From positions 3,038,001 to 3,102,000 of the forward strand of contig NZ_CP143889.1 of NCBI RefSeq assembly GCF_036417355.1: DNA of 64,000 nucleotides, given 5' to 3'. A program made the position numbers and the translations under genes. This DNA is from Akkermansia sp. RCC_12PD (GTDB lineage: Bacteria; Verrucomicrobiota; Verrucomicrobiia; Verrucomicrobiales; Akkermansiaceae). The notes below the pieces were generated by a model that worked only from the letters and a program-made list of their open reading frames with translations, was not told the origin of the DNA and made no database searches. Positions 1 to 64,000 of the stretch are shown here, in pieces; position 1 is the stretch's first letter; every line of letters starts with the position of its first letter.

Positions 1-517
1 CGGCTGCATGGTGGACGTGCGCGGCGTGGGGGTGCTGATACGCGGCAAGAGCGGCGTGGGGAAGAGTGAAACGGCCCTGGGCCTGATCGAACGCGGGGCG
101 GCTCTCGTGGCGGACGACATGGTTTACGTGCGCAACGTGGGCGGAGAACTAGTGGCAAGTGCGCCGGAGATGAGCCGCGGCTTCATGGAAGTGCGCGGCC
201 TGGGCATCGTCAACATCACTACCCTGTTCGGGCTGAAGTCCCTGCGCCACAACAAGCGGCTGGACCTCATCGTCACGCTCATTCCCGCCAGGGACCAGGA
301 ACAGCTGGACAGGCTGGGTCTGGAGAGGGAAGGTCTTGAAGTTCTGGGAGAAAAAGTATTGCACGTCCAACTTTCCGTGGCCCCCGGCAGGGATATAGCG
401 CGCTTGGTGGAAGTGGCCGCCATGGACTACCATCTCAAGGACATGGGCATCGATATGGCCGGAGAGTTCAACCGCCGCCTCATGTCAAACTTCCCGGCCC
501 CGGAAAGCGACGACTGA
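1..517 (+). CDS. hprK: HPr kinase/phosphorylase, C-terminal part (5' end outside window)
   Basis: Partial gene: the reading frame is open to base 2, so the true start lies upstream; about 172 residues remain. A P-loop GKSGVGKSE is followed by the HPrK-type segment RGFMEVRGLGIVNI and an acidic tail. In this family the enzyme phosphorylates and dephosphorylates the regulatory serine of HPr using ATP or pyrophosphate. It sits 77 bases upstream of ptsH, whose product carries the matching Ser46, which supports the assignment. What is missing is the N-terminal domain, so the full length cannot be judged. Confidence 0.93.
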   Translation, partial: GCMVDVRGVGVLIRGKSGVGKSETALGLIERGAALVADDMVYVRNVGGELVASAPEMSRGFMEVRGLGIVNITTLFGLKSLRHNKRLDLIVTLIPARDQEQLDRLGLEREGLEVLGEKVLHVQLSVAPGRDIARLVEVAAMDYHLKDMGIDMAGEFNRRLMSNFPAPESDD

Positions 518-594
518 CAAAAAACTCTTGGAAAAAAGCTCTTATTAGTGTACTTACCGTTTTAGCAACCGCTTCACCCCTTACTTCTATTTCC

Positions 595-861
595 ATGGTT
601 ACCAAGGAACTCACCATCATCAACAAACTCGGCATTCATGCCCGCCCGGCTGCTCAATTCGTCAAACTGGCCAGCAGCTTTGATGCAGACATCGTCGTGG
701 AAAAGGATGGCGAAGAAGTTGACGGAAAGAGCATTCTGGGCCTCATGATGCTGGCCGTGGGACACGGTTCCAAGATCACCGTCACGGCTGAAGGGAAGGA
801 CGAGCAGCAGGCGCTCGACGCGCTGGAAGACTTGGTCGCCCGCAAATTCGAAGAAGATTGA
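595..861 (+). CDS. ptsH: phosphocarrier protein HPr
   Basis: 88 residues, the usual HPr size. The active-site His15 is visible in GIHARPA and the regulatory serine at Ser46 in GKSILGLMML, so the protein can in principle receive phosphate from both Enzyme I (His) and HPr kinase (Ser). Located between hprK and ptsI on the same strand. No Shine-Dalgarno sequence is seen before the ATG; the leader is pyrimidine-rich. TTGGAA and TACTTA, 17 bases apart near 529-557, could be a weak promoter. No sugar-specific Enzyme II gene is in the window, so a regulatory role is likely, but this is inference. Confidence 0.96.
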   Translation: MVTKELTIINKLGIHARPAAQFVKLASSFDADIVVEKDGEEVDGKSILGLMMLAVGHGSKITVTAEGKDEQQALDALEDLVARKFEED

Positions 862-907
862 ACATATTCCGGCTCATGGCCATGAGTCCGGGCCAGAAAG
901 CCCGCAG

Positions 908-2689
908 ATGATTCAGGAACCCATTTCCACGGAAGAAATACATCTCCAGGGCATTCCTGTTTCTCCCGGCATCGCCCTCGGTAAAATCAGGATCCAGATC
1001 AAGGGGTCCAAGGAACCGGTCGCCTACGACATTGAGCCGGACGAGGTGGATTCCGAATTGGTGCGCTTTCACCGCGCCCTTCAGACGACCGCGGTGCAGA
1101 TCAGGGCCCTGCGCGAGCGCATGATCCAAATTTCCGGGGAAAAGGAAGCCGCCATTTTTGACGCCCACATTCTCCTCCTCCAGGACAAGATCATCCTCGA
1201 CCAGGTCCGCACGGAACTGGCCAGGCGCCTCCAGAACGTGGAGCATATCTTCTACGTGGTCATGCAGAACTACATGGAAGTCCTGCGCCGCGTGGACGAC
1301 CCCTACCTGCGGGCCAAGACCGCGGACATGGAGGACATCATGCAGCGGGTGATCGACAACCTGCGCAGCACGGAACCGCCGGAGGAAGACGAGGAGGACG
1401 GGGAAGAGCCCGAAATCCTCGTGGCGTACGACCTAACGCCTTCCGACACCGCCGCGGTGGACGCCAGCCAGATTCACGGATTCGCCACGGAAATAGGGTC
1501 CTCCGTTTCCCATACGGCCATTCTTGCGCGTTCCATGGGCATTCCCGCCGTGGTGGGGCTGGAGCAGGCGCTGCTGAATGTGGAAAGCCACGCTCCGGCC
1601 ATTCTGGACGGCTACAAGGGCGTCCTCATCCTCAAGCCTTCCACGGAGACCGTAGAATACTACAAGCGGCTCCAGGTGGAGAAGGAAAAGGCGTACAAGG
1701 CCCTGGAAGCCCTGCGGGACCTGCCCACCGTCACCCGGGACGGCCGCAGCATCCGGCTCTCCGTCAACGTGGAATTCCCCCATGAATACTCCGGCATCAA
1801 GGAGGTGGGCGCGGAAGGCGTAGGGCTGTTCCGCACGGAGTTCTTCCTGCTGGGCAATCCATCCGGCATGCCGGATGAAGAGGAGCAGATGCACTATTAC
1901 AAAAAACTGGCGGAAGGCTGCGCCCCTCACGGCGTCATCTTCCGCACGCTGGATTCCGGAGGCGACAAGCTGCCCTGCGAACGGCTCGACACTCCGGAAC
2001 CGAACCCCTTCCTGGGCTGGCGCGGCATCCGCGTTTCCCTGAGCCGTCCGGAACTGTTCAAGCAGCAGCTCCGCGCCATTCTGCGCGCCTGCGCGGACAC
2101 GCCCGGCTGCGGCATCATGTTCCCGATGATTTCCGGCTATACGGAAGTAATCACCGCCAAGCACATCCTCCAGGAATGCAGGGAAGAGCTGGAACGGGAA
2201 AAAATCCCCTACGCGCGGGACTTGAAAGTGGGCATCATGATTGAAGTCCCCAGCGCCGCCATCATGACGGACGTGCTTGCGAAGGAAGTGGACTTCTTTT
2301 CCGTGGGAACCAACGACCTGACACAGTACACAATTGCCGTGGACAGGGTCAACAACCGTGTGGCCAACATGTTCCGCCCCACGCACCCGGCCGTGGTGCG
2401 CATCATCGGCATGACGATTGCCGCCGGTGACAAGGAAGGCATCCCGACGGCCATCTGCGGGGAAATGGCGGGTGACATCACCCTGCTGCCCCTGCTGGTG
2501 GGGCTGGGGGCCACCTCCATGTCCGTGGGCGTCCACCTGGTTCCCATCATCCGCTACGCCATCCGCAATCTGGACTACGGCCAGTGCCGGGAGATGGCCG
2601 GGAAAGCCCTCTGCGCTCCCAACAGCCGGACCATTGTCAATTTGAGCCTGGCCCTGGCCCGGGAATCCTATCCGGCCCTGTTCGAATAA
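908..2689 (+). CDS. ptsI: PTS Enzyme I (phosphoenolpyruvate-protein phosphotransferase)
   Basis: 593 residues, slightly longer than the typical 570-580. The phosphohistidine motif GSSVSHTAILAR places the active His at residue 202. The C-terminal PEP-binding half shows LFRTEF, the VGTNDLTQYT segment and the catalytic-cysteine motif AICGEMAGD. A short acidic insert (about residues 158-168) lies between the HPr-binding region and the phosphohistidine domain. Enzyme I transfers phosphate from PEP to His15 of HPr. The gene is 46 bases after ptsH and is probably co-transcribed. The first ATG of the frame is used; there is no clear ribosome-binding site. Confidence 0.95.
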   Translation: MIQEPISTEEIHLQGIPVSPGIALGKIRIQIKGSKEPVAYDIEPDEVDSELVRFHRALQTTAVQIRALRERMIQISGEKEAAIFDAHILLLQDKIILDQVRTELARRLQNVEHIFYVVMQNYMEVLRRVDDPYLRAKTADMEDIMQRVIDNLRSTEPPEEDEEDGEEPEILVAYDLTPSDTAAVDASQIHGFATEIGSSVSHTAILARSMGIPAVVGLEQALLNVESHAPAILDGYKGVLILKPSTETVEYYKRLQVEKEKAYKALEALRDLPTVTRDGRSIRLSVNVEFPHEYSGIKEVGAEGVGLFRTEFFLLGNPSGMPDEEEQMHYYKKLAEGCAPHGVIFRTLDSGGDKLPCERLDTPEPNPFLGWRGIRVSLSRPELFKQQLRAILRACADTPGCGIMFPMISGYTEVITAKHILQECREELEREKIPYARDLKVGIMIEVPSAAIMTDVLAKEVDFFSVGTNDLTQYTIAVDRVNNRVANMFRPTHPAVVRIIGMTIAAGDKEGIPTAICGEMAGDITLLPLLVGLGATSMSVGVHLVPIIRYAIRNLDYGQCREMAGKALCAPNSRTIVNLSLALARESYPALFE

Positions 2690-2760
2690 AACCGGAGCAC
2701 GGCCGGGAAACCGTTCTATCCCGCATCCGGCAAAAAACATGGCTGGGCAGACATGCAATC

Positions 2761-2790
2761 TTGACAGATTCACGCGTCACGTGCGTTATA
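2761..2790 (+). promoter_or_regulatory. candidate promoter of the sulfatase gene
   Basis: A perfect TTGACA hexamer at 2761-2766 lies 44 bases before the ATG. The -10 is not clean: CGTTAT, GTTATA and TATATT start 17, 18 and 20 bases after the -35. Confidence 0.4.
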
Positions 2791-2810
2791 TTATTATCAG
2801 CATTTTCACC

Positions 2811-4499
2811 ATGAGATATTCCAAAACCGCCGCCTCTCTCGCCCTGTGCCTGGTCGGCACTGCCTTTTCCGCCTCCGCAGCGACTCCGGCGGCAACTGCC
2901 CCGGCCGCCCAGAAACGCCCCAACATCATTTTCTTCCTGGTGGACGACATGGGCTGGCAGGATACCTCCCTGCCTTTCTGGAGGGAAGCCGACGGCACGC
3001 CCAAACCCACCTTCCTGAACAAACGCTACCGCACACCGAACATGGAGGCCCTGGGCAAACAGGGCATGGTCTTTACGGATGCCTATGCCCAGCCCATCTG
3101 CTCCCCCAGCCGATGCAGCCTCATGTCCGGAATGAACTCCGCCCGGCACCGCGTGACGAACTGGACGCTTCTGCGGGACAAAACCACGGATGCAAGCCAC
3201 AAGGTGCTGCAAGCGCCTCCGGACTGGAGCGTCAACGGCATTCAGCCGGCAGGCACCAAATCTTCCGGCACCACTCATCTGCCGCTGACGGAACAGGAAA
3301 TCCGGTACAAAATGGACAAACCCTTCACTCCCGTCCTGGCTCTCCCTGCCCTGCTCAAGAAACAGGGATACACGACCATTCACTGCGGAAAGGCCCACTT
3401 CGGCAGCAAGGAAACTCCAGGAGCCAACCCCAAGCTCTTCGGGTTCGACTACAATATCGCCGGTACGGAAATAGGAGGTCCTGCGGATTACCGGGGCTCC
3501 CAGAAATACGGCACCGGCAATTTTCATGTCCGGGGGCTGGATGAGAACAACTATTATGAGAACGACACCTTCCTGACGGAAGCACTTACCCTGGAAGCCC
3601 TCAAACGTCTGGACGCCATCCGCAAGAACCCTGGGGAATCCAACAAGCCTTTCTACCTCTACATGTCCCATTATGCCATCCACGCTCCATTCAATATGAA
3701 CGGCTACGACAAGCGTTTTGCGGAAAACTATTCCAACCCCAACGACGGCCACAAATGGTCCGACAACGAGAAGAGATATTCCGGCCTGATCGAAGGGATG
3801 GACAAGAGCCTGGGCGACATCCGGGAATACCTGAAAAAGAACAATCTGGATAAAAACACCATCATCATTTTCATGGCGGACAACGGCGGCCTGGCCATCA
3901 GCGGCCGCATGGGCAACAAGGAATCCAACTATCCCCTCAGCTTCGGCAAGGGGTCCAACCGGGAGGGAGGCATCCGCGAGCCGATGATCGTGTATTGGCC
4001 CGGTGTCACCAAGGAGGGAAGCGTCTGCACCACGCCCGTCATCATTGAAGACTTCTTCCCCTCCATTCTGGAAATGGCGGGAGCCAGAAAAGTAAAAACG
4101 CCCCAGGTAGTGGACGGCAAGAGCTTCGTTCCTCTGCTGAAAGGCGGCAAGATATCCGCCAACCGCCCCCTGCTCTTCCACACGCCCAACGTGTGGGGAG
4201 AAGGAAACGGCAACAGTCCCCTTTATTCCCCCAGCACCGCCATGCGCCAGGGCGACTGGAAGCTGATTTACTGGCACCCCACCCAGAAGTTCGAACTGTT
4301 CAACCTCAAGGAAGATATCAGCGAAGAAAACAACCTGGCGGACAAGCACCCCGAACGGGTGAAAGCCATGGCCAAGGTCATGACGGCCCTGCTCAAGGAC
4401 CGCAAGGCCCAGATGCCCACCTACAAGAAGAACAACCCCGCGGGGGCCCGCGAAGGCTCGCCCGTGCCGTGGCCGGACCAGGCCGCCGCCAGGCTTTAA
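2811..4499 (+). CDS. secreted FGly-type sulfatase (arylsulfatase / N-acetylglucosamine-sulfatase like)
   Basis: 562 residues from the chosen ATG, which opens a typical signal peptide (MRYSKTAASLALCLVGTAFS then ASA). An in-frame ATG 72 bases upstream is rejected because it would bury the signal peptide. The metal-binding start PNIIFFLVDDMG and the formylglycine motif CSPSR (Cys97) with SLMSGM following are diagnostic of the sulfatase superfamily; ADNGG further on fits metal coordination. The cysteine must be oxidised to formylglycine after translation, and no typical maturase is seen here. The role is probably desulfation of mucin or host glycans in the periplasm or at the surface. The exact substrate cannot be read from sequence. 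Confidence 0.93.
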   Translation: MRYSKTAASLALCLVGTAFSASAATPAATAPAAQKRPNIIFFLVDDMGWQDTSLPFWREADGTPKPTFLNKRYRTPNMEALGKQGMVFTDAYAQPICSPSRCSLMSGMNSARHRVTNWTLLRDKTTDASHKVLQAPPDWSVNGIQPAGTKSSGTTHLPLTEQEIRYKMDKPFTPVLALPALLKKQGYTTIHCGKAHFGSKETPGANPKLFGFDYNIAGTEIGGPADYRGSQKYGTGNFHVRGLDENNYYENDTFLTEALTLEALKRLDAIRKNPGESNKPFYLYMSHYAIHAPFNMNGYDKRFAENYSNPNDGHKWSDNEKRYSGLIEGMDKSLGDIREYLKKNNLDKNTIIIFMADNGGLAISGRMGNKESNYPLSFGKGSNREGGIREPMIVYWPGVTKEGSVCTTPVIIEDFFPSILEMAGARKVKTPQVVDGKSFVPLLKGGKISANRPLLFHTPNVWGEGNGNSPLYSPSTAMRQGDWKLIYWHPTQKFELFNLKEDISEENNLADKHPERVKAMAKVMTALLKDRKAQMPTYKKNNPAGAREGSPVPWPDQAAARL

Positions 4500-4600
4500 A
4501 GGCATTTGCTCTCCTCCCCGGAAAGCCGCATTATTCCCTTTTCTTTTAAAGGAACCGGGAGTATGGTGCGGCTTTCCTGTTTTTATTCCCTTTCCAACAT

Positions 4601-5518
4601 ATGAAAAACCTCCTTTCCATAGAACAGCTCACCGGAGACGAAATCAGGGACCTGCTGGCCCTGGGCCACAAACTCAAGGCGGAACGCGGCCACCATGAAC
4701 ACCTTCCCCTGAAAGGCCAGACCTGGGCGCTGATCTTTTCCAAATCCTCCACCCGCACCCGCGTTTCCTTTGAAGTGGGCATCAGCGAGCTGGGGGGGCG
4801 CCCCATGTTCCTTTCCGTCCATGACATCCAGCTGGGGCGGGGAGAACCCATCAAGGACACCGCCCGCGTGCTGGGCCGCATGATCCACGGCGCAGCCATC
4901 CGCACCTACGGACAGCAGGAAGTGGAGGAATTCGCCTCCTTCTCCGGCATTCCCACCATCAACGCGCTGACGGACGAGGAACACCCCTGCCAAATCCTGG
5001 CGGACCTGCTGACCATTGAAGAGCTTTACGGCCCCGGCTCCTGGAAGGACATGAAAATCGCCTTCGTCGGAGACGGGGACAACAACATGTCCCGCTCCTG
5101 GATGTGGGCGGCCAAGCGACTGGGCTTCACGCTCGCTATCGGCGCGCCCACCAATTACCTGCCTCTGGAAGACTTCCGCAGGCATCTGGACTGCGACAAC
5201 GTCATCTTTACCACAAACCCCGAGGAAGCCGTCCGGGACGCCTCCGTCATCAACACGGACGTCTGGCTCTCCATGGGCCAGGAGGCGGAAGGCCAGTCCA
5301 AGGAAAAGCATTTCTACCCCTACCAGGTGAACGAGGAACTGCTGACCCACGCGGCCCCCAGCCATTCCGTGTTCCACTGCCTGCCCGCCTACCGCGGGAA
5401 GGAAATCACGGAAGACGTGCTGGAACGCTTCGCCCCGGTCATCTTCCAGGAGGCGGAAAACCGCGTGCATGCCCAGAAAGCCGTTCTCGCCACGCTTGCC
5501 GAAGCCAGCAAGGCATAA
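4601..5518 (+). CDS. argF: ornithine carbamoyltransferase
   Basis: 305 residues, normal for the family. The carbamoyl-phosphate-binding motif STRTR is at residues 50-54, followed by HPCQILADL and the ornithine-binding HCLPAYRGKEI near the C terminus. The last of these separates it from aspartate carbamoyltransferase. It makes citrulline from ornithine and carbamoyl phosphate in the cytoplasm (arginine synthesis). No other arg biosynthesis gene is adjacent; the downstream sufE-like gene starts 19 bases later. Confidence 0.96.
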   Translation: MKNLLSIEQLTGDEIRDLLALGHKLKAERGHHEHLPLKGQTWALIFSKSSTRTRVSFEVGISELGGRPMFLSVHDIQLGRGEPIKDTARVLGRMIHGAAIRTYGQQEVEEFASFSGIPTINALTDEEHPCQILADLLTIEELYGPGSWKDMKIAFVGDGDNNMSRSWMWAAKRLGFTLAIGAPTNYLPLEDFRRHLDCDNVIFTTNPEEAVRDASVINTDVWLSMGQEAEGQSKEKHFYPYQVNEELLTHAAPSHSVFHCLPAYRGKEITEDVLERFAPVIFQEAENRVHAQKAVLATLAEASKA

Positions 5519-5537
5519 CCTTTCCATTCCCCCCGCC

Positions 5538-5960
5538 ATGAATTACGAAGAACGCCTGCAAGACCTGCTGGACGAACTGGACCTGTTCCAGGACTGGACG
5601 GAACGCTACGAATACATCATCAGCCTGGGCAAGAAGCTTCCTCCGCTGGAGGAGGCGTACAAGACGGACGAGTCCCTCATCAAGGGCTGTCAGTCCAGGG
5701 TGTGGGTGCATACGGAACAGGATAACAACGGCCTTCTGAAACTCTACGCGGACAGCGATTCCCTGATTACCAAGGGTCTCATCGCCGTATTCGTACGCCT
5801 GCTCTCCGGCCTGCCGCCGGAAGAAATCCTGAAAGCGGACATGTCCAAGCTGGACAAGACCGGACTCAAGGACCACCTGGCGCCCACCAGGGCCAACGCC
5901 CTCAACTCCATGGCAGCCCAAATCAAGCAGGCCGCCATGCGCATGGTTGAAAACAAGTAA
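5538..5960 (+). CDS. sufE: SufE-like sulfur acceptor protein
   Basis: 140 residues from the ATG chosen at MNYEERL; an earlier in-frame ATG at 5469 would overlap argF and adds nothing conserved. The motif LIKGCQSRVW puts the sulfur-accepting cysteine at residue 51, as in E. coli SufE. SufE-family proteins take persulfide sulfur from a cysteine desulfurase and pass it to the SUF Fe-S assembly scaffold. No sufS or sufBCD lies in the window, so the partner must be encoded elsewhere. CsdE would be an equivalent name. Confidence 0.9.
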   Translation: MNYEERLQDLLDELDLFQDWTERYEYIISLGKKLPPLEEAYKTDESLIKGCQSRVWVHTEQDNNGLLKLYADSDSLITKGLIAVFVRLLSGLPPEEILKADMSKLDKTGLKDHLAPTRANALNSMAAQIKQAAMRMVENK

Positions 5961-5974
5961 CCGTCCCTTCCCCG

Positions 5975-6373
5975 ATGTTCTCCAGACTCCTTCCCCATCT
6001 GGCCCTTCTGGCCGCCGCGGCCTGTTCCTGCATCTCATGCAGCAGCACTTCCGGAGACATGACAATACGCAGCATTCCTTCCGGGGCCAGCCTGCGCGTC
6101 AACGGGGAGTATGTGGGGCAGGCTCCCGCCACCCTCTCCCTGAACAGGCACAAACCTATTCACGTGGCGGCGGACAAGCCGGGCTACTACTCCGCGGAAA
6201 AAACCTTCCACCCGGAAATGACCACGGGAGGGGCCATTCTATGGGGACTCAACAACGAGAAGTCTAAAAACTTCAAGACCGATACCCTGACCATCCGTCT
6301 CAAAAAGAGGAATTCCGAAGCGCCCCCGCTGGAGAAACTGCCTCCGGCATGGGAGCAAGGCCATAAGCTTTAG
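5975..6373 (+). CDS. PEGA-domain lipoprotein
   Basis: 132 residues. The N terminus has a hydrophobic stretch ending in cysteines (LLAAAAC and a later SCISC), consistent with a lipoprotein signal. The PEGA-type segment MTIRSIPSGASLRVNGEYVG is followed by a second strand-rich repeat. PEGA domains are short beta-folds of surface proteins. It follows sufE by 14 bases but a functional link is not obvious. Exact lipid-attachment cysteine is uncertain. Confidence 0.75.
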   Translation: MFSRLLPHLALLAAAACSCISCSSTSGDMTIRSIPSGASLRVNGEYVGQAPATLSLNRHKPIHVAADKPGYYSAEKTFHPEMTTGGAILWGLNNEKSKNFKTDTLTIRLKKRNSEAPPLEKLPPAWEQGHKL

Positions 6374-6626
6374 TAAGCGCACGGGCCGGAAAAGTTGATT
6401 CATCCACAGCCATTCAGAGAGGCAACGGCCATCCTTTTTCCATCAGGGACCGCAACGCCCGGATTTCTCCCGGCTTCAGGCTTCACCGGACATCAGGAGA
6501 GTGCCCTCCCCTTCTTTTGTAAAACGGCAAAACCGTCCGCCATTTCCCCAATCCGCATCTTCAGGGAATCCGGAAAAGATGTAGGCGCATTCCTTTCACC
6601 GGACAGGGCGGCGATTACGGCATTCG

Positions 6627-8663
6627 CTACGCATCCGGTTCAGCGGGACGGGCCATCACGGCGGACCCCACTCTTTTCAACACCAGGGCCGTGCGGGGAA
6701 GCAGGTACAGGGAGAGCCTGCTCTCTTCATCCGTAAAATGGTGCACGGCTCCGTCCTGCCGCCCGAATCCGCCAAACCGGGCATTGTCCGTATCCAGCAC
6801 CACCTTCCATTCCCCTTTCTGGGGTGCGGGCAGCGTGTAGTCCATGATCGCCCGGTCCCCGGACCAGTTGAATACGAAGACAAGCCCCCCGCGATGGAAT
6901 GCCATGATCTGGTTTTCCTCGTCAATATTCAGCGGGAACGGAGGGGGATTATTCAGCAGACGCGCCTCCAGGGCCAGCTGCACCATGGCATGGTCAAAAG
7001 CGTTCAGGAACTTGAACCTCAATCCGGGGTTGTCCACCAGAGACCACTGGCGGCGGCAATGGCTGTAGGACCAGCCGTTGCCCTCCCGCGGAAAATCAAT
7101 CCATTCCGGATGCCCGAATTCGTTGCCCATGAAGTTCAGCCAGCCTTCCCCGCCCGCGGCCAGAGTCACCAGGCGGATCATCTTGTGCAGCGCCATCCCG
7201 CGGTCAACGATCAGGCTTTGCTGGTCCACGGCCATCTTCCAGTACATTTCCTCATCCATCAACCGGAACGCCAGGGTCTTGTCCCCTACCAGGGCCTGGT
7301 CATGGCTCTCGCAGTAGGCCACGTGCGGTTCTCCGTAACGCCTGTTTGTCAGCGTGTACCACATGTCCCCCATGCTCCATTCCTCGTCCTTCCTCTCCTT
7401 GAGCAGCTTAATCCAGTAATCCGGAATGCCCATGGCCAGCCTGTGTGAAAAACCGATGCCGCCTTCATCCACCGGACGGCACAGCCCCGGCATGCCGGAC
7501 ATGTCTTCCGCAATCGCAACGGCGCCCGGCTTCACCCGCTGGATCAGCGTGGAAGCCAGCTGCAGGTAGGCGACGGCATCCGGATCAACGGAGGAGCCGA
7601 AGTACGCGCCCAGCTCCCCGAACGGCTCATGTCCCCTGTGGAAGTACAGCATGGACGTTACGCCGTCAAAGCGGAAGCCGTCGAACCGGAACTCTTCCAG
7701 CCACCACCGGACGTTGGAAAGCAGGAATTCGATCACCTCGTCCCGGCCGTAGTCAAAGCAGCAGGAATCCCAGTCCGGATGGCGGCCGCGCTCCCCGGGC
7801 AGAAAATACATGCCGCCAGAACCGTCGAAGTCGTTCAGCCCCTCGGCCTCGTTCTTCACGGCGTGGGAATGCACCACGTCCAGCAACACGGCAATGTTCA
7901 GGCCGTGCGCCTGGTCAATCAGGTATTTCAGGTCCTCCGGCGTGCCGAAACGGGAGGAAGGAGCAAAAAAGGAGGAAACGTGGTAGCCGAAGGAGCCGTA
8001 ATAGGGATGCTCCTGCACGGCCATCAGCTGGACAGTGTTGTACCCCAGGGCCGCGATGCGGGGAAGCACCTCGTCCGCAAACTCGCGGTATGTATGCACG
8101 CGCCCCTCTTCCCCGGCCATGCCTACATGCGCCTCATAAATGAACGGCACGTCTACCCGGGAAGGATCAAACCCGGAGTTCCTCCATTCGTAAGGACGTT
8201 CCGGCATCCATATTTCCCCGGCAAAATCATAGGTGGAAGGGTCCTGGACCGTCCTGGTAATCCAGGCGGGAATCCGGTCCTTGCCCGTGCCGTCCGCCCC
8301 CACCACGTGGACTTTCACCTTCTGGCCGTGGGCGAGAGAATCCGGAGGAAGGTTGATTTCCCACACGCCGCGTTCATTCCGCACCAGCGGATGGCTCCTG
8401 CGGTCCCAGCCGTTGAAATCCCCCGTCAGGAATAATCCGCGCGCGGCGGGCGCCCATTCCCGGTATGTCCATGCCCCCGTCTCCGGGTCCCGGTTGAATC
8501 CGTAATAGCGGTATCCTTCCGCATGCCTTTCCAAGGTCCCGGAACGCTGGATGATCCGCTTCATTTTCAGATCAAACAAACGCTGGCGGTCGCGGATCTG
8601 GCGAGCATACGGCTGCAGCCATCCGTCGGCCATCACCAGGCCGGGAATCGGGGGTCTTCTCAT
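6627..8663 (-). CDS. glgB: 1,4-alpha-glucan branching enzyme (GH13, eukaryote-like type)
   Basis: 678 residues. An N-terminal CBM48-like region (YREWAPAARGLFLTGDFNGW) precedes the GH13 barrel. Catalytic motifs are seen: DGFRFDGV with the nucleophile at about Asp333, VAIAEDMSG with the acid/base Glu, and ESHDQA with the transition-state Asp. The N-terminal IPGL...WLQPYA segment resembles the start of eukaryotic and Bacteroidetes-type branching enzymes, which supports the first ATG. The -10 TATCAT ends only 6 bases before this ATG, so the message would be leaderless. It introduces alpha-1,6 branches into glycogen; no other glg gene is adjacent. Confidence 0.94.
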   Translation of the reverse strand: MRRPPIPGLVMADGWLQPYARQIRDRQRLFDLKMKRIIQRSGTLERHAEGYRYYGFNRDPETGAWTYREWAPAARGLFLTGDFNGWDRRSHPLVRNERGVWEINLPPDSLAHGQKVKVHVVGADGTGKDRIPAWITRTVQDPSTYDFAGEIWMPERPYEWRNSGFDPSRVDVPFIYEAHVGMAGEEGRVHTYREFADEVLPRIAALGYNTVQLMAVQEHPYYGSFGYHVSSFFAPSSRFGTPEDLKYLIDQAHGLNIAVLLDVVHSHAVKNEAEGLNDFDGSGGMYFLPGERGRHPDWDSCCFDYGRDEVIEFLLSNVRWWLEEFRFDGFRFDGVTSMLYFHRGHEPFGELGAYFGSSVDPDAVAYLQLASTLIQRVKPGAVAIAEDMSGMPGLCRPVDEGGIGFSHRLAMGIPDYWIKLLKERKDEEWSMGDMWYTLTNRRYGEPHVAYCESHDQALVGDKTLAFRLMDEEMYWKMAVDQQSLIVDRGMALHKMIRLVTLAAGGEGWLNFMGNEFGHPEWIDFPREGNGWSYSHCRRQWSLVDNPGLRFKFLNAFDHAMVQLALEARLLNNPPPFPLNIDEENQIMAFHRGGLVFVFNWSGDRAIMDYTLPAPQKGEWKVVLDTDNARFGGFGRQDGAVHHFTDEESRLSLYLLPRTALVLKRVGSAVMARPAEPDA

Positions 8664-8669
8664 TATTCA

Positions 8670-8699
8670 ATGATACTCCGCCGTAATCAGCAGGGTCAA
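8670..8699 (-). promoter_or_regulatory. glgB promoter, predicted leaderless
   Basis: On the minus strand TTGACC (8699-8694), an 18-base spacer and TATCAT (8675-8670). The expected transcription start falls on or next to the A of the glgB ATG at 8663. Confidence 0.6.
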
Positions 8700-8831
8700 G
8701 GAGAAAGCCTGGAAGTTTTCTTCCTTCTCTCAAGTAGTGGAAGGTCGAAAATACTGGACAACCATTCCCAACGTTTTCGGACAAAAAAGCCTTTCATTTT
8801 AATTCTCCATACGGAAACAAAACGATTCTGG

Positions 8832-9596
8832 CTATCTCTCTTGACGCCATTCGTATTCCTTTTTTAGGGAGACCCCTTTGAGGGCGGCGCAGTAACAGGT
8901 ATAAAACTCGTTCCTTCGCAGGGCCAGGGCGGTATTGATCTTGCGCTTGAGCCATTTCACCTGGTGGTTGGCATCCATGTCCAAGGAAAAGGAATGGCTA
9001 TTGCCCGGTTTCCAGGAACCGCAGCAGTGGTGAATGGAGAAGCCATGGGAGCGAATGAAGGCAGGCTGCTCGAAAAACTCTTTGGGATAAAGTTCCACCA
9101 GGTCATTTTTCCACGCCTTGCCGTTCAGCAGGAACCCCGGAACTTCATTAATGAAATAATCTGTATAAATGCTATTGGAAACAGGCCAGTACTCTTCCTT
9201 GATTTCATTGTATAAATTCAACAATTCCATACAAATAGGATGACGTGAAGGGGCATAGAGAAAGGCGGTGCCCAAGGCGCAATCATACATGTATCCCAAT
9301 GCAAAACGATGATCTACGGAAAGCAGGGATAAAGGTTTGAACAATTCTATGTCGCAATCCAGATAAAATCCTCCCTGTTCGACTAAAGCCTGCAGGCGAA
9401 CCACATCCCCCAGAAATCCCCATTTCTTTTGTTCCAGGCACCTCCTGCCAAATTCAAACCCTGACACATCAATATTGTCTTCGTTCCATTCGATAATTTC
9501 GAAATCCGGATTAAGCGACTTCCATCTCTCCACATTGGACAGAACCGCTTCGGGAATGGGTCCTCCAAACCAGCAATAGTGAAGTTTTCGAATCAC
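8832..9596 (-). CDS. GT32-type glycosyltransferase (capsular/LPS sugar transferase)
   Basis: 254 residues, probably started by a GTG codon. The opening IRKLHYCWFGG, the later GFLGDVVRLQAL and the DXD element in GGFYLDCDIELF are characteristic of the DXD-containing sugar transferases of the GT32 / capsular polysaccharide synthesis type. The aspartates bind the metal and nucleotide-sugar. It sits alone on the minus strand between glgB and a non-coding AT-rich region. The substrate is unknown; a surface polysaccharide role is inferred from family and from the acyltransferase and EptA-like genes nearby. Confidence 0.8.
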   Translation of the reverse strand: MIRKLHYCWFGGPIPEAVLSNVERWKSLNPDFEIIEWNEDNIDVSGFEFGRRCLEQKKWGFLGDVVRLQALVEQGGFYLDCDIELFKPLSLLSVDHRFALGYMYDCALGTAFLYAPSRHPICMELLNLYNEIKEEYWPVSNSIYTDYFINEVPGFLLNGKAWKNDLVELYPKEFFEQPAFIRSHGFSIHHCCGSWKPGNSHSFSLDMDANHQVKWLKRKINTALALRRNEFYTCYCAALKGVSLKKEYEWRQER

Positions 9597-10247
9597 AAGT
9601 TGTTAGAATTAAGGTTGAAAAAACCATAAGTATTGCCAATCCGTTGTCAATGGAAAAAATTGAAAATAAATGGATTGAGTTTTTTAGAGGTTAGAAAAGG
9701 GGTGGGGATCATGATCAACAAATATTTGTATAATTATTTCAAACAATTGACAATGAATATATTATTTGCATTTTTTCATTCATTTAATTTGCAACGGATT
9801 GGCAATTCGTCAAGACCCGCGACCAGTCAACACTCACGGTGCGGTCACTGTTTCCCCGGATGAAAAACAGGAAGAACTCAAGAATGCTCGGAAGCCGAAT
9901 ATCCCGCGCCGTACGGAAAGCCAGCATGCAGGTAGACATGCCTGCCGCAAAATGGCTGAAGAGGAATTGCCGTCTCAGCTGATTTCCTCAACATCCCGGC
10001 CAGCCCGGAATTGCCGGGTCACGTCAGCCATGAACAGGGAATCATTCCGGGACATGAGGGGAATCTAATGACGGCAGCCGTGAATCAGATGTAAAAACGC
10101 CCCAAGCTCCGCAAGCCATCGCCCCCAAATTTAATAAAATATTTTTCGGAATTATGTAAATAACCTTGTTAGAATATTGCATTGTTGCTAACGCTGATAT
10201 TCAGTAATAAATTGGCGGGAGAGGCAGCCAAAACGACTGATACAAGA
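9597..10247. other. 650-base gene-free region
   Basis: The left part (to about 9810) is AT-rich and contains a 15-bp inverted-repeat element annotated separately. The right part has two short open frames on the plus strand without recognisable protein features. No RNA gene was recognised. Confidence 0.5.
9632..9806. repeat. 175-bp AT-rich element with 15-bp terminal inverted repeats
   Basis: ATTGCCAATCCGTTG at 9632-9646 is the exact reverse complement of CAACGGATTGGCAAT at 9792-9806. TTGTCAAT just inside the left arm has an ATTGACAA partner near 9747-9754. The interior is AT-rich with no gene. The size and arrangement resemble a MITE-like non-autonomous element, but no target-site duplication is evident. 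Confidence 0.55.
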
Positions 10248-10745
10248 CTAAAGTAAATAGTTCCGATATTTTTTATTGAACTGCGGATCTTCAAAGTGCA
10301 CTTCAAACAGTCCTGTCTTCCACCACGGAGCAGGCACATAAGTCGGTGATGCACAAATCCCCCTCCTGCTTGGCGCCGATTACCGCCGTAGCGGCGGTCA
10401 CCGCATGGGAATAAAGAACTTCGGCGCGGGTAAACACATCCACGCCCGTCTGCGGCTTCCTGCAAGTTGCAAAGAGAATGTTGCGGGGTTCCGTGCCCAG
10501 CAATTTTCCTATGACAAAAACGGGATAGGCATCAGGCTCCGTCCAGGCTCCCCCGCCTGCATAGGATCGTATTCCCGCTTGAATCTTCCTCAATCAGCTT
10601 GGTGAACGAGGCGTCCACCGCCTTGACGGAACTGATGACGCCACTCCCCGCCACAGCCACCAACTGCCGGAATACCGGGAAAAACGCCGTTTTCAGCGCT
10701 TCCTGTAATATGCACCCCTTCCCGCGAAAAATTTGAAAAACAGCT
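10248..10745 (-). pseudogene. decayed remnant of a Gfo/Idh/MocA-family oxidoreductase
   Basis: Pieces of one oxidoreductase C-terminal domain can be read in order on the minus strand but in changing frames. They are: ILQEALKTAFFPVFRQLV through SFTKLIEED; then REYDPMQAG; then YPVFVIGKLLGTEPRNIL and TGVDVFTRAEVLYSHAV through AKQEGDLCIT; then YVPAPWWKTGLFEVHF, ending KKYRNYLL and a stop. At least three frameshifts are needed to join them, and the N-terminal NAD-binding half is absent. The order and motifs match the Gfo/Idh/MocA subgroup that carries the EALKTA and PAPWWKT segments. It abuts the 3' end of the broken acyltransferase. This is a dead gene fragment, not a functional enzyme. Confidence 0.8.
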
Positions 10746-10746
10746 T

Positions 10747-11812
10747 TTATCCCGCAGATGGAGATGAAGAGGCATTCCCGAAAACCCTTTTTCCCTTCTT
10801 TAACAACCACATTAAAACACCCACCAGGACAATCGTCGCGCTGAAAGACAACAACAGGACGGCCCATGAGCGTGTCTGTTCCCGGCTGATCACTCCAAGA
10901 TACAGAAGTCCCATATAACAGGCATTCAACACGGGCACATGAAATAAAAATATTCCATAAGTCAGGGAGGAGCCATAGGCCAGCCATTTCTCCACGCGGA
11001 ACATCCTGTTGCCTTCACGGAAGGAAAAGAAATAGGCGGACGGAAGCAGCGCCATGTAAAACAAGGCTGCCATCACCTGGAATGGAAAGGAGTCTTCATA
11101 ATAATGAAGCTCCTGCTGGGAAAGGCAAACAGAAATGGCGCTCCCTACCAGAAAAACAAGGAACAGCACGGGAAAGGCGCCCGCAAGGACTTTCCAGCGT
11201 TATCATGCGATACGCCAGCACCCCCGCCATAAACTGCCACATGCGCGCCAAAGGGCTGTAATACAGACCGCCTCCCCGCGGAATGCCTTCGGGAACATGG
11301 GAATACAGGGCAAAAGCCGTCAAAAACAGAAACGCCAGTACGGCCGCATACCACAGAATATTCGCCCTGCACAACGCATAGAAAAACGGCACGAGCAGAA
11401 GGAACATCAGCTCGCAATTCATGTACCATGCCGGAACGTCATAAAAATACATGATTTTCAGGATGGAAAAATCGGTATGGGAAAACACGTTCCAATGCGC
11501 CATATTGCGGACATGATAAGAAAACACCACCGCCAGAACAAAACCGGACAGCAGGGCCAGCCCCAGCAAAGGCAGCAGACGCCGGGCCTTCCCCCGGTAA
11601 AAGGAGACGACATCCAGCTCCTTCCTTTCCAAAAGCGGACCTATCCAGAAACCGGACATCACGCAAAAGCCTATCACGGCAATCGCTCCGCTGGGCGGTG
11701 CGGGCACTAGGTAATGCTCGCACACCACCATCAGGCAAAAGACGATGCGGATGAAGTCGAGCGCCGGCTTGCGGGAAGCCGCCGCAGGAATTGAATTGGA
11801 AATCCTGTTCAT
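10747..11812 (-). pseudogene. acyltransferase-3 family membrane protein, frameshifted
   Basis: The N-terminal part (start at 11812) reads RKPALDFIRIVFCLMVVCEHY, then several membrane helices. The frame must change near 11180-11200: the first frame runs on to a stop near 11096, while a second frame beginning KVLAGAFPVLFLVFLVG carries the remaining helices to 10747. Joined, they give about 350 residues with roughly ten membrane segments, the usual size for O-acetyltransferases that modify surface polysaccharides. Either a recent single-base mutation or a sequence error. Together with the neighbouring oxidoreductase remnant, decay of a surface-sugar locus seems likelier. Confidence 0.75.
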
Positions 11813-11877
11813 GCTTCAAACAAGCCCATCCGGGTTCCGGGTCTTCTTCCCCTGCTCTCTTCCATCACGCACATCAT

Positions 11878-13596
11878 TCATTTTCCGGCTACGGGCATTT
11901 CATCCTTCGTTGAAAGGCGTTTTCTCATCTCTTCCAACTGGCGGTCATACTCAGGGAAAGCCGGAACGTCTCCCGTGAAAGGTCGCACGCAGGGAGAGCA
12001 TAAATTCAGGCCGGGATCAACCACCTGGGAGGAAATGCTCCCCAGTGCAATCACCGTATGGAAAAAATAATCATGGGATATCATCGGCAGCCTTTCTGCA
12101 TTAGCTTCCAGGTTTCTGACCATATCCGGATGCGTCTTCCTGAACAGATCGGAAAACCAGACGAAACAGGCTACATAACGCTGTTCCGGGATATCCATGG
12201 AACCGTTCTGGGTATAATTGCCCCGTTCCCCCAGGGACTGCCCATGATCGGAACAATAAAAATAAACGGCATTCCGGTCTTTTAATTTTTCAATAATGGA
12301 ATAAATGAATTCATCATTCTGCAGGATGGTATTGTCATAGGCGTTCACGATGTTTTGCTTCGGGAACATGGTGGGAAAGACCATGTTGCGCTCATCGGGC
12401 AGGAACACCTTGTTCTTCTCACGGTAATAATAGGCAGGATGGCTCCCCAGGTTGTTGACGTAAAGCACCAGCCTCTGATCCCGCCCCTGCTCCAGGATGT
12501 TGAAAATATAAGGCAGGGAGTTCATCACATCATAAATCTCGTCTTCAGGAATCTGCACGATATTCCGGGTATCCTTCAACAACCGGTAGGCCGGCATGTC
12601 GTGAACGGATCCGGAAGGAAGCAAGACGGCATTTGTGGAAAACCCGTGCTTGTTAAAAAGGGACATGAACCCGGAATAATGCAGTTTGCGTCCCTCCACC
12701 GTGGCATCGGACAAAGCGCCCAGGGTACTCTCACGGGTAGCGGTGGCGTAGGAAGCCACCTTCGGGAAAGAAATGATTCCCGGAAGACGGGAGAGGAGCG
12801 GCATTGTGTTGCGTTCATACCCGTTAAAGGGAAGATGATCCGCCCGGAGCGCCTCCCCGAAATGGATCAGGAGCGTGACCGGCTCCGCTTCCCCACAGGT
12901 GGAGGCAAGCTCCGCAGGATCCTTCAATCCGTCGAGTTCCTGGAGAACACGGGTAGTTATTTCATAATAATCTTTAATCATTGTTCCCACTTTCTTGTAG
13001 GAATGCATGGGGAATTTGGAAGCCTGGCTGAACACTTCCTCCTGCATGGCCGCGGGAAGCAAAACATTATAAGGCAACCCCCTGTACCAGACGATATTCA
13101 GGCAGACCACCGCCGCCGCGGCCAGGGCAAACAGCGCGGCCCTTTCCCGGCGGGGGACAGAATACGTTCCGGCTATCCACCTTGCAAGCACATAACAAAC
13201 CGCCCCGGTAGCCAACGCCAGGGGGATGGACACCGCGTTGAGATAAATGAATATCTCCTGAGGCTTCGTCTCCATGACGCTGGCGACTACCTCGTCGTTA
13301 AGCTCCAGTCCAGAAGTCCTCAGAAACCACGTAATCATGAACAAAAACAGGGAAGAACCCCACAAATACAGCATCAGACACACCCAGTGAAGGGAATACA
13401 TCAATACCAGAAAGGCAAAGCACATTCCCCACCCTGAGACAAATCCGACAATCCCCATTCCAGGACCGAATTTTTCCATCACATCATATGCATATACATT
13501 AAATGCACATGAAAAAATAAATGAAAGAAGCAACAGCAACAAGAGCGCCCTGCCGTTATGCTGCAACAAGGCTTTAAAAGAGGATAAAAGCTTCAT
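11878..13596 (-). CDS. EptA-like sulfatase-fold phosphoethanolamine transferase
   Basis: About 572 residues from the ATG at 13596; an ATG at 13626 is an alternative. Five or so N-terminal membrane helices are followed by a periplasmic sulfatase-fold domain: GEALRADHLPFNGYERNTMP, a Thr/Ser-rich ATATRESTLGALS where the phospho-acceptor Thr of EptA-type enzymes lies, and CSDHGQSLGERGNY near the C terminus. These enzymes move phosphoethanolamine onto lipid A or other envelope glycans. The start at 13596 is preferred because a TTGACA box lies between 13631 and 13636, just upstream of the alternative start. The acceptor is unknown. Confidence 0.8.
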   Translation of the reverse strand: MKLLSSFKALLQHNGRALLLLLLLSFIFSCAFNVYAYDVMEKFGPGMGIVGFVSGWGMCFAFLVLMYSLHWVCLMLYLWGSSLFLFMITWFLRTSGLELNDEVVASVMETKPQEIFIYLNAVSIPLALATGAVCYVLARWIAGTYSVPRRERAALFALAAAAVVCLNIVWYRGLPYNVLLPAAMQEEVFSQASKFPMHSYKKVGTMIKDYYEITTRVLQELDGLKDPAELASTCGEAEPVTLLIHFGEALRADHLPFNGYERNTMPLLSRLPGIISFPKVASYATATRESTLGALSDATVEGRKLHYSGFMSLFNKHGFSTNAVLLPSGSVHDMPAYRLLKDTRNIVQIPEDEIYDVMNSLPYIFNILEQGRDQRLVLYVNNLGSHPAYYYREKNKVFLPDERNMVFPTMFPKQNIVNAYDNTILQNDEFIYSIIEKLKDRNAVYFYCSDHGQSLGERGNYTQNGSMDIPEQRYVACFVWFSDLFRKTHPDMVRNLEANAERLPMISHDYFFHTVIALGSISSQVVDPGLNLCSPCVRPFTGDVPAFPEYDRQLEEMRKRLSTKDEMPVAGK

Positions 13597-13708
13597 GGAG
13601 CTAGCGGGGTCTATATTAGTCACCATTCCGTGTCAATAATAAATTCGCGTCCATTGAACAGATACAGAAGCAGAAGCGTTTTACTCCTTCGGAACGCATC
13701 TCCATCCA

Positions 13709-13736
13709 CTGCCTTGTTCCTTAAGGAACAAGGCAG
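13709..13736. repeat. perfect 28-base palindrome
   Basis: Left half CTGCCTTGTTCCTT and right half AAGGAACAAGGCAG are exact reverse complements with no spacer. It lies between two minus-strand genes (TPR protein and EptA-like). No T-tract follows on either strand, so it is not a standard terminator; an operator or a terminator stem are both possible. Confidence 0.5.
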
Positions 13737-13787
13737 GATAAACCATGGTCCCCGGCACGAATAGCGTAAACATTACTAGTCAGTTTC

Positions 13788-14393
13788 CTACAGCTTATCC
13801 TTGGCGGCACGGCCATAAGCCGTGTTCGGGTACTTGCTGGCGGCCTCCTGCCAGTATTTCAGGGCCTTTTCCGAATTATTGAGCAGGGAGGAATAAATTC
13901 CCCCTATTTTATACAGGAAAAGGGCCCGGTCCTCCTTCCTCCATCTTCTGGACGCCAGTCCTTCCTGTAAAAGTTCAACGGATTCCGCATACCTGCGCAT
14001 GTCGTTCAGCAGACCGGATTCCATCAGCCAGGGACGCACCATTCCGGGATTTTCCTTCCGGTTGCGTTCCAGAAGCTCCAGGGCGCCCGCCGCATCTCCG
14101 GCCCCCAGCATGCGCCGGGCCGCATCCACCAGCACTTCTTCATCCGTGGAGATGTTGGACGCATACAGGGTTTTCGTGACCACGTCGCTCATGCCCGGAA
14201 GCAGGTACTTGACCACCAGCCATACTTCAAAGACAATGACTGGAATCAGTCCGCACAGGGCCTGGAGCGGACTCAGAGGGATGGCCCGCACCAGAAAGGC
14301 AAAGATACCGAGAGGAAGCAGCAGCCACAACAGACGTATGAAGGTGTGGCGGGCAAGAATAAGAATTGTTTTCCACATGGCGGCATCTTTCAT
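13788..14393 (-). CDS. membrane-anchored TPR-like protein
   Basis: 201 residues; a second ATG five codons in (14378) is an alternative start. Two N-terminal membrane segments (about residues 10-33 and 43-65) precede a helical region with TPR-like repeats (DAAGALELLERNRKENPG, RYAESVELLQEGLASR, NNSEKALKYWQEAASKYPNT). TPR modules bind other proteins; no specific function can be named. Same strand as the outer-membrane protein upstream, 100 bases away. Confidence 0.7.
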   Translation of the reverse strand: MKDAAMWKTILILARHTFIRLLWLLLPLGIFAFLVRAIPLSPLQALCGLIPVIVFEVWLVVKYLLPGMSDVVTKTLYASNISTDEEVLVDAARRMLGAGDAAGALELLERNRKENPGMVRPWLMESGLLNDMRRYAESVELLQEGLASRRWRKEDRALFLYKIGGIYSSLLNNSEKALKYWQEAASKYPNTAYGRAAKDKL

Positions 14394-14495
14394 GAATCAT
14401 GCATTATTCCCCGGCCGTAGCCGAAAACGTCAAATGCCTCCAGGAGGCGTTTTCCCTTCCCGTTTGGGAAGGAAGAAAGCCCCCGGAGGCCGTTG

Positions 14496-15344
14496 TCAGA
14501 ATCTGTAAACGGCTTCCACGCCCACGCGGATGCGGAAGTCTTCAATAGTGCTCATGCCGGCGTAGCGGCGAATATCGGAACGCGTGTTCCCCGCCCAGTC
14601 AAACTGGATGAAGGGAATGACACGGAAACCGCTCCGGGAATCCACCCCGGAAATGCGCACGGGAGCCGCCAGCTTGACGTTGAACTGGTCGAATCCGGCC
14701 ACGCCGGCGCCCCAGTAGCTGGAGGAATAGCTGGTACCAGCGCTCAGTTCCAAATCCACCTTTTCATGAATCAGTCCGCTCCAGCGCTTGCCCGCATTCA
14801 AATCGATGCGCCAGCCCGTCATGCCGTAAAAACCGTACTGGACATCCAGAGCGCCGAAATAGCCGTGCCCCGGATCATCGTACGCCAGCCCGGCGGTAAA
14901 GGATTGGGCCACGGAGTGGGGGGCCTTGCCCGTGTATTTGCTCAAATAGCCGGGAAGACCGCCGTAATTGAACTCATAACCGCCCCGGAAAGTCAGGTTC
15001 GGGAACAATTCCTTCACAGCCTTCCAGTCCGCGTTAAAAGCGTTCTTGTCGCTCAGCAGGCCGTCGCAGAAAGCCAGGTATTCCGCGCCGATTTCCTGCT
15101 TCCAGTCCTTGACGAGGTTCAAGTCCACTTCCCCGCCAAAGGTGAACACGCCGCTGCGGTTCAGCAGGGAGGAGGCCACCAGGTCCTTGTAGGCATAGCG
15201 GGAATCGTAGCCGATTCTGGCCGCGCCGCTGATCGTATCGTTGTAGGCACTTGCCGGCCGGGGATCATATCCGTATCCGTCATAGGCGCCGGCGGAAACC
15301 GCGGCCAGGGCTCCGGCCGTCATGAACAGGGCTGTTGCTTTCAT
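14496..15344 (-). CDS. outer-membrane beta-barrel protein
   Basis: 282 residues with a signal peptide (MKATALFMTAGALAAVSAGA). The rest alternates aromatic and small residues in strand-like blocks (GGYEFNYGGLPGYL, YFGALDVQYGFYGMTGWRIDL) and ends in a terminal phenylalanine (VEAVYRF), the usual outer-membrane assembly signal. No catalytic motif was seen, so a structural or transport role in the outer membrane is the most that can be said. The gene is monocistronic as far as can be judged. Confidence 0.75.
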   Translation of the reverse strand: MKATALFMTAGALAAVSAGAYDGYGYDPRPASAYNDTISGAARIGYDSRYAYKDLVASSLLNRSGVFTFGGEVDLNLVKDWKQEIGAEYLAFCDGLLSDKNAFNADWKAVKELFPNLTFRGGYEFNYGGLPGYLSKYTGKAPHSVAQSFTAGLAYDDPGHGYFGALDVQYGFYGMTGWRIDLNAGKRWSGLIHEKVDLELSAGTSYSSSYWGAGVAGFDQFNVKLAAPVRISGVDSRSGFRVIPFIQFDWAGNTRSDIRRYAGMSTIEDFRIRVGVEAVYRF

Positions 15345-15463
15345 AGTAAACTTATCTTAACCATTCCACGCCGGCCAAAGCAAGCAGAATCCCGGACGCA
15401 TGCGGAAAATGCGCAAGGGGCCGTTTCCCCGCCGGGACATGGCATAATAATGCGGGGTTCGTC

Positions 15464-15492
15464 TTGGAGAAAAAGCCCGTCACCTGTATGCT
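15464..15492 (+). promoter_or_regulatory. promoter of the methyltransferase gene
   Basis: TTGGAG at 15464-15469, a 17-base spacer and TATGCT at 15487-15492. The ATG follows 9 bases later at 15502, giving a leader of only a few bases. Confidence 0.5.
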
Positions 15493-15501
15493 GGCGCCGT
15501 C

Positions 15502-16245
15502 ATGGAGTGGAACGCGGATTTGTATGAAGACAAGCACGGCTTTGTCGCGGACTACGGGAAAGACCTGCTCTCCCACGTTCCGGACAATCCAGGACAGGCC
15601 ATTCTGGACCTGGGCTGCGGCACGGGCGCACTCACGCAGGAACTGCTGGCCAAATCCGCCCATGTCGTCGGGGCGGACGCTTCTCCAGACATGGTGCGCA
15701 AGGCGCGGATGCTTCACCCGGACATCGACTTCCGGGTGGTGGACGCCTGCCGGATGCCGTGGTCCGACCGGTTCGACGTCGTTTTTTCCAACGCCGTTTT
15801 TCACTGGATTCCCGATCAAAAGACCCTGCTGGAAAATATTTTCCGCGTGCTGAAACCGCAAGGCAGGCTGGTCTGCGAATTCGGAGCCGTCCGTAACATA
15901 CACCGCATTCAGCAAGCCTTTCAATCCATCCTTTGCCGCCAGAAAAGACATTATGAAAGTCCCTTTTACTTCCCCACCGTGGAGGAATACCGGAAATTAG
16001 TGGAACAGGCCGGACTGCACCCGGAACTGGTCATGGATTACGACCGCCCCACGCCGCTGAAGGACGGGGAGAACGGCCTGCGCAACTGGGTGGCACAGTT
16101 TTTTGCCTCCGATCTGGCCCCGCTGCCGGAAGGCAGCCGCATCCGGATTTTTGAAGAGATGGAGTCCGCCCTCCGGAATGAGCTGTGGAACGGAGTCCAA
16201 TGGGTGGCCGACTACCGGCGCATCCGGGTCATAGCCGTGAAATGA
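15502..16245 (+). CDS. class I SAM-dependent methyltransferase (trans-aconitate methyltransferase-like)
   Basis: 247 residues. The SAM-binding motif AILDLGCGTGALTQEL is followed by VVGADASPDMV, the post-I acidic turn VVDACRMPW, and DVVFSNAVFHWI. The last is the aromatic motif seen in Tam-like small-molecule methyltransferases. The overall length and fold order match trans-aconitate methyltransferase-like proteins, but the substrate is not determined by these motifs. The gene stands alone between convergent or divergent neighbours. Confidence 0.8.
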   Translation: MEWNADLYEDKHGFVADYGKDLLSHVPDNPGQAILDLGCGTGALTQELLAKSAHVVGADASPDMVRKARMLHPDIDFRVVDACRMPWSDRFDVVFSNAVFHWIPDQKTLLENIFRVLKPQGRLVCEFGAVRNIHRIQQAFQSILCRQKRHYESPFYFPTVEEYRKLVEQAGLHPELVMDYDRPTPLKDGENGLRNWVAQFFASDLAPLPEGSRIRIFEEMESALRNELWNGVQWVADYRRIRVIAVK

Positions 16246-16437
16246 CATTTTCCGCACCGCTTTCCCACGTGAGGAACATTCCCTTTCTGCCTCAGCGTTA
16301 TCGCAGAAGCACCGGATATTCGGCACAAAAAAGGCTTCCCGGAACAACTACCGGACTTTCTTTCCCTTTCTCCATCCGACCATTCGCGGGAGGAAGGAAA
16401 ACTACCGGAACTACCATGCCGGGTACGCGCATAATGC

Positions 16438-16466
16438 TTGAGAGTTCTCCGGTCATTTTGTACAAC
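16438..16466 (+). promoter_or_regulatory. promoter of the UTP-glucose-1-phosphate uridylyltransferase gene
   Basis: TTGAGA at 16438-16443, 17-base spacer, TACAAC at 16461-16466, then 8 bases to the ATG at 16475. Same close geometry as at nadA, tlpA-like and dxr. Confidence 0.45.
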
Positions 16467-16474
16467 CCCCGGCA

Positions 16475-17860
16475 ATGAGTACGTTCACTCCTTTTGAAGA
16501 AAAGATGGAGTCCGCGGGCATCTCCACCGCAGCCATCAAGGCATTTTCCCGCTGTTACGAAGCTCTCGTTTCCAACCATTCCGGCATGATCCCCGAAACG
16601 GACATCAGTCCGGCGGACCAGGTGGCGGACTGGAAGAACATCACGGATTCCACGGCCCCGGCCGGAAAGGACCTGATTTCCCAGTGCGTCTGCATCAAGC
16701 TCAACGGGGGCCTGGGAACGAGCATGGGACTCCAGAAAGCCAAGAGCCTGCTCAAGGTGAAGGGGGAGGACACTTTTCTCGATCTCATCGTCAGGCAGGT
16801 GAAACACCTGCGCACCATATCCGGAACCCCGGTGCGCCTGCTGCTGATGAATTCCTTCTCCACCAGCGCGGACACGCTGGCCTATCTGGAAAAGTATGCG
16901 GCGGACGGTTTTGCCGACGCCCACCAGGTGGAACTGATGCAGAACCGCGTGCCGAAGATTTTGGCCGATACGCTGGAACCAGCCTCCTATCCGCAGCAGC
17001 CCGAACTTGAATGGTGCCCTCCCGGCCACGGGGACCTGTACCCGGCCCTGCTGGGTTCCGGCTGGCTGGACCGGCTTCTGGAGGACGGCGTCAAGTATGC
17101 CTTCATCTCCAATTCCGACAATCTGGGAGCCCAGCTTGACATGAATTTCCTGCGCTGGTTTGCGGAAAGCGGAGCCCCCTTCGTCATGGAAGTCACGCGC
17201 CGCACGGAGGCGGACAAGAAGGGCGGCCACCTGGCCGTCAGAAAATCCGACGGGCATCTGATCCTGCGGGAGGTAGCCCAGTGCCCGGACGCGGACATCC
17301 CCGAATTCCAGAACATTTCCAAGCACCGTTATTTCAATACCAACACGCTCTGGATCCGCCTGGATTCCCTCAAGCAGATTCTGGACGCCAACGGCGGCGT
17401 ACTTCCCCTCCCCATGATCCGGAACAGCAAGACGGTGAACCCCAGGGACCCGGAGTCCGCCAAGGTGTTCCAGCTGGAAACGGCCATGGGCGCGGGCATC
17501 GAATGCTTCCCCGGCGCGCGCGCCGTCAATGTGCCGCGCTCCCGCTTTTTCCCCGTTAAAACCACCTCCGACCTGCTTTTGCTGCGTTCCGACGCGGTTT
17601 CCGTAGATGCAGACGGCAAGGTGGCCCTGGCTCCGGAACGGAATGGAGCCGCCCCCATCGTGGACCTGGACCCCAGCCTGTACAAGCTGGTGGATTCCCT
17701 GGACAGCCTCGGCCTGCCTTCCCTGGTGGGGCTGGACAAGCTGACCCTGCGCGGCCGCTTCCATTTTCAGGATGGGGCCGTCCTTCAAGGCACCCTGCTG
17801 ATGGAGAATAACACGGAAGAAACGAAGGAAATCTTTCCTGGCATTTATGCCGGAGCCTGA
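16475..17860 (+). CDS. UTP--glucose-1-phosphate uridylyltransferase, eukaryotic UDPGP type
   Basis: 461 residues. The nucleotide-binding motif LNGGLGTSMG is at residues 76-85, and ISNSDNLGAQLD and FNTNTLWIRLD follow as in the UDPGP family, rather than the short GalU type of most bacteria. It makes UDP-glucose from UTP and glucose-1-phosphate in the cytoplasm, feeding glycan and envelope synthesis. Uridylyltransferases for N-acetylhexosamine phosphates are related, so substrate is likely but not certain. Its 3' end overlaps the next gene by 14 bases, suggesting translational coupling. Confidence 0.9.
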   Translation: MSTFTPFEEKMESAGISTAAIKAFSRCYEALVSNHSGMIPETDISPADQVADWKNITDSTAPAGKDLISQCVCIKLNGGLGTSMGLQKAKSLLKVKGEDTFLDLIVRQVKHLRTISGTPVRLLLMNSFSTSADTLAYLEKYAADGFADAHQVELMQNRVPKILADTLEPASYPQQPELEWCPPGHGDLYPALLGSGWLDRLLEDGVKYAFISNSDNLGAQLDMNFLRWFAESGAPFVMEVTRRTEADKKGGHLAVRKSDGHLILREVAQCPDADIPEFQNISKHRYFNTNTLWIRLDSLKQILDANGGVLPLPMIRNSKTVNPRDPESAKVFQLETAMGAGIECFPGARAVNVPRSRFFPVKTTSDLLLLRSDAVSVDADGKVALAPERNGAAPIVDLDPSLYKLVDSLDSLGLPSLVGLDKLTLRGRFHFQDGAVLQGTLLMENNTEETKEIFPGIYAGA

Positions 17861-18401
17861 ACATACATCATCCGACACACTTCCCAGTCCGGTGAAAACC
17901 GGCCTGGGGGTGGACGATATCCGCCACATTCCCGTACAGGAGAGGGAATTGCGCTTTACGCGCAACCGGGCGGGAACCTTCCTGACCGGATCGGCTTTCC
18001 TGCTGATTGCCATAGCAGGTTTTCTCCAACTTGCGGGGCACGGCACCATCACGCCCTATCTTCCCGCCCCCTTGTGGGCCATGCAGGCTGCGGCCCTGAT
18101 CCCAGCCGTCCTCTTCCTGTATCTGGGGCTCCGCTGCCTGAAGCATGCGGCCGTCATCGTCACGCCTCTGGGCGTGGAAATTCTCCCCTTTGTGCGTCCG
18201 CGCCATACCATGCGGTGGCACCTCTGGCAGCAGATATGCTCCGCAGAGCGGGACGGAACACGGCTGACGCTCCGCCTGGCGGACGGAACAAACACCATCA
18301 TCGGAATGGCTCCCCTGACGGCATCCAGCCGGGACATGCTGGTCCATGCCGTTCAGGCGCGCCTCAACTCCCTGCATCAATCCGGTTATGGTAAGGCCTG
18401 A
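17847..18401 (+). CDS. two-helix membrane protein of unknown function
   Basis: 184 residues with two central hydrophobic segments (about 47-66 and 76-96) followed by a PH-domain-like soluble tail (VIVTPLGVEILPFVRPRHTMRWHLWQ). It overlaps the uridylyltransferase gene by 14 bases and the RF-like gene by 14 bases, so the three are probably one transcript. I do not recognise a family with certainty; the tail resembles bacterial PH-like domains. Confidence 0.6.
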   Translation: MPEPEHTSSDTLPSPVKTGLGVDDIRHIPVQERELRFTRNRAGTFLTGSAFLLIAIAGFLQLAGHGTITPYLPAPLWAMQAAALIPAVLFLYLGLRCLKHAAVIVTPLGVEILPFVRPRHTMRWHLWQQICSAERDGTRLTLRLADGTNTIIGMAPLTASSRDMLVHAVQARLNSLHQSGYGKA

Positions 18402-18816
18402 AAAACTCGCCGCCCTCAAGGAGCGCATGGAATCCCTGGGAATCCGGGAGCAGGACCTGGAGGAAAGTTTTGTTAGAGGCGCCGGGCGCGGCGGCCAGAA
18501 GGTGAACAAAACCAACAATTGCGTTTATCTTAAACATGTCCCGACGGGCATCGCCGTCAAGTGCCACGTGGACCGTTCCCGGGAGCTCAACCGCTTTCTG
18601 GCGCGCCGGGAACTGTGCGACGCCGTGGAACGGCAGCAGACGGGCCAGTGCGCCTCAAAAGCCCGCGTTATCCAGCGCATGCGCAAACAGAAGGACAGGC
18701 GCAGAAGGCGTTCTTCGGCGCATTCCCGGCCGCCAGCGGAAGACATAAGACATGTAAGCAATTCCCGTGAACGCGCCGCTGCATGTATCCCTGCTCCATG
18801 GGCAATTTCCTGGTAG
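18388..18816 (+). CDS. peptide chain release factor-like protein (GGQ domain, ArfB/C12orf65-type)
   Basis: 142 residues. The motif RGAGRGGQKVNKTNNCVYL contains the GGQ tripeptide at residues 35-37, followed by a basic C terminus rich in Arg/Lys (RKQKDRRRRR). Codon-recognition domains of full release factors are absent. Such short GGQ proteins hydrolyse peptidyl-tRNA on stalled ribosomes, the basic tail probing an empty mRNA channel. The chosen ATG overlaps the preceding membrane-protein gene. The last 30 residues after the basic stretch look unusual and might reflect a late frameshift. Confidence 0.85.
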   Translation: MVRPEKLAALKERMESLGIREQDLEESFVRGAGRGGQKVNKTNNCVYLKHVPTGIAVKCHVDRSRELNRFLARRELCDAVERQQTGQCASKARVIQRMRKQKDRRRRRSSAHSRPPAEDIRHVSNSRERAAACIPAPWAISW

Positions 18817-18839
18817 TCCCCGTTCTGCCGGACGGGACT
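18815..18839 (+). terminator. hairpin after the RF-like gene
   Basis: AGTCCCCGT pairs with ACGGGACT around an 8-base loop with one bulged base, overlapping the stop codon; the following T content is weak (GGTTTCTGT). Confidence 0.35.
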
Positions 18840-18849
18840 GGTTTCTGTA

Positions 18850-18895
18850 TTGACTTTCCGGTATGTCCTGATATTTTTAGTCCGAAATCAGACTA
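18850..18895 (+). promoter_or_regulatory. promoter and putative operator of the MarR/SMR operon
   Basis: TTGACT at 18850-18855, a 16-base spacer and TATTTT at 18872-18877 form a promoter. Immediately downstream, TAGTC at 18878-18882 and GACTA at 18891-18895 form an inverted repeat with an 8-base spacer. It covers the expected transcription start, a typical place for a MarR-family autoregulatory operator. Confidence 0.55.
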
Positions 18896-18903
18896 TTTAT
18901 TAC

Positions 18904-19341
18904 ATGCACCTCGACCTCAAATCCACGATCAGGCGTTACTACCAAATCTGGCTTGAAACCAACGAGCTTTATTCCCAATGGGCCGAACAGCACGGAATCA
19001 CGATCAACACGCTTCTGGTGCTGTACATGGTGCGGAATACCGAACGCTGCACCCAGACGGACCTATGCAGGATGCTCATGCTTCCCAAGCAGACGGTGAA
19101 CAGCATCCTCAAAAACCTTGAAAGCCGTGGTTACGTTTCACAGCAGACGGACAGCGCCGACAGGCGCAACAAGATCATCATTTTTTCCCCTGAAGGCAGG
19201 GATTACGCGGAACACGTCCTGACCGAACTTTACGAGGCCGAATCGGAAGCGTTCAATGCCATGAGCCTCGAAGAGGTCAACGGATTGATCAGCCACAGCC
19301 GCACGTACCTCCGCCATTTCCGGAAAGCCGCTCATCCATAG
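18904..19341 (+). CDS. MarR-family transcriptional regulator
   Basis: 145 residues from the ATG at MHLDLKSTIRR; an upstream in-frame ATG at 18850 would lie inside the promoter. The winged-helix core is clear: QTDLCRMLMLPKQTVNSILKNLE is the helix-turn-helix (quoted here as the QTDLCRML ... NSILKNLE region) and the wing reads QQTDSADRRNKIIIFSPEG. It sits 9 bases ahead of an SMR efflux gene and downstream of an inverted-repeat operator, so autoregulation with ligand-triggered release of the pump is likely. Confidence 0.88.
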   Translation: MHLDLKSTIRRYYQIWLETNELYSQWAEQHGITINTLLVLYMVRNTERCTQTDLCRMLMLPKQTVNSILKNLESRGYVSQQTDSADRRNKIIIFSPEGRDYAEHVLTELYEAESEAFNAMSLEEVNGLISHSRTYLRHFRKAAHP

Positions 19342-19350
19342 GAGACTGTC

Positions 19351-19674
19351 ATGCCGTATTTGTATTTGCTGCTGTCCATAGCGGGAGAACTGATAGGAAC
19401 GCTCTGCCTGAAATACGCGGAAGGGTTCACCCGCCCGTGGCCGACGGCAGGGGCCATTGCCGCCTATGTTATCTGCTTCCTTTTCCTGTCCAAATCCCTC
19501 AGGGGTATTGAGCTGAGCATCGCGTACGCTTCCTGGTCCGGCATCGGTATGGTAGCCGCCACCTGCCTGTCCGTCTTCCTGTTCAAGGAGCATCTGAATG
19601 CCGCAGGCGTTTTTGCCATCGTCCTCATTGTAACGGGCACTGTGCTTCTGAATGTCTCCGGCACGACGCATTAG
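19351..19674 (+). CDS. small multidrug resistance (SMR/EmrE-type) transporter
   Basis: 107 residues with four membrane helices. The essential membrane glutamate is in SIAGELIGT (Glu13), and the YASWSGIG motif of helix 3 is present, as in EmrE/QacC. These proteins work as antiparallel dimers exchanging cationic drugs for protons in the inner membrane. It is one of the few genes here with a recognisable ribosome-binding site (AGGAG six bases before the ATG, inside the marR end). That unusual signal together with the MarR partner could mean horizontal acquisition. Confidence 0.9.
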   Translation: MPYLYLLLSIAGELIGTLCLKYAEGFTRPWPTAGAIAAYVICFLFLSKSLRGIELSIAYASWSGIGMVAATCLSVFLFKEHLNAAGVFAIVLIVTGTVLLNVSGTTH

Positions 19675-19792
19675 GGCAGAGATTTTGAGCCGTCAAGGTT
19701 CTGAGGAATTTTCCCCAGCCGGGACGGAGGAAGAGGCGCAGGAAGCTCTCCGGAATGCGTTGAGGGAAATGTGACAGGCGCCGGGAATATCC

Positions 19793-20320
19793 CTATTGGC
19801 CGCCCTGCCGGCGCATTTCCTCCGTCAGGGTTTTATATTTCTTCTTGAGCAGGGCGAACACGTTCGGGGGAACGTAGCGGCTCACCTGGCTTTCCCAGCC
19901 TTCCGGCCCGATCAGGCCCTTGATCATGCTGGAGGACAATTCCGCCGTATCGCGCGGGGGCATCAGGAACACGGTGCAAACCTTGGGAGCCATGTCCGCA
20001 TTGATATGGCGCATCACGCGTTCATATTCATAGTCCTGTGTAGAGCGGATGCCGCGCAGCATGAAGGAGGCCTCATGCTCCTTGGCAAAGTCCACCAGAA
20101 AGCGGTTGTGGAATTCGGCGATGCGCACTTCCGGCATGTCGGAAAGCGCCGTCCGGAGCATGTCCATGCGCTCTTCATGGGAAAACGTGTAGTTCTTTTC
20201 CGGATTGTCGCCAATGGCCACAATCAGCTCATCAAACATCCGCGCCCCCTGCCTGATCATCCACAAGTGGCCATTGGTCAGGGGGTCGAAACTACCGGCG
20301 TACACGGCGATGCGCTTCAT
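19793..20320 (-). CDS. coaD: phosphopantetheine adenylyltransferase
   Basis: 175 residues. The nucleotidyltransferase motif [10 protein letters not shown] is at residues 9-18; FLRG-type element [14 protein letters not shown] and the SSS motif ([11 protein letters not shown]) follow. It transfers AMP to 4'-phosphopantetheine, the penultimate step of coenzyme A synthesis. Transcribed alone on the minus strand, divergent from the DUF4173-like gene. Confidence 0.95.
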
Positions 20321-20430
20321 CCGTGCATGCTATACGCCCTCTTTTGGAAAATACAATCCTTTTTCATCATACCTTGTGACCACCCTTGGAAACGGCATGG
20401 CCGAACCTCCGCCTTTCATCGGAATCCGTC

Positions 20431-20458
20431 TTGACAGTTTCACGGAAATCTTTAAAGA
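20431..20458 (+). promoter_or_regulatory. promoter of the DUF4173-like gene
   Basis: TTGACA at 20431-20436, 16-base spacer, TAAAGA at 20453-20458; the ATG is at 20524. Confidence 0.4.
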
Positions 20459-20523
20459 GGAACCGTTCCCCGTGCCGCTGCGTGCAGGGAAACCTTCCCG
20501 TTCCCCCTCCCCCGGCAACTCCC

Positions 20524-22126
20524 ATGACAGACCAGCCCTCTCCCTTTCCGGAACGCCCGGCGTTTCCGTCAATGCCCGCAGACACATCCGTCCGCCCTCC
20601 AGCCCCGGCACTCCCTCCTTCCTGGTGGAGGCACGGGAACATACCTCTCCTTGCTCTGGTATGCAGCGGTTTTGCCGCGGATTTCATGTTCGGCACCCTG
20701 CAAGGCCTGGGAATCGGTACGGCGCTGGCCATCCTGCTGTACACCGCGGCCTTCCTCATGCTGCGGACGGATATCAGCCGCAAGGAACAGTGGTTCCTGG
20801 GCGTCATGGCCGTGCTGAATGCCACCGCCGCCGGCCTCAACCTTTCCCCGGATTCCCATTACAACCTGCTTGTCGCCATGTTTCTTCCCCTGGCCGTCAT
20901 TTTCCTGCCGCGGAAAGAGGGAAACGGCTATGTTCCCGGAACAAGGTACGTTTCCTGGCTGGAATACAGATTTTTCCGCATGAATCAGGTGCGGAAGGCG
21001 GCACAGGGTCTCAGGGGAAAACTTCCTCTTGCCGCCAGCGTCGCCATCGGTATCTCCCTGTTTCTCTTCTTTCTCTCCATCTTTGCGGACGGGAATCCGG
21101 TCGTCGCTTCCGTCAGGACCGCCATGAACGAGCTGGCCGTCCGCTACCTGTCCTGTCTGCTTCCCAGCAGGGAGATGTTTATTCACTTCCTCCTGTGGGG
21201 ACTGGGTTCCCTGTCCTTCGGCATTCTGACCATGCACCGCAGATGCGCCCCCTTTGGCGAGGACCGGCCCATCCGGCCGGAGAAGCCGTGGCTGCCATCC
21301 CTTCCGGTCATTTCCCTGCTGTTCATCAACCTGGCTTTCCTGGTCAACAACGGAACGGACATCTCCTTCCTGTGGAGCGGGAAGGTGCCGGAAGGTATTT
21401 CCCAGACAGGCTACCTGCATGAAGGGGCGGACTCCCTTACGCTGGCAGCCATTCTTTCCGGCTTGATCCTGTTGGTCATGTTCCGCTCCTCCGGGGCCGT
21501 AAGGGCTTCAAAAACGGGGACCGTCCTCGGCTTTATACTGGCTGTCCAGACAGGGCTGATCGCCGTCAGCGTCGCGGTGAGGCTGTACAACCAGAAGAAG
21601 ACTTCGGCTTTTCCCCCACGCGCGTTACGGCCGGAATTTACCTGCTCCTGGGCGCCTGTTTCCTGGGCCTTCTGTTCGCCTACATGGCCGGCAGCGGCAA
21701 CTGGGAACGCTACGGGGTGCGCTGCGGGGCATTGTCCCTCGTTTTCCTGTGCCTGGGGGGGTCCGCAGTCCTTCCCAGTTGAGCGGGGACCTCAACCTGA
21801 TGACCATGGACAGCCACCCGGAGTGGTATTTCAGCGACGGCGACCTGTCGCGCTTTGAAATCCGGGACAATTTTTCTTTTGCGGCAGCTGTTTACCAAAG
21901 GCTGGGAGCAGACACCGTAGCAGGAGCCAATGTATACCAGATGATTAGAGAGTCCATTTTTTACTATAAGATTTCCAACTGGAGATCCTTCAATTTGCAG
22001 GGATGGCGCCAGAAATACCAGGAGGAGGCATTCAGCCGCCTTCCTGTTCCCATGGCGGAGGCCACTTACGGGACCAAGGCCTGGAAACCCTCCAGCCGCC
22101 CCACGGGAATGAGGCCGGAAGCCTGA
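20524..22126 (+). pseudogene. DUF4173/DUF4153-like polytopic membrane protein, two frameshifts
   Basis: The first frame gives about 360 residues with many membrane helices (FGILTMHRRCAPF..., VAVRLYNQKK). Near 21600 the sense continues in another frame (FGFSPTRVTAGIYLLLGACF, then FLGLLFAYMAGSGNWERYG) and stops at about 21780. The third frame then carries a conserved-looking soluble tail (LSGDLNLMTMDSHPEWYFSD ... NWRSFNLQGWRQ) to 22126. The second break coincides with a run of seven G at 21755-21761; eight G would restore the frame. DUF4173-like proteins have no established function. Either a pseudogene, a phase-variable gene or a sequence error; two breaks favour decay. Confidence 0.75.
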
Positions 22127-22172
22127 CGGAAAACCTCCACACCGCGCTCCGTCAAGATTTTCATCCCCCGGC

Positions 22173-22201
22173 TTGTCAAGAGACCATATTTTTTGCATCA
22201 T
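22173..22201 (+). promoter_or_regulatory. dxr promoter, near-leaderless
   Basis: TTGTCA at 22173-22178, 17-base spacer, CATCAT at 22196-22201; the ATG at 22213 is 11 bases after the -10. Confidence 0.45.
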
Positions 22202-22212
22202 TCTTTTCCGTT

Positions 22213-23379
22213 ATGCAGAAACGACGCGTCGTTATCCTGGGCTCCACCGGTTCCATCGGAACCAGCGCCCTGAAAGTAGCCCGGGACATTCCGGACAGAA
22301 TGGAAGTGGTGGGCCTGGCCGCCGGCAGCAATGCGGAGGCCCTGGCCCTCCAGGCACGGGAATTCGGCGTTCACAACGTCTGCATTTACGATCCGTCCAG
22401 GGAGGAGGAACTCTCCCGCGCCCTTCCCGGCTCGCAGGTTGAGACGGGGGAGGAAGGCCTGTGCCGCCTGGCACAGCTTCCGGAGGCGGACATGGTGCTG
22501 ATTTCCATCGTGGGCACGGCGGGGCTGCGCCCGGCGCTGGCCGCCATTGAGGCGGGGAAGGACCTGGCCATCGCCAGCAAGGAAATTCTGGTCATGGCCG
22601 GACAGATCGTGATGGAAAAAGCGAGGCAGGCCGGAGTACGCGTACTCCCCGTGGACAGCGAACACAACGCCATTTTTCAATGCCTGAACGGCAACCACGG
22701 GGGGCCGGAAGCCGTCTCCCGTCTGATCCTGACAGCCTCTGGAGGCCCCTTCCGCACCTGGAAGAAGGAAGACCTGGAGCACGTCACTCTGGAACAGGCG
22801 CTCAAGCACCCCACATGGACCATGGGCCGGAAGATCACCATTGATTCCGCCACCCTGTTCAACAAGGGGCTGGAAATGATCGAAGCCCGCTGGCTGTTCG
22901 ACGTCCCCATGAACAAGGTGGACGTAATCGTGCACCCGCAGAGCATCGTGCATTCCATGGTGGAATACATGGACGGCACCGTGCTGGCCCAGATGAGCAG
23001 TTCGGACATGTGCTTTCCCATCCAGTACGCCGTCACCTGGCCCGACCGCGTTCCCAATTCCCTGAAACAGCTCAATTTCGCGGAGATCGGTCAACTGGTT
23101 TTCGAGGCCCCGCGGCCGGACGCCTTCCCCGCCCTGGACTTGGCGCGCAGGGCCGGAGAATGCTGCGGCACGATGCCCGCCGTGTACAATGCCGCCAATG
23201 AAGTGGCGGTGGACGCCTTCATCCGCGGCGATCTCCGCTTCACCGGCATCTGGAAGCTGGTGGAAGCCGTCATGAACGACCATGCGAACACGGACGCCCG
23301 CGAAAACCTGGCCCCCATTCTGGAGGCGGACGCCTGGGCCAGGAGCCGCGCCGCCGCGCTAATACCTTCCATCCCCTGA
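22213..23379 (+). CDS. dxr: 1-deoxy-D-xylulose 5-phosphate reductoisomerase
   Basis: 388 residues from the ATG at MQKRRVVILGSTGSIGTSAL; the open frame extends upstream but without conserved sequence. The NADPH-binding GSTGSIG, the metal/substrate motif VDSEHNAIFQCL, ASGGPFR, and the WTMGRKITIDSATLFNKGLE region (motif spans residues near 205-225) are diagnostic. It makes 2-C-methyl-D-erythritol 4-phosphate, the first committed step of the MEP isoprenoid pathway. The DUF418 gene starts 14 bases downstream. Confidence 0.96.
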   Translation: MQKRRVVILGSTGSIGTSALKVARDIPDRMEVVGLAAGSNAEALALQAREFGVHNVCIYDPSREEELSRALPGSQVETGEEGLCRLAQLPEADMVLISIVGTAGLRPALAAIEAGKDLAIASKEILVMAGQIVMEKARQAGVRVLPVDSEHNAIFQCLNGNHGGPEAVSRLILTASGGPFRTWKKEDLEHVTLEQALKHPTWTMGRKITIDSATLFNKGLEMIEARWLFDVPMNKVDVIVHPQSIVHSMVEYMDGTVLAQMSSSDMCFPIQYAVTWPDRVPNSLKQLNFAEIGQLVFEAPRPDAFPALDLARRAGECCGTMPAVYNAANEVAVDAFIRGDLRFTGIWKLVEAVMNDHANTDARENLAPILEADAWARSRAAALIPSIP

Positions 23380-23393
23380 TTTCCCCTCCTCTC

Positions 23394-24611
23394 ATGACAG
23401 CCCGGAGTTCCTCCGGGGCCCCTGCTCCCGCGCCCCGGATCACCATTCTTGACATTCTCAGGGCACTGGCCCTGCTGGGCATTGTCATCGTCCACGCACA
23501 CGACCATTTCAACCTGTACCTTCCCGTTCTCCCCGCTACGGGATGGCAGGCGGCGGCCAACGGTGCCGCGGACTGGCTCTACGAACACCTTTTCGTCAGC
23601 AAGTCGTTCCTTCTCTTTTCCTTTCTGTTCGGCCTCAGCTTCTTCATCCAGCTGGACAGACAGGAGCAAAGAGGCGTGGATTTCCGGAAAAGATTCATGT
23701 GGAGGCTCGTTCTGCTATTCCTGCTGGGCCTGGTCCACACCCTGTTTTACGACGGGGACATTCTCACCATTTTCGGAGTCCTTGGATTCGCGCTGGTTCT
23801 ACTGTACAGGCGCCGCACTCCCTTTCTGGTCATTCTGTGCCTGCTGTGCCTGATGCAGCCCGTCAACGTCATGGACGCCCTGGCCCGCGCCGGAATGGCG
23901 GAGGGCTGGCCCCATTCCTCCGGCTGGTTCCTCCCGGATTCCCCGGCGGCGGGGCCTTCCCGGGAATTCCTGTACGCCGGCGGCTCCTGGGGGGAGGCGG
24001 CCTGGTGGAACCTCACCCGGGGACAGGTCGGGAAATGGCAGTTTTTCCTGCTCAGCGGCCGCATCTGGCAAACGCTGGGACTGTTCATCCTAGGCATGCT
24101 GGCAGGCAGATGGCGGCTCTTTGCGGACGCTCCCGGCAAGCGTGTTCTGTTCCTCCGGCTGCTGGCAGTTTCCCTCTTGCTATTCCTGTCCCTGCTGGCC
24201 GTGCGAACGCTCCTTGTTCCGCTGACGTCCTCCCCCGCGGGTTCCGACCTCCGGCACCTTGTCCTTCAGTGGGAAAACCTTTCCTATGTAGCGGCTTTCG
24301 TTTCCGGAGCCGTCCTGCTGTTTTCCCGCCCCGGCCTTCACCTGCCCTCCGACCTGCTCAGCAACACCGGAAAATGCACGCTGACCTGCTACGTGACGCA
24401 AACGCTGATATTCACGTTCCTGTTTTTCGGCTGGGGACTGGGGCTGGCACGGAGCATGGGACCGTGGATATGCCTGTGTTCCGCCGTAGCGGTCTTCTGC
24501 CTTCAGGCATGGGTATGCCGCCAGTGGCTGAAGCACTTCCTGTACGGCCCGCTGGAATGGCTGTGGCGCACGGCCACCATGTGCCGGATGCAGCCGTTCA
24601 TCAGGAAATAA
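23394..24611 (+). CDS. DUF418-family membrane protein (YeiB-like)
   Basis: 405 residues with about nine to ten membrane helices. The opening ITILDILRALALLGIVIVHA and the region FSFLFGLSFFIQL are typical of DUF418 proteins, as is the C-terminal LSNTGKCTLTCYVTQTL motif. Function of the family is not established; some members are thought to transport or modify envelope components. It follows dxr closely on the same strand and may share its transcript. Confidence 0.8.
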   Translation: MTARSSSGAPAPAPRITILDILRALALLGIVIVHAHDHFNLYLPVLPATGWQAAANGAADWLYEHLFVSKSFLLFSFLFGLSFFIQLDRQEQRGVDFRKRFMWRLVLLFLLGLVHTLFYDGDILTIFGVLGFALVLLYRRRTPFLVILCLLCLMQPVNVMDALARAGMAEGWPHSSGWFLPDSPAAGPSREFLYAGGSWGEAAWWNLTRGQVGKWQFFLLSGRIWQTLGLFILGMLAGRWRLFADAPGKRVLFLRLLAVSLLLFLSLLAVRTLLVPLTSSPAGSDLRHLVLQWENLSYVAAFVSGAVLLFSRPGLHLPSDLLSNTGKCTLTCYVTQTLIFTFLFFGWGLGLARSMGPWICLCSAVAVFCLQAWVCRQWLKHFLYGPLEWLWRTATMCRMQPFIRK

Positions 24612-24690
24612 GGCCTGTACCTCGCACAGGACTCCCTTCCTCAAGCCAGGGAAGCGCGGAAAGCGGTTTTCCCGTGGAACGGCGGCGGAT

Positions 24691-25230
24691 TCACAGCCCC
24701 CACACGGAATAGCACAGGACAAGCACAATATTGGCTGCGGCGGCGAGAAAAAAACGGCCGATTTTCAAATAGCCGATTTTTCCCAGCACGAGCGACAACA
24801 GCAGAAAGGAGGAATACAGGGCAATCCAGATTAGGGCGAACGCCGCCAGGGCGCTGCCATTGCCTCCTCTGTCAAGGGTCATGTGCCAGCCGGACAGAAT
24901 CAGCGGGAGTGCGGGCATGACCGCATAAACGGCATACACCCAGTTCCGGACTACCGGTCTGGAAGTGACGACCAGCGGGTCCTTGTCAAAAAGAACGTTT
25001 CCGGACTTGATCGCGCTCCCGGTCTCCCTGCGCAACGCAAAGGGCAAATAGAACGGTACCAGCATCGGCAGAAGGGCGGGCCATCCGTACACAATCGCCC
25101 CCAGGCCGATGATGAAGGCTAAAACTGAAACAAGAATGACCGGCGCCAGTGCGATCAACAGGAAAACTAGGCCCGTTTTGCGATCGGCCCTGTCACCCAT
25201 TTTCAGGAATGTCCATGAAACATAAGCCAT
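24691..25230 (-). CDS. polytopic membrane protein of unknown function
   Basis: About 179 residues from the ATG at MAYVSWTFLK; the open frame reaches 25332 but the added residues are not membrane-like, and MGDRADRKTG at 25197 is another possible start. Four to five hydrophobic segments are visible (LVFLLIALAPVILVSVLAF, WPALLPMLVPFYLPFAL, WVYAVYAVMPALPLILSGW, FALIWIALYSSFLLLSLV). No family recognised. Confidence 0.5.
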   Translation of the reverse strand: MAYVSWTFLKMGDRADRKTGLVFLLIALAPVILVSVLAFIIGLGAIVYGWPALLPMLVPFYLPFALRRETGSAIKSGNVLFDKDPLVVTSRPVVRNWVYAVYAVMPALPLILSGWHMTLDRGGNGSALAAFALIWIALYSSFLLLSLVLGKIGYLKIGRFFLAAAANIVLVLCYSVWGL

Positions 25231-25340
25231 AAGATGATACCGGGATTTTCTCTTTCCCGTTTCCTCCTGATACAGGATCAACGCACGGATGGCAAGACAT
25301 TTGCAGGCTTCACGGTTTTGCAGCCTGTACACTCATTTGC

Positions 25341-25793
25341 GTGGGCGTCCGCTACAATGAGCTTGTTTTCAAGACATCAGGGGTTTTCTATTTCTTTCTC
25401 GCCATTCTGTGTACCCAGGCTTTTCCCATGTTGGGGAGAAATCGTAAATTCCTCCTTGTTGCCTATATTGCCCTCTGCAGCATTTTTCCGTTCAAGATTT
25501 TCATGCATCATGCCAGGACATTTGCAGTCACCCCGGAAGCCATTCAGAAGAATATCCGCAATGAATGGAACGGCTCCCTTTACCATCCTGAAGACATTTC
25601 CTACTGGCAGATTGTGAAAAAGCTGACTCCGTTTGAACAGCTGCTGTTTTATTCCCGGAAAGGGGAAAACGGCGAAAGAGTCATGGCATGGTGCCGCACA
25701 GGACGGGATATGAATAGTCCGTCCAGCCGACCGCAGAAGGGGGAAGCCATATGGAAACGCCCCTCCCGCAAGACAGATAACGCCCCTCTTTGA
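25341..25793 (+). CDS. short protein with one or two hydrophobic segments, possibly a C-terminal remnant
   Basis: 150 residues if it starts at the GTG at 25341; the frame is open further upstream. Two hydrophobic stretches (GVFYFFLAILCTQAFPM, FLLVAYIALCSIFPFKI) are followed by a soluble tail. The layout resembles the end of a larger polytopic membrane protein that has lost its front, but I cannot identify a family. Low confidence that it is expressed. Confidence 0.35.
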   Translation: MGVRYNELVFKTSGVFYFFLAILCTQAFPMLGRNRKFLLVAYIALCSIFPFKIFMHHARTFAVTPEAIQKNIRNEWNGSLYHPEDISYWQIVKKLTPFEQLLFYSRKGENGERVMAWCRTGRDMNSPSSRPQKGEAIWKRPSRKTDNAPL

Positions 25794-25830
25794 TATTGCC
25801 CCCCATGGCCGGGCACGTTATCCTTCTTGC

Positions 25831-26283
25831 ATGGCATACCGAATTTGCAAATCAATCGAGCTGGAAAGCGGACACCTTTTATCCAAGCATCCGGGCAACT
25901 GCAAATTCCCCCACGGCCATACACGCTCCGTGGAGATGGTATTCCGCGCGGATTCCCTGGACGCCAGCGATATGGTGCTGGATTTCAAGGCTGTCAAGCA
26001 GATGATGGGCGAGTTTCTCCAGCAGTTTGACCATTCCCTGTGCATGAATACGGAAGATCCGAATTACAGGACCTTCCTCGCCGCGTACGGCGACCGCATC
26101 ATTCCATTTGACCGGGAGGACCCCACCAGCGAAGTGATGGCCCGCACTATTTTCACCTACGCCCGGAAAGCGTTGGAAAAGGCCAAGAAAACTTTTACGG
26201 AATACCCAGTCAGGGATTGTGTTACGCTGGAACGCGTACGCGTCTGGGAAACCAGCAGTTCCTGGGCAGAATATGGGGAATGA
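25831..26283 (+). CDS. queD: 6-carboxytetrahydropterin synthase / 6-pyruvoyl-tetrahydropterin synthase family
   Basis: 150 residues. Zinc-ligand histidines are seen in ELESGHLL and FPHGHTRSVEM, and the C-terminal part contains WETSSSWAEY, a variant of the family's W-E-T-x-x-x-x-A-x-Y segment. QueD-type enzymes act early in queuosine and deazapurine synthesis; animal-type PTPS activity is a less likely alternative. The usual catalytic Cys of the CxxxH motif seems to be at CKFPHGH (Cys-x3-His). No other que gene is adjacent. Confidence 0.85.
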   Translation: MAYRICKSIELESGHLLSKHPGNCKFPHGHTRSVEMVFRADSLDASDMVLDFKAVKQMMGEFLQQFDHSLCMNTEDPNYRTFLAAYGDRIIPFDREDPTSEVMARTIFTYARKALEKAKKTFTEYPVRDCVTLERVRVWETSSSWAEYGE

Positions 26284-26330
26284 GGGAAAAACCGGGCATT
26301 CCGGCCCCCGTCATAATGCCTGATCCACTG

Positions 26331-27089
26331 TTAAAACGGGTTTAGCGTCATCATGTGCTTATTCGTCCTGTGCCCATAGGTGGAGGAATACACATCCGTA
26401 ATTTCCCGAGCCCATTCGTCAATAGTGTGCTGATGGTGGGCGTATTTTTTAAAGTCCTTGGTATCCACGCCCAGCAGGGAGCTGTGGTCTTCCTCATAAT
26501 CCGCAAATTCGGAAACGATGCGGCCGTTCTCATCACGCAGGCGGCCCGCCATGGCGATGTGACCCTTCTTGATGAACCTCTTGACCAGGCCGCCGCCCTT
26601 GATACCACTCAACGCCGTGACAAAGATGCCGGCCTTGGCGTTCGTGGGTGTGATGGAGATGATGGCGAGTTCCAGCGTATAAGCACCCTTGGTTCCGACG
26701 GGAACCATGTCAAAATTCGGGTTTTTGGCAACCTCCTTCTCCATACTGGCCGTCACGCTCCTCTGGAAGTACGCCGCCAAATTGTGCAGGGCGTCAACCC
26801 CTTCCTTGCTTTCCGGCCTCACATCCATGTGAACCGTATCCACCGGAAGAACAGCCATCATCACCTTTTCGCCATTGACGCCGTTTACCCTGTCATTCCA
26901 TATTTTGTCATCCGGGGCGTTCCAGTACGCATCAAAGGGAATGTGGGAGTCCTCATTCTTCACATGATGCTCCACAAACCCCGTCTGGGGCACATGCTTG
27001 AAGTTATTGGAACAGGCCACTACCGCCATGCCGCCAAGCAGAACGAGCACCATCAGGGAAGCCAGAAACAGAAACCGATATTTTTTCAT
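26331..27089 (-). CDS. DUF3313-like lipoprotein
   Basis: 252 residues from the ATG at MKKYRFLFL; an upstream in-frame extension is rejected because the promoter lies inside it. A lipoprotein-type signal ends at VVACSN. The body has DUF3313-like features (TLELAIISITPTN, and GRLRDENGRIVSEFADYEED near the C terminus). Function is unknown; the protein should be anchored to a membrane on the periplasmic side. It is downstream of the radical SAM gene on the same strand but has its own promoter. Confidence 0.65.
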   Translation of the reverse strand: MKKYRFLFLASLMVLVLLGGMAVVACSNNFKHVPQTGFVEHHVKNEDSHIPFDAYWNAPDDKIWNDRVNGVNGEKVMMAVLPVDTVHMDVRPESKEGVDALHNLAAYFQRSVTASMEKEVAKNPNFDMVPVGTKGAYTLELAIISITPTNAKAGIFVTALSGIKGGGLVKRFIKKGHIAMAGRLRDENGRIVSEFADYEEDHSSLLGVDTKDFKKYAHHQHTIDEWAREITDVYSSTYGHRTNKHMMTLNPF

Positions 27090-27113
27090 AAACAGGCAAT
27101 CAGCTAGAATCAT

Positions 27114-27142
27114 TTCATACATGAGCCCGTTCTCCGTGTCAA
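27114..27142 (-). promoter_or_regulatory. sigma-70-like promoter of the DUF3313-like lipoprotein gene
   Basis: On the minus strand TTGACA (27142-27137), exactly 17 bases, then TATGAA (27119-27114). The ATG is 24 bases further at 27089. Confidence 0.65.
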
Positions 27143-27216
27143 TCAAACCGCCGGAAATGAAAACATTAAATAATACATTCCTCCATGTGCAGTCTTCCGC
27201 CTTTCCGGAACGCCGC

Positions 27217-28377
27217 TCAGTCCTGACATTCTGCAGCCGTATTTCCGTCTCCTGAGGAAACGCCGGAATAAAATTCCCGGATGAACCAGGGGTTGCGTTC
27301 CTCCCACAAGGTTTCCGCCACCCTGTCCGCCACCCGGATGGAGAGTTTTTCATGGAAACAGGTGAATTCCCCCACCCAGTCCGTCCTGCCGGAGGTTACG
27401 TAGTTGACGCAGCCGCACCATTGGAGACACCGCGCACGCAGGGAACAGTCCAGGCATTTGGGGTTCCTGTTGCCGCGGGCAGCCGCCAGCTTCAGCTTTT
27501 TCTCCCGGTCCACTCCGGTAAGGACATTGCCCATGCACAAGTTTTCAAGGTCATCATTCCCTACCAGGCGGGCGCAGGGGTAGATGTTTCCGGAGACAGC
27601 TACGGCGATTTCCCGTTCCCCCAGGGAACACATGTCACAGGTCTGATACCCGCCCTTCACATAGGCGCCAATCTTGCTCTGAATGACGTTCAGCGTCAGC
27701 GGATTTCCTGCCCGGTAACGCCGCACGACTTCTTCCCCTACCTTTTCATAGGCAGCGGAAAGGGCTGCCAGTGCCTCCGGCGTCCATTTAGCGCCAAAGT
27801 CCGGGTTCAGCATGATGTCCAGCCCGCAGGCCCCCCCCATCCACCGCACGGATTCCTCCAAATGCTTCACATTGGCCGGATTTACCACGCAAATCAGCTC
27901 CGCCCGGTGTTCCCTTCCCTTAAACCATTCCAGCGCGGCCACGCACTCTGCATGAGAGCTGCGGCCATCCGGATAATTGCGCCATACTCCGTGCATAGCT
28001 GCGTTTCCGTCCATGGAAAGCCCCAGATGAAATCCTTTTTCCATCAGCCATACCACACGCTCTTCCGTCAGCAGGGTCATGTTGGTGGTGAGCGTCCATT
28101 TCAGGTTGATTCCGGCGCGGGAGGACTCTGCTTCCGCATATTCCCGGCATTCCTGAAGAAGAGTCCATTCCAGCAGGGGTTCCCCGCCAAAAAAGCCTAT
28201 CTGGATTTCAGTCATTTTCCCCAGCGCCTTCCCTTCCCGGCATGCCTGTTGCAGCCCGAAGTCAATGGAGCGGAAAGCGGTTTTGCGGCTCATGGAAACC
28301 GCCCTTTTACGGCCTGCATAGCAGTAGCCGCAACGCAGGTTGCAGTCATGAGTCAGGCACAGGGTCAGATAAATCAT
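27217..28377 (-). CDS. radical SAM/SPASM peptide- or protein-modifying enzyme
   Basis: 386 residues. The [4Fe-4S]/SAM motif CNLRCGYC (Cys12, 16, 19) and GGEP (in FFGGEPLLEW) define the radical SAM core. The C-terminal third holds a cysteine-rich SPASM-like region (CDMCSLGE, IYPCARL, CLDCSLRARCLQWCGC, FTCFHE) that would bind auxiliary Fe-S clusters. SPASM enzymes usually modify peptides or proteins (sactipeptides, PQQ, anaerobic sulfatase maturation). The sulfatase-maturase signature SWQGGEPT is absent, so an anSME role is less likely. Four small leader-sharing peptides lie directly upstream on the same strand and are its probable substrates. The gap to the last peptide gene is 139 bases. Confidence 0.9.
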   Translation of the reverse strand: MIYLTLCLTHDCNLRCGYCYAGRKRAVSMSRKTAFRSIDFGLQQACREGKALGKMTEIQIGFFGGEPLLEWTLLQECREYAEAESSRAGINLKWTLTTNMTLLTEERVVWLMEKGFHLGLSMDGNAAMHGVWRNYPDGRSSHAECVAALEWFKGREHRAELICVVNPANVKHLEESVRWMGGACGLDIMLNPDFGAKWTPEALAALSAAYEKVGEEVVRRYRAGNPLTLNVIQSKIGAYVKGGYQTCDMCSLGEREIAVAVSGNIYPCARLVGNDDLENLCMGNVLTGVDREKKLKLAAARGNRNPKCLDCSLRARCLQWCGCVNYVTSGRTDWVGEFTCFHEKLSIRVADRVAETLWEERNPWFIREFYSGVSSGDGNTAAECQD

Positions 28378-28516
28378 GGTTTTTAGGGAATATCAGCCTG
28401 TCAGGACAACGAAACAGAAGATGATTTATCCGTTCACCTTCCACGTAGTTTCTCCGGGCAGCCGCTTCCTCCATTCCTTGGAACGGGAATCCGCACGTTT
28501 TTCAGGAGATAGAATT

Positions 28517-28828
28517 TCAGGGTGTTCCGTTTTTTTTCTTTTCCAAATCCGAATCTCCAGAGCAATCCTGATCGGAAACTGCCTCGTTCACCGGAAGTAC
28601 ATCAACGACCATGCCCGCAGTTCTCGTGATGGTATACAAGCCGGAGCCATCTTTTGTGTGAATCGCCTCTTCCTTTTTTCCGGCATTATCTGGAGCTTCC
28701 TCCCGGGGCTGGCAGGACATCAAGGTTCCGGCGGCAGTCAGCAGGACACCCGTTTTCAGCAACCTGGAAAATTCGGCGCGGGTGGGATAACCGCCGGAAA
28801 AAGATTTTTTTGCATTCCCGCCTATCAT
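28517..28828 (-). CDS. small lipoprotein-like peptide A1 (putative substrate of the radical SAM enzyme)
   Basis: 103 residues. Residues 14-39 form the shared block YPTRAEFS...LLKTGVLLTAAGTLMSC (Tyr14 to Cys39, 26 residues) found in all four peptides here. The block ends in a lipobox-like LMSC, so the protein may be lipidated on Cys39 or cut there. The remaining 64 residues are charged and polar (CQPREEAPDNAGKKEEA..., ending DLEKKKNGTP), with one further Cys near the end. It begins 4 bases after the stop of peptide B1. Residues 1-39 are nearly identical to those of A2, whereas the tails are unrelated. Confidence 0.7.
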   Translation of the reverse strand: MIGGNAKKSFSGGYPTRAEFSRLLKTGVLLTAAGTLMSCQPREEAPDNAGKKEEAIHTKDGSGLYTITRTAGMVVDVLPVNEAVSDQDCSGDSDLEKKKNGTP

Positions 28829-28832
28829 TCCT

Positions 28833-29033
28833 TTATTTTCCCTTAACGTGAATAATCTTAATAGGAGGAGGCAACGGAGCTACGCCCAAGACCTGTTGCT
28901 GGGAGCAGGCGATCAGGTTGCCGGACATGGCGGTGAGGAGGCCCAGCTTCAGCAGTCTGGACATTTCCTTTCCGGTAGGATAATCGGGTTTCCGCTCCGG
29001 TTGCGGAGGAATGGAGGCGCGGGGGGTAGTCAT
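28833..29033 (-). CDS. small lipoprotein-like peptide B1
   Basis: 66 residues. The 26-residue block runs from Tyr18 to Cys43 (YPTGKEMS, then LLKLGLLTAMSGNLIAC). After the cysteine come SQQQ, PLPPP and a Lys-rich end (VKGK). LIAC is a good lipobox. The tail is short (23 residues) and, unlike the A peptides, is conserved between B1 and B2. Followed after 4 bases by peptide A1. A TTGACAGTCAA palindrome sits 25 bases upstream of the ATG. Confidence 0.7.
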   Translation of the reverse strand: MTTPRASIPPQPERKPDYPTGKEMSRLLKLGLLTAMSGNLIACSQQQVLGVAPLPPPIKIIHVKGK

Positions 29034-29057
29034 GCTTTCCTGTTCCTATAAAATACT

Positions 29058-29068
29058 TTGACTGTCAA
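29058..29068. promoter_or_regulatory. TTGACnGTCAA palindrome upstream of cassette 1
   Basis: On the minus strand TTGACAGTCAA, preceded by a T-run. The same element (TTGACGGTCAA, 29040 plus 700, i.e. 29740-29750) lies at the same distance upstream of cassette 2. It may be the -35 of each cassette, a repressor site, or simply part of the duplicated unit; no good -10 follows. Confidence 0.4.
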
Positions 29069-29249
29069 GAAAAAACATTATTTTCCCAGTCACCGACATG
29101 GCATTTTCCTTCCAAAGCTCCCCCAGATTTCTTTTGCCTCCTGCGCAGCAGCATCCACAATGCAGGCTGATGCCATGTATCAGAGGAAAAATCAATGCAA
29201 ACAATACATTCAACCTACCCAGTGAAAGACGACAGAAATTCCAAGTTGC

Positions 29250-29504
29250 TCACTTCTCCAATCGCCTCTCCCATGCAGCCGGAAACTCTCCGCCGGTACG
29301 GCGCAAATGGTCATCAGGACAGGATCCCGTGTCTTTTTCATGACCGCCAACCGGGGATGCATTCACCCCTGATGAAGTTTGGAGTCCGCAGGACATCAAG
29401 GTTCCGGCAGCGGTCAGAAGAACTCCGGTTTTCAGCAATCCGGAGAATTCGGCCCGGGTGGGATAACTGCCGGAAAAAGACTTTTTTACATTCCCGCTCA
29501 TCAT
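29250..29504 (-). CDS. small lipoprotein-like peptide A2
   Basis: 84 residues. The first 39 residues match A1 at all but a few positions (MMSGNVKKSF, then SGSYPTRAEF, then LLKTGVLLTAAGTLMSC). The tail after Cys39 (GLQTSSGVNASPVGG...) shares nothing obvious with A1 and contains a Cys near the middle. This pattern of a fixed leader and variable tail is what modified-peptide precursors show, but a frameshift in the tail cannot be excluded. It starts 4 bases after the stop of B2. Confidence 0.65.
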   Translation of the reverse strand: MMSGNVKKSFSGSYPTRAEFSGLLKTGVLLTAAGTLMSCGLQTSSGVNASPVGGHEKDTGSCPDDHLRRTGGEFPAAWERRLEK

Positions 29505-29508
29505 TCCT

Positions 29509-29715
29509 TTACTTTCCCTTACCCTGGATCATCTTAACGGGAGGAGGCAGCGGTGCGCCCCCCAGGTGCACTCCCTGCTGCTGGGAGCAGGCGATCAGGT
29601 TGCCGGACAGAGCGGAGAGAAGGCCCAGTCTCAGGAGTTTTGATATTTCCTTTCCAGTGGGATAACCGGGCTTCCGGCACGGTGCGAGGGACATGGAAGC
29701 AGAAGGGGCAGCCAT
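29509..29715 (-). CDS. small lipoprotein-like peptide B2
   Basis: 68 residues. The shared block is at Tyr18-Cys43 (YPTGKEIS, then LLRLGLLSALSGNLIAC), followed by SQQQ, APLPPP and a terminal KGKGK-like end. First gene of the four-peptide run; its ATG is 42 bases downstream of the GH20 stop codon, so it may be read through from GH20 or start from its own promoter at the TTGACGGTCAA element. Confidence 0.7.
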   Translation of the reverse strand: MAAPSASMSLAPCRKPGYPTGKEISKLLRLGLLSALSGNLIACSQQQGVHLGGAPLPPPVKMIQGKGK

Positions 29716-29739
29716 GTCTCCCTACTCGCACCAATGCCG

Positions 29740-29750
29740 TTGACCGTCAA
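29740..29750. promoter_or_regulatory. TTGACnGTCAA palindrome upstream of cassette 2
   Basis: Minus-strand TTGACGGTCAA, preceded by a T-run and located 25 bases before the B2 start codon, matching the element in front of B1. Confidence 0.4.
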
Positions 29751-29757
29751 GAAAAAA

Positions 29758-31410
29758 TTATTCGTCCTCCCCCAGGGGACGATACTTGACGGCCAGTTTT
29801 TCCAGGAGTTTCAGAGCCATGGCCGCACGGGCGCGGAAGGAGCGGTAATCCCTGGGATCACAGTCGCTCCAGGCGCGCTCCGCCAGCGCGAGGGCGCGAG
29901 GCCACGCCATGTATTCCACCAGCCCCATATTGTACAGGTATTCAGTCCAGATGTTGGCCTGAAGGCCGCGCACCTTGACGACCTCCTCCGGGGAGAGTTC
30001 CGGCAGTTCATAACCATACACCTGCTTGAGCGGAATGAGGCCGCCTATGGCTTTAGGCTCCGTGGAACCGGCGGACTGGTAGTAGTCAAAGTAGAAGTGG
30101 GAGCTGGGAGCCAGAATGACGGGGTGCCCTTTTCTGGCGGCGGCAGCGGCAAAGTCATTGCCGCGCCACGCCATGACGAAGATATGCTTGTCGGCTTCCA
30201 GTTCACCGCCCTCGTCCCAGACGATGGCGTCATACCCGCCCTGCCGCACATAAGCCGCCACTTGACGGAGAAAGTCCCTGCCCAGAGCCTTCAGGCTGTT
30301 TTCATTCAACCCCTTCAGGCGGCTCTGGCAGTACTTGCAGTTTCTCCATGATTCCGTGGAAACTTCATCATGCCCCAGATGAATGGGGGAACCGGGCGGA
30401 AAAATGGTCTTCAATTCATCCACCACGTCTTTCACGAACTGCATGGTTTCCGGACGCCCCATGCAAACGGTGTCCCGCCCTTTTTTGCCTTCCACGGGAA
30501 AGTTGACACCGTCGCAGACCAGTTCCCCGTAGGCGTGCATGGCGGCGTACGCATGTCCGGGCAATTCTATCTCCGGAACGACTGTCACCCGGCGATTCCG
30601 GGCGTATGCGATGATCTCCTTCATCTGCTCCTGTGTGTAGAACCCGCCGTACGTCGCTTCCGGATCGTTCTCCTGAATAGCCAGCTTCACTTCCTGCCAG
30701 TTCCATTCCCCGTTGGCCAGCGGCACGCGCCAGGCGCTCATGGTCGTCAGGAGCGGGTATTTTTTGATTTCCAGCCGCCAGCCGGGACCGTCCGTCAGGT
30801 GCAGGTGCAGCCGGTTGAGCTTGAACAGGGACATGGTGTCTATCATGCGCTTGACTTCCGCCATCGTGAAGAAATGGCGGGAGACGTCCAGCATGATGCC
30901 ACGCCACTCGAAGCGCGGAACGTCCCTGATGGAGAAGGCGGGTACGGAAAAGCCGCCTTCCGTCCGGTTGGCGTTCAGTATCTGTACTGCACTCTGCCAT
31001 GCGTAGAAGAGCCCCTGCGGAGCCGCCGCGCGAAGATGCAGGACGCCTCTTCCCCCATCCCGGCTTTCCAGGCGCATTTCATACCCCTCTTCCGTTTTCA
31101 TGGGCTCACCTTCCAGGGAACATAGCACATCCGCCGAGTTCCTGTCTCCGGTCATGGACAGGCCCGTGACAATGCCCTGGGCATTCAAAATATTAAGCAG
31201 GGCCTCCACCGTTCCGGCGTCCCTGCCGGGGGCATAAACGGCCAGGCGCAGTGGCAGCCGTACGGGAACGGAGACGTCAGACCTGCATTCGGACGGAGCG
31301 GGAAGCAAAATGTTTTCCGCAGGGACGGGAGCCTCTCCCGCGGCCGTCAGACATCCAGCCAGAGCCAGAAAGGCGCTCATCCGGTGAAAACGTTCCCTGG
31401 TCAGCCTCAT
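29758..31410 (-). CDS. GH20 beta-N-acetylhexosaminidase, lipoprotein
   Basis: 550 residues from the ATG at MRLTRERFHR; the frame is open to 31548 but the upstream part is not signal-like. LALAGC (Cys20) is a lipobox, so the enzyme should be membrane-anchored. The GH20 barrel is clear: FEWRGIMLDVSRHFF, HLHLTDGPGW and the catalytic pair in HLGHDEVS (Asp348-Glu349), which act by substrate-assisted hydrolysis of terminal GlcNAc or GalNAc. It fits the breakdown of mucin O-glycans. The four-peptide cassette follows closely on the same strand. Confidence 0.93.
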   Translation of the reverse strand: MRLTRERFHRMSAFLALAGCLTAAGEAPVPAENILLPAPSECRSDVSVPVRLPLRLAVYAPGRDAGTVEALLNILNAQGIVTGLSMTGDRNSADVLCSLEGEPMKTEEGYEMRLESRDGGRGVLHLRAAAPQGLFYAWQSAVQILNANRTEGGFSVPAFSIRDVPRFEWRGIMLDVSRHFFTMAEVKRMIDTMSLFKLNRLHLHLTDGPGWRLEIKKYPLLTTMSAWRVPLANGEWNWQEVKLAIQENDPEATYGGFYTQEQMKEIIAYARNRRVTVVPEIELPGHAYAAMHAYGELVCDGVNFPVEGKKGRDTVCMGRPETMQFVKDVVDELKTIFPPGSPIHLGHDEVSTESWRNCKYCQSRLKGLNENSLKALGRDFLRQVAAYVRQGGYDAIVWDEGGELEADKHIFVMAWRGNDFAAAAARKGHPVILAPSSHFYFDYYQSAGSTEPKAIGGLIPLKQVYGYELPELSPEEVVKVRGLQANIWTEYLYNMGLVEYMAWPRALALAERAWSDCDPRDYRSFRARAAMALKLLEKLAVKYRPLGEDE

Positions 31411-31498
31411 TCCGGATTTACGTGTCCAGGGGCAGAGACCTTTCACCCAGGGAAAATAAAAAAGGCGCGGCATGATGCACGCGCCTTTTTCAAAACGG

Positions 31499-32938
<1,440 letters not shown>

Positions 32939-33014
32939 AATCGTGCGGTGTGCCAGACTGTGCCACAATTCCCCGCCTCCGTCAACAGGCGCGGCCTGCA
33001 TCAGGACATGATGC

Positions 33015-33043
33015 TTGACTTGCCGGGGCTTCCGTCCCATCTT
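33015..33043 (+). promoter_or_regulatory. nadA promoter, predicted leaderless
   Basis: TTGACT at 33015-33020, a 17-base spacer and CATCTT at 33038-33043; the ATG at 33051 is 7 bases after the -10, so transcription should start at or next to it. Confidence 0.55.
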
Positions 33044-33050
33044 TTCCCGC

Positions 33051-33986
33051 ATGGCACCCGTTGACCTGAAAGAGGAAATCCTGCGCTTGAAGAAAGAGCG
33101 CAACGCCGTCATCCTGGCGCACAGCTACCAGACGGCGGATATCCAGGATATTGCGGATTTTGTGGGGGATTCCCTGGGACTGGCCTACAAGGCGCAGAGC
33201 ACGGACTGCCGCGTGATCGCCTTCTGCGGCGTCCACTTCATGGCGGAAACCGCCAAGATTCTCAATCCGGATAAAACGGTCGTCCTGCCGGACGCCGACG
33301 CCGGGTGCTCCCTGGAAGCCTCCTGCGACGCCGGGGAACTGGGAGCTTTTTTAAAAGAAAACGCCGACAGGAATTATTACGTGGTGGCGTACGTGAACTG
33401 CTCCATAGGCGTGAAGGCTCTGGCGGACGTCATCGTCACTTCCGGGAATGCCGTCAACATTGTCTCCCAGGCTCCGGAGGACCGCCCCATCCTGTTCGTG
33501 CCGGACCAGAACCTGGGCGCCTGGGTAGGCCGCCAGCTCGGCCGCCCGATGGAGTTGTGGAACGGAGCCTGCCACGTGCACATGGAGTTCACGCGGGACC
33601 AGATTCTGGCCCTGAAGGAGAAACACCCCGGCGCGCTGGTGGTGGCCCATCCGGAATGCACGGAGGCCGTGCGCCTGCTGGCGGACCACATTTGCTCCAC
33701 GGAAAAAATGATTCCCTTCTGCACGGAGAGCCCCGCCTCCTCCTTCATCATCGTGACTGAATCCGGCATCCTGCACCGCCTGCGCAAGCTGGTGCCGGGC
33801 AAGGAGTTCATCCCGGCCCCCACGGAACAGTGCTCCTGCAGCACCTGCCCGTACATGAAGATGAACACGCTGGAAAAACTGTACCACGCCCTGCGTGACC
33901 TCACCCCCGCCGTGGAATTGCCGGAAGACCTGCGCAAACGGGCGGAGGCCCCCCTGCTCCGCATGCTGGAGCAGTCCAAATCCTGA
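33051..33986 (+). CDS. nadA: quinolinate synthase
   Basis: 311 residues from the ATG at MAPVDLKEE. Motifs of the family include VILAHSYQTADIQDIADFVG, GVHFMAETAKIL and the cluster-ligand cysteines in YVNCS, HPEC and CSCSTCPYMKMNTL. It condenses iminoaspartate with dihydroxyacetone phosphate to quinolinate in NAD synthesis. nadB and nadC are not in the window. The start is preferred over the upstream ATG at 33015, which overlaps the promoter. Confidence 0.95.
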   Translation: MAPVDLKEEILRLKKERNAVILAHSYQTADIQDIADFVGDSLGLAYKAQSTDCRVIAFCGVHFMAETAKILNPDKTVVLPDADAGCSLEASCDAGELGAFLKENADRNYYVVAYVNCSIGVKALADVIVTSGNAVNIVSQAPEDRPILFVPDQNLGAWVGRQLGRPMELWNGACHVHMEFTRDQILALKEKHPGALVVAHPECTEAVRLLADHICSTEKMIPFCTESPASSFIIVTESGILHRLRKLVPGKEFIPAPTEQCSCSTCPYMKMNTLEKLYHALRDLTPAVELPEDLRKRAEAPLLRMLEQSKS

Positions 33987-34001
33987 CCGCCGTTCCCGGA
34001 C

Positions 34002-35000
34002 ATGATACGCCTTTCCGACCACATCGCCGCAGCCGGGGGCTGGCTTTCCCTGGAAGCCTTCATGCAGCTGGCCCTGTACCATTCGGAGGAAGGCTATTAT
34101 TCCACCGCCATTGAAAACATCGGGATGCGCGGGGATTTTTCCACCACGCCCACCCTTTCCCCCATTCTGGCCAAAGCCATCATTGCCCGCTGGAAGGAGG
34201 CGTGCGCCCGCTGCGGCACGCGGCTGCCTCTGCTGGAGATAGGAGCCGGGTCTGGCGCCCTGGCCGTCAAGATCATGGACCAACTGGGGTTCTGGAACCG
34301 GCTGAACACGGATTACGTCATTGTGGAGACGTCTCCCCGGCTCCGGGAGTTCCAGCACCTTCTGCTGGGCAGCCAGGCAAAAATCTATTCCGGCATGGAA
34401 AAAGCACTGAAGCACTGCGGCGGAAAGGCCTTCATCTTTTCCAATGAACTGGTGGACGCCTTTCCCGCGCGGGTGTTCGAATATACGGAACAGGGCTGGC
34501 AGGAAGTCGGTCTGACCGTGAAGGACGGCGCCGTCCGGGAGGAGTTGCGCCCCGTCCTTCAAAAGCCCCTGTTTTCCCACATGCTGGAGTACGATTCCCA
34601 GCCGGGCCAGCGCATTGAAATCCATGATTCCTACGCCAAGTGGTTCACCGGATGGCTTCCCCTGTGGAGTATGGGCTCCATGACGGTCATCGACTACGGA
34701 GCAGAGATGGAATACCTGTACCATCGCCGCCCCAGAGGCTCCCTGCGCGGCTACAAAAGCCACCAGGTGCTGAGCGGGGAGGAGCTGTACAGCTACCCCG
34801 GCAGGACGGATATTACCTGCGACGTCAATTTTACGGACCTTCTGGAACTTTCCCGCAACTGCATCGGGGACCGGGTCACCCTGGCCACCCAGCGAGACTA
34901 CCTGCTTCCCTACGCGGAAAAAACGCCCCAGGACGCCTTCCTGACCGACGAATACGGTGCGGGCGGCCATTTCCAGGTTCTGATTCACGAACGCTTGTAA
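34002..35000 (+). CDS. MidA/NDUFAF7-like SAM-dependent methyltransferase
   Basis: 332 residues. The SAM-binding segment LLEIGAGSGAL is at residues 78-87 region; FSNELVDAFP and SMTVIDYGAEMEYLYH are typical of the DUF185/MidA family. The family's mitochondrial member NDUFAF7 dimethylates an arginine of a complex I subunit. Here nuoB and nuoC are about 2 kb away, which may or may not be relevant. It starts 15 bases after nadA on the same strand and is probably co-transcribed. Confidence 0.88.
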   Translation: MIRLSDHIAAAGGWLSLEAFMQLALYHSEEGYYSTAIENIGMRGDFSTTPTLSPILAKAIIARWKEACARCGTRLPLLEIGAGSGALAVKIMDQLGFWNRLNTDYVIVETSPRLREFQHLLLGSQAKIYSGMEKALKHCGGKAFIFSNELVDAFPARVFEYTEQGWQEVGLTVKDGAVREELRPVLQKPLFSHMLEYDSQPGQRIEIHDSYAKWFTGWLPLWSMGSMTVIDYGAEMEYLYHRRPRGSLRGYKSHQVLSGEELYSYPGRTDITCDVNFTDLLELSRNCIGDRVTLATQRDYLLPYAEKTPQDAFLTDEYGAGGHFQVLIHERL

Positions 35001-35077
35001 ATGAGCACACGTTTTAACGGCAGGAGAACATACTTCCCCTTCAGCCCCAAGTTTTTTATGGAAGCACTCAATGCAAA

Positions 35078-35111
35078 TCCGCGATGCCTGCCGCCGACGG
35101 ATCGAACCACA
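35078..35111 (-). pseudogene. truncated duplicate of the start of the DUF2089-linked membrane protein
   Basis: On the minus strand an ATG at 35111 opens MWFDPSAAGIADLH and a stop. The intact membrane protein 450 bases away begins MWFDPMTAARYAWIPG, and the 13 bases GATCGAACCACAT around the two start codons are identical on the plus strand. The similarity ends after a few codons, so this is a leftover of a duplication or recombination event. Confidence 0.45.
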
Positions 35112-35219
35112 TGTTGATTCTTTTTTGTATTATTGTATTTTTACAAAGAAACAGCTATTGCCTGCCGATGTTTTCCTGTGAGGCATGCCCGGTTATCGGG
35201 GCTGACTTATTTGATTCCG

Positions 35220-35561
35220 TCAATTCATGTCCTCAATTTGCATTTTTCTTAATTCCGCTGCCCTGTAAGCGTTCCTGAAAACAAAGTAAACGGTGGACAT
35301 GGGAAACATGGTAACTCCTCCGGTCAACAGCAGCGTATACCAAACGTGATAGGGCTGACCGACAACATAAGCAGTACCCCCGGAGAGTAAAAATAACAAA
35401 CTAATACCAAGAAGACATTTGGCCGTGTTCAAGATCAACCTGCGGCATTTGCCTTTCCGGGCGTAAAATGCAGCAATGGGAGCCAGAGTGCCACAAAGTA
35501 CTCCGATGGCCGTACCTGGTATCCAGGCATACCTCGCAGCCGTCATTGGATCGAACCACAT
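35220..35561 (-). CDS. small membrane protein paired with a DUF2089 regulator
   Basis: 113 residues with about three hydrophobic segments (IPGTAIGVLCGTLAPIAAFY, LLGISLLFLLSGGTAYVVG, LLLTGGVTMFPMSTVYFVF). It begins 5 bases after the stop of the DUF2089-like gene, so the two are an operon. Similar two-gene units occur in many bacteria, but I know no defined function. Confidence 0.65.
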   Translation of the reverse strand: MWFDPMTAARYAWIPGTAIGVLCGTLAPIAAFYARKGKCRRLILNTAKCLLGISLLFLLSGGTAYVVGQPYHVWYTLLLTGGVTMFPMSTVYFVFRNAYRAAELRKMQIEDMN

Positions 35562-35566
35562 AGTGT

Positions 35567-35860
35567 TTATTCCTTTCTAGTTTTATTGTATTCGTTGATA
35601 AGGGACTTGGCAGTTTCCAAATCAATTTTCTCATTCAGGGCAAGTTGCTTGATATACGTGACAAAAGGGTCATTCATCATGATGCTATCGGCCGCTTCAA
35701 TTTTTTTAATCAGCTTGTCCAACCGCAATCTTACGGTGGGATACGTTACCCCGTATTGTTGCGCCACCGCCTTTAATGATCCTGAAGACAGAATGAACTT
35801 CTTAATGAAACTTATGTCTTCATCCCCAAGATTCGTGAACCAATCTGACGTAATGTTCAT
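35567..35860 (-). CDS. DUF2089-family putative regulator
   Basis: 97 residues. The N-terminal half reads DEDISFIKKFILSSGSLKAV then AQQYGVTYPTVRLRLDKLI, which is the helix-turn-helix of DUF2089 proteins. It probably controls itself and the small membrane protein that follows 5 bases later. The zinc-ribbon seen in some members is absent here. Confidence 0.75.
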   Translation of the reverse strand: MNITSDWFTNLGDEDISFIKKFILSSGSLKAVAQQYGVTYPTVRLRLDKLIKKIEAADSIMMNDPFVTYIKQLALNEKIDLETAKSLINEYNKTRKE

Positions 35861-36286
35861 AAAAATACCTCAAACTCTTTAATATTATTCAATGTATATT
35901 TAATTATATCCAAGTCAAGAGAGATCGTTTTAATTTTTCCGCCTGAGGATTTTGAGCATCGTCCCACTTGGAAATAGAAAAATAAAGGACATGAGGGTTC
36001 TCTTCCAGATCTGTTGAAATGATCCCGCAACTGTGCGGAGATTGCAAAACCGGACAAGCCCGGTTAGTCGGAAAGCACAGCCTAAAGCCCGTAAAGCAAA
36101 TAAAAATGAATCAAACCTTCGCTAACAAAAGGCGTCCTTAGGTCAAACCATGTGAAATATTCTCCTTCTTTCGTTCCCTTCTGATGACCGCGCCTTGGGA
36201 ACAGAGATTTTCCGGTTCTTGCCAGTTAGCCTGGACATTCCGGGTTCCATCCATCAAATTCCGTTTCCACCTCCTTTCCCAACACC
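35861..36286. other. 426-base gap holding a riboswitch
   Basis: Contains the cobalamin-riboswitch-like element (separate entry) and a tiny open frame at 36106-36141 (MNQTFANKRRP) after it. The rest shows no gene. Confidence 0.5.
35985..36085 (+). ncRNA. cobalamin riboswitch-like element
   Basis: The plus strand carries GAAATGATCCCGCAACTGTG at 36016-36035, matching the conserved core of cobalamin riboswitches. Downstream, AAGCCCGGTTAGTCGGAAA followed by GCACAGCCT resembles the 3' conserved box (AGUC-GGA-...-GCC). Upstream GGGTTCTCTTCCAGATCTG would be the other core arm. The expected regulated gene (vitamin B12 transport or B12-dependent metabolism) is not found downstream; only an 11-codon frame and a small membrane protein follow. 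A covariance search would settle identity. Confidence 0.6.
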
Positions 36287-36541
36287 ATGCTCGACCTTCT
36301 TTCCCTTCTGCTGGATGTCCCGTCCCTTTTGGCGGGGCTTTCTCCACGTTCCCGATATGAAGGGGAATCCCCATACTGGCGTTTCATGGGACTTCTTCTT
36401 CTGGCGGCGGACTTGGCCGTGTTGTTTTCATGGAACATTACGGAAAGCATGCCGGCCCTGGTGGCCGCTATTGCCCTGAGCCTCTGGCTGGTCGTGCATC
36501 TTGTCATCCGCTCCTCCAAGGACAGGGAGAAACGCGGTTAA
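36287..36541 (+). CDS. 84-residue membrane protein, unknown
   Basis: Two hydrophobic segments (about residues 32-50 and 56-74) flanked by a polar loop and a basic end (VIRSSKDREKRG). It lies 200 bases downstream of the riboswitch-like element on the same strand. I do not recognise it; a role in vitamin B12 uptake has no direct support. Confidence 0.5.
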   Translation: MLDLLSLLLDVPSLLAGLSPRSRYEGESPYWRFMGLLLLAADLAVLFSWNITESMPALVAAIALSLWLVVHLVIRSSKDREKRG

Positions 36542-36743
36542 CTCTCCCTTCATGACAAAAATTACATAATATGTTCATTTGCAATTTCTACCGCTCTTCT
36601 GTCATAATTTCTTCAACTTTTTTGAACGTTAAACCGTCCTGCGGACTCTAACCTGCATCAGTAACAAACCGGGTGGCGGGAGGTAGAGAGACCGCCGTCC
36701 ATAATGGGGAGTTCTGAGTTTCATAGGTAATATAGTTGGATAA

Positions 36744-36775
36744 AAACCCGCACGGGGGCAACCCTGTGCGGGTTT
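36744..36775 (-). terminator. intrinsic terminator-like hairpin
   Basis: AAACCCGCAC at 36744-36753 pairs perfectly with GTGCGGGTTT at 36766-36775; inner GGG/CCC extend it. On the minus strand it is followed by TTTTT, on the plus strand by TTTATT, so it works best for minus-strand transcripts. There is no annotated minus-strand gene directly upstream of it. Confidence 0.6.
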
Positions 36776-36852
36776 ATTCATCCCGCTCCGAATGGTTTGA
36801 AAGACCAGGCGGAACGGGGCCGTAGAAAAACATGATTGAACCAAATTAAGGC

Positions 36853-36880
36853 TTGAGAGTTGAAGGCAGGTCGCTAATCT
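36853..36880 (+). promoter_or_regulatory. nuoB promoter
   Basis: TTGAGA at 36853-36858, 16-base spacer, TAATCT at 36875-36880. The ATG is at 36907. Confidence 0.5.
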
Positions 36881-36906
36881 GGCTTCAGCAAGATTTATCT
36901 ATCATC

Positions 36907-37488
36907 ATGGTCACCACAAACGAACCGAATATTTACGAAACAGGAGTATTGGACCCCAATGCGGAAGGCAATTTCGTCTACACCACGCTGGATGCCGCCA
37001 TCAACTGGATTCGTAAAAATTCCCTCTGGCCCATGCCGATGGGGCTTTCCTGCTGCGCCATCGAGTTCATGGCCGTGGCCTGCTCCCGGTACGACCTTTC
37101 CCGTTTCGGCTCCGAAGTGACGCGTTTCTCCCCGCGCCAGGCGGACGTGATGATCGTGGCCGGCACCGTGACCTACAAGATGGCCCTGGCCGTGCGCCGC
37201 ATCTGGGACCAGATGCCGGAGCCCAAATGGTGCATTGCGATGGGCGCCTGCGCTTCCACCGGCGGCATGTTCCGCTCCTATTCCGTGCTGCAGGGCGTGG
37301 ACAAGATTCTGCCTGTGGACGTTTACATTTCCGGGTGCCCTCCCCGGCCGGAAGCCATTCTGGAAAGTCTGCTCACCCTCCGCAAGAAGCTGGACACCCA
37401 GCATCCCGCCCGCACCTTCTTCAAGAAGGATGAACCCAGGGAAGCCAACTCCCCCATGCCGATTTCCACGGAAATGCCCATCGAATAA
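36907..37488 (+). CDS. nuoB: NADH-quinone oxidoreductase subunit B
   Basis: 193 residues from the ATG at [10 protein letters not shown]. The N2 cluster ligands are seen in [11 protein letters not shown] (tandem Cys), the single Cys in [10 protein letters not shown] and the [11 protein letters not shown] motif. NuoB is the last Fe-S carrier to quinone in complex I. nuoC follows after 35 bases, but no nuoA, nuoD or other subunit is present nearby. Confidence 0.96.
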
Positions 37489-37523
37489 ACCTTCCCTCCT
37501 CCACCTTTTACCTCCTTTTCTCC

Positions 37524-38108
37524 ATGCCTTCTTCAGAATCACAGATCAAGACCGCTGCAGACAGCGTCCTGAACCGCTTCGGCAGGGACGTCATCACGGA
37601 CCGTTATGAATTTCGCGGAGACACCACGCTGATCGTGGCCCGCAGTTCCGTGGCGGAAGTCGTCCGCTGGCTGCGGGATTCCGCCGGGTTTGACATGCTG
37701 GTGAACCTCTGCTCCGTGGACAACATGGGCGAGAGCCCCCGCTTTGAAGTCATCTACACGCTGACCCAGGCGGAAACGGGCGTGAACCTGAGCCTCAAGA
37801 CGAAGGTGGACGACGGCGAGGAAGTGCCCAGCGTCTCCGGGATTTTCCAGGGCGCCAACTGGCACGAACGCGAAGTGTGGGACCTGATGGGCATTAAATT
37901 CTCCGGCCATCCGGACATGCGCCGCATCCTGATGTGGGAGGGCTATCCCTATTTCCCGCTCCGGAAGGATTTCCCCGTCCAGGGCCTGCCCACGGAAGTG
38001 CCCGGAGTGGCGTTTACGGAAGCAGCCCCCACCCAGGGAGCGCCGTTCGCCACGGAACAGGGCGCCTGCCCCAGTACATGCCGCGAACCCAGGTCACACA
38101 AGTTTTAG
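37524..38108 (+). CDS. nuoC: NADH-quinone oxidoreductase subunit C
   Basis: 194 residues. WHEREVWDLMGIKFSGHPDMRRILM is the NuoC signature (residues near 115-135 here; quoted as its WHEREVWDLMGI start) and the DFPVQG region follows. NuoC (30-kDa subunit) forms the peripheral arm scaffold. The last 20 residues (ending CREPRSHKF) are unusual. nuoD does not follow, so the operon is split. Confidence 0.93.
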   Translation: MPSSESQIKTAADSVLNRFGRDVITDRYEFRGDTTLIVARSSVAEVVRWLRDSAGFDMLVNLCSVDNMGESPRFEVIYTLTQAETGVNLSLKTKVDDGEEVPSVSGIFQGANWHEREVWDLMGIKFSGHPDMRRILMWEGYPYFPLRKDFPVQGLPTEVPGVAFTEAAPTQGAPFATEQGACPSTCREPRSHKF

Positions 38109-38143
38109 CCCCGTTTTCCGCCCTGCGAGCCAGGGCCCGCCCC

Positions 38144-38974
38144 ATGATCCGTTTCGCCTCCATCCTGTCAGTATGCTTCATCGGCCTGCTCGGCAGCTGC
38201 CAGAACACCAATCCGGCAGAGCAGGAATGGAAAGATCAGTTGTATAAAAATCTGGCCCTTGTCGGAGCCAGGAACTGGATTGTCATTGCGGAAGCCTCCT
38301 TCCCGGCTTACACGGGGCCCGGCATCAGGACCATGGTTTCCGACAAGAAGTCCGACGAAGTTCTTCTTGAGGTCCTGGACATTCTGGAAGAGGAGGCCCA
38401 CGTGCTGCCCCGCATCATGATCAGCTCCGAGCTGCGCAGCGTCACGGAGGACTACGCTCCCGGCATCAAGCGCTACCGCAACAATATCAACAAGATGCTT
38501 CCCGGACGCCAGCATTTTGAACTGATGAGCCGCACGATCAATTCCCTGATCGAAGACGCTTCCAAGCAGTTCAATGTACTGGTCATCAAGACAAAAACGG
38601 CACTTCCCTATTCCAACATTTATATTGAACTGGATTCCGGCTACTGGAATTCGGAGTCGGAAACGGCCCTGCGCAAAAAGCTGGAGGCCAGGGACGCCGC
38701 CAACCGCCGCCAAGCCGCGGACACCGTCCTGGACGTTCCTCTCGCGCCTGTTCCGGCCCCCAATCCAGCCGCTGCCCCGGGGCAGCCCAATTCCGCAACC
38801 CCGCCGCCGGCCGTTCCCGCCGCATCCCCTGCGGACAAGCTTCCCGCGCTTCCCAAGGACAGCGGGCAGCCTGCGCCAACCACGCCGCCGGCCAGAGACA
38901 AAACACCCGGAATCGCCCCGCCGCCCATCAAGGACCCTCTGGGCGGCAAGTCAGCTATCGCCAGATTTTCATGA
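38144..38974 (+). CDS. RbsD/FucU-like lipoprotein
   Basis: 276 residues from the ATG at MIRFASILSVCF. A lipoprotein signal ends in LLGSC. The next 150 residues (VGARNWIVIAEASFPAYTGP, LEVLDILEEEAHVLPRIM) resemble the RbsD/FucU sugar-mutarotase fold, but the protein is secreted, which is unlike that family; the match is suggestive only. The C-terminal 80 residues are low-complexity Pro/Ala (VPAPNPAAAPGQP). The stop overlaps the next ATG by 4 bases. Confidence 0.55.
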   Translation: MIRFASILSVCFIGLLGSCQNTNPAEQEWKDQLYKNLALVGARNWIVIAEASFPAYTGPGIRTMVSDKKSDEVLLEVLDILEEEAHVLPRIMISSELRSVTEDYAPGIKRYRNNINKMLPGRQHFELMSRTINSLIEDASKQFNVLVIKTKTALPYSNIYIELDSGYWNSESETALRKKLEARDAANRRQAADTVLDVPLAPVPAPNPAAAPGQPNSATPPPAVPAASPADKLPALPKDSGQPAPTTPPARDKTPGIAPPPIKDPLGGKSAIARFS

Positions 38975-39282
38975 ACCGACACATCGACAAGGCTACCGAG
39001 GAACGCCTCCGCATTGAGGCATGGGTGGGCGACGCCATTCTGGCGCTCTATGTAAGGGAATGGATTCTGGCGGAAGAAGGAGCCATCAACGGCAGGCTCT
39101 TCGTGGAATTCACCAGCAATGATTTCCTGCGCCGCACCGGCAATGCCACGGGAGTGGAAGCGGAAATAGGACGCATGTTCAAGGCGGAGGGGCTGGAAGC
39201 CGCCTACGCCTGGATTGAACAGAATTTGAGGCCCCGCATGGAGGAGCGCTGGCATACCCTGCGCCGGAAAGCCCTCAAGTAA
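38971..39282 (+). CDS. RNase III-like domain protein (mini-RNase III type)
   Basis: 103 residues. EAWVGDAILALYVREWIL and NGRLFVEFTSNDFLRR match the RNase III catalytic-domain signature (E-x-x-G-D), without a double-stranded RNA-binding domain. MrnC-type mini-RNases III mature 23S rRNA in other bacteria. Starts in the ATGA overlap with the lipoprotein gene. Confidence 0.75.
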   Translation: MNRHIDKATEERLRIEAWVGDAILALYVREWILAEEGAINGRLFVEFTSNDFLRRTGNATGVEAEIGRMFKAEGLEAAYAWIEQNLRPRMEERWHTLRRKALK

Positions 39283-39292
39283 TTCCGCAGCC

Positions 39293-40432
39293 ATGGCCGC
39301 TACTGGAATACCCATGCCCTGGGAAAAAAACGCCGGACCGTGCGTGATGGCACCTCCGCATCTGTCCGAATGGGCGCAGCGAGCTGCCGCCTTCCTGGAA
39401 CGGCAGGGCGTGGAAGACCTCGTCGCATTCGCTACGTCCGGATCTTCCGGCTCCCCGCCCAAGGCCGTTTTGTTTACCCGGCAGGCGTTGAACATCTGCG
39501 CCCGCGGCGCTCTGGAACACCTGCATGCGGAACGCGGAGACTGGTGCTGTCCCCTCCCTGTCTGGCACGTGGGGGGAGCCATGATTTACCTGCGCGCCGG
39601 ACTTGCCGGAACGGCCGTACATACCCTGGAGGGCAAGTGGAATCCCCATGCCTATGCGGACCTGATGAAAACTTCCGGTGCCTGTTGGTCCTCCCTGGTG
39701 CCCACGCAGGTAGTCGACCTGGTGAACGAGGCAATACAGGCTCCTCCCGCCGTCCGGTGCATCATCGTAGGCGGCGGCACTCTGGATATGGAGACAGGCA
39801 GGCGCGCCCGCTCGCTCGGCTGGCCCGTGGTCCAGAGCTACGGCATGACGGAGTCCGGCTCCCAGCTGGCTACCGCCTTTCCGAATGAACCCTACCACAC
39901 GGACCGGCTTTCCATCCTCTCGCACTGGGAGGTGGCGGCGGATTCCCTGGGCCGTGCACGCTTCCAGGGTGAAGGGAAGCTGTGCGGCCGCCTGCTGACG
40001 CAGGACAACGGCGAATTCCTGCTGGAACACGTGCCGTCCCGCGACTGGTGGACCACCTGCGACCTGGTTCGCCTGGAAGGGCGCTTCCTGACGTTCCTGC
40101 GCCGGGCAGACAGGCTCGTCAAAATCCTGGGGGAGCTGGTTGATCCGGATGCGGTCCAGGAGGCCCTGCGGCACCGCGCACCCGGCGCCGTGGTGGAAGC
40201 CGTGCCCCACCCGCGCGCAGGAGCGGAACTGGTGGCCTGCGGTCCTTCCGCGGCACGTCTGAAAGAAGCTTCCCGCAAATGGAATGAAACGGCGCCCGGC
40301 CCGCAGCGCATAGGCTCCATCATGGAAACGCCCATACCCCTGACAATCATGGGAAAACTGGACCGCATCGCCCTGCGCGCCATGCTGCGTCAACATCCGG
40401 AGAAACGGGAGCGGATGGATTTTCCCTGCTAG
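39293..40432 (+). CDS. menE: AMP-forming acyl-CoA ligase, MenE-like
   Basis: 379 residues. ATSGSSGSPPKAVLFT is the P-loop of the ANL family, followed by VQSYGMTESGSQ and the C-terminal DLVRLEGRFLTFLRRADRLV. The C-terminal IMGKLDRIAL holds the family's catalytic Lys. The short length fits o-succinylbenzoate-CoA ligase of menaquinone synthesis; other men genes are not in view, so symbol is provisional. It starts 10 bases after the mini-RNase gene. Confidence 0.75.
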   Translation: MAATGIPMPWEKNAGPCVMAPPHLSEWAQRAAAFLERQGVEDLVAFATSGSSGSPPKAVLFTRQALNICARGALEHLHAERGDWCCPLPVWHVGGAMIYLRAGLAGTAVHTLEGKWNPHAYADLMKTSGACWSSLVPTQVVDLVNEAIQAPPAVRCIIVGGGTLDMETGRRARSLGWPVVQSYGMTESGSQLATAFPNEPYHTDRLSILSHWEVAADSLGRARFQGEGKLCGRLLTQDNGEFLLEHVPSRDWWTTCDLVRLEGRFLTFLRRADRLVKILGELVDPDAVQEALRHRAPGAVVEAVPHPRAGAELVACGPSAARLKEASRKWNETAPGPQRIGSIMETPIPLTIMGKLDRIALRAMLRQHPEKRERMDFPC

Positions 40433-40596
40433 GAATGCATCCGTTCCGCGGCTTTTCATTTCCCCCTCCGGAGTGCGGGCAGAGGCATATCCGCCACTCC
40501 CGGAAAAAGAACGTGACATAATAAATATTTAAACATCAGGGCACGTGAAAAACGCTTGTAGGGCATAGGTTTTTCCTGTTAGAAAAGAACTAATCC

Positions 40597-43315
40597 ATGC
40601 GTGCCTGTCTTTTGCTTATTCCTTTTATTTTTTCCGCCCTGGCCCACGCCCAGGACATTCCTGCGGCATTAACGGAGACGGCGTCCGGAAAACCCGGACA
40701 GGTTCAGCCACCGCATCTGGACCGACTGCCCATGGACGGAGGGTGGACTTACGGAGAACTTCTCGACAAGGCCCTGACGGGCGATTTCCGCGCCAATATG
40801 CTGGCAGGGGAGTACTGGATGGGGTTTTATTACCTGAACCGGGGCGACCTGCCTCTGGCCTGCCTGGAGCATATGCAGAGCTTTTTCCAGAAAGCGGCGG
40901 AGAAGTCCGGGCATCCGGCACCGCGGCTGATGATGACGGACCCCTACGGGATTTTCGGAATTTTCAAAACCGCCCCCATGCGGCCGGAGCACGCGGGATG
41001 GCTTGCCGACTGCCGCAAGCTGGCGGAACAGGGAGATATGGATGCCGTGACGGCCCTGTACACGGTTACGGATCTTCCCGCGGAAGATTTGAAGCGTTAT
41101 CTGGCGCCGCTGGAAAAGAAGGCAGCCAAGGGGGACCAGGACGCCCTGGCCCAGCTTGCCTTCATCAAAACGGACTGGCTGAAGGAAGACCCGGCCGCCA
41201 CTCTTGCTACCCTGCAGAAGCACGGCAGGAATGCCAAACCGGTCCTGCTGGCGCGCATGGGTCAGCTGGCCCTTTCCCTGAGCAATTCCGTTCCTCAAAA
41301 CGATCCGCGCCGGAAGGAATGGCGGGATTTGGCTGTTCAAACACTTTCCCGGGCTGCGGAACAGGGCCATGCCACGGCCATGCGGACCCTCGCGGCCATG
41401 CCGGAAGGAACCGATGCGGAAAAAAACAGGGGATTTCTGAAAAGCCTGTGCGCCCGGGGAGACTTGGAATGCCTGCTGGCCGGACTTTCCGGCTACATGA
41501 AGGAAAAAACTGGTTCCGTGGACGGAAAGATGCTGCAGGACATGTTCGACAAAGCCCGGAAACTGGGCAGTAACAATGCCTGCGCGTGGTATTCCCAGCT
41601 TCTGTCCGAGGCCAAGCCTCCGCAGGAACAGGAAGTGCAGGAAGCGGCCCGGGCCCTGCTGGCGCTTCATGACGAACGGGCCATGCCCTTCCTGAAAGAA
41701 CCGCTCGCGCTTCCGCAGAAAAAGCTCAACCATCTTCCCCCCTACGCCAAAACGCACAAGGAATTGGAACTGGCCTCCCAGATGGGGGACGTGGATTCCT
41801 GCGTCCAGCTCGGCGAGCTGTGGAAGGAGGAATTGGCCAATACGATGGATTCCGTGGGAAAAGCCCATGAAGCGCAGGAGAACATGCGCACATGGTACAA
41901 GATGGCGGCGGAGGAAGGCCACCCCCCTTGCCAAATTGCGCCTGGCCCAGATGGAAGACCCCGACCTGCTGGAAAAACCGGCTTCGGAGCCGGGGGCAAC
42001 TCTGCTGAACGACTGCCTGGCCAAAGCCGCCACCGGAGATTTCATCACGCTGAAAGGCATTGCGGAGTACGTCACACCGGAACAGTGGGAAACACTGATA
42101 GAACCCCTCCGCAACAAGGCACGGGAAGGAGATTCCCTCAGCCAGGCCAATCTGGCCTACCTGATGCTGTTCAGCTACAGGAGCGAGGAGTCCGGCTATC
42201 CGGAAGCCCTTGCCTGGGCCCGTCTTTCCGCCGGACAGGGCGATCCCTGCGGCATGTACGTTCTGGGCCGCGCCCTGATTTATGAGTTCGGACTGGAAAA
42301 ACGCATGGCAGAAGGAGATTCCTGGATGTTCCGAGCGGCCCTGAAAGGCCATGTGGACGCGGCGGACATATGGAGCTCCAACAACGAGAACCTTCAGCCC
42401 TACAGTGCCATGATGCATGGCCTTGCTTCCCGCGGGCACATCCCTTCCCTGCTTTTCCTGGCGAACCAGGCGGCCTATCCCCAGAATGCGACGGAACAGG
42501 CAGCCGGAGAGGAAAGGAAGGATGCCTCCCGCACGGACAAGACGGCCACGGGAGGGGATGAAACCGATCCCGGCGCCGTTCCCCCGTGGATGACCGAAAG
42601 CGGCAGGGAGCGCAGCGTTCCGGAACCCGCATCCGTCAATCCGGAAGCCGTGAAGTTCTGGGAACAGGCGGCGGAACTGGGAAGCCTGACCGCCCTGGAC
42701 GAATTGGCCGCCTATTACGAAACCGTGGCCCGCAACGTGCAGGACCCGGCCGAACGCCAGCAGCTTCAGGCCTCCGCCATGACCGCTTCCACCGCACTGG
42801 TGAGGAAGAACGACGTGCGCGGATTCAAGCGCATGGCCCGTTATTACGAGCAAGGAATCGGCGTGCAGCCGAACAAGGAACTGCACAGGGATTATGTGCT
42901 GAAAGCCGCGGAAACGAACGACCCGGAAGCCCTGGTGGAAAAGGCCAGGCTGCTGATCAAGGGAGAAGGAATGGAACCGGACCCGAAAGCCGCCCTGGAG
43001 ATTCTGACCAGGCTGGAGCCGAACCAGGTCCGTCCCGTTCCCGGGCTGTACTTCCTGCTGGGCTACCTGCATGAAGAAGGACTGGGCACGCAGCGGGACA
43101 CCGCCCTGGCGTACCAGTTTTACATGAAGGGTGCGGAACAGGAAGACGACAAGGCCATGAACAATCTCGGATCCATGTATGAAGGAGGAAACGGAGTGGC
43201 TAAAAACCTGGACGAAGCCAAAAAATGGTACGAACAGGCGGCCGCCCTGGGCAATGAAGACGCCCGGGCCAATGTGGAACGGGTCAAGGAGAAGATGAAA
43301 AAGGCGGTTAAATAA
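40597..43315 (+). pseudogene. Sel1-repeat (TPR-like) secreted protein, frameshifted in a C-run
   Basis: The first frame runs from a signal peptide (MRACLLLIPFIFSALAHAQD) through Sel1-like repeats to WYKMAAEEGHPP at 41930. The sense then continues in another frame (AKLRLAQMEDPDLLEKP) up to 43315, with classic Sel1 repeats at the end (AMNNLGSMYEGGNGVAKNLD, EAKKWYEQAAALGNEDA). The break coincides with six C at 41922-41927; five C would join the halves exactly (GHPLAKLRL). Joined length is about 905 residues. Sel1 proteins mediate protein-protein contacts in the envelope. Error, phase variation or decay cannot be told apart here. Confidence 0.8.
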
Positions 43316-43322
43316 TCCCTGC

Positions 43323-43340
43323 CTGCGGGAATGCCCGCAG
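43323..43340 (+). terminator. hairpin after the Sel1 gene
   Basis: CTGCGGG-AATG-CCCGCAG, 7-bp stem; the T-tract is absent, so strength is uncertain. It lies between two convergent genes. Confidence 0.35.
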
Positions 43341-43556
43341 AGTGAAAAACGGGGTCTTTTCCATCCCCGTCCGTGGCCGGAAACGGAGAACTCCGCCTTT
43401 TATGCTGAAAGCCTGCTGGCGGCTCCTGTCCGGCAGTGCATGGCGCCGTCCCATTTTCCTTTCCGCGCAGGGTCCGCATCCCCTTGACGACAAAGACCAG
43501 GGACCTCCATTCCCCGGAAGGAGTTTGAAGGAATTTTGGTGAAACCCGGCAAGGGA

Positions 43557-46500
43557 TCATTCCCTGGTCACTTTCAGGCGCAGAAAGCGGCGTTCCCTCC
43601 CTGTGCCGACCGCTTCCGGGTCCATAAACTCCGCCGAGGTCTTTCCCGCCGTCTCCGCTTCACCCAGCAGGGTCCAGGTTTCCAGATCCGTGGACGCCTC
43701 CACCTCATGCTTCACGTCCATTGCATCCGGATTGACGGGCCACGATAGGACCAGGTGCATTTTCCCATCCTCCCCTTCCTTTGCCGTCACGCTGGTGACG
43801 CTTCCGCAGGGCCGGAGAGGATCAAGCCCCGTAGCGTATTTCATCAGGTTGACGATGCCGTCGCCGGAGGGTGCGGCCTCCGGGGCCGTCTGGTCCCCCG
43901 CCGTTCCGGAGGGGAATTTGTCCTGTACCCATTTGTCATATCCTGCCGTTTCAGGTGCTTCCTGCGTGACGCTGACGGAGCATTCCTGCCCCTCGGACGC
44001 CCGGAACACAACCGTTCCGGAACGCGGCCTTCCGGATTTGTTTTCTCCGGCCGTCAGAACCACCGTCGTTCGGCCGATGCCGGAATCCGCGGAAACGGAT
44101 AACCATTCCGGACGGACGGTCACCATCCATCCCAGATTTTCCTCTTCCATCTGCACTTCCACGTCCGCCGTGCCGCCTTCCGCCGGCAGGACGGCCCCCA
44201 CGCGGGAGAGGGAGAAAGGAGAGGGCGTGTCGGGGAACGATGTGGAAGAGACATATCGATTGGCGGCGCGCAACAGGGAACGGCGGTCAAAATAGTTGTT
44301 CCGACCAGCGGAGTCCGCCAAGTCCAGACCCAGGTCCCAGTACATGAATCCGGCCAGTTTCTGGTCGCTGATGTATTTGGCCTTTTTCTTAATGGTCGTT
44401 ACACCGTTGTAATGGAGTGTTCTGGTTCCGTCGGAGTAGGTATAAACCGCCGTGTCGTTGTCCGGATTGTCCGCTTCCGGGCAATTGGCGGCTATGTCCC
44501 TGTATCCCTTGATATAGGCGCCGGGACTGGAGCCTCCGGGCGTTCCCTGGAAGGGCGCGCTCAGAATGATCTTGTTGTCCGGGAAGCCCTGCTTCCGGAA
44601 ATTGCCGCATGCCGTGACCATGCTGTTGTACGTGTTCACGTCAATGGACGGCCCGTAGTTCTGGAAAGTGAAATAGTCCACATACTGCATGTAGGCCGCC
44701 GGAAATTTGTAGGAAACCGTATGGAGGGAGATGGAGAAGAACATGTCCGGGCAGGCGGTGCGGATAGCCTGGGCCAGCATGCCGTACTGGTTCCACTGGG
44801 CAGTGTTCTCATACATCCATTCAAAGTCCAGGTCCACACCGTCCAGCGGGTATGTTTTGATCAATTCCGCTATGTTGTCCGCAAATCTTTGACGCGCGGC
44901 GGCATTGGAAATCATGGAAGACCACGCTCCACCGGCAATGCCGAGCCGGATGCGCATGCCGGAAACGCCCGCCGTCCATTTGCGCAGGCAGCGCAGGTGT
45001 TCCGCCCAGGAAGCGGTATCGCGCCCGAAGATATCGCTATTGCCCCAGCGGGCGACAATGAGGCGGTCATTCCAATTGGGCTGCACTTCCGTACCCAGAC
45101 GATTCACCGGCCGGGCCAGATGCCACACGCGCATTTCATCAATCCTGCCTTGCAGATCCCGCCCCACTACGGCATTCGCCGTGCCGTTCATATTCCCCGG
45201 GGAAGCTTTTGCCGTAGCCACAGCGGAACCGTTCACGTAAAAAACGCCCGTTCCCTCCGCGGAATTCCGGATGAAGGACAGCCAGAAGTATTCATGGAGG
45301 GCGATGGCAGGCAAATCCGCCTCCCAGGCGGCGGAGGAGCCCACCTGCAAACGGGCCTTGTAATGGCCGTCCGCCCATGACAGCGTCATGGACACGCTGT
45401 CATTCTCAAACAGGGTGACGTTCTGTTCCCCCGCGGAAAGGGCCATGTTGATTTCAATGGTGAACGCATTGGCATTGTTTCCCGTTACCAGGCCGTTGCC
45501 TACGTACATGCAGGCCCCGTCCCCGGAGAATTCCAGAACGTTCGTCCGCGTGCCGTCGGAAGGAAGCAGCCGCACGCCCCTGCTTTCCGTCACATCATTG
45601 TCCGGGTAGGAGAAATTGATTTCTCCATTGGCGGCAGGAGAAGCGGAACCGATGTAAATCAGGTCCGAATTATTGATCATGTGGGACCTGTTCGGCCAGT
45701 TCCACATGATATGGCTTTCACGCACATACCCGGTTACCAGCATGTAGCGGAACACGGAATTGTCCGCCACGATGGAGAATTCCGCTCCGGCAGGCGCAAC
45801 CGCCTGGTAGGAACGGGTCAGGGCACTCCCTGTTTTTTCCGCAAATTCCGTCCATTTGGCATCCCGGAAATCACCGTCCAGCCTCCAGAGTCCGACCAGC
45901 CGGTCATACCTGGGATGCGCCATGGGCAGAGGCCCCGTCAGAAAGAAATCGTCAATGTCATCCCCCAGTGAGGCATTCCAGAACCTCACTTCATCCCTGG
46001 CACCCCTGAATTCCGCATCCAGCACCACGCCGTTCCAGGCTTTTTCCGCGGCGGCGAGGAAAGGAGCGCCGGGAAGAGAACCTGCCGCAGCGCCGTCCAC
46101 ATACAGGCGGGCGTTTTCAGCATCCAGGGAAACGGCCACATGATGCCAAGACCCGGCGGCAAACACATCTCCGGAAGCTTCCAGAACCGTTTCCCCTTCC
46201 TGCCCCGGGAAGGATAATTGAAGTTTTCCGCGGTTCAGGGAAAGGGAAATGTTTCCCAGAGACAGAATCCTGCCGGAAGAAGAGTCTCCTTCCGGCTTGA
46301 TCCAGAGTTCGCACGTCATTTCACGGGAAGAGGACCATGTGTCCGCCGGCACAGGCAGCGCGACCGCGGCAGGAAGGGAAGTCAGGGCCCTGTTATTCAG
46401 CACGCTGACGGGCCTCGGCTCCGGTGCGGGAGGAGCCGGAGAGCCATCCGTCATGACGGTAAGGGCATTCAGTTCCATCCTTCCAGAAGCGGAAGCATTC

Positions 46501-47255
46501 GCCTTCTTGGTTACGTCAAATTCCAGAACGCCGGAAGTGTCCGCACAGGCCTTCCACTCCACCGCCATGTAAATGTCTCCTTCCGCCGTGTTCACCGCTC
46601 CCGTCCAGGTTGCGCCATTCAAGGTTCCCGAAGAAGTCTGGAGGGCATTCACCTCCTTCAATTCCCCGGAAACCAGGGAAACGGACTGGTACTGGGGTTT
46701 ATTGGACCCCATGAAGAAGGAAACCGTATATTCCTTCCCCGGAAGCAGTCCGGACAGAGATACGCGCGCCGTGGCCGTGGCTCCGGGCGTACCGTTGGCA
46801 CTCAGTCGTCCGCTGGTGTTGAATGCCTCGCAATGATTGGGAAAATCAAATGCCGAAGGGGAATCCGGCGTGGCCGCTGCGTGAGTTCCACGGCTGGCCG
46901 AGTTTTCCTGCCATGTCCACAGTGTGTTGGAAGAAAGAAGATTATTAAAATTTCCAACACTGGCCTTGGCGGAAACGGACAGATATACGGCATTGCCGAA
47001 CAAGCTACCCGCCATGATGGATGAGGAGGAAGCCGCTCCGTTCCTGCTCAGCGGGACATTCACGAAAGTATTGGCCGCTCCGGCCCTGGTTGCCGTAAAG
47101 GACGCATTGGTCCATCCCTCCTGAGTGGTGGAAGAGGCATTTCCGAAATCAACACCAAAGGATTCCCTGGCGGATTCCCCATGCACCAGAGCACCCAGCC
47201 CGCATGCAAACGCCGCAATCAGGCTAAGCAAGATGTTGTTCCTCAACATGATCAT
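43557..47255 (-). CDS. secreted GH18-family glycosidase with LamG and BACON-like domains
   Basis: 1232 residues with a signal peptide (MIMLRNNILLSLIAAFACGL); MLRNN two codons on is an alternative start. Order: beta-rich N-terminal domain; LamG-like domain around residues 300-440 (WHHVAVSLDAENARLYVDG); second LamG-like domain around 590-720 (FYVNGSAVATAKASPGN); GH18 barrel with the DxxDxDxE motif at 805-812 (DGVDLDFE); BACON-like domain; and a C-terminal verrucomicrobial module (APSGDGIVNLMKYATGLDPL). GH18 enzymes cleave beta-1,4-GlcNAc linkages (chitinases or endo-GlcNAcases); the latter would fit host N-glycans or mucin. Confidence 0.88.
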   Translation of the reverse strand: MIMLRNNILLSLIAAFACGLGALVHGESARESFGVDFGNASSTTQEGWTNASFTATRAGAANTFVNVPLSRNGAASSSSIMAGSLFGNAVYLSVSAKASVGNFNNLLSSNTLWTWQENSASRGTHAAATPDSPSAFDFPNHCEAFNTSGRLSANGTPGATATARVSLSGLLPGKEYTVSFFMGSNKPQYQSVSLVSGELKEVNALQTSSGTLNGATWTGAVNTAEGDIYMAVEWKACADTSGVLEFDVTKKANASASGRMELNALTVMTDGSPAPPAPEPRPVSVLNNRALTSLPAAVALPVPADTWSSSREMTCELWIKPEGDSSSGRILSLGNISLSLNRGKLQLSFPGQEGETVLEASGDVFAAGSWHHVAVSLDAENARLYVDGAAAGSLPGAPFLAAAEKAWNGVVLDAEFRGARDEVRFWNASLGDDIDDFFLTGPLPMAHPRYDRLVGLWRLDGDFRDAKWTEFAEKTGSALTRSYQAVAPAGAEFSIVADNSVFRYMLVTGYVRESHIMWNWPNRSHMINNSDLIYIGSASPAANGEINFSYPDNDVTESRGVRLLPSDGTRTNVLEFSGDGACMYVGNGLVTGNNANAFTIEINMALSAGEQNVTLFENDSVSMTLSWADGHYKARLQVGSSAAWEADLPAIALHEYFWLSFIRNSAEGTGVFYVNGSAVATAKASPGNMNGTANAVVGRDLQGRIDEMRVWHLARPVNRLGTEVQPNWNDRLIVARWGNSDIFGRDTASWAEHLRCLRKWTAGVSGMRIRLGIAGGAWSSMISNAAARQRFADNIAELIKTYPLDGVDLDFEWMYENTAQWNQYGMLAQAIRTACPDMFFSISLHTVSYKFPAAYMQYVDYFTFQNYGPSIDVNTYNSMVTACGNFRKQGFPDNKIILSAPFQGTPGGSSPGAYIKGYRDIAANCPEADNPDNDTAVYTYSDGTRTLHYNGVTTIKKKAKYISDQKLAGFMYWDLGLDLADSAGRNNYFDRRSLLRAANRYVSSTSFPDTPSPFSLSRVGAVLPAEGGTADVEVQMEEENLGWMVTVRPEWLSVSADSGIGRTTVVLTAGENKSGRPRSGTVVFRASEGQECSVSVTQEAPETAGYDKWVQDKFPSGTAGDQTAPEAAPSGDGIVNLMKYATGLDPLRPCGSVTSVTAKEGEDGKMHLVLSWPVNPDAMDVKHEVEASTDLETWTLLGEAETAGKTSAEFMDPEAVGTGRERRFLRLKVTRE

Positions 47256-47384
47256 TGAGCATCCAACATGGGAATCACTTTACAAGCAAAAAGCTGCCGG
47301 AACACCGGACAGGAAAGATTCACTTCTCTCCCCTTGTTCCGGCATTCCATACAGCCCAGAAAACAGAAGCCATTCAAGCTCTAC

Positions 47385-48068
47385 TCAACCTCTGCGGCGA
47401 CGCATCAGCATGGCGGCCAAGCCTATCAATCCCAGAGACGCCGTAGCCGGTTCAGGAACCATTTCTCCGGAAATCTGAAGATTGGTGATCGACGCGGCCA
47501 TACCCCCTGACTGGCTCCCCGATTTATAGGCGTTAAAAATAAGCCCGTAGGAATCATAGGAGGCATCACCCATATTCAGGTCGATGGAAACGTGGATGCC
47601 ATCGGAAGACAGATTGTCAACCGCATCCGCCAGGGACCAGGTGCCGATAACCGTGGAAGAGCCGTCGGCTGCAAACCCGTAAATGTCGCACGTGTAGGTG
47701 CATTCAAACTGAGCGGAACCCCACGTACTGCTTTTGGCAATGTCAAAGGACAAGGCAGAAGGAGCAGCGGCAGGGGCCAGAGAAAATTTGAGCCCGGCAA
47801 AGTTGCCGCCAGTGTTCTGGGAAGCCGCGCCCCCAACCTGCAAACTGACAGCCCCGGCGCTGAATGCAACCTGGTTCGCCAAAGCCGACTTCTCCCAAAC
47901 GCCATGCCAGGACATGAGATCATACCCCCATACATCCGCGGGAGTGATCCCGTTCGCGTTCAAACCTGTAGTTCCGGAATCCACCGGGGACAGGTCCATC
48001 AGCACGGTGGAAGCCTCCGCTGCGGGAAGCAATGCGAGGCAACCTATGAGATATAGAGTTTTCTTCAT
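47385..48068 (-). CDS. PEP-CTERM protein
   Basis: 227 residues: signal peptide (MKKTLYLIGCLALLPAAEA), a beta-rich middle, and the sorting end VPEPATASLGLIGLAAML followed by basic RRRRG. This tripartite end (PEP motif, membrane helix, Arg cluster) is processed by an exosortase and places the protein on the cell surface. No exosortase gene is in the window. It follows the GH18 gene in the minus direction but is separated from it by 130 bases. Confidence 0.88.
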   Translation of the reverse strand: MKKTLYLIGCLALLPAAEASTVLMDLSPVDSGTTGLNANGITPADVWGYDLMSWHGVWEKSALANQVAFSAGAVSLQVGGAASQNTGGNFAGLKFSLAPAAAPSALSFDIAKSSTWGSAQFECTYTCDIYGFAADGSSTVIGTWSLADAVDNLSSDGIHVSIDLNMGDASYDSYGLIFNAYKSGSQSGGMAASITNLQISGEMVPEPATASLGLIGLAAMLMRRRRG

Positions 48069-48404
48069 ATGAGGCTATTAATATTTTATTGGTTATAGAT
48101 ACCGGATTTCTAATCCGTGATAAATCAACGCCGCAACGCAAGAATGCTTATGACAGGGAGCATAAGGATCATAGGAATGATAGAGGATTTTGCTACTCCC
48201 TGTTATTCCTATTATCCTTATATATTTATTATCCCTAATCAACTTTTCTCCAGATTTTTTCGTTGACTTCCGGATTAGAAATCCGCAGCAGATGTTTTCC
48301 ATATTCCTACATTTTGCTTATTAAATATTTACTTTAATTCAAAATAGAAAAAAGGAGCAGGATTTCCTATCCTGCTCCCTTGAAAACAATGGCGGGTTAA
48401 TGGT
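48069..48404. other. 336-base gap with large inverted-repeat element
   Basis: Dominated by the element described separately; no gene seen. AT-rich flank 48300-48350. Confidence 0.5.
48102..48285. repeat. 184-bp imperfect palindrome with 16-bp terminal arms
   Basis: CCGGATTTCTAATCCG at 48102-48117 and CCGGATTAGAAATCCG at 48270-48285 are near-mirror copies; 15 bases are exact reverse complements. Inner arms also pair (TAAGGAT...AGGAAT against ATTCCTAT...ATCCTTA). So the whole block can fold into one long hairpin, in the manner of a MITE. Confidence 0.6.
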
Positions 48405-49727
48405 TTAATACGCCAATTCACCGTTCATGACGCGGCGTTCAAACTCGGCCACGTCCACCACCTTCCCGCTCAGGCGGGCGTGTTCCGTGGCAAAGGCCAT
48501 CACGTGGGAATGGGCGGATTCCTCAATGGAGGTTGTCATGTCTGCCGGGGAGGATACCGTGAGTATGTCGTCATACAGCGCCTGCACCAGTCCCCAGTCG
48601 CCTCCGCCGTGCCCCTGGTAGCCGCCTTCCAGTTCTTCCAGTTCCACCACGCGGGGCCGGCCTCCGAAGTGGGGCGTCACGGTGATTTCCCCCGGGCCGT
48701 TTTCCTTGTAGAAGGCTCCGGCGCGGATCCTGCCTTTGGTGCCGTACACTTCAATGTGGCGCCCCTGTTCAAAAGCCGTCATGGTGAAGGTGCCGGTCAG
48801 GCCGCCTTCAAAGCGCATGATGGAGACCTGGTGGTCCGGCTGGTCGTTGTCGCACTGAAGGTAGTCCCTGCCCCACGGGGAGGTCTTGAGCCATTCATAG
48901 ATTTCCTCCGCCGTGGCTTCCCGGGCACGGTCGTACACCATGCCCAGCCAGCGCTTGCATTCGTCGTCCGTGGCGTATTTGCGCGCGTCCCAGGGGTCTT
49001 CCCCCACCGGAGCGGTCCAGTCCGTGCAGCGTTCCGGACGCGGGGATGAGAGCGTCTTTCTCGTGAAGAAGGAGAGTTCCCCGAAGCTGGCGAGGGACAG
49101 GCATTTGCGCCGCCCCATGAGCCAGTAAAGGATGTCCATGTCATGGCAGCATTTGGCTACGATCATGGGCGTGGAGGTTTTGCTGTTTCCCCAGTGGCCG
49201 CGAACGAAGGAGTGGGCGAAGTGCCACGCCCCTACGCCTTCATTGGCGTTGAAGGTGACGATGTCTCCGATTTCCCCGCTGTCGATGATTTTTTTCAGCG
49301 TGCGGTAGAACTGGGTGTAGCGCAGGACGTGGCACACGGCCACGCGGCGGTCCAGGCGTTTCGCCAGGTCGCGCAGTTCCAGTGCTTCTTTCAGCGTTTT
49401 GGCGATGGGTTTTTCCAGCAGGACGTTGTAGCCCAGTTCCAAGGCCTTTTTACAAGGGACGTAATGGTAGTCATCCTGCGTGCCGATGATGGCGACGTCC
49501 GCCAGGCGCGGTTGCGCCAGCAGAGATTCCGCATCCGGAAACAGGCGGACGGAGGCGCGTTCCTCCTCCGGGGCAAAGTCCCGCACGGCTTCCGCACGTT
49601 CCTTCACGGGGTCCGCCGCCGCGGCGATGCGGTAACGGTCCTTCCGTTCCATGGCCAGCTCCATGTAGGTCCGGGTGCGGGAACCGCAGCCGATGCCGGC
49701 GAGGGAGAGTCTTTTTTGTTCAGGCAT
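48405..49727 (-). CDS. Gfo/Idh/MocA-family NAD(P)-dependent oxidoreductase
   Basis: 440 residues, cytoplasmic (no signal peptide). The N-terminal GIGCGSRTR Rossmann turn, the catalytic-region LLEKPIAKT (EKP motif) and FNANEGVGAWHFAH match the family, whose members oxidise or epimerise sugars. A GH109 identity is unlikely because the usual signal and motif context is missing. It starts 24 bases after the M3 peptidase stop, at the end of a four-gene run on the minus strand. Confidence 0.85.
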   Translation of the reverse strand: MPEQKRLSLAGIGCGSRTRTYMELAMERKDRYRIAAAADPVKERAEAVRDFAPEEERASVRLFPDAESLLAQPRLADVAIIGTQDDYHYVPCKKALELGYNVLLEKPIAKTLKEALELRDLAKRLDRRVAVCHVLRYTQFYRTLKKIIDSGEIGDIVTFNANEGVGAWHFAHSFVRGHWGNSKTSTPMIVAKCCHDMDILYWLMGRRKCLSLASFGELSFFTRKTLSSPRPERCTDWTAPVGEDPWDARKYATDDECKRWLGMVYDRAREATAEEIYEWLKTSPWGRDYLQCDNDQPDHQVSIMRFEGGLTGTFTMTAFEQGRHIEVYGTKGRIRAGAFYKENGPGEITVTPHFGGRPRVVELEELEGGYQGHGGGDWGLVQALYDDILTVSSPADMTTSIEESAHSHVMAFATEHARLSGKVVDVAEFERRVMNGELAY

Positions 49728-49751
49728 GAGTATGGCAGACAGGCGGACGGT

Positions 49752-51848
49752 TTAAAGAATGCCGGATTTGACAAGGAGGGCCTCCGCATCGGGATCACGC
49801 CCCATGAAGTCCCGGTAGAGTTCTGCAGCGGGCTTGCTGTTGCCCTTGCTCAGGATGCAGCGGCGGAAGTCGCGGCCGGTCTGCGGGTTCAGCACCCCTT
49901 CCTTCAGGAATCGGCTGAAGGCGTCCGCTTCCAGCACTTCCGCCCATTTGTAGGAGTAGTAACCCGCGGCATAGCCCGTGGGGTCCGCAAAGATGTGGGT
50001 CAGGCGGCGTGCAACGGACGGGCCACGGTGCGTCATCGGAACCCGGTAGTCCGCCAGAATGCGTTCATCCGTTTCCTCCAGGGCGCTGCCCTTGTATTCG
50101 GGCCAGCGGGCATGCAGTTCCAGGTCCAGCTTGCCGAAGCAGAGCTGGCGCATGAATGCCGTGCCGCTCATGTAGTTGCGCGCGGCGCGCATTTTGGCGA
50201 AGAGTTCTTCCGGAATTTTTTCACCGGTTTCATAATGGGCGGCAAAGAGGTCCACGGATTCCCGTTCCCAGCACCAGTTTTCATTGATCTGGGAGGGCAG
50301 TTCCACGAAGTCCCAGGCCACGCTCGTTCCCGCCAGGGATTTCACTTCCACATCGGAAAGGAGCTGGTGCAGCAGGTGGCCGAATTCGTGGAAGACGGTT
50401 TCCACTTCCATATGGGACAGCAGGGCCGGCCTGTCCCCTACGGGCTTGGTCATGTTCCCGACCATCAGGCCCAGGTGGGGCACCCGCGGGCTGCCGCCGC
50501 GTGGCGGTTCCCCGACGCTCAGGCAGTTCATCCAGGCTCCTCCGCGCTTGGAGTCGCGAGGATGCCAGTCGGCATAGAAGGACCCCATGTGTTCCCCCGT
50601 TTCCGAGTCGTGCAGGTCATAGAACAGCACATCCGGATGCCAGACTTCCACCGCGCCTTCCGGCATTTCTTCCCCGGGTTTGGCGACCGCCGTTTTTCTG
50701 GGCGTTACCGTGATTCCGTACAGTCCGGAGTAAATGGAGAACAGGCCGTCCATGACCTTCTGCACGGAGTAGTAGGGCCGCAGGTCTTCCTCGTCAAAGG
50801 CATACAGCTCCCGGCGGCGCTTTTCCGCCCAGTAGGAGGTTTCCCACGGGGAAAGCTTTTCCACGGGTTTTCCGGTTTTTTCCTCCTTGTATTGGCGCAC
50901 GGCTTCCATATCCGCCAGGAAGGAGGGTTTCACTTTGTCGTGCAGGTCATTGATGAAGTCCAGGGCGTTCGCGCCGCTGGCCGCCATCCGGCGGGAGGTG
51001 GTGTAGTCCGCAAAGGTACCGAAGCCGAGCAGGCGGGCCTTCCGGTCGCGAAGGTCCAGGATTTCCGCGATGAGGGCTTCGTTGTCGTATTCCCCATCCC
51101 TGCCGATGGTGCAGGAGCCTTCCCATACCTTGCGGCGCAAGTCGTCGGAATCCGCAAATTGCAAAACCGGCTGGAGGGAGGTGAATTTCTGCGTGAAGCG
51201 CCATTCGGGGTTTTCTTCCGTACCGTGGCCGTTGGCCAGGGCGTCCAGTCGGGCGGCTTCCCGTGCGGATTCCGGCAGGCCGGCAAGCTCCGCCTCATTC
51301 GTCACCACCAGTTCCCACGCATTGGTGGAGTCCAGGACGTTTTCCGCAAATTTCTTGGTCTTGAGGGAGAGCTGCGCTTCTATTTCCGCATATTCCGGCT
51401 TCACTTCATCCGGCAGGTCCGCTCCGCTTTCGCGGAAGTCCGCCAGGGTTTCCTGGATGAAGCGCTGCTTCACGGGAGAGAGGTCTTTCACCCAGTCGCA
51501 GGCCGCGGCGGCCTTGAGCACCTTCCACAGCATGGGGTTGAGGGAAACGGAGGAGGAGAAGGCCACCACCTCCGGCAGCATTTCCCCGATGGCTTCGCGC
51601 TGGGAGGGTTCATCGTTCACGGAGTCCAGATGCATGATGCGGCCCCAGCCGCGGTTCAGGTCCTCGGAGGCTTTTTCCAGGGCGCCGAATGTGTTTTCAT
51701 AAGTCAGGGAGTCCAGAGGCAGGTCGCAAATGGCCTGGATGTTCGTCTTGGCGCGGAAGATGGCTTCCGTAATGTCCGGCTTGATGGCTTCCGGCGTCAG
51801 CCGGGACCAGGAGACCAGGAAGGAGGGGTCCAGATAAGGATGGTTCAT
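49752..51848 (-). CDS. M3-family oligopeptidase
   Basis: 698 residues. The zinc motif HEFGH is at residues 487-491, followed by the third ligand region typical of M3. LDRDR-type segments and the FxxYGxxP-like tail fit oligopeptidase A / PrlC. It cleaves short peptides in the cytoplasm. Start codon 28 bases downstream of the TPR protein gene; the same transcript is likely. Confidence 0.93.
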   Translation of the reverse strand: MNHPYLDPSFLVSWSRLTPEAIKPDITEAIFRAKTNIQAICDLPLDSLTYENTFGALEKASEDLNRGWGRIMHLDSVNDEPSQREAIGEMLPEVVAFSSSVSLNPMLWKVLKAAAACDWVKDLSPVKQRFIQETLADFRESGADLPDEVKPEYAEIEAQLSLKTKKFAENVLDSTNAWELVVTNEAELAGLPESAREAARLDALANGHGTEENPEWRFTQKFTSLQPVLQFADSDDLRRKVWEGSCTIGRDGEYDNEALIAEILDLRDRKARLLGFGTFADYTTSRRMAASGANALDFINDLHDKVKPSFLADMEAVRQYKEEKTGKPVEKLSPWETSYWAEKRRRELYAFDEEDLRPYYSVQKVMDGLFSIYSGLYGITVTPRKTAVAKPGEEMPEGAVEVWHPDVLFYDLHDSETGEHMGSFYADWHPRDSKRGGAWMNCLSVGEPPRGGSPRVPHLGLMVGNMTKPVGDRPALLSHMEVETVFHEFGHLLHQLLSDVEVKSLAGTSVAWDFVELPSQINENWCWERESVDLFAAHYETGEKIPEELFAKMRAARNYMSGTAFMRQLCFGKLDLELHARWPEYKGSALEETDERILADYRVPMTHRGPSVARRLTHIFADPTGYAAGYYSYKWAEVLEADAFSRFLKEGVLNPQTGRDFRRCILSKGNSKPAAELYRDFMGRDPDAEALLVKSGIL

Positions 51849-51876
51849 GTCGATTAATGGGTTTTATTGAAAAGGA

Positions 51877-53481
51877 TTATTTGGCCGCGGCGCGGGCCTT
51901 TTTCATGGTTTCCAGCACTCCGGCGTGGTTGGGGAAGCGTTTCAGACCCTGCTCGCACATTTCCAGGCTTTCCTTGCTCTTGCCGGCTTTCAGGTAGGCG
52001 CGGGCCAGAATCCATTCCTCCGGATACGGCAGCACCGGGGGCAGGAGAAGGGAAGCGAAGCGCTGGTCCCGGATGGCGTTGGAAAGCCAGATGTTGGCGG
52101 ATTCCGGGAACATCATGGCGCGGATTTCCATAGCGTACGCGTTGCCGAGCTGCAGGCAGCGGACCCAGTAGGAAAGGCTCATTTGCTGCCTGGCCGTTGC
52201 CGCGCCGTCCATCAGAAGACGGATGATGCCGGAGAGCTTGTCAAACCGGGCGGATACGGCGGACACCGCGCCCTGCTGCAAGGAGTATTTGGCCCCCATG
52301 TATTGCGTGAGCATGGCCATCATGCCGTTGCTCAGGTCCGGGAAGCCCTTGGGAAGGGGAGCCGGCGAGGCTTTGAGGACGTATTCCTGCCGGGGAAGGT
52401 CCGGATTGGCCAGCATGAGGCGCACGGGAAGGTTCCTGGCCTCCCATATTTGCAGGAGCGTTCCGGGGGCGAGGGGATATTCCCTGTCCAGAGGAACGGA
52501 GGCAACGGCGGAGGCTATCCTGTCCGCCTCCTTGTAACGGCCCGCGCAGAATTCGGAAACCGCGCGGTAAATGGCGGAACGGAAGTAGGCGTCATTGAGG
52601 GCGCGGGGTACTTTTTCCGATTTTTCCCAGTTTACGCACAGGTCCTCCGATTTTTTAAAGGCGGCCGAGGCGCCCCGGTAATCCCCCGTGCGGAACAGGA
52701 AATGGCCCAGCAGGTGATGGGCGGAAGAAGACTGCGGGTTGGCGGCCACAGCCCTGCGGGCGGTTTCCACCGTTTCCGGGGGGATGACGGGAGCCACTTC
52801 ATCCAGCAGGGCGCGCATGAACAGGGCCGCTTGGGAGCCGGGACGCTTTTTCAGCACTTCATCCACGAGGCGGACAGCTTCCTCCTGCCCTTCTCCGGGT
52901 TTGCCCCGGTCATCAAAGCCGTCCCGCAGGAGCATGGCGTAAAACAGGGGGGCGTAAGGGTCGCGCGGCCATGTTTCGTACAGGGTCTTCCACGCCTTGC
53001 GGGCTTCTTCCGGGCCATCCATGAGCAGCACAGCCAGGGCGTCCGCATAGGCCCGTTCATGTTCCGGGAAGGCGGGATGAAGCGCCAGCTCCTTCATGCT
53101 TTTCATGGATTCCACGCGTTCCTTCTGGAATTCCGGCCCTGCCGCCATGAGGCTCATGCATACGCCCCAATGCGCCATCAGGCAGTCGGGGTCCAGCTTC
53201 AGGGCGGCGGAAAATTTCCGGTACGCCTTCATGTCGCCGAAGGTGAGCAGGTGCGTCATCCCCTCCAGCACCAGCGGCTGGGCCGCGGGGCAAGAGGTGC
53301 AGACGGCCATCATTTCCACACCGGGAGGCAGCGGCGGGGCCTGAGCCGGACGAACGGCAGCGGCCTCCTTCTTCCATGCATTCAGGACGGGACGGTCCAG
53401 CCAGGAAGCAGCATTTGCGGAAAGAGCCGCACACAAGCCGCACGCGGCAGCCAGAAAAATACGGTTGAAGGGAAGCTGCAT
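51877..53481 (-). CDS. secreted TPR-repeat protein
   Basis: 534 residues with a signal peptide (MQLPFNRIFLAAACGLCAAL). The body is made of TPR-like repeats (AYRKFSAALKLDPDCLMAHW, DYRGASAAFKKSEDLC, SLEMCEQGLKRFPNHAGVLE). A CTSC pair near residue 60 might bind metal or form a disulfide. Function unknown; between argS and the M3 peptidase, likely co-transcribed. Confidence 0.75.
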   Translation of the reverse strand: MQLPFNRIFLAAACGLCAALSANAASWLDRPVLNAWKKEAAAVRPAQAPPLPPGVEMMAVCTSCPAAQPLVLEGMTHLLTFGDMKAYRKFSAALKLDPDCLMAHWGVCMSLMAAGPEFQKERVESMKSMKELALHPAFPEHERAYADALAVLLMDGPEEARKAWKTLYETWPRDPYAPLFYAMLLRDGFDDRGKPGEGQEEAVRLVDEVLKKRPGSQAALFMRALLDEVAPVIPPETVETARRAVAANPQSSSAHHLLGHFLFRTGDYRGASAAFKKSEDLCVNWEKSEKVPRALNDAYFRSAIYRAVSEFCAGRYKEADRIASAVASVPLDREYPLAPGTLLQIWEARNLPVRLMLANPDLPRQEYVLKASPAPLPKGFPDLSNGMMAMLTQYMGAKYSLQQGAVSAVSARFDKLSGIIRLLMDGAATARQQMSLSYWVRCLQLGNAYAMEIRAMMFPESANIWLSNAIRDQRFASLLLPPVLPYPEEWILARAYLKAGKSKESLEMCEQGLKRFPNHAGVLETMKKARAAAK

Positions 53482-53499
53482 GGGATAAGGCGGTGTTGG

Positions 53500-55257
53500 T
53501 TACATTCTGTCCGGCACACGGATGCCAAGCAGCCCCAGCCCGTGTTCCAGCGTTCGGGCGGTCAGCTCGCACAGGGCCAACCGGGAATGGCGGACGACGC
53601 CTTCCGATTTCAGGACCGGGCAGGCTTCATAGAAAGAATGGAAGGCGCGGGCCAGATCGAACAGGTAGGCGGCCAGGACGTTCGGACGGCAGTCGTCCAG
53701 CACTTGCGGAACGACTTCCCCATAACGGGCGAGAAGTCTTGCCAAGTGGATTTCCGCGTCCCGGGAGAGCTCCACGGGGGCAGTCCAGTCCAACAGAGCG
53801 CCGTCCAGCTTCCTGAAAATGGAGCGGACGCGCACGTAGGAGTTCTGAAGGTAGGGGGCCGTGTCCCCCTGGAGGGCCAGCATTTTATCCCAATTGAATA
53901 CGTAGTCCGTCATCCGGTTCTGGGAGAGTTCCGCAAATTTCACGGCACCGATGCCGACGATTTCCGAAACGCGCTTCTTTTCCTCTTCCGGCATGTCCGG
54001 GCTTTTTTCCTCCACCACGCGGGCGGCCCGTTCAATGGCTTCATCCAGCACGTCCTGAAGGGAAACGGTATCCCCAGACCGCGTCTTGAAGGGCTTGCGG
54101 TCGTCGCCGAGAATGGAGCCGAACGCAATGTGGCGGTAATCCCCGTCCATGCCGCGGCGGCGCTGGGCGGAGAAGATCTGGCGGAAATGAAGCGCCTGCG
54201 GAGCGCCTACCACGTACCAGATGGAGTCCGCGCCCCAGGTCCTGATCCGGTGGTCCAGCGTGGCCAGGTCCGTAGTGGCGTAAAGGAAACCGCCGTCCGC
54301 CTTCCGGATAATGCAGGGGTTGGCACGCCATTCACCCTTTTCCTGAACCAGGAAAGGATCTTCATTCGGAGGAACGGAACCGTCGGAAAATACGCAGATG
54401 GCTCCGTCGCTTTCGCGGGCGAGTCCGGCGGCGATCATACCGTCCACCAGCGGAGCCAGCGCATCGTTGTAAAAACTTTCCCCCAGCCAGTAGTCAAAGT
54501 GAATGTCAAGCTGGTCGTAAATCCTGGAAAGGCCGGATTTGGATACTTCCACGCAGCGTTTCCAGATGGCGAGGTTTTCTTCGTCCCCGGCCTGGAGCTT
54601 CACCAGTTCCGCCTTGCAGGTGTCCAGCAGTTCCGGCTGTTCCTTGCACATCAGGTTCACGTCCTTGTACACGCGGAGCAGTTCGTCAATGGGGTTGGCG
54701 GCCAGGGCCTGTTCATCCAGAATGTTTTTCCAGCCCCACAAGATCATGCCGAACTGGGTTCCCCAGTCGCCGATGTGGTTGTCCGTAATGACCTTGTGGC
54801 CTACAAAGCGGGCTACGCGGGAGAGGGCGTCGCCGATGATGGTGGAACGGATGTGGCCCACGTGCATCGGCTTGGCGACGTTGGGCGCGGAAAAGTCGAT
54901 CACGATCGTTTTGGGATTCTGCACCTGCTCCACGCCCAGCCGTTCGTCCGCCAGCATGGCAAGCAGCCGCGAGGCGTAAAATTCCGGCTTGATGCGGAAA
55001 TTGATGAAGCCCGGTCCGGCGATTTCCAGGGAGCAGACATCGTCCTCCCCCGCCTGGTCGACCACCTGCTGGGCGAGCGCGCGGGGATTCGTTCGGCACT
55101 GCTTGGCCAGAACCATGGCGGCGTTGCTCTGGTAGTCCCCGAAGCGCAAGTCCGCGGACGGGGCCACGGTGGCGCGAAAATCGGCGGGAAGGTCCGCCCC
55201 CAATACCGCCTTCAATGCGGCCGATAACTTTTCTTCAAGTATTCCGGGTATGGTCAT
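53500..55257 (-). CDS. argS: arginyl-tRNA synthetase
   Basis: 585 residues. The HIGH-type motif HVGH is at 132-135, and NHIGDWGTQFGM is characteristic of ArgRS; the C-terminal DALR anticodon domain ends the protein. TTGACT on the minus strand (55296-55291) lies 34 bases upstream of the ATG and may be the -35. It heads a run of four minus-strand genes. Confidence 0.96.
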   Translation of the reverse strand: MTIPGILEEKLSAALKAVLGADLPADFRATVAPSADLRFGDYQSNAAMVLAKQCRTNPRALAQQVVDQAGEDDVCSLEIAGPGFINFRIKPEFYASRLLAMLADERLGVEQVQNPKTIVIDFSAPNVAKPMHVGHIRSTIIGDALSRVARFVGHKVITDNHIGDWGTQFGMILWGWKNILDEQALAANPIDELLRVYKDVNLMCKEQPELLDTCKAELVKLQAGDEENLAIWKRCVEVSKSGLSRIYDQLDIHFDYWLGESFYNDALAPLVDGMIAAGLARESDGAICVFSDGSVPPNEDPFLVQEKGEWRANPCIIRKADGGFLYATTDLATLDHRIRTWGADSIWYVVGAPQALHFRQIFSAQRRRGMDGDYRHIAFGSILGDDRKPFKTRSGDTVSLQDVLDEAIERAARVVEEKSPDMPEEEKKRVSEIVGIGAVKFAELSQNRMTDYVFNWDKMLALQGDTAPYLQNSYVRVRSIFRKLDGALLDWTAPVELSRDAEIHLARLLARYGEVVPQVLDDCRPNVLAAYLFDLARAFHSFYEACPVLKSEGVVRHSRLALCELTARTLEHGLGLLGIRVPDRM

Positions 55258-55732
55258 GTCTGCTCAGATGAACGGACATTCCACCTCCATAGTCAAGGCG
55301 CAACTGTCATCAAGACATATCTTTTCCAGTAAAAACAACACGTCGCGGCACTCGCCCCGGCCATCCGGCCGATCCGGGCATGAAACGTCCAAACCAGCCT
55401 GTTTTCTCAGATCCTTTTAAAAGGACCTCATTCTGGAAGATTTCAGCCAGTCCTCCAGTTTTTTGGAGGCCTTTGCCTCCCTGTTCACGTTGCCTTCCGG
55501 CGCGGCCTTCGGCGAAAAGGCCCTTGCCAGAACCCATGCCAGTTTGTTTTTTACGTTCATCATGTTTTTCTATCAGGTTTGAACCCCTCGGAACAGAGAC
55601 CGTTCAGTGAGGAACCGCACCGTTCCCGCGGGGAATGGCGCCTACTTACTGTACAAGATACATTTACAGCAATAGAAAAAATTCCTTCTTTTGTCATACT
55701 TATGACGATAAGCAGGAGAAGAATAACAACCG
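55258..55732. other. 475-base gap with one small gene
   Basis: Contains the 48-residue gene at 55417-55563; the rest shows no gene apart from the perfect palindrome at 55411-55426 (ATCCTTTTAAAAGGAT). Confidence 0.4.
55417..55563 (-). CDS. 48-residue hypothetical protein
   Basis: Opens with two ATG codons (MMNVKNKLAWVLARAF), is basic and amphipathic, and ends DWLKSSRMRSF. A perfect palindrome ATCCTTTTAAAAGGAT overlaps the stop codon and could end transcription. No homologue recognised; kept because of codon usage and the terminator-like end. Confidence 0.4.
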   Translation of the reverse strand: MMNVKNKLAWVLARAFSPKAAPEGNVNREAKASKKLEDWLKSSRMRSF

Positions 55733-56257
55733 CTAATCAAGAGATGATTCCAGCAGACGGCTTTCCCTGGCGATCTCCTTGCTGAACGGCTTGCCTATCT
55801 TTTTCATTTCCGCTTCCACCCTCCGGTGTGACGAATTGCCCTCCATCATGTCGTCCACGGAACGCTTCAGGGAAGCCAGGTTGGACGTGTAAAGCTTCCG
55901 GCGGTCCGCCGTACGGGACTGGAGAACGCCCTTCCGGTCAAAGAGGACCAGAACGGTATAAACGTCTCCATTTTTGCCTCCGGCGATCAGCCCCACGCCA
56001 AACAGGGGGATATTGCCCACCAGATTGTTTTTCGCCTTCCGGTAGCGGTACGTCCACAACACTCCCTTTTCCATCTCCAGCACGTCGGAAGGCTGCCCCA
56101 GTGCCTCGTAAACGTCGGCCTTGGCGGCCCTGCCCGGCTTCAGTCCTTCATAGCTTGAAGCGGAAGCCACCGCCTTGTTCCCGTAAGTCACGGAACAGGC
56201 CGCCAGCACCAGGCCGGCGGCGGCCACGCATGGAAGAACCGCGTAAAGATTTCTCAT
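55733..56257 (-). CDS. SmpA/OmlA-like lipoprotein
   Basis: 174 residues from the ATG at MRNLYAVLPC. The lipobox LAAC ends the signal peptide. The body reads GLKPGRAAKADVYEALGQPS, then LWTYRYRKAKNNLVGNIPLF, resembling the BamE/SmpA fold of outer-membrane assembly lipoproteins. The role is likely in the envelope, but whether it joins the Bam complex is open. Confidence 0.65.
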   Translation of the reverse strand: MRNLYAVLPCVAAAGLVLAACSVTYGNKAVASASSYEGLKPGRAAKADVYEALGQPSDVLEMEKGVLWTYRYRKAKNNLVGNIPLFGVGLIAGGKNGDVYTVLVLFDRKGVLQSRTADRRKLYTSNLASLKRSVDDMMEGNSSHRRVEAEMKKIGKPFSKEIARESRLLESSLD

Positions 56258-56370
56258 GACGGCAACGGTACGCCGTCCCGCCACCAAGTCAATCACCCGC
56301 GCAGCCATTCACAACAACATCTCCCCGGACAGCGGAAAGGCAGGAAATGCCGAGCCGCTGCCGGGACGGT

Positions 56371-57225
56371 CTAATTTTCCCCGAATTCGTACTTTTCCGT
56401 CTTCCAGAGGAACATCCTGCGGTACACATGGTATTCCGTCAGGCAAAGAATCGGCATCCCGATGATGCCGATGAAGGGCAGCAGCCGGAACAGGTGGCGG
56501 CACAGAAAGAGGAATACCATCAGGAAGCTTTCCCGGAATACGGTCATGTACAGGGAATAGGGGTCAATGAGTGTCCGCTTGTACAGGGATGAGGCCAGGA
56601 GAGGCCCCAGAATGGGGATGATCCCCAGAAACACCACGGCCCCGAAGGTCCACCAGGTACGCCGGGAAATGTAGGTGTCATAAATGTCCACGGACCGTTC
56701 CCCCTGGAGCACGGCCTTCCCGCACGCCGGGCATTTCTGCAACAGGGTGGGTTCCTTCAGCGGCTCCCCGCAGTAAAAGCACCTGCGGAAGCTACGCAGG
56801 GCTTCTTCATGCCTGATTCTTCCGGATTCCGGCACCACTTTCCGGAGACGGGAATACCCGAGCCAGTTCAGGGCGCGGGGAAAGGGATTCGGCGCTCCGC
56901 ATTTGGGACAGTGGAGGCCGCAGGGATACATCACGGTACCGCATTCCGGACACACGATGCGGTGCCTGTATTCCCTTCTCTTGCAGAAATGGAACATGGC
57001 CCACATGCCCGCGCCGCCCAGAATGGCCAGGAGAATCACCACCCCGGGATACAGGAGGGAATACGCCACCAGGTACTCCGACCAGGAATGGTCCGAATGA
57101 TGCACGAGGGATTCCGGCCGTATGGGATTCTGCTCCACGTCGGGAAGCTGGCTCACATATCTTTCCCCCATGTCCCTCAGCGGCCCCGCGGGCAGCCATT
57201 GTTGTATGGGATAGGGTTCTCTCAT
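56371..57225 (-). CDS. membrane protein with zinc-ribbon motifs
   Basis: 284 residues. Two CxxC pairs (CPECGTVMYPCGLHCPKCG and CFYCGEPL ... CPACGKA) form zinc ribbons in the middle; hydrophobic segments lie before (residues 53-78) and after (about 190-270). It is probably a membrane adaptor or assembly factor; no specific family recognised. Confidence 0.65.
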   Translation of the reverse strand: MREPYPIQQWLPAGPLRDMGERYVSQLPDVEQNPIRPESLVHHSDHSWSEYLVAYSLLYPGVVILLAILGGAGMWAMFHFCKRREYRHRIVCPECGTVMYPCGLHCPKCGAPNPFPRALNWLGYSRLRKVVPESGRIRHEEALRSFRRCFYCGEPLKEPTLLQKCPACGKAVLQGERSVDIYDTYISRRTWWTFGAVVFLGIIPILGPLLASSLYKRTLIDPYSLYMTVFRESFLMVFLFLCRHLFRLLPFIGIIGMPILCLTEYHVYRRMFLWKTEKYEFGEN

Positions 57226-57418
57226 GATCGGATGTGCATACGGTGCTCACATTACAGACAGGATTCCCCCACGGTTTCCGTCAAAAAAGCCTGCGTCATT
57301 CATCGTAAGGCCACGGTCCGGAAACATGGAGAAAAAAGTCAGCCATTGCCGGAAAATTCCGGCGGCGGACGGAAGCCGCACTTTTCATGAAAAGCCTTTC
57401 CATGTAACATCCGCAGCC

Positions 57419-57919
57419 ATGCCGACACTCCGCCAAGCCACGAAAGACGACATCATGCTCATCCACGAACTGGCACAGCAGGCTTTTCCCGCCACTTACC
57501 GGGACCTCCTTTCCCGGGACCAGATGGAATTCATGATGGACTGGATGTATTCCCCCGCCAACCTGCTCAAGCAGATGGAGGAAGGGCACGTGTACTTCAT
57601 CGCCATTCATGAAGGGGAACACTGCGGTTACCTTTCCGTTCAGCCGGAGGGACCGGGCGTCTTCCATCTGCAGAAGATTTACGTGCTGCCCGGCTTCCAG
57701 GGAAAGCACATCGGCAGCTATCTGTTCCGCCAGGCAGTCAGCTACATCAGGAGCATCCATCCCGCGCCCTGCCAGATGCGCCTGAACGTCAACAGATACA
57801 ACACCAGAGCCGTCGAATTTTACAACCGTATGGGAATGAAGGAAGTGGAGCGCGGAGACTTCCACATCGGCCACGGCTATTACATGACGGACTACATCAT
57901 GGGCCTGGACATTGCCTGA
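57419..57919 (+). CDS. GNAT-family N-acetyltransferase
   Basis: 166 residues from the ATG at MPTLRQATKDD. Core motif A reads QKIYVLPGFQGKHIGSYLFR with the acetyl-CoA-binding Q/RxxGxG/A pattern, and VEFYNRMGMKEV closes the fold. Small-molecule or protein target unknown. The open frame extends upstream but without conserved residues. Confidence 0.85.
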   Translation: MPTLRQATKDDIMLIHELAQQAFPATYRDLLSRDQMEFMMDWMYSPANLLKQMEEGHVYFIAIHEGEHCGYLSVQPEGPGVFHLQKIYVLPGFQGKHIGSYLFRQAVSYIRSIHPAPCQMRLNVNRYNTRAVEFYNRMGMKEVERGDFHIGHGYYMTDYIMGLDIA

Positions 57920-57969
57920 GCACTCCGGCACAAGAAACCCGCACTTCTGGACGGATGCATGTTCCCTGC

Positions 57970-57998
57970 TTGACTCTCAATGGAAAATGTTCCATCAT
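57970..57998 (+). promoter_or_regulatory. promoter of the TlpA-like gene, near-leaderless
   Basis: TTGACT at 57970-57975, 17-base spacer, CATCAT at 57993-57998; the ATG at 58007 is 8 bases after the -10. Confidence 0.55.
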
Positions 57999-58006
57999 TC
58001 TTTCAT

Positions 58007-59017
58007 ATGAGAACCCTGACCACTCTTTTTCTTGCCGGAACCCTGGCCGCCGTTACGGCGCCAGCATACATCCATGCGGCGGAAACCGGCAAGGGGGTCA
58101 AAGTCACTTACCCTGCCTTTGACGACAGCAAGTACATCCACGGCCCGAAAATCACAGCTTCCAGCCTGAAAGGGAAAGTCGTCTTTTTTGAATACTGGGG
58201 CATCAACTGCCCGCCATGCATCGCCAGCATGCCGCACCTTCAGGAACTCCAGGATAAATACCAGTCCAAGGGGTTCACCGTCGTTGGAAGCCACAGGCAG
58301 GGACTTTCCCCCAGGGTGAAGCAGTTTCTGGAAGAAAAGAATATTTCCTTCCCCGTTTACCAGGGACTGGACATCCCGGCAGCCTCATGTCCGGGCGGAC
58401 TGCCCCACGCCGTTCTGATCGGGGCCAATGGAAAAGTCGTTGCCAAGGGATACCCGCCCGAACTTTACGACCTGGTTAAAAAGGAAGTGCTCAAGGCGGA
58501 GCGCGGTCTTCCCATTCTGGAAGACGTGGAGCTGAACAAGTACAAATCACTGGCAAAAACGGTCGTCTCCAACGGCAACAACATCGAATCCAAAATCACT
58601 CCCCTCCGAAAAAAGACGGACGACGAGGAAGCACAGGCCGTGTGCGCCGCCTTTGACGACTGGCTGGGGGATGCCAAGGACATGGTGCAGGCCCAAATCA
58701 GCACCAACCCTCTGGAAGCGGTCTCTGCCATCACGCGCCTGAAAACCGCCGTGCCATCCGTCAAGGAATTCGATGAAGCCCTGGCAACGCTGAAAGCCAA
58801 CAAGGATCTGCCCAAGCTGGCGGATATCAATAAAAAGATCTCTGCCTTGGAGCAGCGCAAGGCCAAAGGGCGCAAAATAGCGGAAGCGGACCTTAAATCC
58901 CTGACGCAGGCCGTGGACAAATTCACGGAGTCCGACAACGAAGCCACGCAGACCGTGGCATCCAGCCTGAAAAAATCTCTTTCAGCTCTGGCTACTCCCA
59001 CCTCTGACGAGAAATAA
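58007..59017 (+). CDS. secreted TlpA/thioredoxin-like protein with a helical tail
   Basis: 336 residues. Signal peptide (MRTLTTLFLAGTLAAVTAPA), then a thioredoxin fold with EYWGINCPPCIASMP (CxxC) and GLPHAVLIGANGKV (cis-Pro region). The second half is helical and charged. It may reduce disulfides of exported proteins. An upstream in-frame ATG at 57980 lies inside the promoter and is rejected. Confidence 0.85.
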   Translation: MRTLTTLFLAGTLAAVTAPAYIHAAETGKGVKVTYPAFDDSKYIHGPKITASSLKGKVVFFEYWGINCPPCIASMPHLQELQDKYQSKGFTVVGSHRQGLSPRVKQFLEEKNISFPVYQGLDIPAASCPGGLPHAVLIGANGKVVAKGYPPELYDLVKKEVLKAERGLPILEDVELNKYKSLAKTVVSNGNNIESKITPLRKKTDDEEAQAVCAAFDDWLGDAKDMVQAQISTNPLEAVSAITRLKTAVPSVKEFDEALATLKANKDLPKLADINKKISALEQRKAKGRKIAEADLKSLTQAVDKFTESDNEATQTVASSLKKSLSALATPTSDEK

Positions 59018-59049
59018 CTCTTCCGCCGGACAGTCCGATTTCCAATACA

Positions 59050-59073
59050 AACAGGCGTTCACGAACGCCTGTT
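59050..59073 (+). terminator. intrinsic terminator after the TlpA-like gene
   Basis: AACAGGCGTTC and GAACGCCTGTT form an 11-bp perfect stem separated by only two bases, followed by TCTTTTT on the plus strand. The minus-strand TfoX-like gene ends inside this hairpin. Confidence 0.75.
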
Positions 59074-59421
59074 TCTTTTTGATCCGAAAGTTTTATTCTT
59101 CTTACCGCCGGATAAAACGTCGGGAGCCGAAAGAACCGAACAAGTTTTCCGGACAAAAGAGGAAAGCGCCTGGTCATCGTCCAGTTCCATCATCAGGAAA
59201 TGTGGTTTGGCTCCAGGATAGGGACTGCCCTGCTCTTGTTCCGGAAGCATCTCCAGCCCCGGAACCGTCACCTTTACAAACAACTGGTTGTCGCATACCA
59301 GACCGAAATATTTCCGGTCACAGTACAGACCGTATTCTCCAAACATTTTTTTGAAGGAAATCTCCCCTGCATGCCGGAGCTGGAAACAAACATACTCTAC
59401 AAAATCCGGAGACGAGGCCAT
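59059..59421 (-). CDS. TfoX N-terminal domain protein
   Basis: 120 residues. KKMFGEYGLYCDRKYFGLVC and QLFVKVTVPG match the TfoX N-terminal domain found in competence regulators and in stand-alone proteins. The C-terminal domain of TfoX is absent. The last codons lie in the terminator hairpin of the convergent gene. Function unknown. Confidence 0.75.
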   Translation of the reverse strand: MASSPDFVEYVCFQLRHAGEISFKKMFGEYGLYCDRKYFGLVCDNQLFVKVTVPGLEMLPEQEQGSPYPGAKPHFLMMELDDDQALSSFVRKTCSVLSAPDVLSGGKKNKTFGSKRNRRS

Positions 59422-59722
59422 GCCTTATATTCCCATATACACGGCCTTCCCTGCAAGCTGTAAACGAACATCTTTTGTCTCCATGATGCCTTTTATGGAA
59501 TCCGTTCCGCCATCACTCGTTTTCAATCCTGTCGCGATTCGGGAACCTTTCGCGGAAAAACCGTCCCTGCCGCCTTCCCCTCAAACCGCTGCAAATCCGT
59601 TCTTATCCCGTTCACGAGTGCTGGGGCACCTCTTTCCCTGCCGCTTTGAACTCATGTGGAACATAAAACAGGCTTTACAGCAAAAAATTTTCAAGATACT
59701 TTACGCCCACGCTTTTTTGCAT

Positions 59723-59810
59723 GGAGAGATGGCAGAGCGGTTTAATGCAGCGGTCTTGAAAACCGCCGTGGGGAAACCCACCGTGGGTTCGAATCCCACT
59801 CTCTCCGCCA
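59723..59810 (+). tRNA. tRNA-Ser (anticodon TGA)
   Basis: Acceptor stem GGAGAGA pairs with TCTCTCC; CCA is encoded. The anticodon stem-loop GCGGT-CTTGAAA-ACCGC shows anticodon TGA. A long variable arm (GTGGGGAAACCCAC) identifies the serine class, and the T-loop GTTCGAATC is present. The prophage integrase starts 120 bases downstream, so its 3' end is the likely attachment site. Confidence 0.95.
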
Positions 59811-59819
59811 ACAGTTTAA

Positions 59820-59899
59820 GTAAGAAAACCTACGTAAACCTTGATATCGTAGGGGATTATGAATAAGGTTCGCGTAGGTTTTCTTACGCGAACCTTATT
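59820..59899. repeat. nested inverted repeats between tRNA-Ser and integrase
   Basis: GTAAGAAAACCTACG at 59820-59834 is the exact reverse complement of CGTAGGTTTTCTTAC at 59873-59887. AATAAGGTTCGCGTA at 59862-59876 is the exact reverse complement of TACGCGAACCTTATT at 59885-59899 with an 8-base loop. The two hairpins share bases, so they exclude each other. A third copy of CGTAGG is at 59848-59853. This may be the recombination core plus arm-type sites, or an integrase regulatory switch. Confidence 0.65.
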
Positions 59900-59928
59900 A
59901 CAAAACCATTACAGAAGATATTACAGGT

Positions 59929-61062
59929 ATGAGTAAGCCTTTTTACAAGGGGCGTCTGTCCATCAACAAGGAAAAATCCTCCCCCTATTGGATGGTGACA
60001 TTTCAGGGGCCGGACGGCAAGATGAAGCGCCGTTCCACGAAAGTTCCTGTGAATGGCGGAGAATTTGAAGGAGACCGGATCACGGCCAAACTGGCGGAAC
60101 GTATCGCCTACCAGCGGGGCGTGCAGATAGCCTGCGCGGAAGCGGAAAACCATCAATCATACAACAACACCTCCGTTCGTGCCTGGTGTGACGGATTTGT
60201 AGGGCGCAAGGCGGCTCTTGTCTCCGAGCAGACGGCCTACAACGCTAGAACCGCCTGCAAGCATTTTTACGAGTATCTGGGAGCGCGGGCGAATGCTCCG
60301 CTTCGCCTGATCACCAAGGCAGACATCAAGGGGTTTGTGGCTGCACGCCGCGAGCTGGTGCGGCAGAAGACTGTGTACAAAGATATGTCCGTTCTTTCCC
60401 AGGCATTCGCCGACGCCGTGGATTCCGAAGTGATTGACCGCAATCCGTGCACCGGCGTTTCCATTCCCCCGGACCGCGCCGGGGAAAAGCTGCACAAGGA
60501 AGCCTTCACCATTGACGAGATCCGCTACATGATTGAACACTTCCCTCCCCTGTGGAGTTCCGCTGTGCGTTGCTCGTTTGAGACCTTCGGGCAGCGGCTG
60601 GGGGATATTCTACGCCTCAACTGGAATCAGTTTGACTGGGAGCGCCGCGTCGTGCGCTTTGACACTGGGAAGACGGGGCGCTGGATGGATCAGCCCATGA
60701 GGGAGGGCTTTTACCAGTGGGCGCTCGCCCGCTGGAAGGAAGCCGGGGAACCGGCGGACGAACTGCTTCACGCGCCCCTTCTGGCCCTGGGGGATGGAGC
60801 TTCCGCCCAGTTCGGATTGTTATTGAGAACGCACGGCATCGGCGTGGTGCACGGCGCTGCCGGCGGCCGCAGACGGAGGATGAACAGCAAGTCCTTCCAC
60901 AGCATCAGGGCCACGGCGGCCACGTTGTTGCAGGCTTCCGGCGTTTCCCAGGGGCTGGCCATGGAGCTGGTGGGACATGATTCATCCGCCGTGCATGCGG
61001 TTTATATCCGTCCTTCCGCGGACCAGCTACGTTCTGCAGCCGAATCCCTGCCGGAACTTTAA
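59929..61062 (+). CDS. tyrosine recombinase (prophage integrase)
   Basis: 377 residues. Catalytic residues are seen: Arg223 (FGQRLGDIL), His324 and Arg327 (FHSIRATAATLL), His350 (GHDSS) and Tyr359 (HAVYIRP). A SAM-like N-terminal core-binding domain lies at about 80-170. It lies directly downstream of tRNA-Ser, pointing into the prophage. The convergent structural genes are on the other strand. Confidence 0.93.
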   Translation: MSKPFYKGRLSINKEKSSPYWMVTFQGPDGKMKRRSTKVPVNGGEFEGDRITAKLAERIAYQRGVQIACAEAENHQSYNNTSVRAWCDGFVGRKAALVSEQTAYNARTACKHFYEYLGARANAPLRLITKADIKGFVAARRELVRQKTVYKDMSVLSQAFADAVDSEVIDRNPCTGVSIPPDRAGEKLHKEAFTIDEIRYMIEHFPPLWSSAVRCSFETFGQRLGDILRLNWNQFDWERRVVRFDTGKTGRWMDQPMREGFYQWALARWKEAGEPADELLHAPLLALGDGASAQFGLLLRTHGIGVVHGAAGGRRRRMNSKSFHSIRATAATLLQASGVSQGLAMELVGHDSSAVHAVYIRPSADQLRSAAESLPEL

Positions 61063-61069
61063 ACACAAA

Positions 61070-61100
61070 AAGCCCTGCTCCCAGCTCAGGAACAGGGCTT
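61070..61100 (-). terminator. terminator of the prophage structural transcript
   Basis: AAGCCCTG pairs with CAGGGCTT around a 15-base loop; on the minus strand the stem is followed by TTTTTGTGTTT. It lies between the convergent integrase and scaffold-like gene. Confidence 0.6.
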
Positions 61101-61122
61101 GCAGGTGAAAAAAATACTGGCT

Positions 61123-61881
61123 CTACGCCCCCATCAGGCGCATGTACTTGGCTCTCACCTCGGCAAAGCGCGGATTGTCACAGTCGTGGAATGCTGCGTA
61201 ATCCGGGTGTTCCGGGTCGTGCATCATGCGCTGGGCCTCCCCGCGGGCCTGCTGTTCCTGGCGTCCGGGCGGCACGGGAAGGGCCGGCTCATCCAGCAAC
61301 CTGCCAACCGCATCCAGAATCTTGTACATGGCCGGGTGGTCGGCAATGCCCATCTCGCTGAACACGCTCTGATCAACCCCGGCCATGCGGCACAGGCGGC
61401 CAGCCATCTGGACGGCCCGCATCTGGCGCGAGTCGCTATCCCGGCCCCATTCGCCATCCAGTTGCTTCCATGCCTCGTTCATGGCTGCTTCCTGGGCCTG
61501 CTGTTCTTCTGCCGCCTTGGCCGCCATGCGGGAATCCATATCCTTGATAAACGCAGAAAGTCCCTCAACGGGCAGCCCGTGGGTCTTGCCTGTCTCAGTC
61601 AGCAAATTGCGCAGCGTCTCGTCGCCGGAAAACGACTCGTCAAAAGCCAGCACGTAATCCTCCTGGGCGGGAGGAGCGTCCTTCGGTGCAGCCGGATCCG
61701 CGGGGGGAGGATCTGCAGGCGGATTGCCGGGCGTCGGATCTGGATTCGGGGCCGGTTCAGCCAGACTGGGACGGCCGGGCGCAGCAGGAGGGGCAGGAAC
61801 TCCTCCACCCCCACCTCCGCCTCCATTCTCAGGAGCCTCATCAAACAGGAATCGGTTATGGTACAACTTAAATAAATTCAT
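61123..61881 (-). CDS. phage scaffolding-like protein
   Basis: 252 residues. The N-terminal half is a low-complexity Gly/Pro/Ala linker (eight consecutive Gly, then PADPPPADP repeats) and the second half is helical and acidic. Such composition and its position after the Bbp19-like and portal genes fit a head scaffold of T7-like podoviruses. No conserved motif proves this. Confidence 0.55.
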   Translation of the reverse strand: MNLFKLYHNRFLFDEAPENGGGGGGGGVPAPPAAPGRPSLAEPAPNPDPTPGNPPADPPPADPAAPKDAPPAQEDYVLAFDESFSGDETLRNLLTETGKTHGLPVEGLSAFIKDMDSRMAAKAAEEQQAQEAAMNEAWKQLDGEWGRDSDSRQMRAVQMAGRLCRMAGVDQSVFSEMGIADHPAMYKILDAVGRLLDEPALPVPPGRQEQQARGEAQRMMHDPEHPDYAAFHDCDNPRFAEVRAKYMRLMGA

Positions 61882-61886
61882 AGTGG

Positions 61887-62138
61887 TTATTCTGTGGTTT
61901 CTTCTTCTGGTTCGTGGTTATTGCCAATAACCGCTTCGATGAACAAAATCACCTCGCGGTAGGCATCTCGACGCATGGCGTCAAGGGGATCGTAGGAACC
62001 GGCCTTCCCCTGGAAACAGGGGAGGTCGGTCTGGAAATGTCTCTTCAACTCCGTCAGGACCTCCGGATTCCTGAAAGCATCCCGGAAAACCCTTCTGCGG
62101 CGTTTCATGATCTGTTCGTACTCTGCTTCCGTCTTCAT
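61887..62138 (-). CDS. Bbp19-like phage protein
   Basis: 83 residues: EYEQIMKRRRRVFRDAFRNP then GSYDPLDAMRRDAYREVILF, which matches the Bbp19-type small phage protein placed between portal and scaffold in BPP-1-like podoviruses. Overlaps the portal gene by 4 bases. Confidence 0.6.
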   Translation of the reverse strand: MKTEAEYEQIMKRRRRVFRDAFRNPEVLTELKRHFQTDLPCFQGKAGSYDPLDAMRRDAYREVILFIEAVIGNNHEPEEETTE

Positions 62139-63784
62139 GATGCTTGTAAAGCCTGCTGTGCCTGGGCGTTATTCCTATTTGCTACGGAGGACTGTTCCGC
62201 CAGCATCGCCTGCAGGGCGGCTTCCTGCTGCTGTTTTCTCTCGTCCTCCTTCTTCTTCAGCTCTTCCTCCGTCGCCTTGCACTCCATCGGAGCGCCCTTG
62301 GAATCGTAAATCAATTCCCCCGCCTTATTGAGATTCACAATATCCAGCAACTCCGGCCGCCCGGTCAGCTGTGACAAAGTGCCAATGGACTCAAGAGCCG
62401 TCATCAGGCCGTCCGTCTGCGTCCGGGCAATCGCCTGGGCAATCTTGCCCATGAACAGCACTTGAGGTACAGCCAATCTGGTGGGCGCTCCCCTCCGGTT
62501 AACCTCAAACACCCCCGGCACCGGATCCGGCATCTTCCCTGCCCGGTACAGCAAGGCCATAATACGTTGGCACATCGCCCGGAAATCAGACACAAACAGT
62601 GTAAAAGAAGGGGTAAATCCAAGAACCTTCTCGGCTTCCCGGGCCGCCACCTCCGTGGCCGTCATCTGGCGGTCAATACGGGAAACGGTCTCCAGCATGG
62701 GAACGTAAAAAGCCTCTTCAATCTTGGCGTACAGGCCGCGCAGATACTCAAGACCAATATCATACTGCCCCTGCGTCCCCCACTCTTGGGGAAGTTTGAG
62801 GGAAGCCGCCTTCTCGGAAATAACTGTCTGTCCTCCAGCCCTCAAATCCACGTCTCCGTACTGCTCGGCCAGCAGGAAAAGCCTCGGATACGCTTTCACC
62901 TGCCCCAGCGTATAAAGAATCTTCTCCATATCAATAGCCATGCGGATGGTACGCCGGGCGTGCCATGCCGGACTCACCCCATAAGGACTATCGCCCCAGC
63001 GCAGGAAACGTGTCACCAGGAACGGAAACTCGTAAAAACCGCTCTCAAACACAATCCTCTTATCGTCCAGGGAAACAATCACATCCTGCCATGGCCTCTT
63101 CTTGGCTGGCAGATTATTGGAAAGCAGCCTGCCCTTCGGATTGGGAAGCACGCACTGCACAAACTCGAAAGAATCCGTGTACCGTCGCTTTTGGTCTTTC
63201 AAGGCTCTCCTGACCTTGGGCCCCAGCGCTTCTTCTCCCCACTTCTGCGCGGCTTGGTGGGCGGTTAGCCTGAACCAGCGCACCAATGTGTCCACATCTC
63301 CGGACTCCGACTCCGCAATGGCATAAGTGCCCGTGGGAATGTGCCGGAAAATCAGCTGCTTGTTAAGACTCATCTCGGCGAACATGCAGCCGGTCCCCGT
63401 CAGGCATCGGTCCAGGTAAACCTCGTGCATGACGCTGTAGAAATTGGAAACGGCAAGTTCCCTCTCCTTCACTTCCGTAGCCTTGCTGTACCAGTCATTC
63501 AGTAGCTGATTCCCATCCTTCTGATACCCGACAGGGCGCAACGTGAACCAGCGCCTGTCCAATGGCGTGATGTACGTCAGGTGGGCGGACGCCAGCTTTT
63601 TCAGGCAGGTATTGGCAACATCGCTATGCTCCAGGCCGCCGCCGTTATCCGGTACGCTGTCTGGATGGGCATTGCCCGTAGCCCTGGGCATGATGATGCG
63701 GCGCATCTCGTCCCAGCCGCCTTCAAAAGCAGCGCGTTCCGTGCGCAGATTCTCTGCCAGTGCAATATAATCGCGTACCTCCAT
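62135..63784 (-). CDS. phage portal (head-tail connector) protein, podovirus type
   Basis: 549 residues. The opening region (LRTERAAFEGGWDEMRRIIM) and the DVANTCLKKLASAHLTYITP-type segment followed by WFTLRP match the T7/BPP-1-type portal family. It forms the dodecameric DNA gateway of the capsid and packages DNA with the terminase, whose genes are not in this window. Confidence 0.85.
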   Translation of the reverse strand: MEVRDYIALAENLRTERAAFEGGWDEMRRIIMPRATGNAHPDSVPDNGGGLEHSDVANTCLKKLASAHLTYITPLDRRWFTLRPVGYQKDGNQLLNDWYSKATEVKERELAVSNFYSVMHEVYLDRCLTGTGCMFAEMSLNKQLIFRHIPTGTYAIAESESGDVDTLVRWFRLTAHQAAQKWGEEALGPKVRRALKDQKRRYTDSFEFVQCVLPNPKGRLLSNNLPAKKRPWQDVIVSLDDKRIVFESGFYEFPFLVTRFLRWGDSPYGVSPAWHARRTIRMAIDMEKILYTLGQVKAYPRLFLLAEQYGDVDLRAGGQTVISEKAASLKLPQEWGTQGQYDIGLEYLRGLYAKIEEAFYVPMLETVSRIDRQMTATEVAAREAEKVLGFTPSFTLFVSDFRAMCQRIMALLYRAGKMPDPVPGVFEVNRRGAPTRLAVPQVLFMGKIAQAIARTQTDGLMTALESIGTLSQLTGRPELLDIVNLNKAGELIYDSKGAPMECKATEEELKKKEDERKQQQEAALQAMLAEQSSVANRNNAQAQQALQAS

Positions 63785-63789
63785 GACTG

Positions 63790-63999
63790 TTATCCCAGGG
63801 TTTTGCGCAGCGTGGAAAGGCCGCCGGACAAATTCGGATTATTCACCGTGTCAGACAACTTCAATCTTCGCTTGCTCTTGGTCTGCACATCCTCGGACGC
63901 GTCGGAAACGGACATCTCCGTAGCCGTCGGATTCAAAGGCTCTTCCACCACCGGCGGGGCCGGAGCCTGCGTGACTTTTGGTTTGAAAATAGATCCCAT
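63790..63999 (-). CDS. small phage protein, unknown
   Basis: 69 residues, starting at the right edge of the window (ATG at 63999). Polar, with Lys/Arg-rich patch (TKSKRRLKLS). It precedes the portal gene by 5 bases. No family recognised; the gene order suggests a head or connector accessory. Confidence 0.55.
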   Translation of the reverse strand: MGSIFKPKVTQAPAPPVVEEPLNPTATEMSVSDASEDVQTKSKRRLKLSDTVNNPNLSGGLSTLRKTLG

Positions 64000-64000
64000 G

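Follow-up and report, generated by a model that had tools for sequence, protein, structure and literature searches.

A radical SAM/SPASM enzyme of Akkermansia that probably rewires four small, probably membrane-bound peptides encoded beside it

CteB (PDB 5wgg), the thioether maturase of a SCIFF peptide, carries its RRE in its N-terminal part. It was the best solved-structure match (E 2.4e-51, profile A1) of a radical SAM/SPASM enzyme encoded within a 64,000-nucleotide stretch of DNA from Akkermansia sp. RCC_12PD, hereafter the window, and the alignment runs through the SPASM region. This match begins at CteB residue 98, so that the N-terminal part of CteB has no counterpart here; the Akkermansia enzyme starts at its radical SAM domain, with too little sequence ahead of it to accommodate an N-terminal RRE domain. 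Unlike the substrate of CteB, the one proposed here is not Cys-rich. Among curated families, the best NCBIfam match, extending over most of the enzyme, was PapB (NF047865), at 190.9 bits against a cut-off of 340. The PapB report describes leader-guided modification of repeated i, i+4 residue pairs in PapA (PMC9413430), with a Cys-x3-Asp spacing equal to that of the Gln-x3-Gly (Q-x3-G) pairs found in the tails described below.

The locus consists of four small genes and the enzyme gene, all on the minus strand. B1 (29509-29715; 68 aa), A1 (29250-29504; 84 aa), B2 (28833-29033; 66 aa) and A2 (28517-28828; 103 aa) lie head to tail in that order, and a gap of 139 bp separates A2 from the radical SAM/SPASM gene (27217-28377; 386 aa). 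The arrangement given in a preliminary description of this DNA is thus real, and the shared leader that it reported was likewise seen in 4/4 peptides: a Tyr-to-Cys block of 26 residues with E at block position 6, which reads YPTGKEISKLLRLGLLSALSGNLIAC in B1 (29587-29664) and YPTRAEFSGLLKTGVLLTAAGTLMSC in A1 (29388-29465) and lies at 28905-28982 in B2 and 28712-28789 in A2. The tails beyond the block comprise 25 residues in B1 (SQQQGVHLGGAPLPPPVKMIQGKGK), 45 in A1 (with QTSSG), 23 in B2 (SQQQVLGVAPLPPPIKIIHVKGK, with QQVLG) and 64 in A2, whose tail is unlike that of A1; the lengths given earlier (64 and 45 for the A type, 23-25 for the B type) agree with the open reading frames. Against Pfam and NCBIfam, the best match of the four peptides was no better than E 0.14.

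The B1-A1-B2-A2 set derives from tandem duplication of one B-A cassette. Its two copies, each comprising an upstream element, a B gene and an A leader, lie on the minus strand at 29388-29757 and 28712-29075 as direct repeats D1 (85%) and D2 (75%), spaced 676-682 bp apart. B1 and B2 are 70% identical (E 7.0e-23), and B2 has a homologue in a second Akkermansia genome, G044 (E 2.8e-18). The ungapped A1/A2 DNA repeat extends as far as window position 28712, where the Cys codon ends, and the two tails beyond it, judged by eye, do not align. Purifying selection acts on the leaders, which differ between copies mostly at synonymous sites (dN 0.060 and dS 0.444 for A1 versus A2; 0.106 and 0.463 for B1 versus B2), and the peptide set is for this reason more than a chance assembly of reading frames. 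A motif search placed the element TTTTTCTTGACGGTCAA upstream of B1 (29740-29756, minus strand) and TTTTTCTTGACAGTCAA upstream of B2 (29058-29074, minus strand), two matches in the window against 0.01 expected; the G044 locus holds two similar elements.

The enzyme has both the CX3CX2C motif (residues 12-19) and the SPASM cysteine pattern of a radical SAM/SPASM maturase, with SPASM-region cysteines at 250, 268, 308, 311, 317, 321 and 340; these and C12, C16 and C19 are invariant among 30 enzyme sequences. Pfam Radical_SAM scored 42.9 bits (cut-off 29.5) and SPASM 15.9 bits, below its cut-off of 21.5, and the enzyme fell below every NCBIfam cut-off among the matches listed. Identity with a sulfatase maturase, which the preliminary description had named among the findings that would refute it, was rejected, as TIGR03942 reached only 86.4 bits against 349.45. 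A two-sequence AlphaFold2 model of the enzyme was of poor quality, with a mean pLDDT of 43.5.

Homologues of the enzyme occur in 48 of 76 Akkermansia genomes, and related peptides adjoin it in other species. One scan of genome contigs returned a single relative. In a profile search, leader-sharing peptides stood beside the enzyme at 41 of 55 genus loci; in 17 of these 41, a distance of 9-15 nt separates the end of the last peptide from the point where the enzyme match starts. The other 14 loci had no profile-found adjacent peptide. A seven-locus clade without adjacent peptides is supported at 100/99 in the enzyme tree, from which 8 of the 55 enzymes were left out (L098-L101 as short; L060, L065, L074 and L075 for a stop in the translation, which in L060, compared with L058, and in L065 is the natural C-terminal end), and all seven genomes (7/7) carry peptides elsewhere. 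Peptides without an adjacent SPASM gene, which had been expected to speak against the link, therefore do occur in this clade; pairing at the level of the genome holds nonetheless. At E<=1e-7, a cut-off chosen after the table was inspected, a peptide was found in 46/48 enzyme-positive and 4/28 enzyme-negative genomes (p 1.5e-13), and without the 20 genomes that fed the profile the counts were 26/28 and 4/28 (p 2.4e-9); both values ignore phylogeny. One of the four exceptions, G030, has a truncated enzyme beside its peptide, and draft assembly is the sole explanation at hand for the other three; the two enzyme-positive genomes without strong peptides, G069 and G073, both have partial enzymes. 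Peptides often outnumber the enzyme within genomes. When open reading frames of at least 80 aa were clustered, the peptides formed the most frequent cluster (11/55 loci) after the enzyme and its overlapping frames, and among the 30 largest clusters no conserved partner gene besides these was present in more than 9/55 loci, the count of the next cluster.

Removal of 7 hits judged spurious by eye, 4 without the Cys pattern and 2 large proteins of G002 reduced 99 profile hits, among which peptides up to E 1 were admitted, to a set of 86 peptides. A lipobox-like pattern, which in bacterial lipoproteins follows a hydrophobic stretch and precedes a Cys, ends 79 of their leaders, a count in which only the two preceding positions test the lipobox independently, as the set was picked to hold [SAGTV]-Cys. 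Tyr-Pro (YP) is present in 69/86 leaders and missing from 17 (10 with LP, 1 with IP, 6 other). The tails are mostly devoid of Cys (67/86), and C-x3-[DE] occurs in 1/86. The most enriched residue pair in the tails, which are related to one another, was Q-x3-G, observed 88 times against 21.1 expected and present in 41 of 47 nonredundant tails (17.1 in shuffles, maximum 26). In 25 held-out tails there were 39 occurrences against 12.9, a number that 0/2000 shuffles reached; 17/25 tails had the motif (9.8 expected; reached by 2/2000 shuffles), as did 11/16 after stricter thinning (6.1 expected; 10/2000). It is missing from 6/47 adjacent-set and 8/25 held-out tails. In the window, the exact motif is absent from the B1 tail, and the match in A2, QDCSG, may be a chance occurrence. 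Three precursors without a lipobox Cys retain Q-x3-G (L075, QRMPG and QPLSG; L081, QPYSG and QNAVG; L177, QDVPG and QRVVG), so that Cys, also absent from most tails, was rejected as the common target. A further pattern, phi-x-G-x-[IVLP]-[APCVS], was counted 15 times against 2.5 in 8 tails and 35 against 4.1 in 47 tails; it was defined after the sequences had been viewed, and these counts are descriptive.

The pairing of the enzyme with a tagged substrate was also seen in other families of the phylum. At 14 of the 18 non-Akkermansia enzyme loci examined, a protein with a YP leader and a hydrophobic stretch lies beside the enzyme on the same strand, the remaining 4/18 being without a YP leader; the filter passes 38 of 1688 open reading frames at the 18 loci, the proteins of those 14 loci included. 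With the 41/55 genus loci, these establish the genetic link to a leader-bearing precursor that a maturase of this kind should have. In some of these families larger domains follow a like leader, and substrates of about 300 residues make a single common chemistry less sure. The earlier suggestion that a fixed leader with variable tails marks a modified-peptide system is supported, and the pairing is present throughout the genus and in other families.

Judging from sequence, the four small peptides are probably membrane-bound, and the adjoining enzyme probably rewires them. We favor, at a probability of roughly 70%, a reading in which the SPASM enzyme takes the peptides as its substrates, with the n-region of the signal peptide as the tag, and in which the tail is modified in the cytosol before Sec and lipoprotein export. 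The RRE-less enzyme would dock on the conserved n-region ending in Tyr-Pro and act on the variable tail, in Akkermansia at the Gln-x-phi-x-Gly repeats. Such chemistry would work without Cys; the candidates are a bond from i to i+4, located at Gln and Gly or close to them, and epimerization in the same place. As the lipobox suggests, Sec could then export the modified precursor, Lgt acylate the Cys and signal peptidase II remove the leader, leaving a short Gln/Pro/Gly-rich lipopeptide on the membrane, where it could serve as a surface peptide in competition, signalling or the envelope. A single enzyme could serve several precursors, including in trans. It is quite possible, although we would lean slightly against it, that the locus represents a multi-family class of radical SAM products whose export signal doubles as the modification tag. 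A SPASM enzyme without an RRE would then recognize YP as a tag within the n-region of Sec/lipoprotein signals and introduce a modification, independent of Cys, at sites of the form Gln-x3-Gly or phi-x-Gly-x-[IVP]-[AP], in cargo ranging from lipopeptides of about 20 residues to proteins of about 300.

The enzyme could instead modify the leader itself, with either the YP tyrosine or the Cys of the lipobox as its target, for example to control export or lipidation, and the tails would be bystanders. This is unlikely: it would account for the wide distribution of YP within and outside the genus and for the concentration of divergence in the tails, but YP is missing from the 17 leaders noted above, three precursors are without the Cys, and repeats of Q-x3-G inside the tails fit a target site. 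Somewhat less likely still, the peptides could be ordinary small lipoproteins, of entericidin-like or lysis-protein-like types, that stand next to an unrelated enzyme by happenstance. Small lipoproteins are common and the leaders end accordingly; however, the four peptides have no Pfam or NCBIfam match better than E 0.14, they co-occur with the enzyme across genomes, their n-region is conserved and their tails share a motif, and bigger YP-leader proteins adjoin related enzymes elsewhere.

We consider it very improbable that this is a PapB-type ranthipeptide system, with Cys thioether cross-links to Asp/Glu. NF047865 was the best NCBIfam match not only of this enzyme but of 10/10 outside relatives scanned, and the substrate spacing is the same, but the relatives too (181.8-218 bits) stay far below the cut-off, and the tails offer few Cys residues and almost no C-x3-[DE]. 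It is equally hard to credit that the peptides are adaptors or regulators that steer the enzyme to another target; their presence in trans and in numbers often above those of the enzyme would suit such a role, whereas many divergent tails carrying a repeated motif, and larger domains behind a like leader, resemble cargo.

If the peptides are substrates, a radical SAM family appears to have adopted the signal peptide as leader, and to have done so with no N-terminal RRE and on mostly Cys-free targets, which together point to chemistry other than thioethers. One enzyme and a 66-residue substrate make a simple testable pair, and the relatives offer numerous naturally varied substrates from which the rules for leader and site could be mapped. 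Akkermansia lives on gut mucus, and short lipopeptides on its surface could bear on contact with host or competitors.

In its present form, the pairing falls outside the family libraries searched, and in the open-licence PMC literature no title or opening abstract was found that describes it. By its model names, the rSAM/lipoprotein system (TIGR04133/TIGR04134) likewise pairs a radical SAM enzyme with lipoproteins, but the likeness to these Bacteroidetes pairs drawn in the preliminary description does not extend to membership: TIGR04133 exceeded its cut-off of 425 in 0/76 genus genomes (best 112 bits, G035), and TIGR04134, run against just the genome that contains the window, matched nothing there at E<=10. 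In addition to the score of about half the PapB cut-off and the mostly Cys-free tails, the locus departs from PapB in a leader that resembles a Sec/lipoprotein signal and in an enzyme that begins at the radical SAM domain, whereas the PapB report argues from leader binding by an RRE (PMC9413430). Export signals are also a feature of bufferins and other MNIO-modified RiPPs, for which a published account gives Sec signals on the precursors, some of them lipoprotein signals, and some very long precursors (PMC12452194). That account describes an MNIO enzyme working with partner proteins on mostly Cys-containing motifs, whereas here no conserved partner gene was found and a radical SAM enzyme stands beside tails that are mostly Cys-free.

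Reading the open reading frames of the window bore out the preliminary description, which had placed four small genes (29509-29715, 29250-29504, 28833-29033 and 28517-28828) and a radical SAM/SPASM gene on the minus strand and had given the peptides a common 26-residue Tyr-to-Cys block, followed by tails of 64 and 45 residues in the A type and 23-25 residues in the B type. The enzyme ORF spans 27217-28377 (386 aa). Transcription runs from B1 through A1, B2 and A2 to the enzyme, with a four-base gap in both B1-A1 and B2-A2. Two direct repeats in the window, with copies 676-682 bp apart, show that the four peptide genes make up a B-A cassette present twice. The DNA of the A copies is 85% alike as far as the final base of the Cys codon (28712), and the A1 and A2 tails showed no alignment by eye. 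Constraint on the leaders follows from their substitution rates (dN 0.060 and dS 0.444 for A; dN 0.106 and dS 0.463 for B). These ORFs are therefore real genes, in which the leader is conserved and the tails diverge.

Ahead of both B genes, after a run of T, lies the palindromic element TTGAC[G/A]GTCAA (29740-29756 and 29058-29074, minus strand). Each cassette copy starts with TTTTTCTTGAC[G/A]GTCAA, of which the window has two matches (0.01 expected). The form TTTNTTGACNGTCA occurs three times in the whole source genome (3.17 Mb, single contig), twice at the window cassettes, and two of its three copies in the genome of a near relative, G044, fall within the locus there. The element is perhaps a promoter or operator. 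Downstream of the enzyme is a lipoprotein-like gene (MKKYRFLFLASLMVLVLLGGMAVVACSNN..., 26331-27110, minus strand); at E≤1, neither Pfam nor NCBIfam gave a match for the long ORF containing it.

The enzyme has a CX3CX2C motif and SPASM-region cysteines that are invariant across 30 relatives. It exceeds the Pfam cut-off for Radical_SAM and scores below that for SPASM (15.9 against 21.5), and the alignment of its profile with CteB (5wgg; E 2.4e-51) extends through the SPASM region. The enzyme begins with the radical SAM domain and the match opens at CteB residue 98-99, so that an N-terminal RRE-type domain is absent. No conserved partner gene near the enzyme was found among ORFs of at least 80 aa at 55 genus loci, within the 30 largest clusters listed.

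Across 86 peptides (82 distinct), the leader reads M-K-I-x-P...YP and then a hydrophobic stretch, with YP (Tyr-Pro) in 69 and Ile at position 3 and Pro at position 5 in 68 each. Its end is lipobox-like in 79/86. The residue after the lipobox Cys, in the peptides of loci L047-L101, is Gln in 38/86 and Asp in 20/86; in E. coli, Asp at this place leads to inner-membrane retention. The tails span 16-111 residues (median 51) and contain much Pro, Gln, Glu and Gly. At L066, a leader peptide upstream of the enzyme has a His-rich tail (CHHHHNSAPTYHH...), whereas the others are Gln-rich.

When every pair of residues at a separation of up to eight was counted against shuffles, the top pair was Gln-x3-Gly (88 against 21.1, z 15.9); it occurred in 41 of the 47 nonredundant tails (shuffle mean 17.1, maximum 26). 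In 25 held-out tails from other loci and unlike the first set, it occurred 39 times against 12.9, matched by 0/2000 shuffles and with a clear peak at spacing 4, and was present in 17 tails against 9.8 (2/2000 shuffles). Stricter thinning to 16 held-out tails left 30 occurrences against 8.0 (0/2000) and presence in 11 against 6.1 (10/2000). The motif is kept in three precursors without a lipobox Cys (L075, L081 and L177). In the window, the tails of B2 (QQVLG) and A1 (QTSSG) fit it, the A2 match QDCSG may be due to chance, and the B1 tail has no exact match.

An enzyme homologue is present in 48 of 76 genus genomes (E≤1e-20), and whole or partial enzymes lie in 55 of the 57 stretches fetched. 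By profile search, 41 of these 55 loci have one to eight adjoining leader-sharing peptides. Seven of the remaining 14 form one clade of the enzyme tree (100/99); all seven genomes encode peptides elsewhere, five in tandem, and one (G054) has a second enzyme with an adjoining peptide (L096). As for the others, L095 and L097 each represent a second copy of the enzyme, the enzymes of L098 and L100 are partial, L075 has by eye a precursor without the lipobox Cys, L060 has only a leader-like remnant, and L065 has no such remnant beside the enzyme; the last two genomes carry peptides elsewhere. Peptide-profile matches were found in 46/48 enzyme-positive genomes (all except G069 and G073) against 4/28 enzyme-negative ones (G015, G030, G041 and G051), at a cut-off (E≤1e-7) picked after the table was seen and with p 1.5e-13 ignoring phylogeny. 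Without the 20 genomes that fed the profile, the figures were 26/28 against 4/28 (p 2.4e-9, again ignoring phylogeny). In G030, a truncated enzyme adjoins the peptide. Peptide genes adjoin truncated or frame-split enzyme copies at L167 and L173, from which loss of the enzyme while the peptide stays seems to occur. That the peptides are substrates of the enzyme is well supported by genetics.

Relatives extend across the phylum, where 25/387 genomes from 16/197 genera match the enzyme profile (E≤1e-50), 16 of the 25 genomes lying outside Akkermansia; an order-level search of 288 genomes gave two outside the genus (E≤1e-40). At 14 of the 18 outside loci read (17 genomes), the enzyme adjoins, on the same strand, a protein that combines a YP leader with a hydrophobic stretch, a filter passed by 38/1688 ORFs of these loci, precursors included. 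At L196, L197 and L205 the start is signal-like but lacks YP, and at L209, the weakest match, no such start was seen. The cargo has 94 residues at L198 and reaches about 280-395 at L201, L203, L204, L206-L208, L144 and L145; proteins of 197-358 residues in G002 also begin with the Akkermansia-type leader. Among 12 outside proteins, only one reached a curated Pfam or NCBIfam cut-off, a YP-leader protein with a LysM domain (L199:4503-5006, plus strand; Pfam 5.7e-17); the second precursor of L205 is LysM-like by eye. Smaller outside tails repeat phi-x-G-[DEK]-[IV]-A-x-P (e.g., RLRGEIAVPVPP), a pattern written after the fact. The YP-leader proteins of about 300 residues at L203, L204 and L206-L208 have in common G-x-[RE]-G-x-FGC-[VI]-[AS] and then an acidic ED-rich segment, those of L203 and L206 having no family match in the Pfam/NCBIfam scan; the large ones downstream of the enzyme at L201, L144 and L145 have SSP[FY]GTGxP. 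In the enzyme tree, which carries a long-branch warning (L209 and L202 foremost), the window type joins, weakly, phylum loci of small or medium cargo (86/85), the remaining 43 Akkermansia enzymes form one group (94/96), and so do the large-cargo loci (99/100).

The anatomy of the precursors, together with what is generally known of radical SAM enzymes and lipoproteins, makes an order of tag, tail modification and export most likely. The n-region up to YP would serve as the tag, the SPASM enzyme would act on the tail in the cytosol, and Sec export would come after this modification; precursors with a lipobox would then be acylated and cleaved by signal peptidase II. Since 67/86 tails are Cys-free, most of them cannot carry internal Cys thioethers. 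The i,i+4 spacing of Gln and Gly suggests, as a proposal from sequence, a modification that either forms a local link or alters Gly or Gln.

Literature searches, mostly of titles and opening abstracts in open-licence PMC papers, found no description of this system, and the words lipoprotein and Akkermansia are absent from the main text of a Bacteroidales RiPP survey (PMC10352776). The system is a real and widespread variant of radical SAM-modified peptide system, undescribed within the reach of these searches. The enzyme is below the cut-off of all of the best 25 NCBIfam models listed, the best being the ranthipeptide maturase PapB (190.9 bits against 340). One paper describes Sec signals as a rare feature among bacterial RiPPs, with Sec use in the natural host shown experimentally for bufferins only (PMC12452194).
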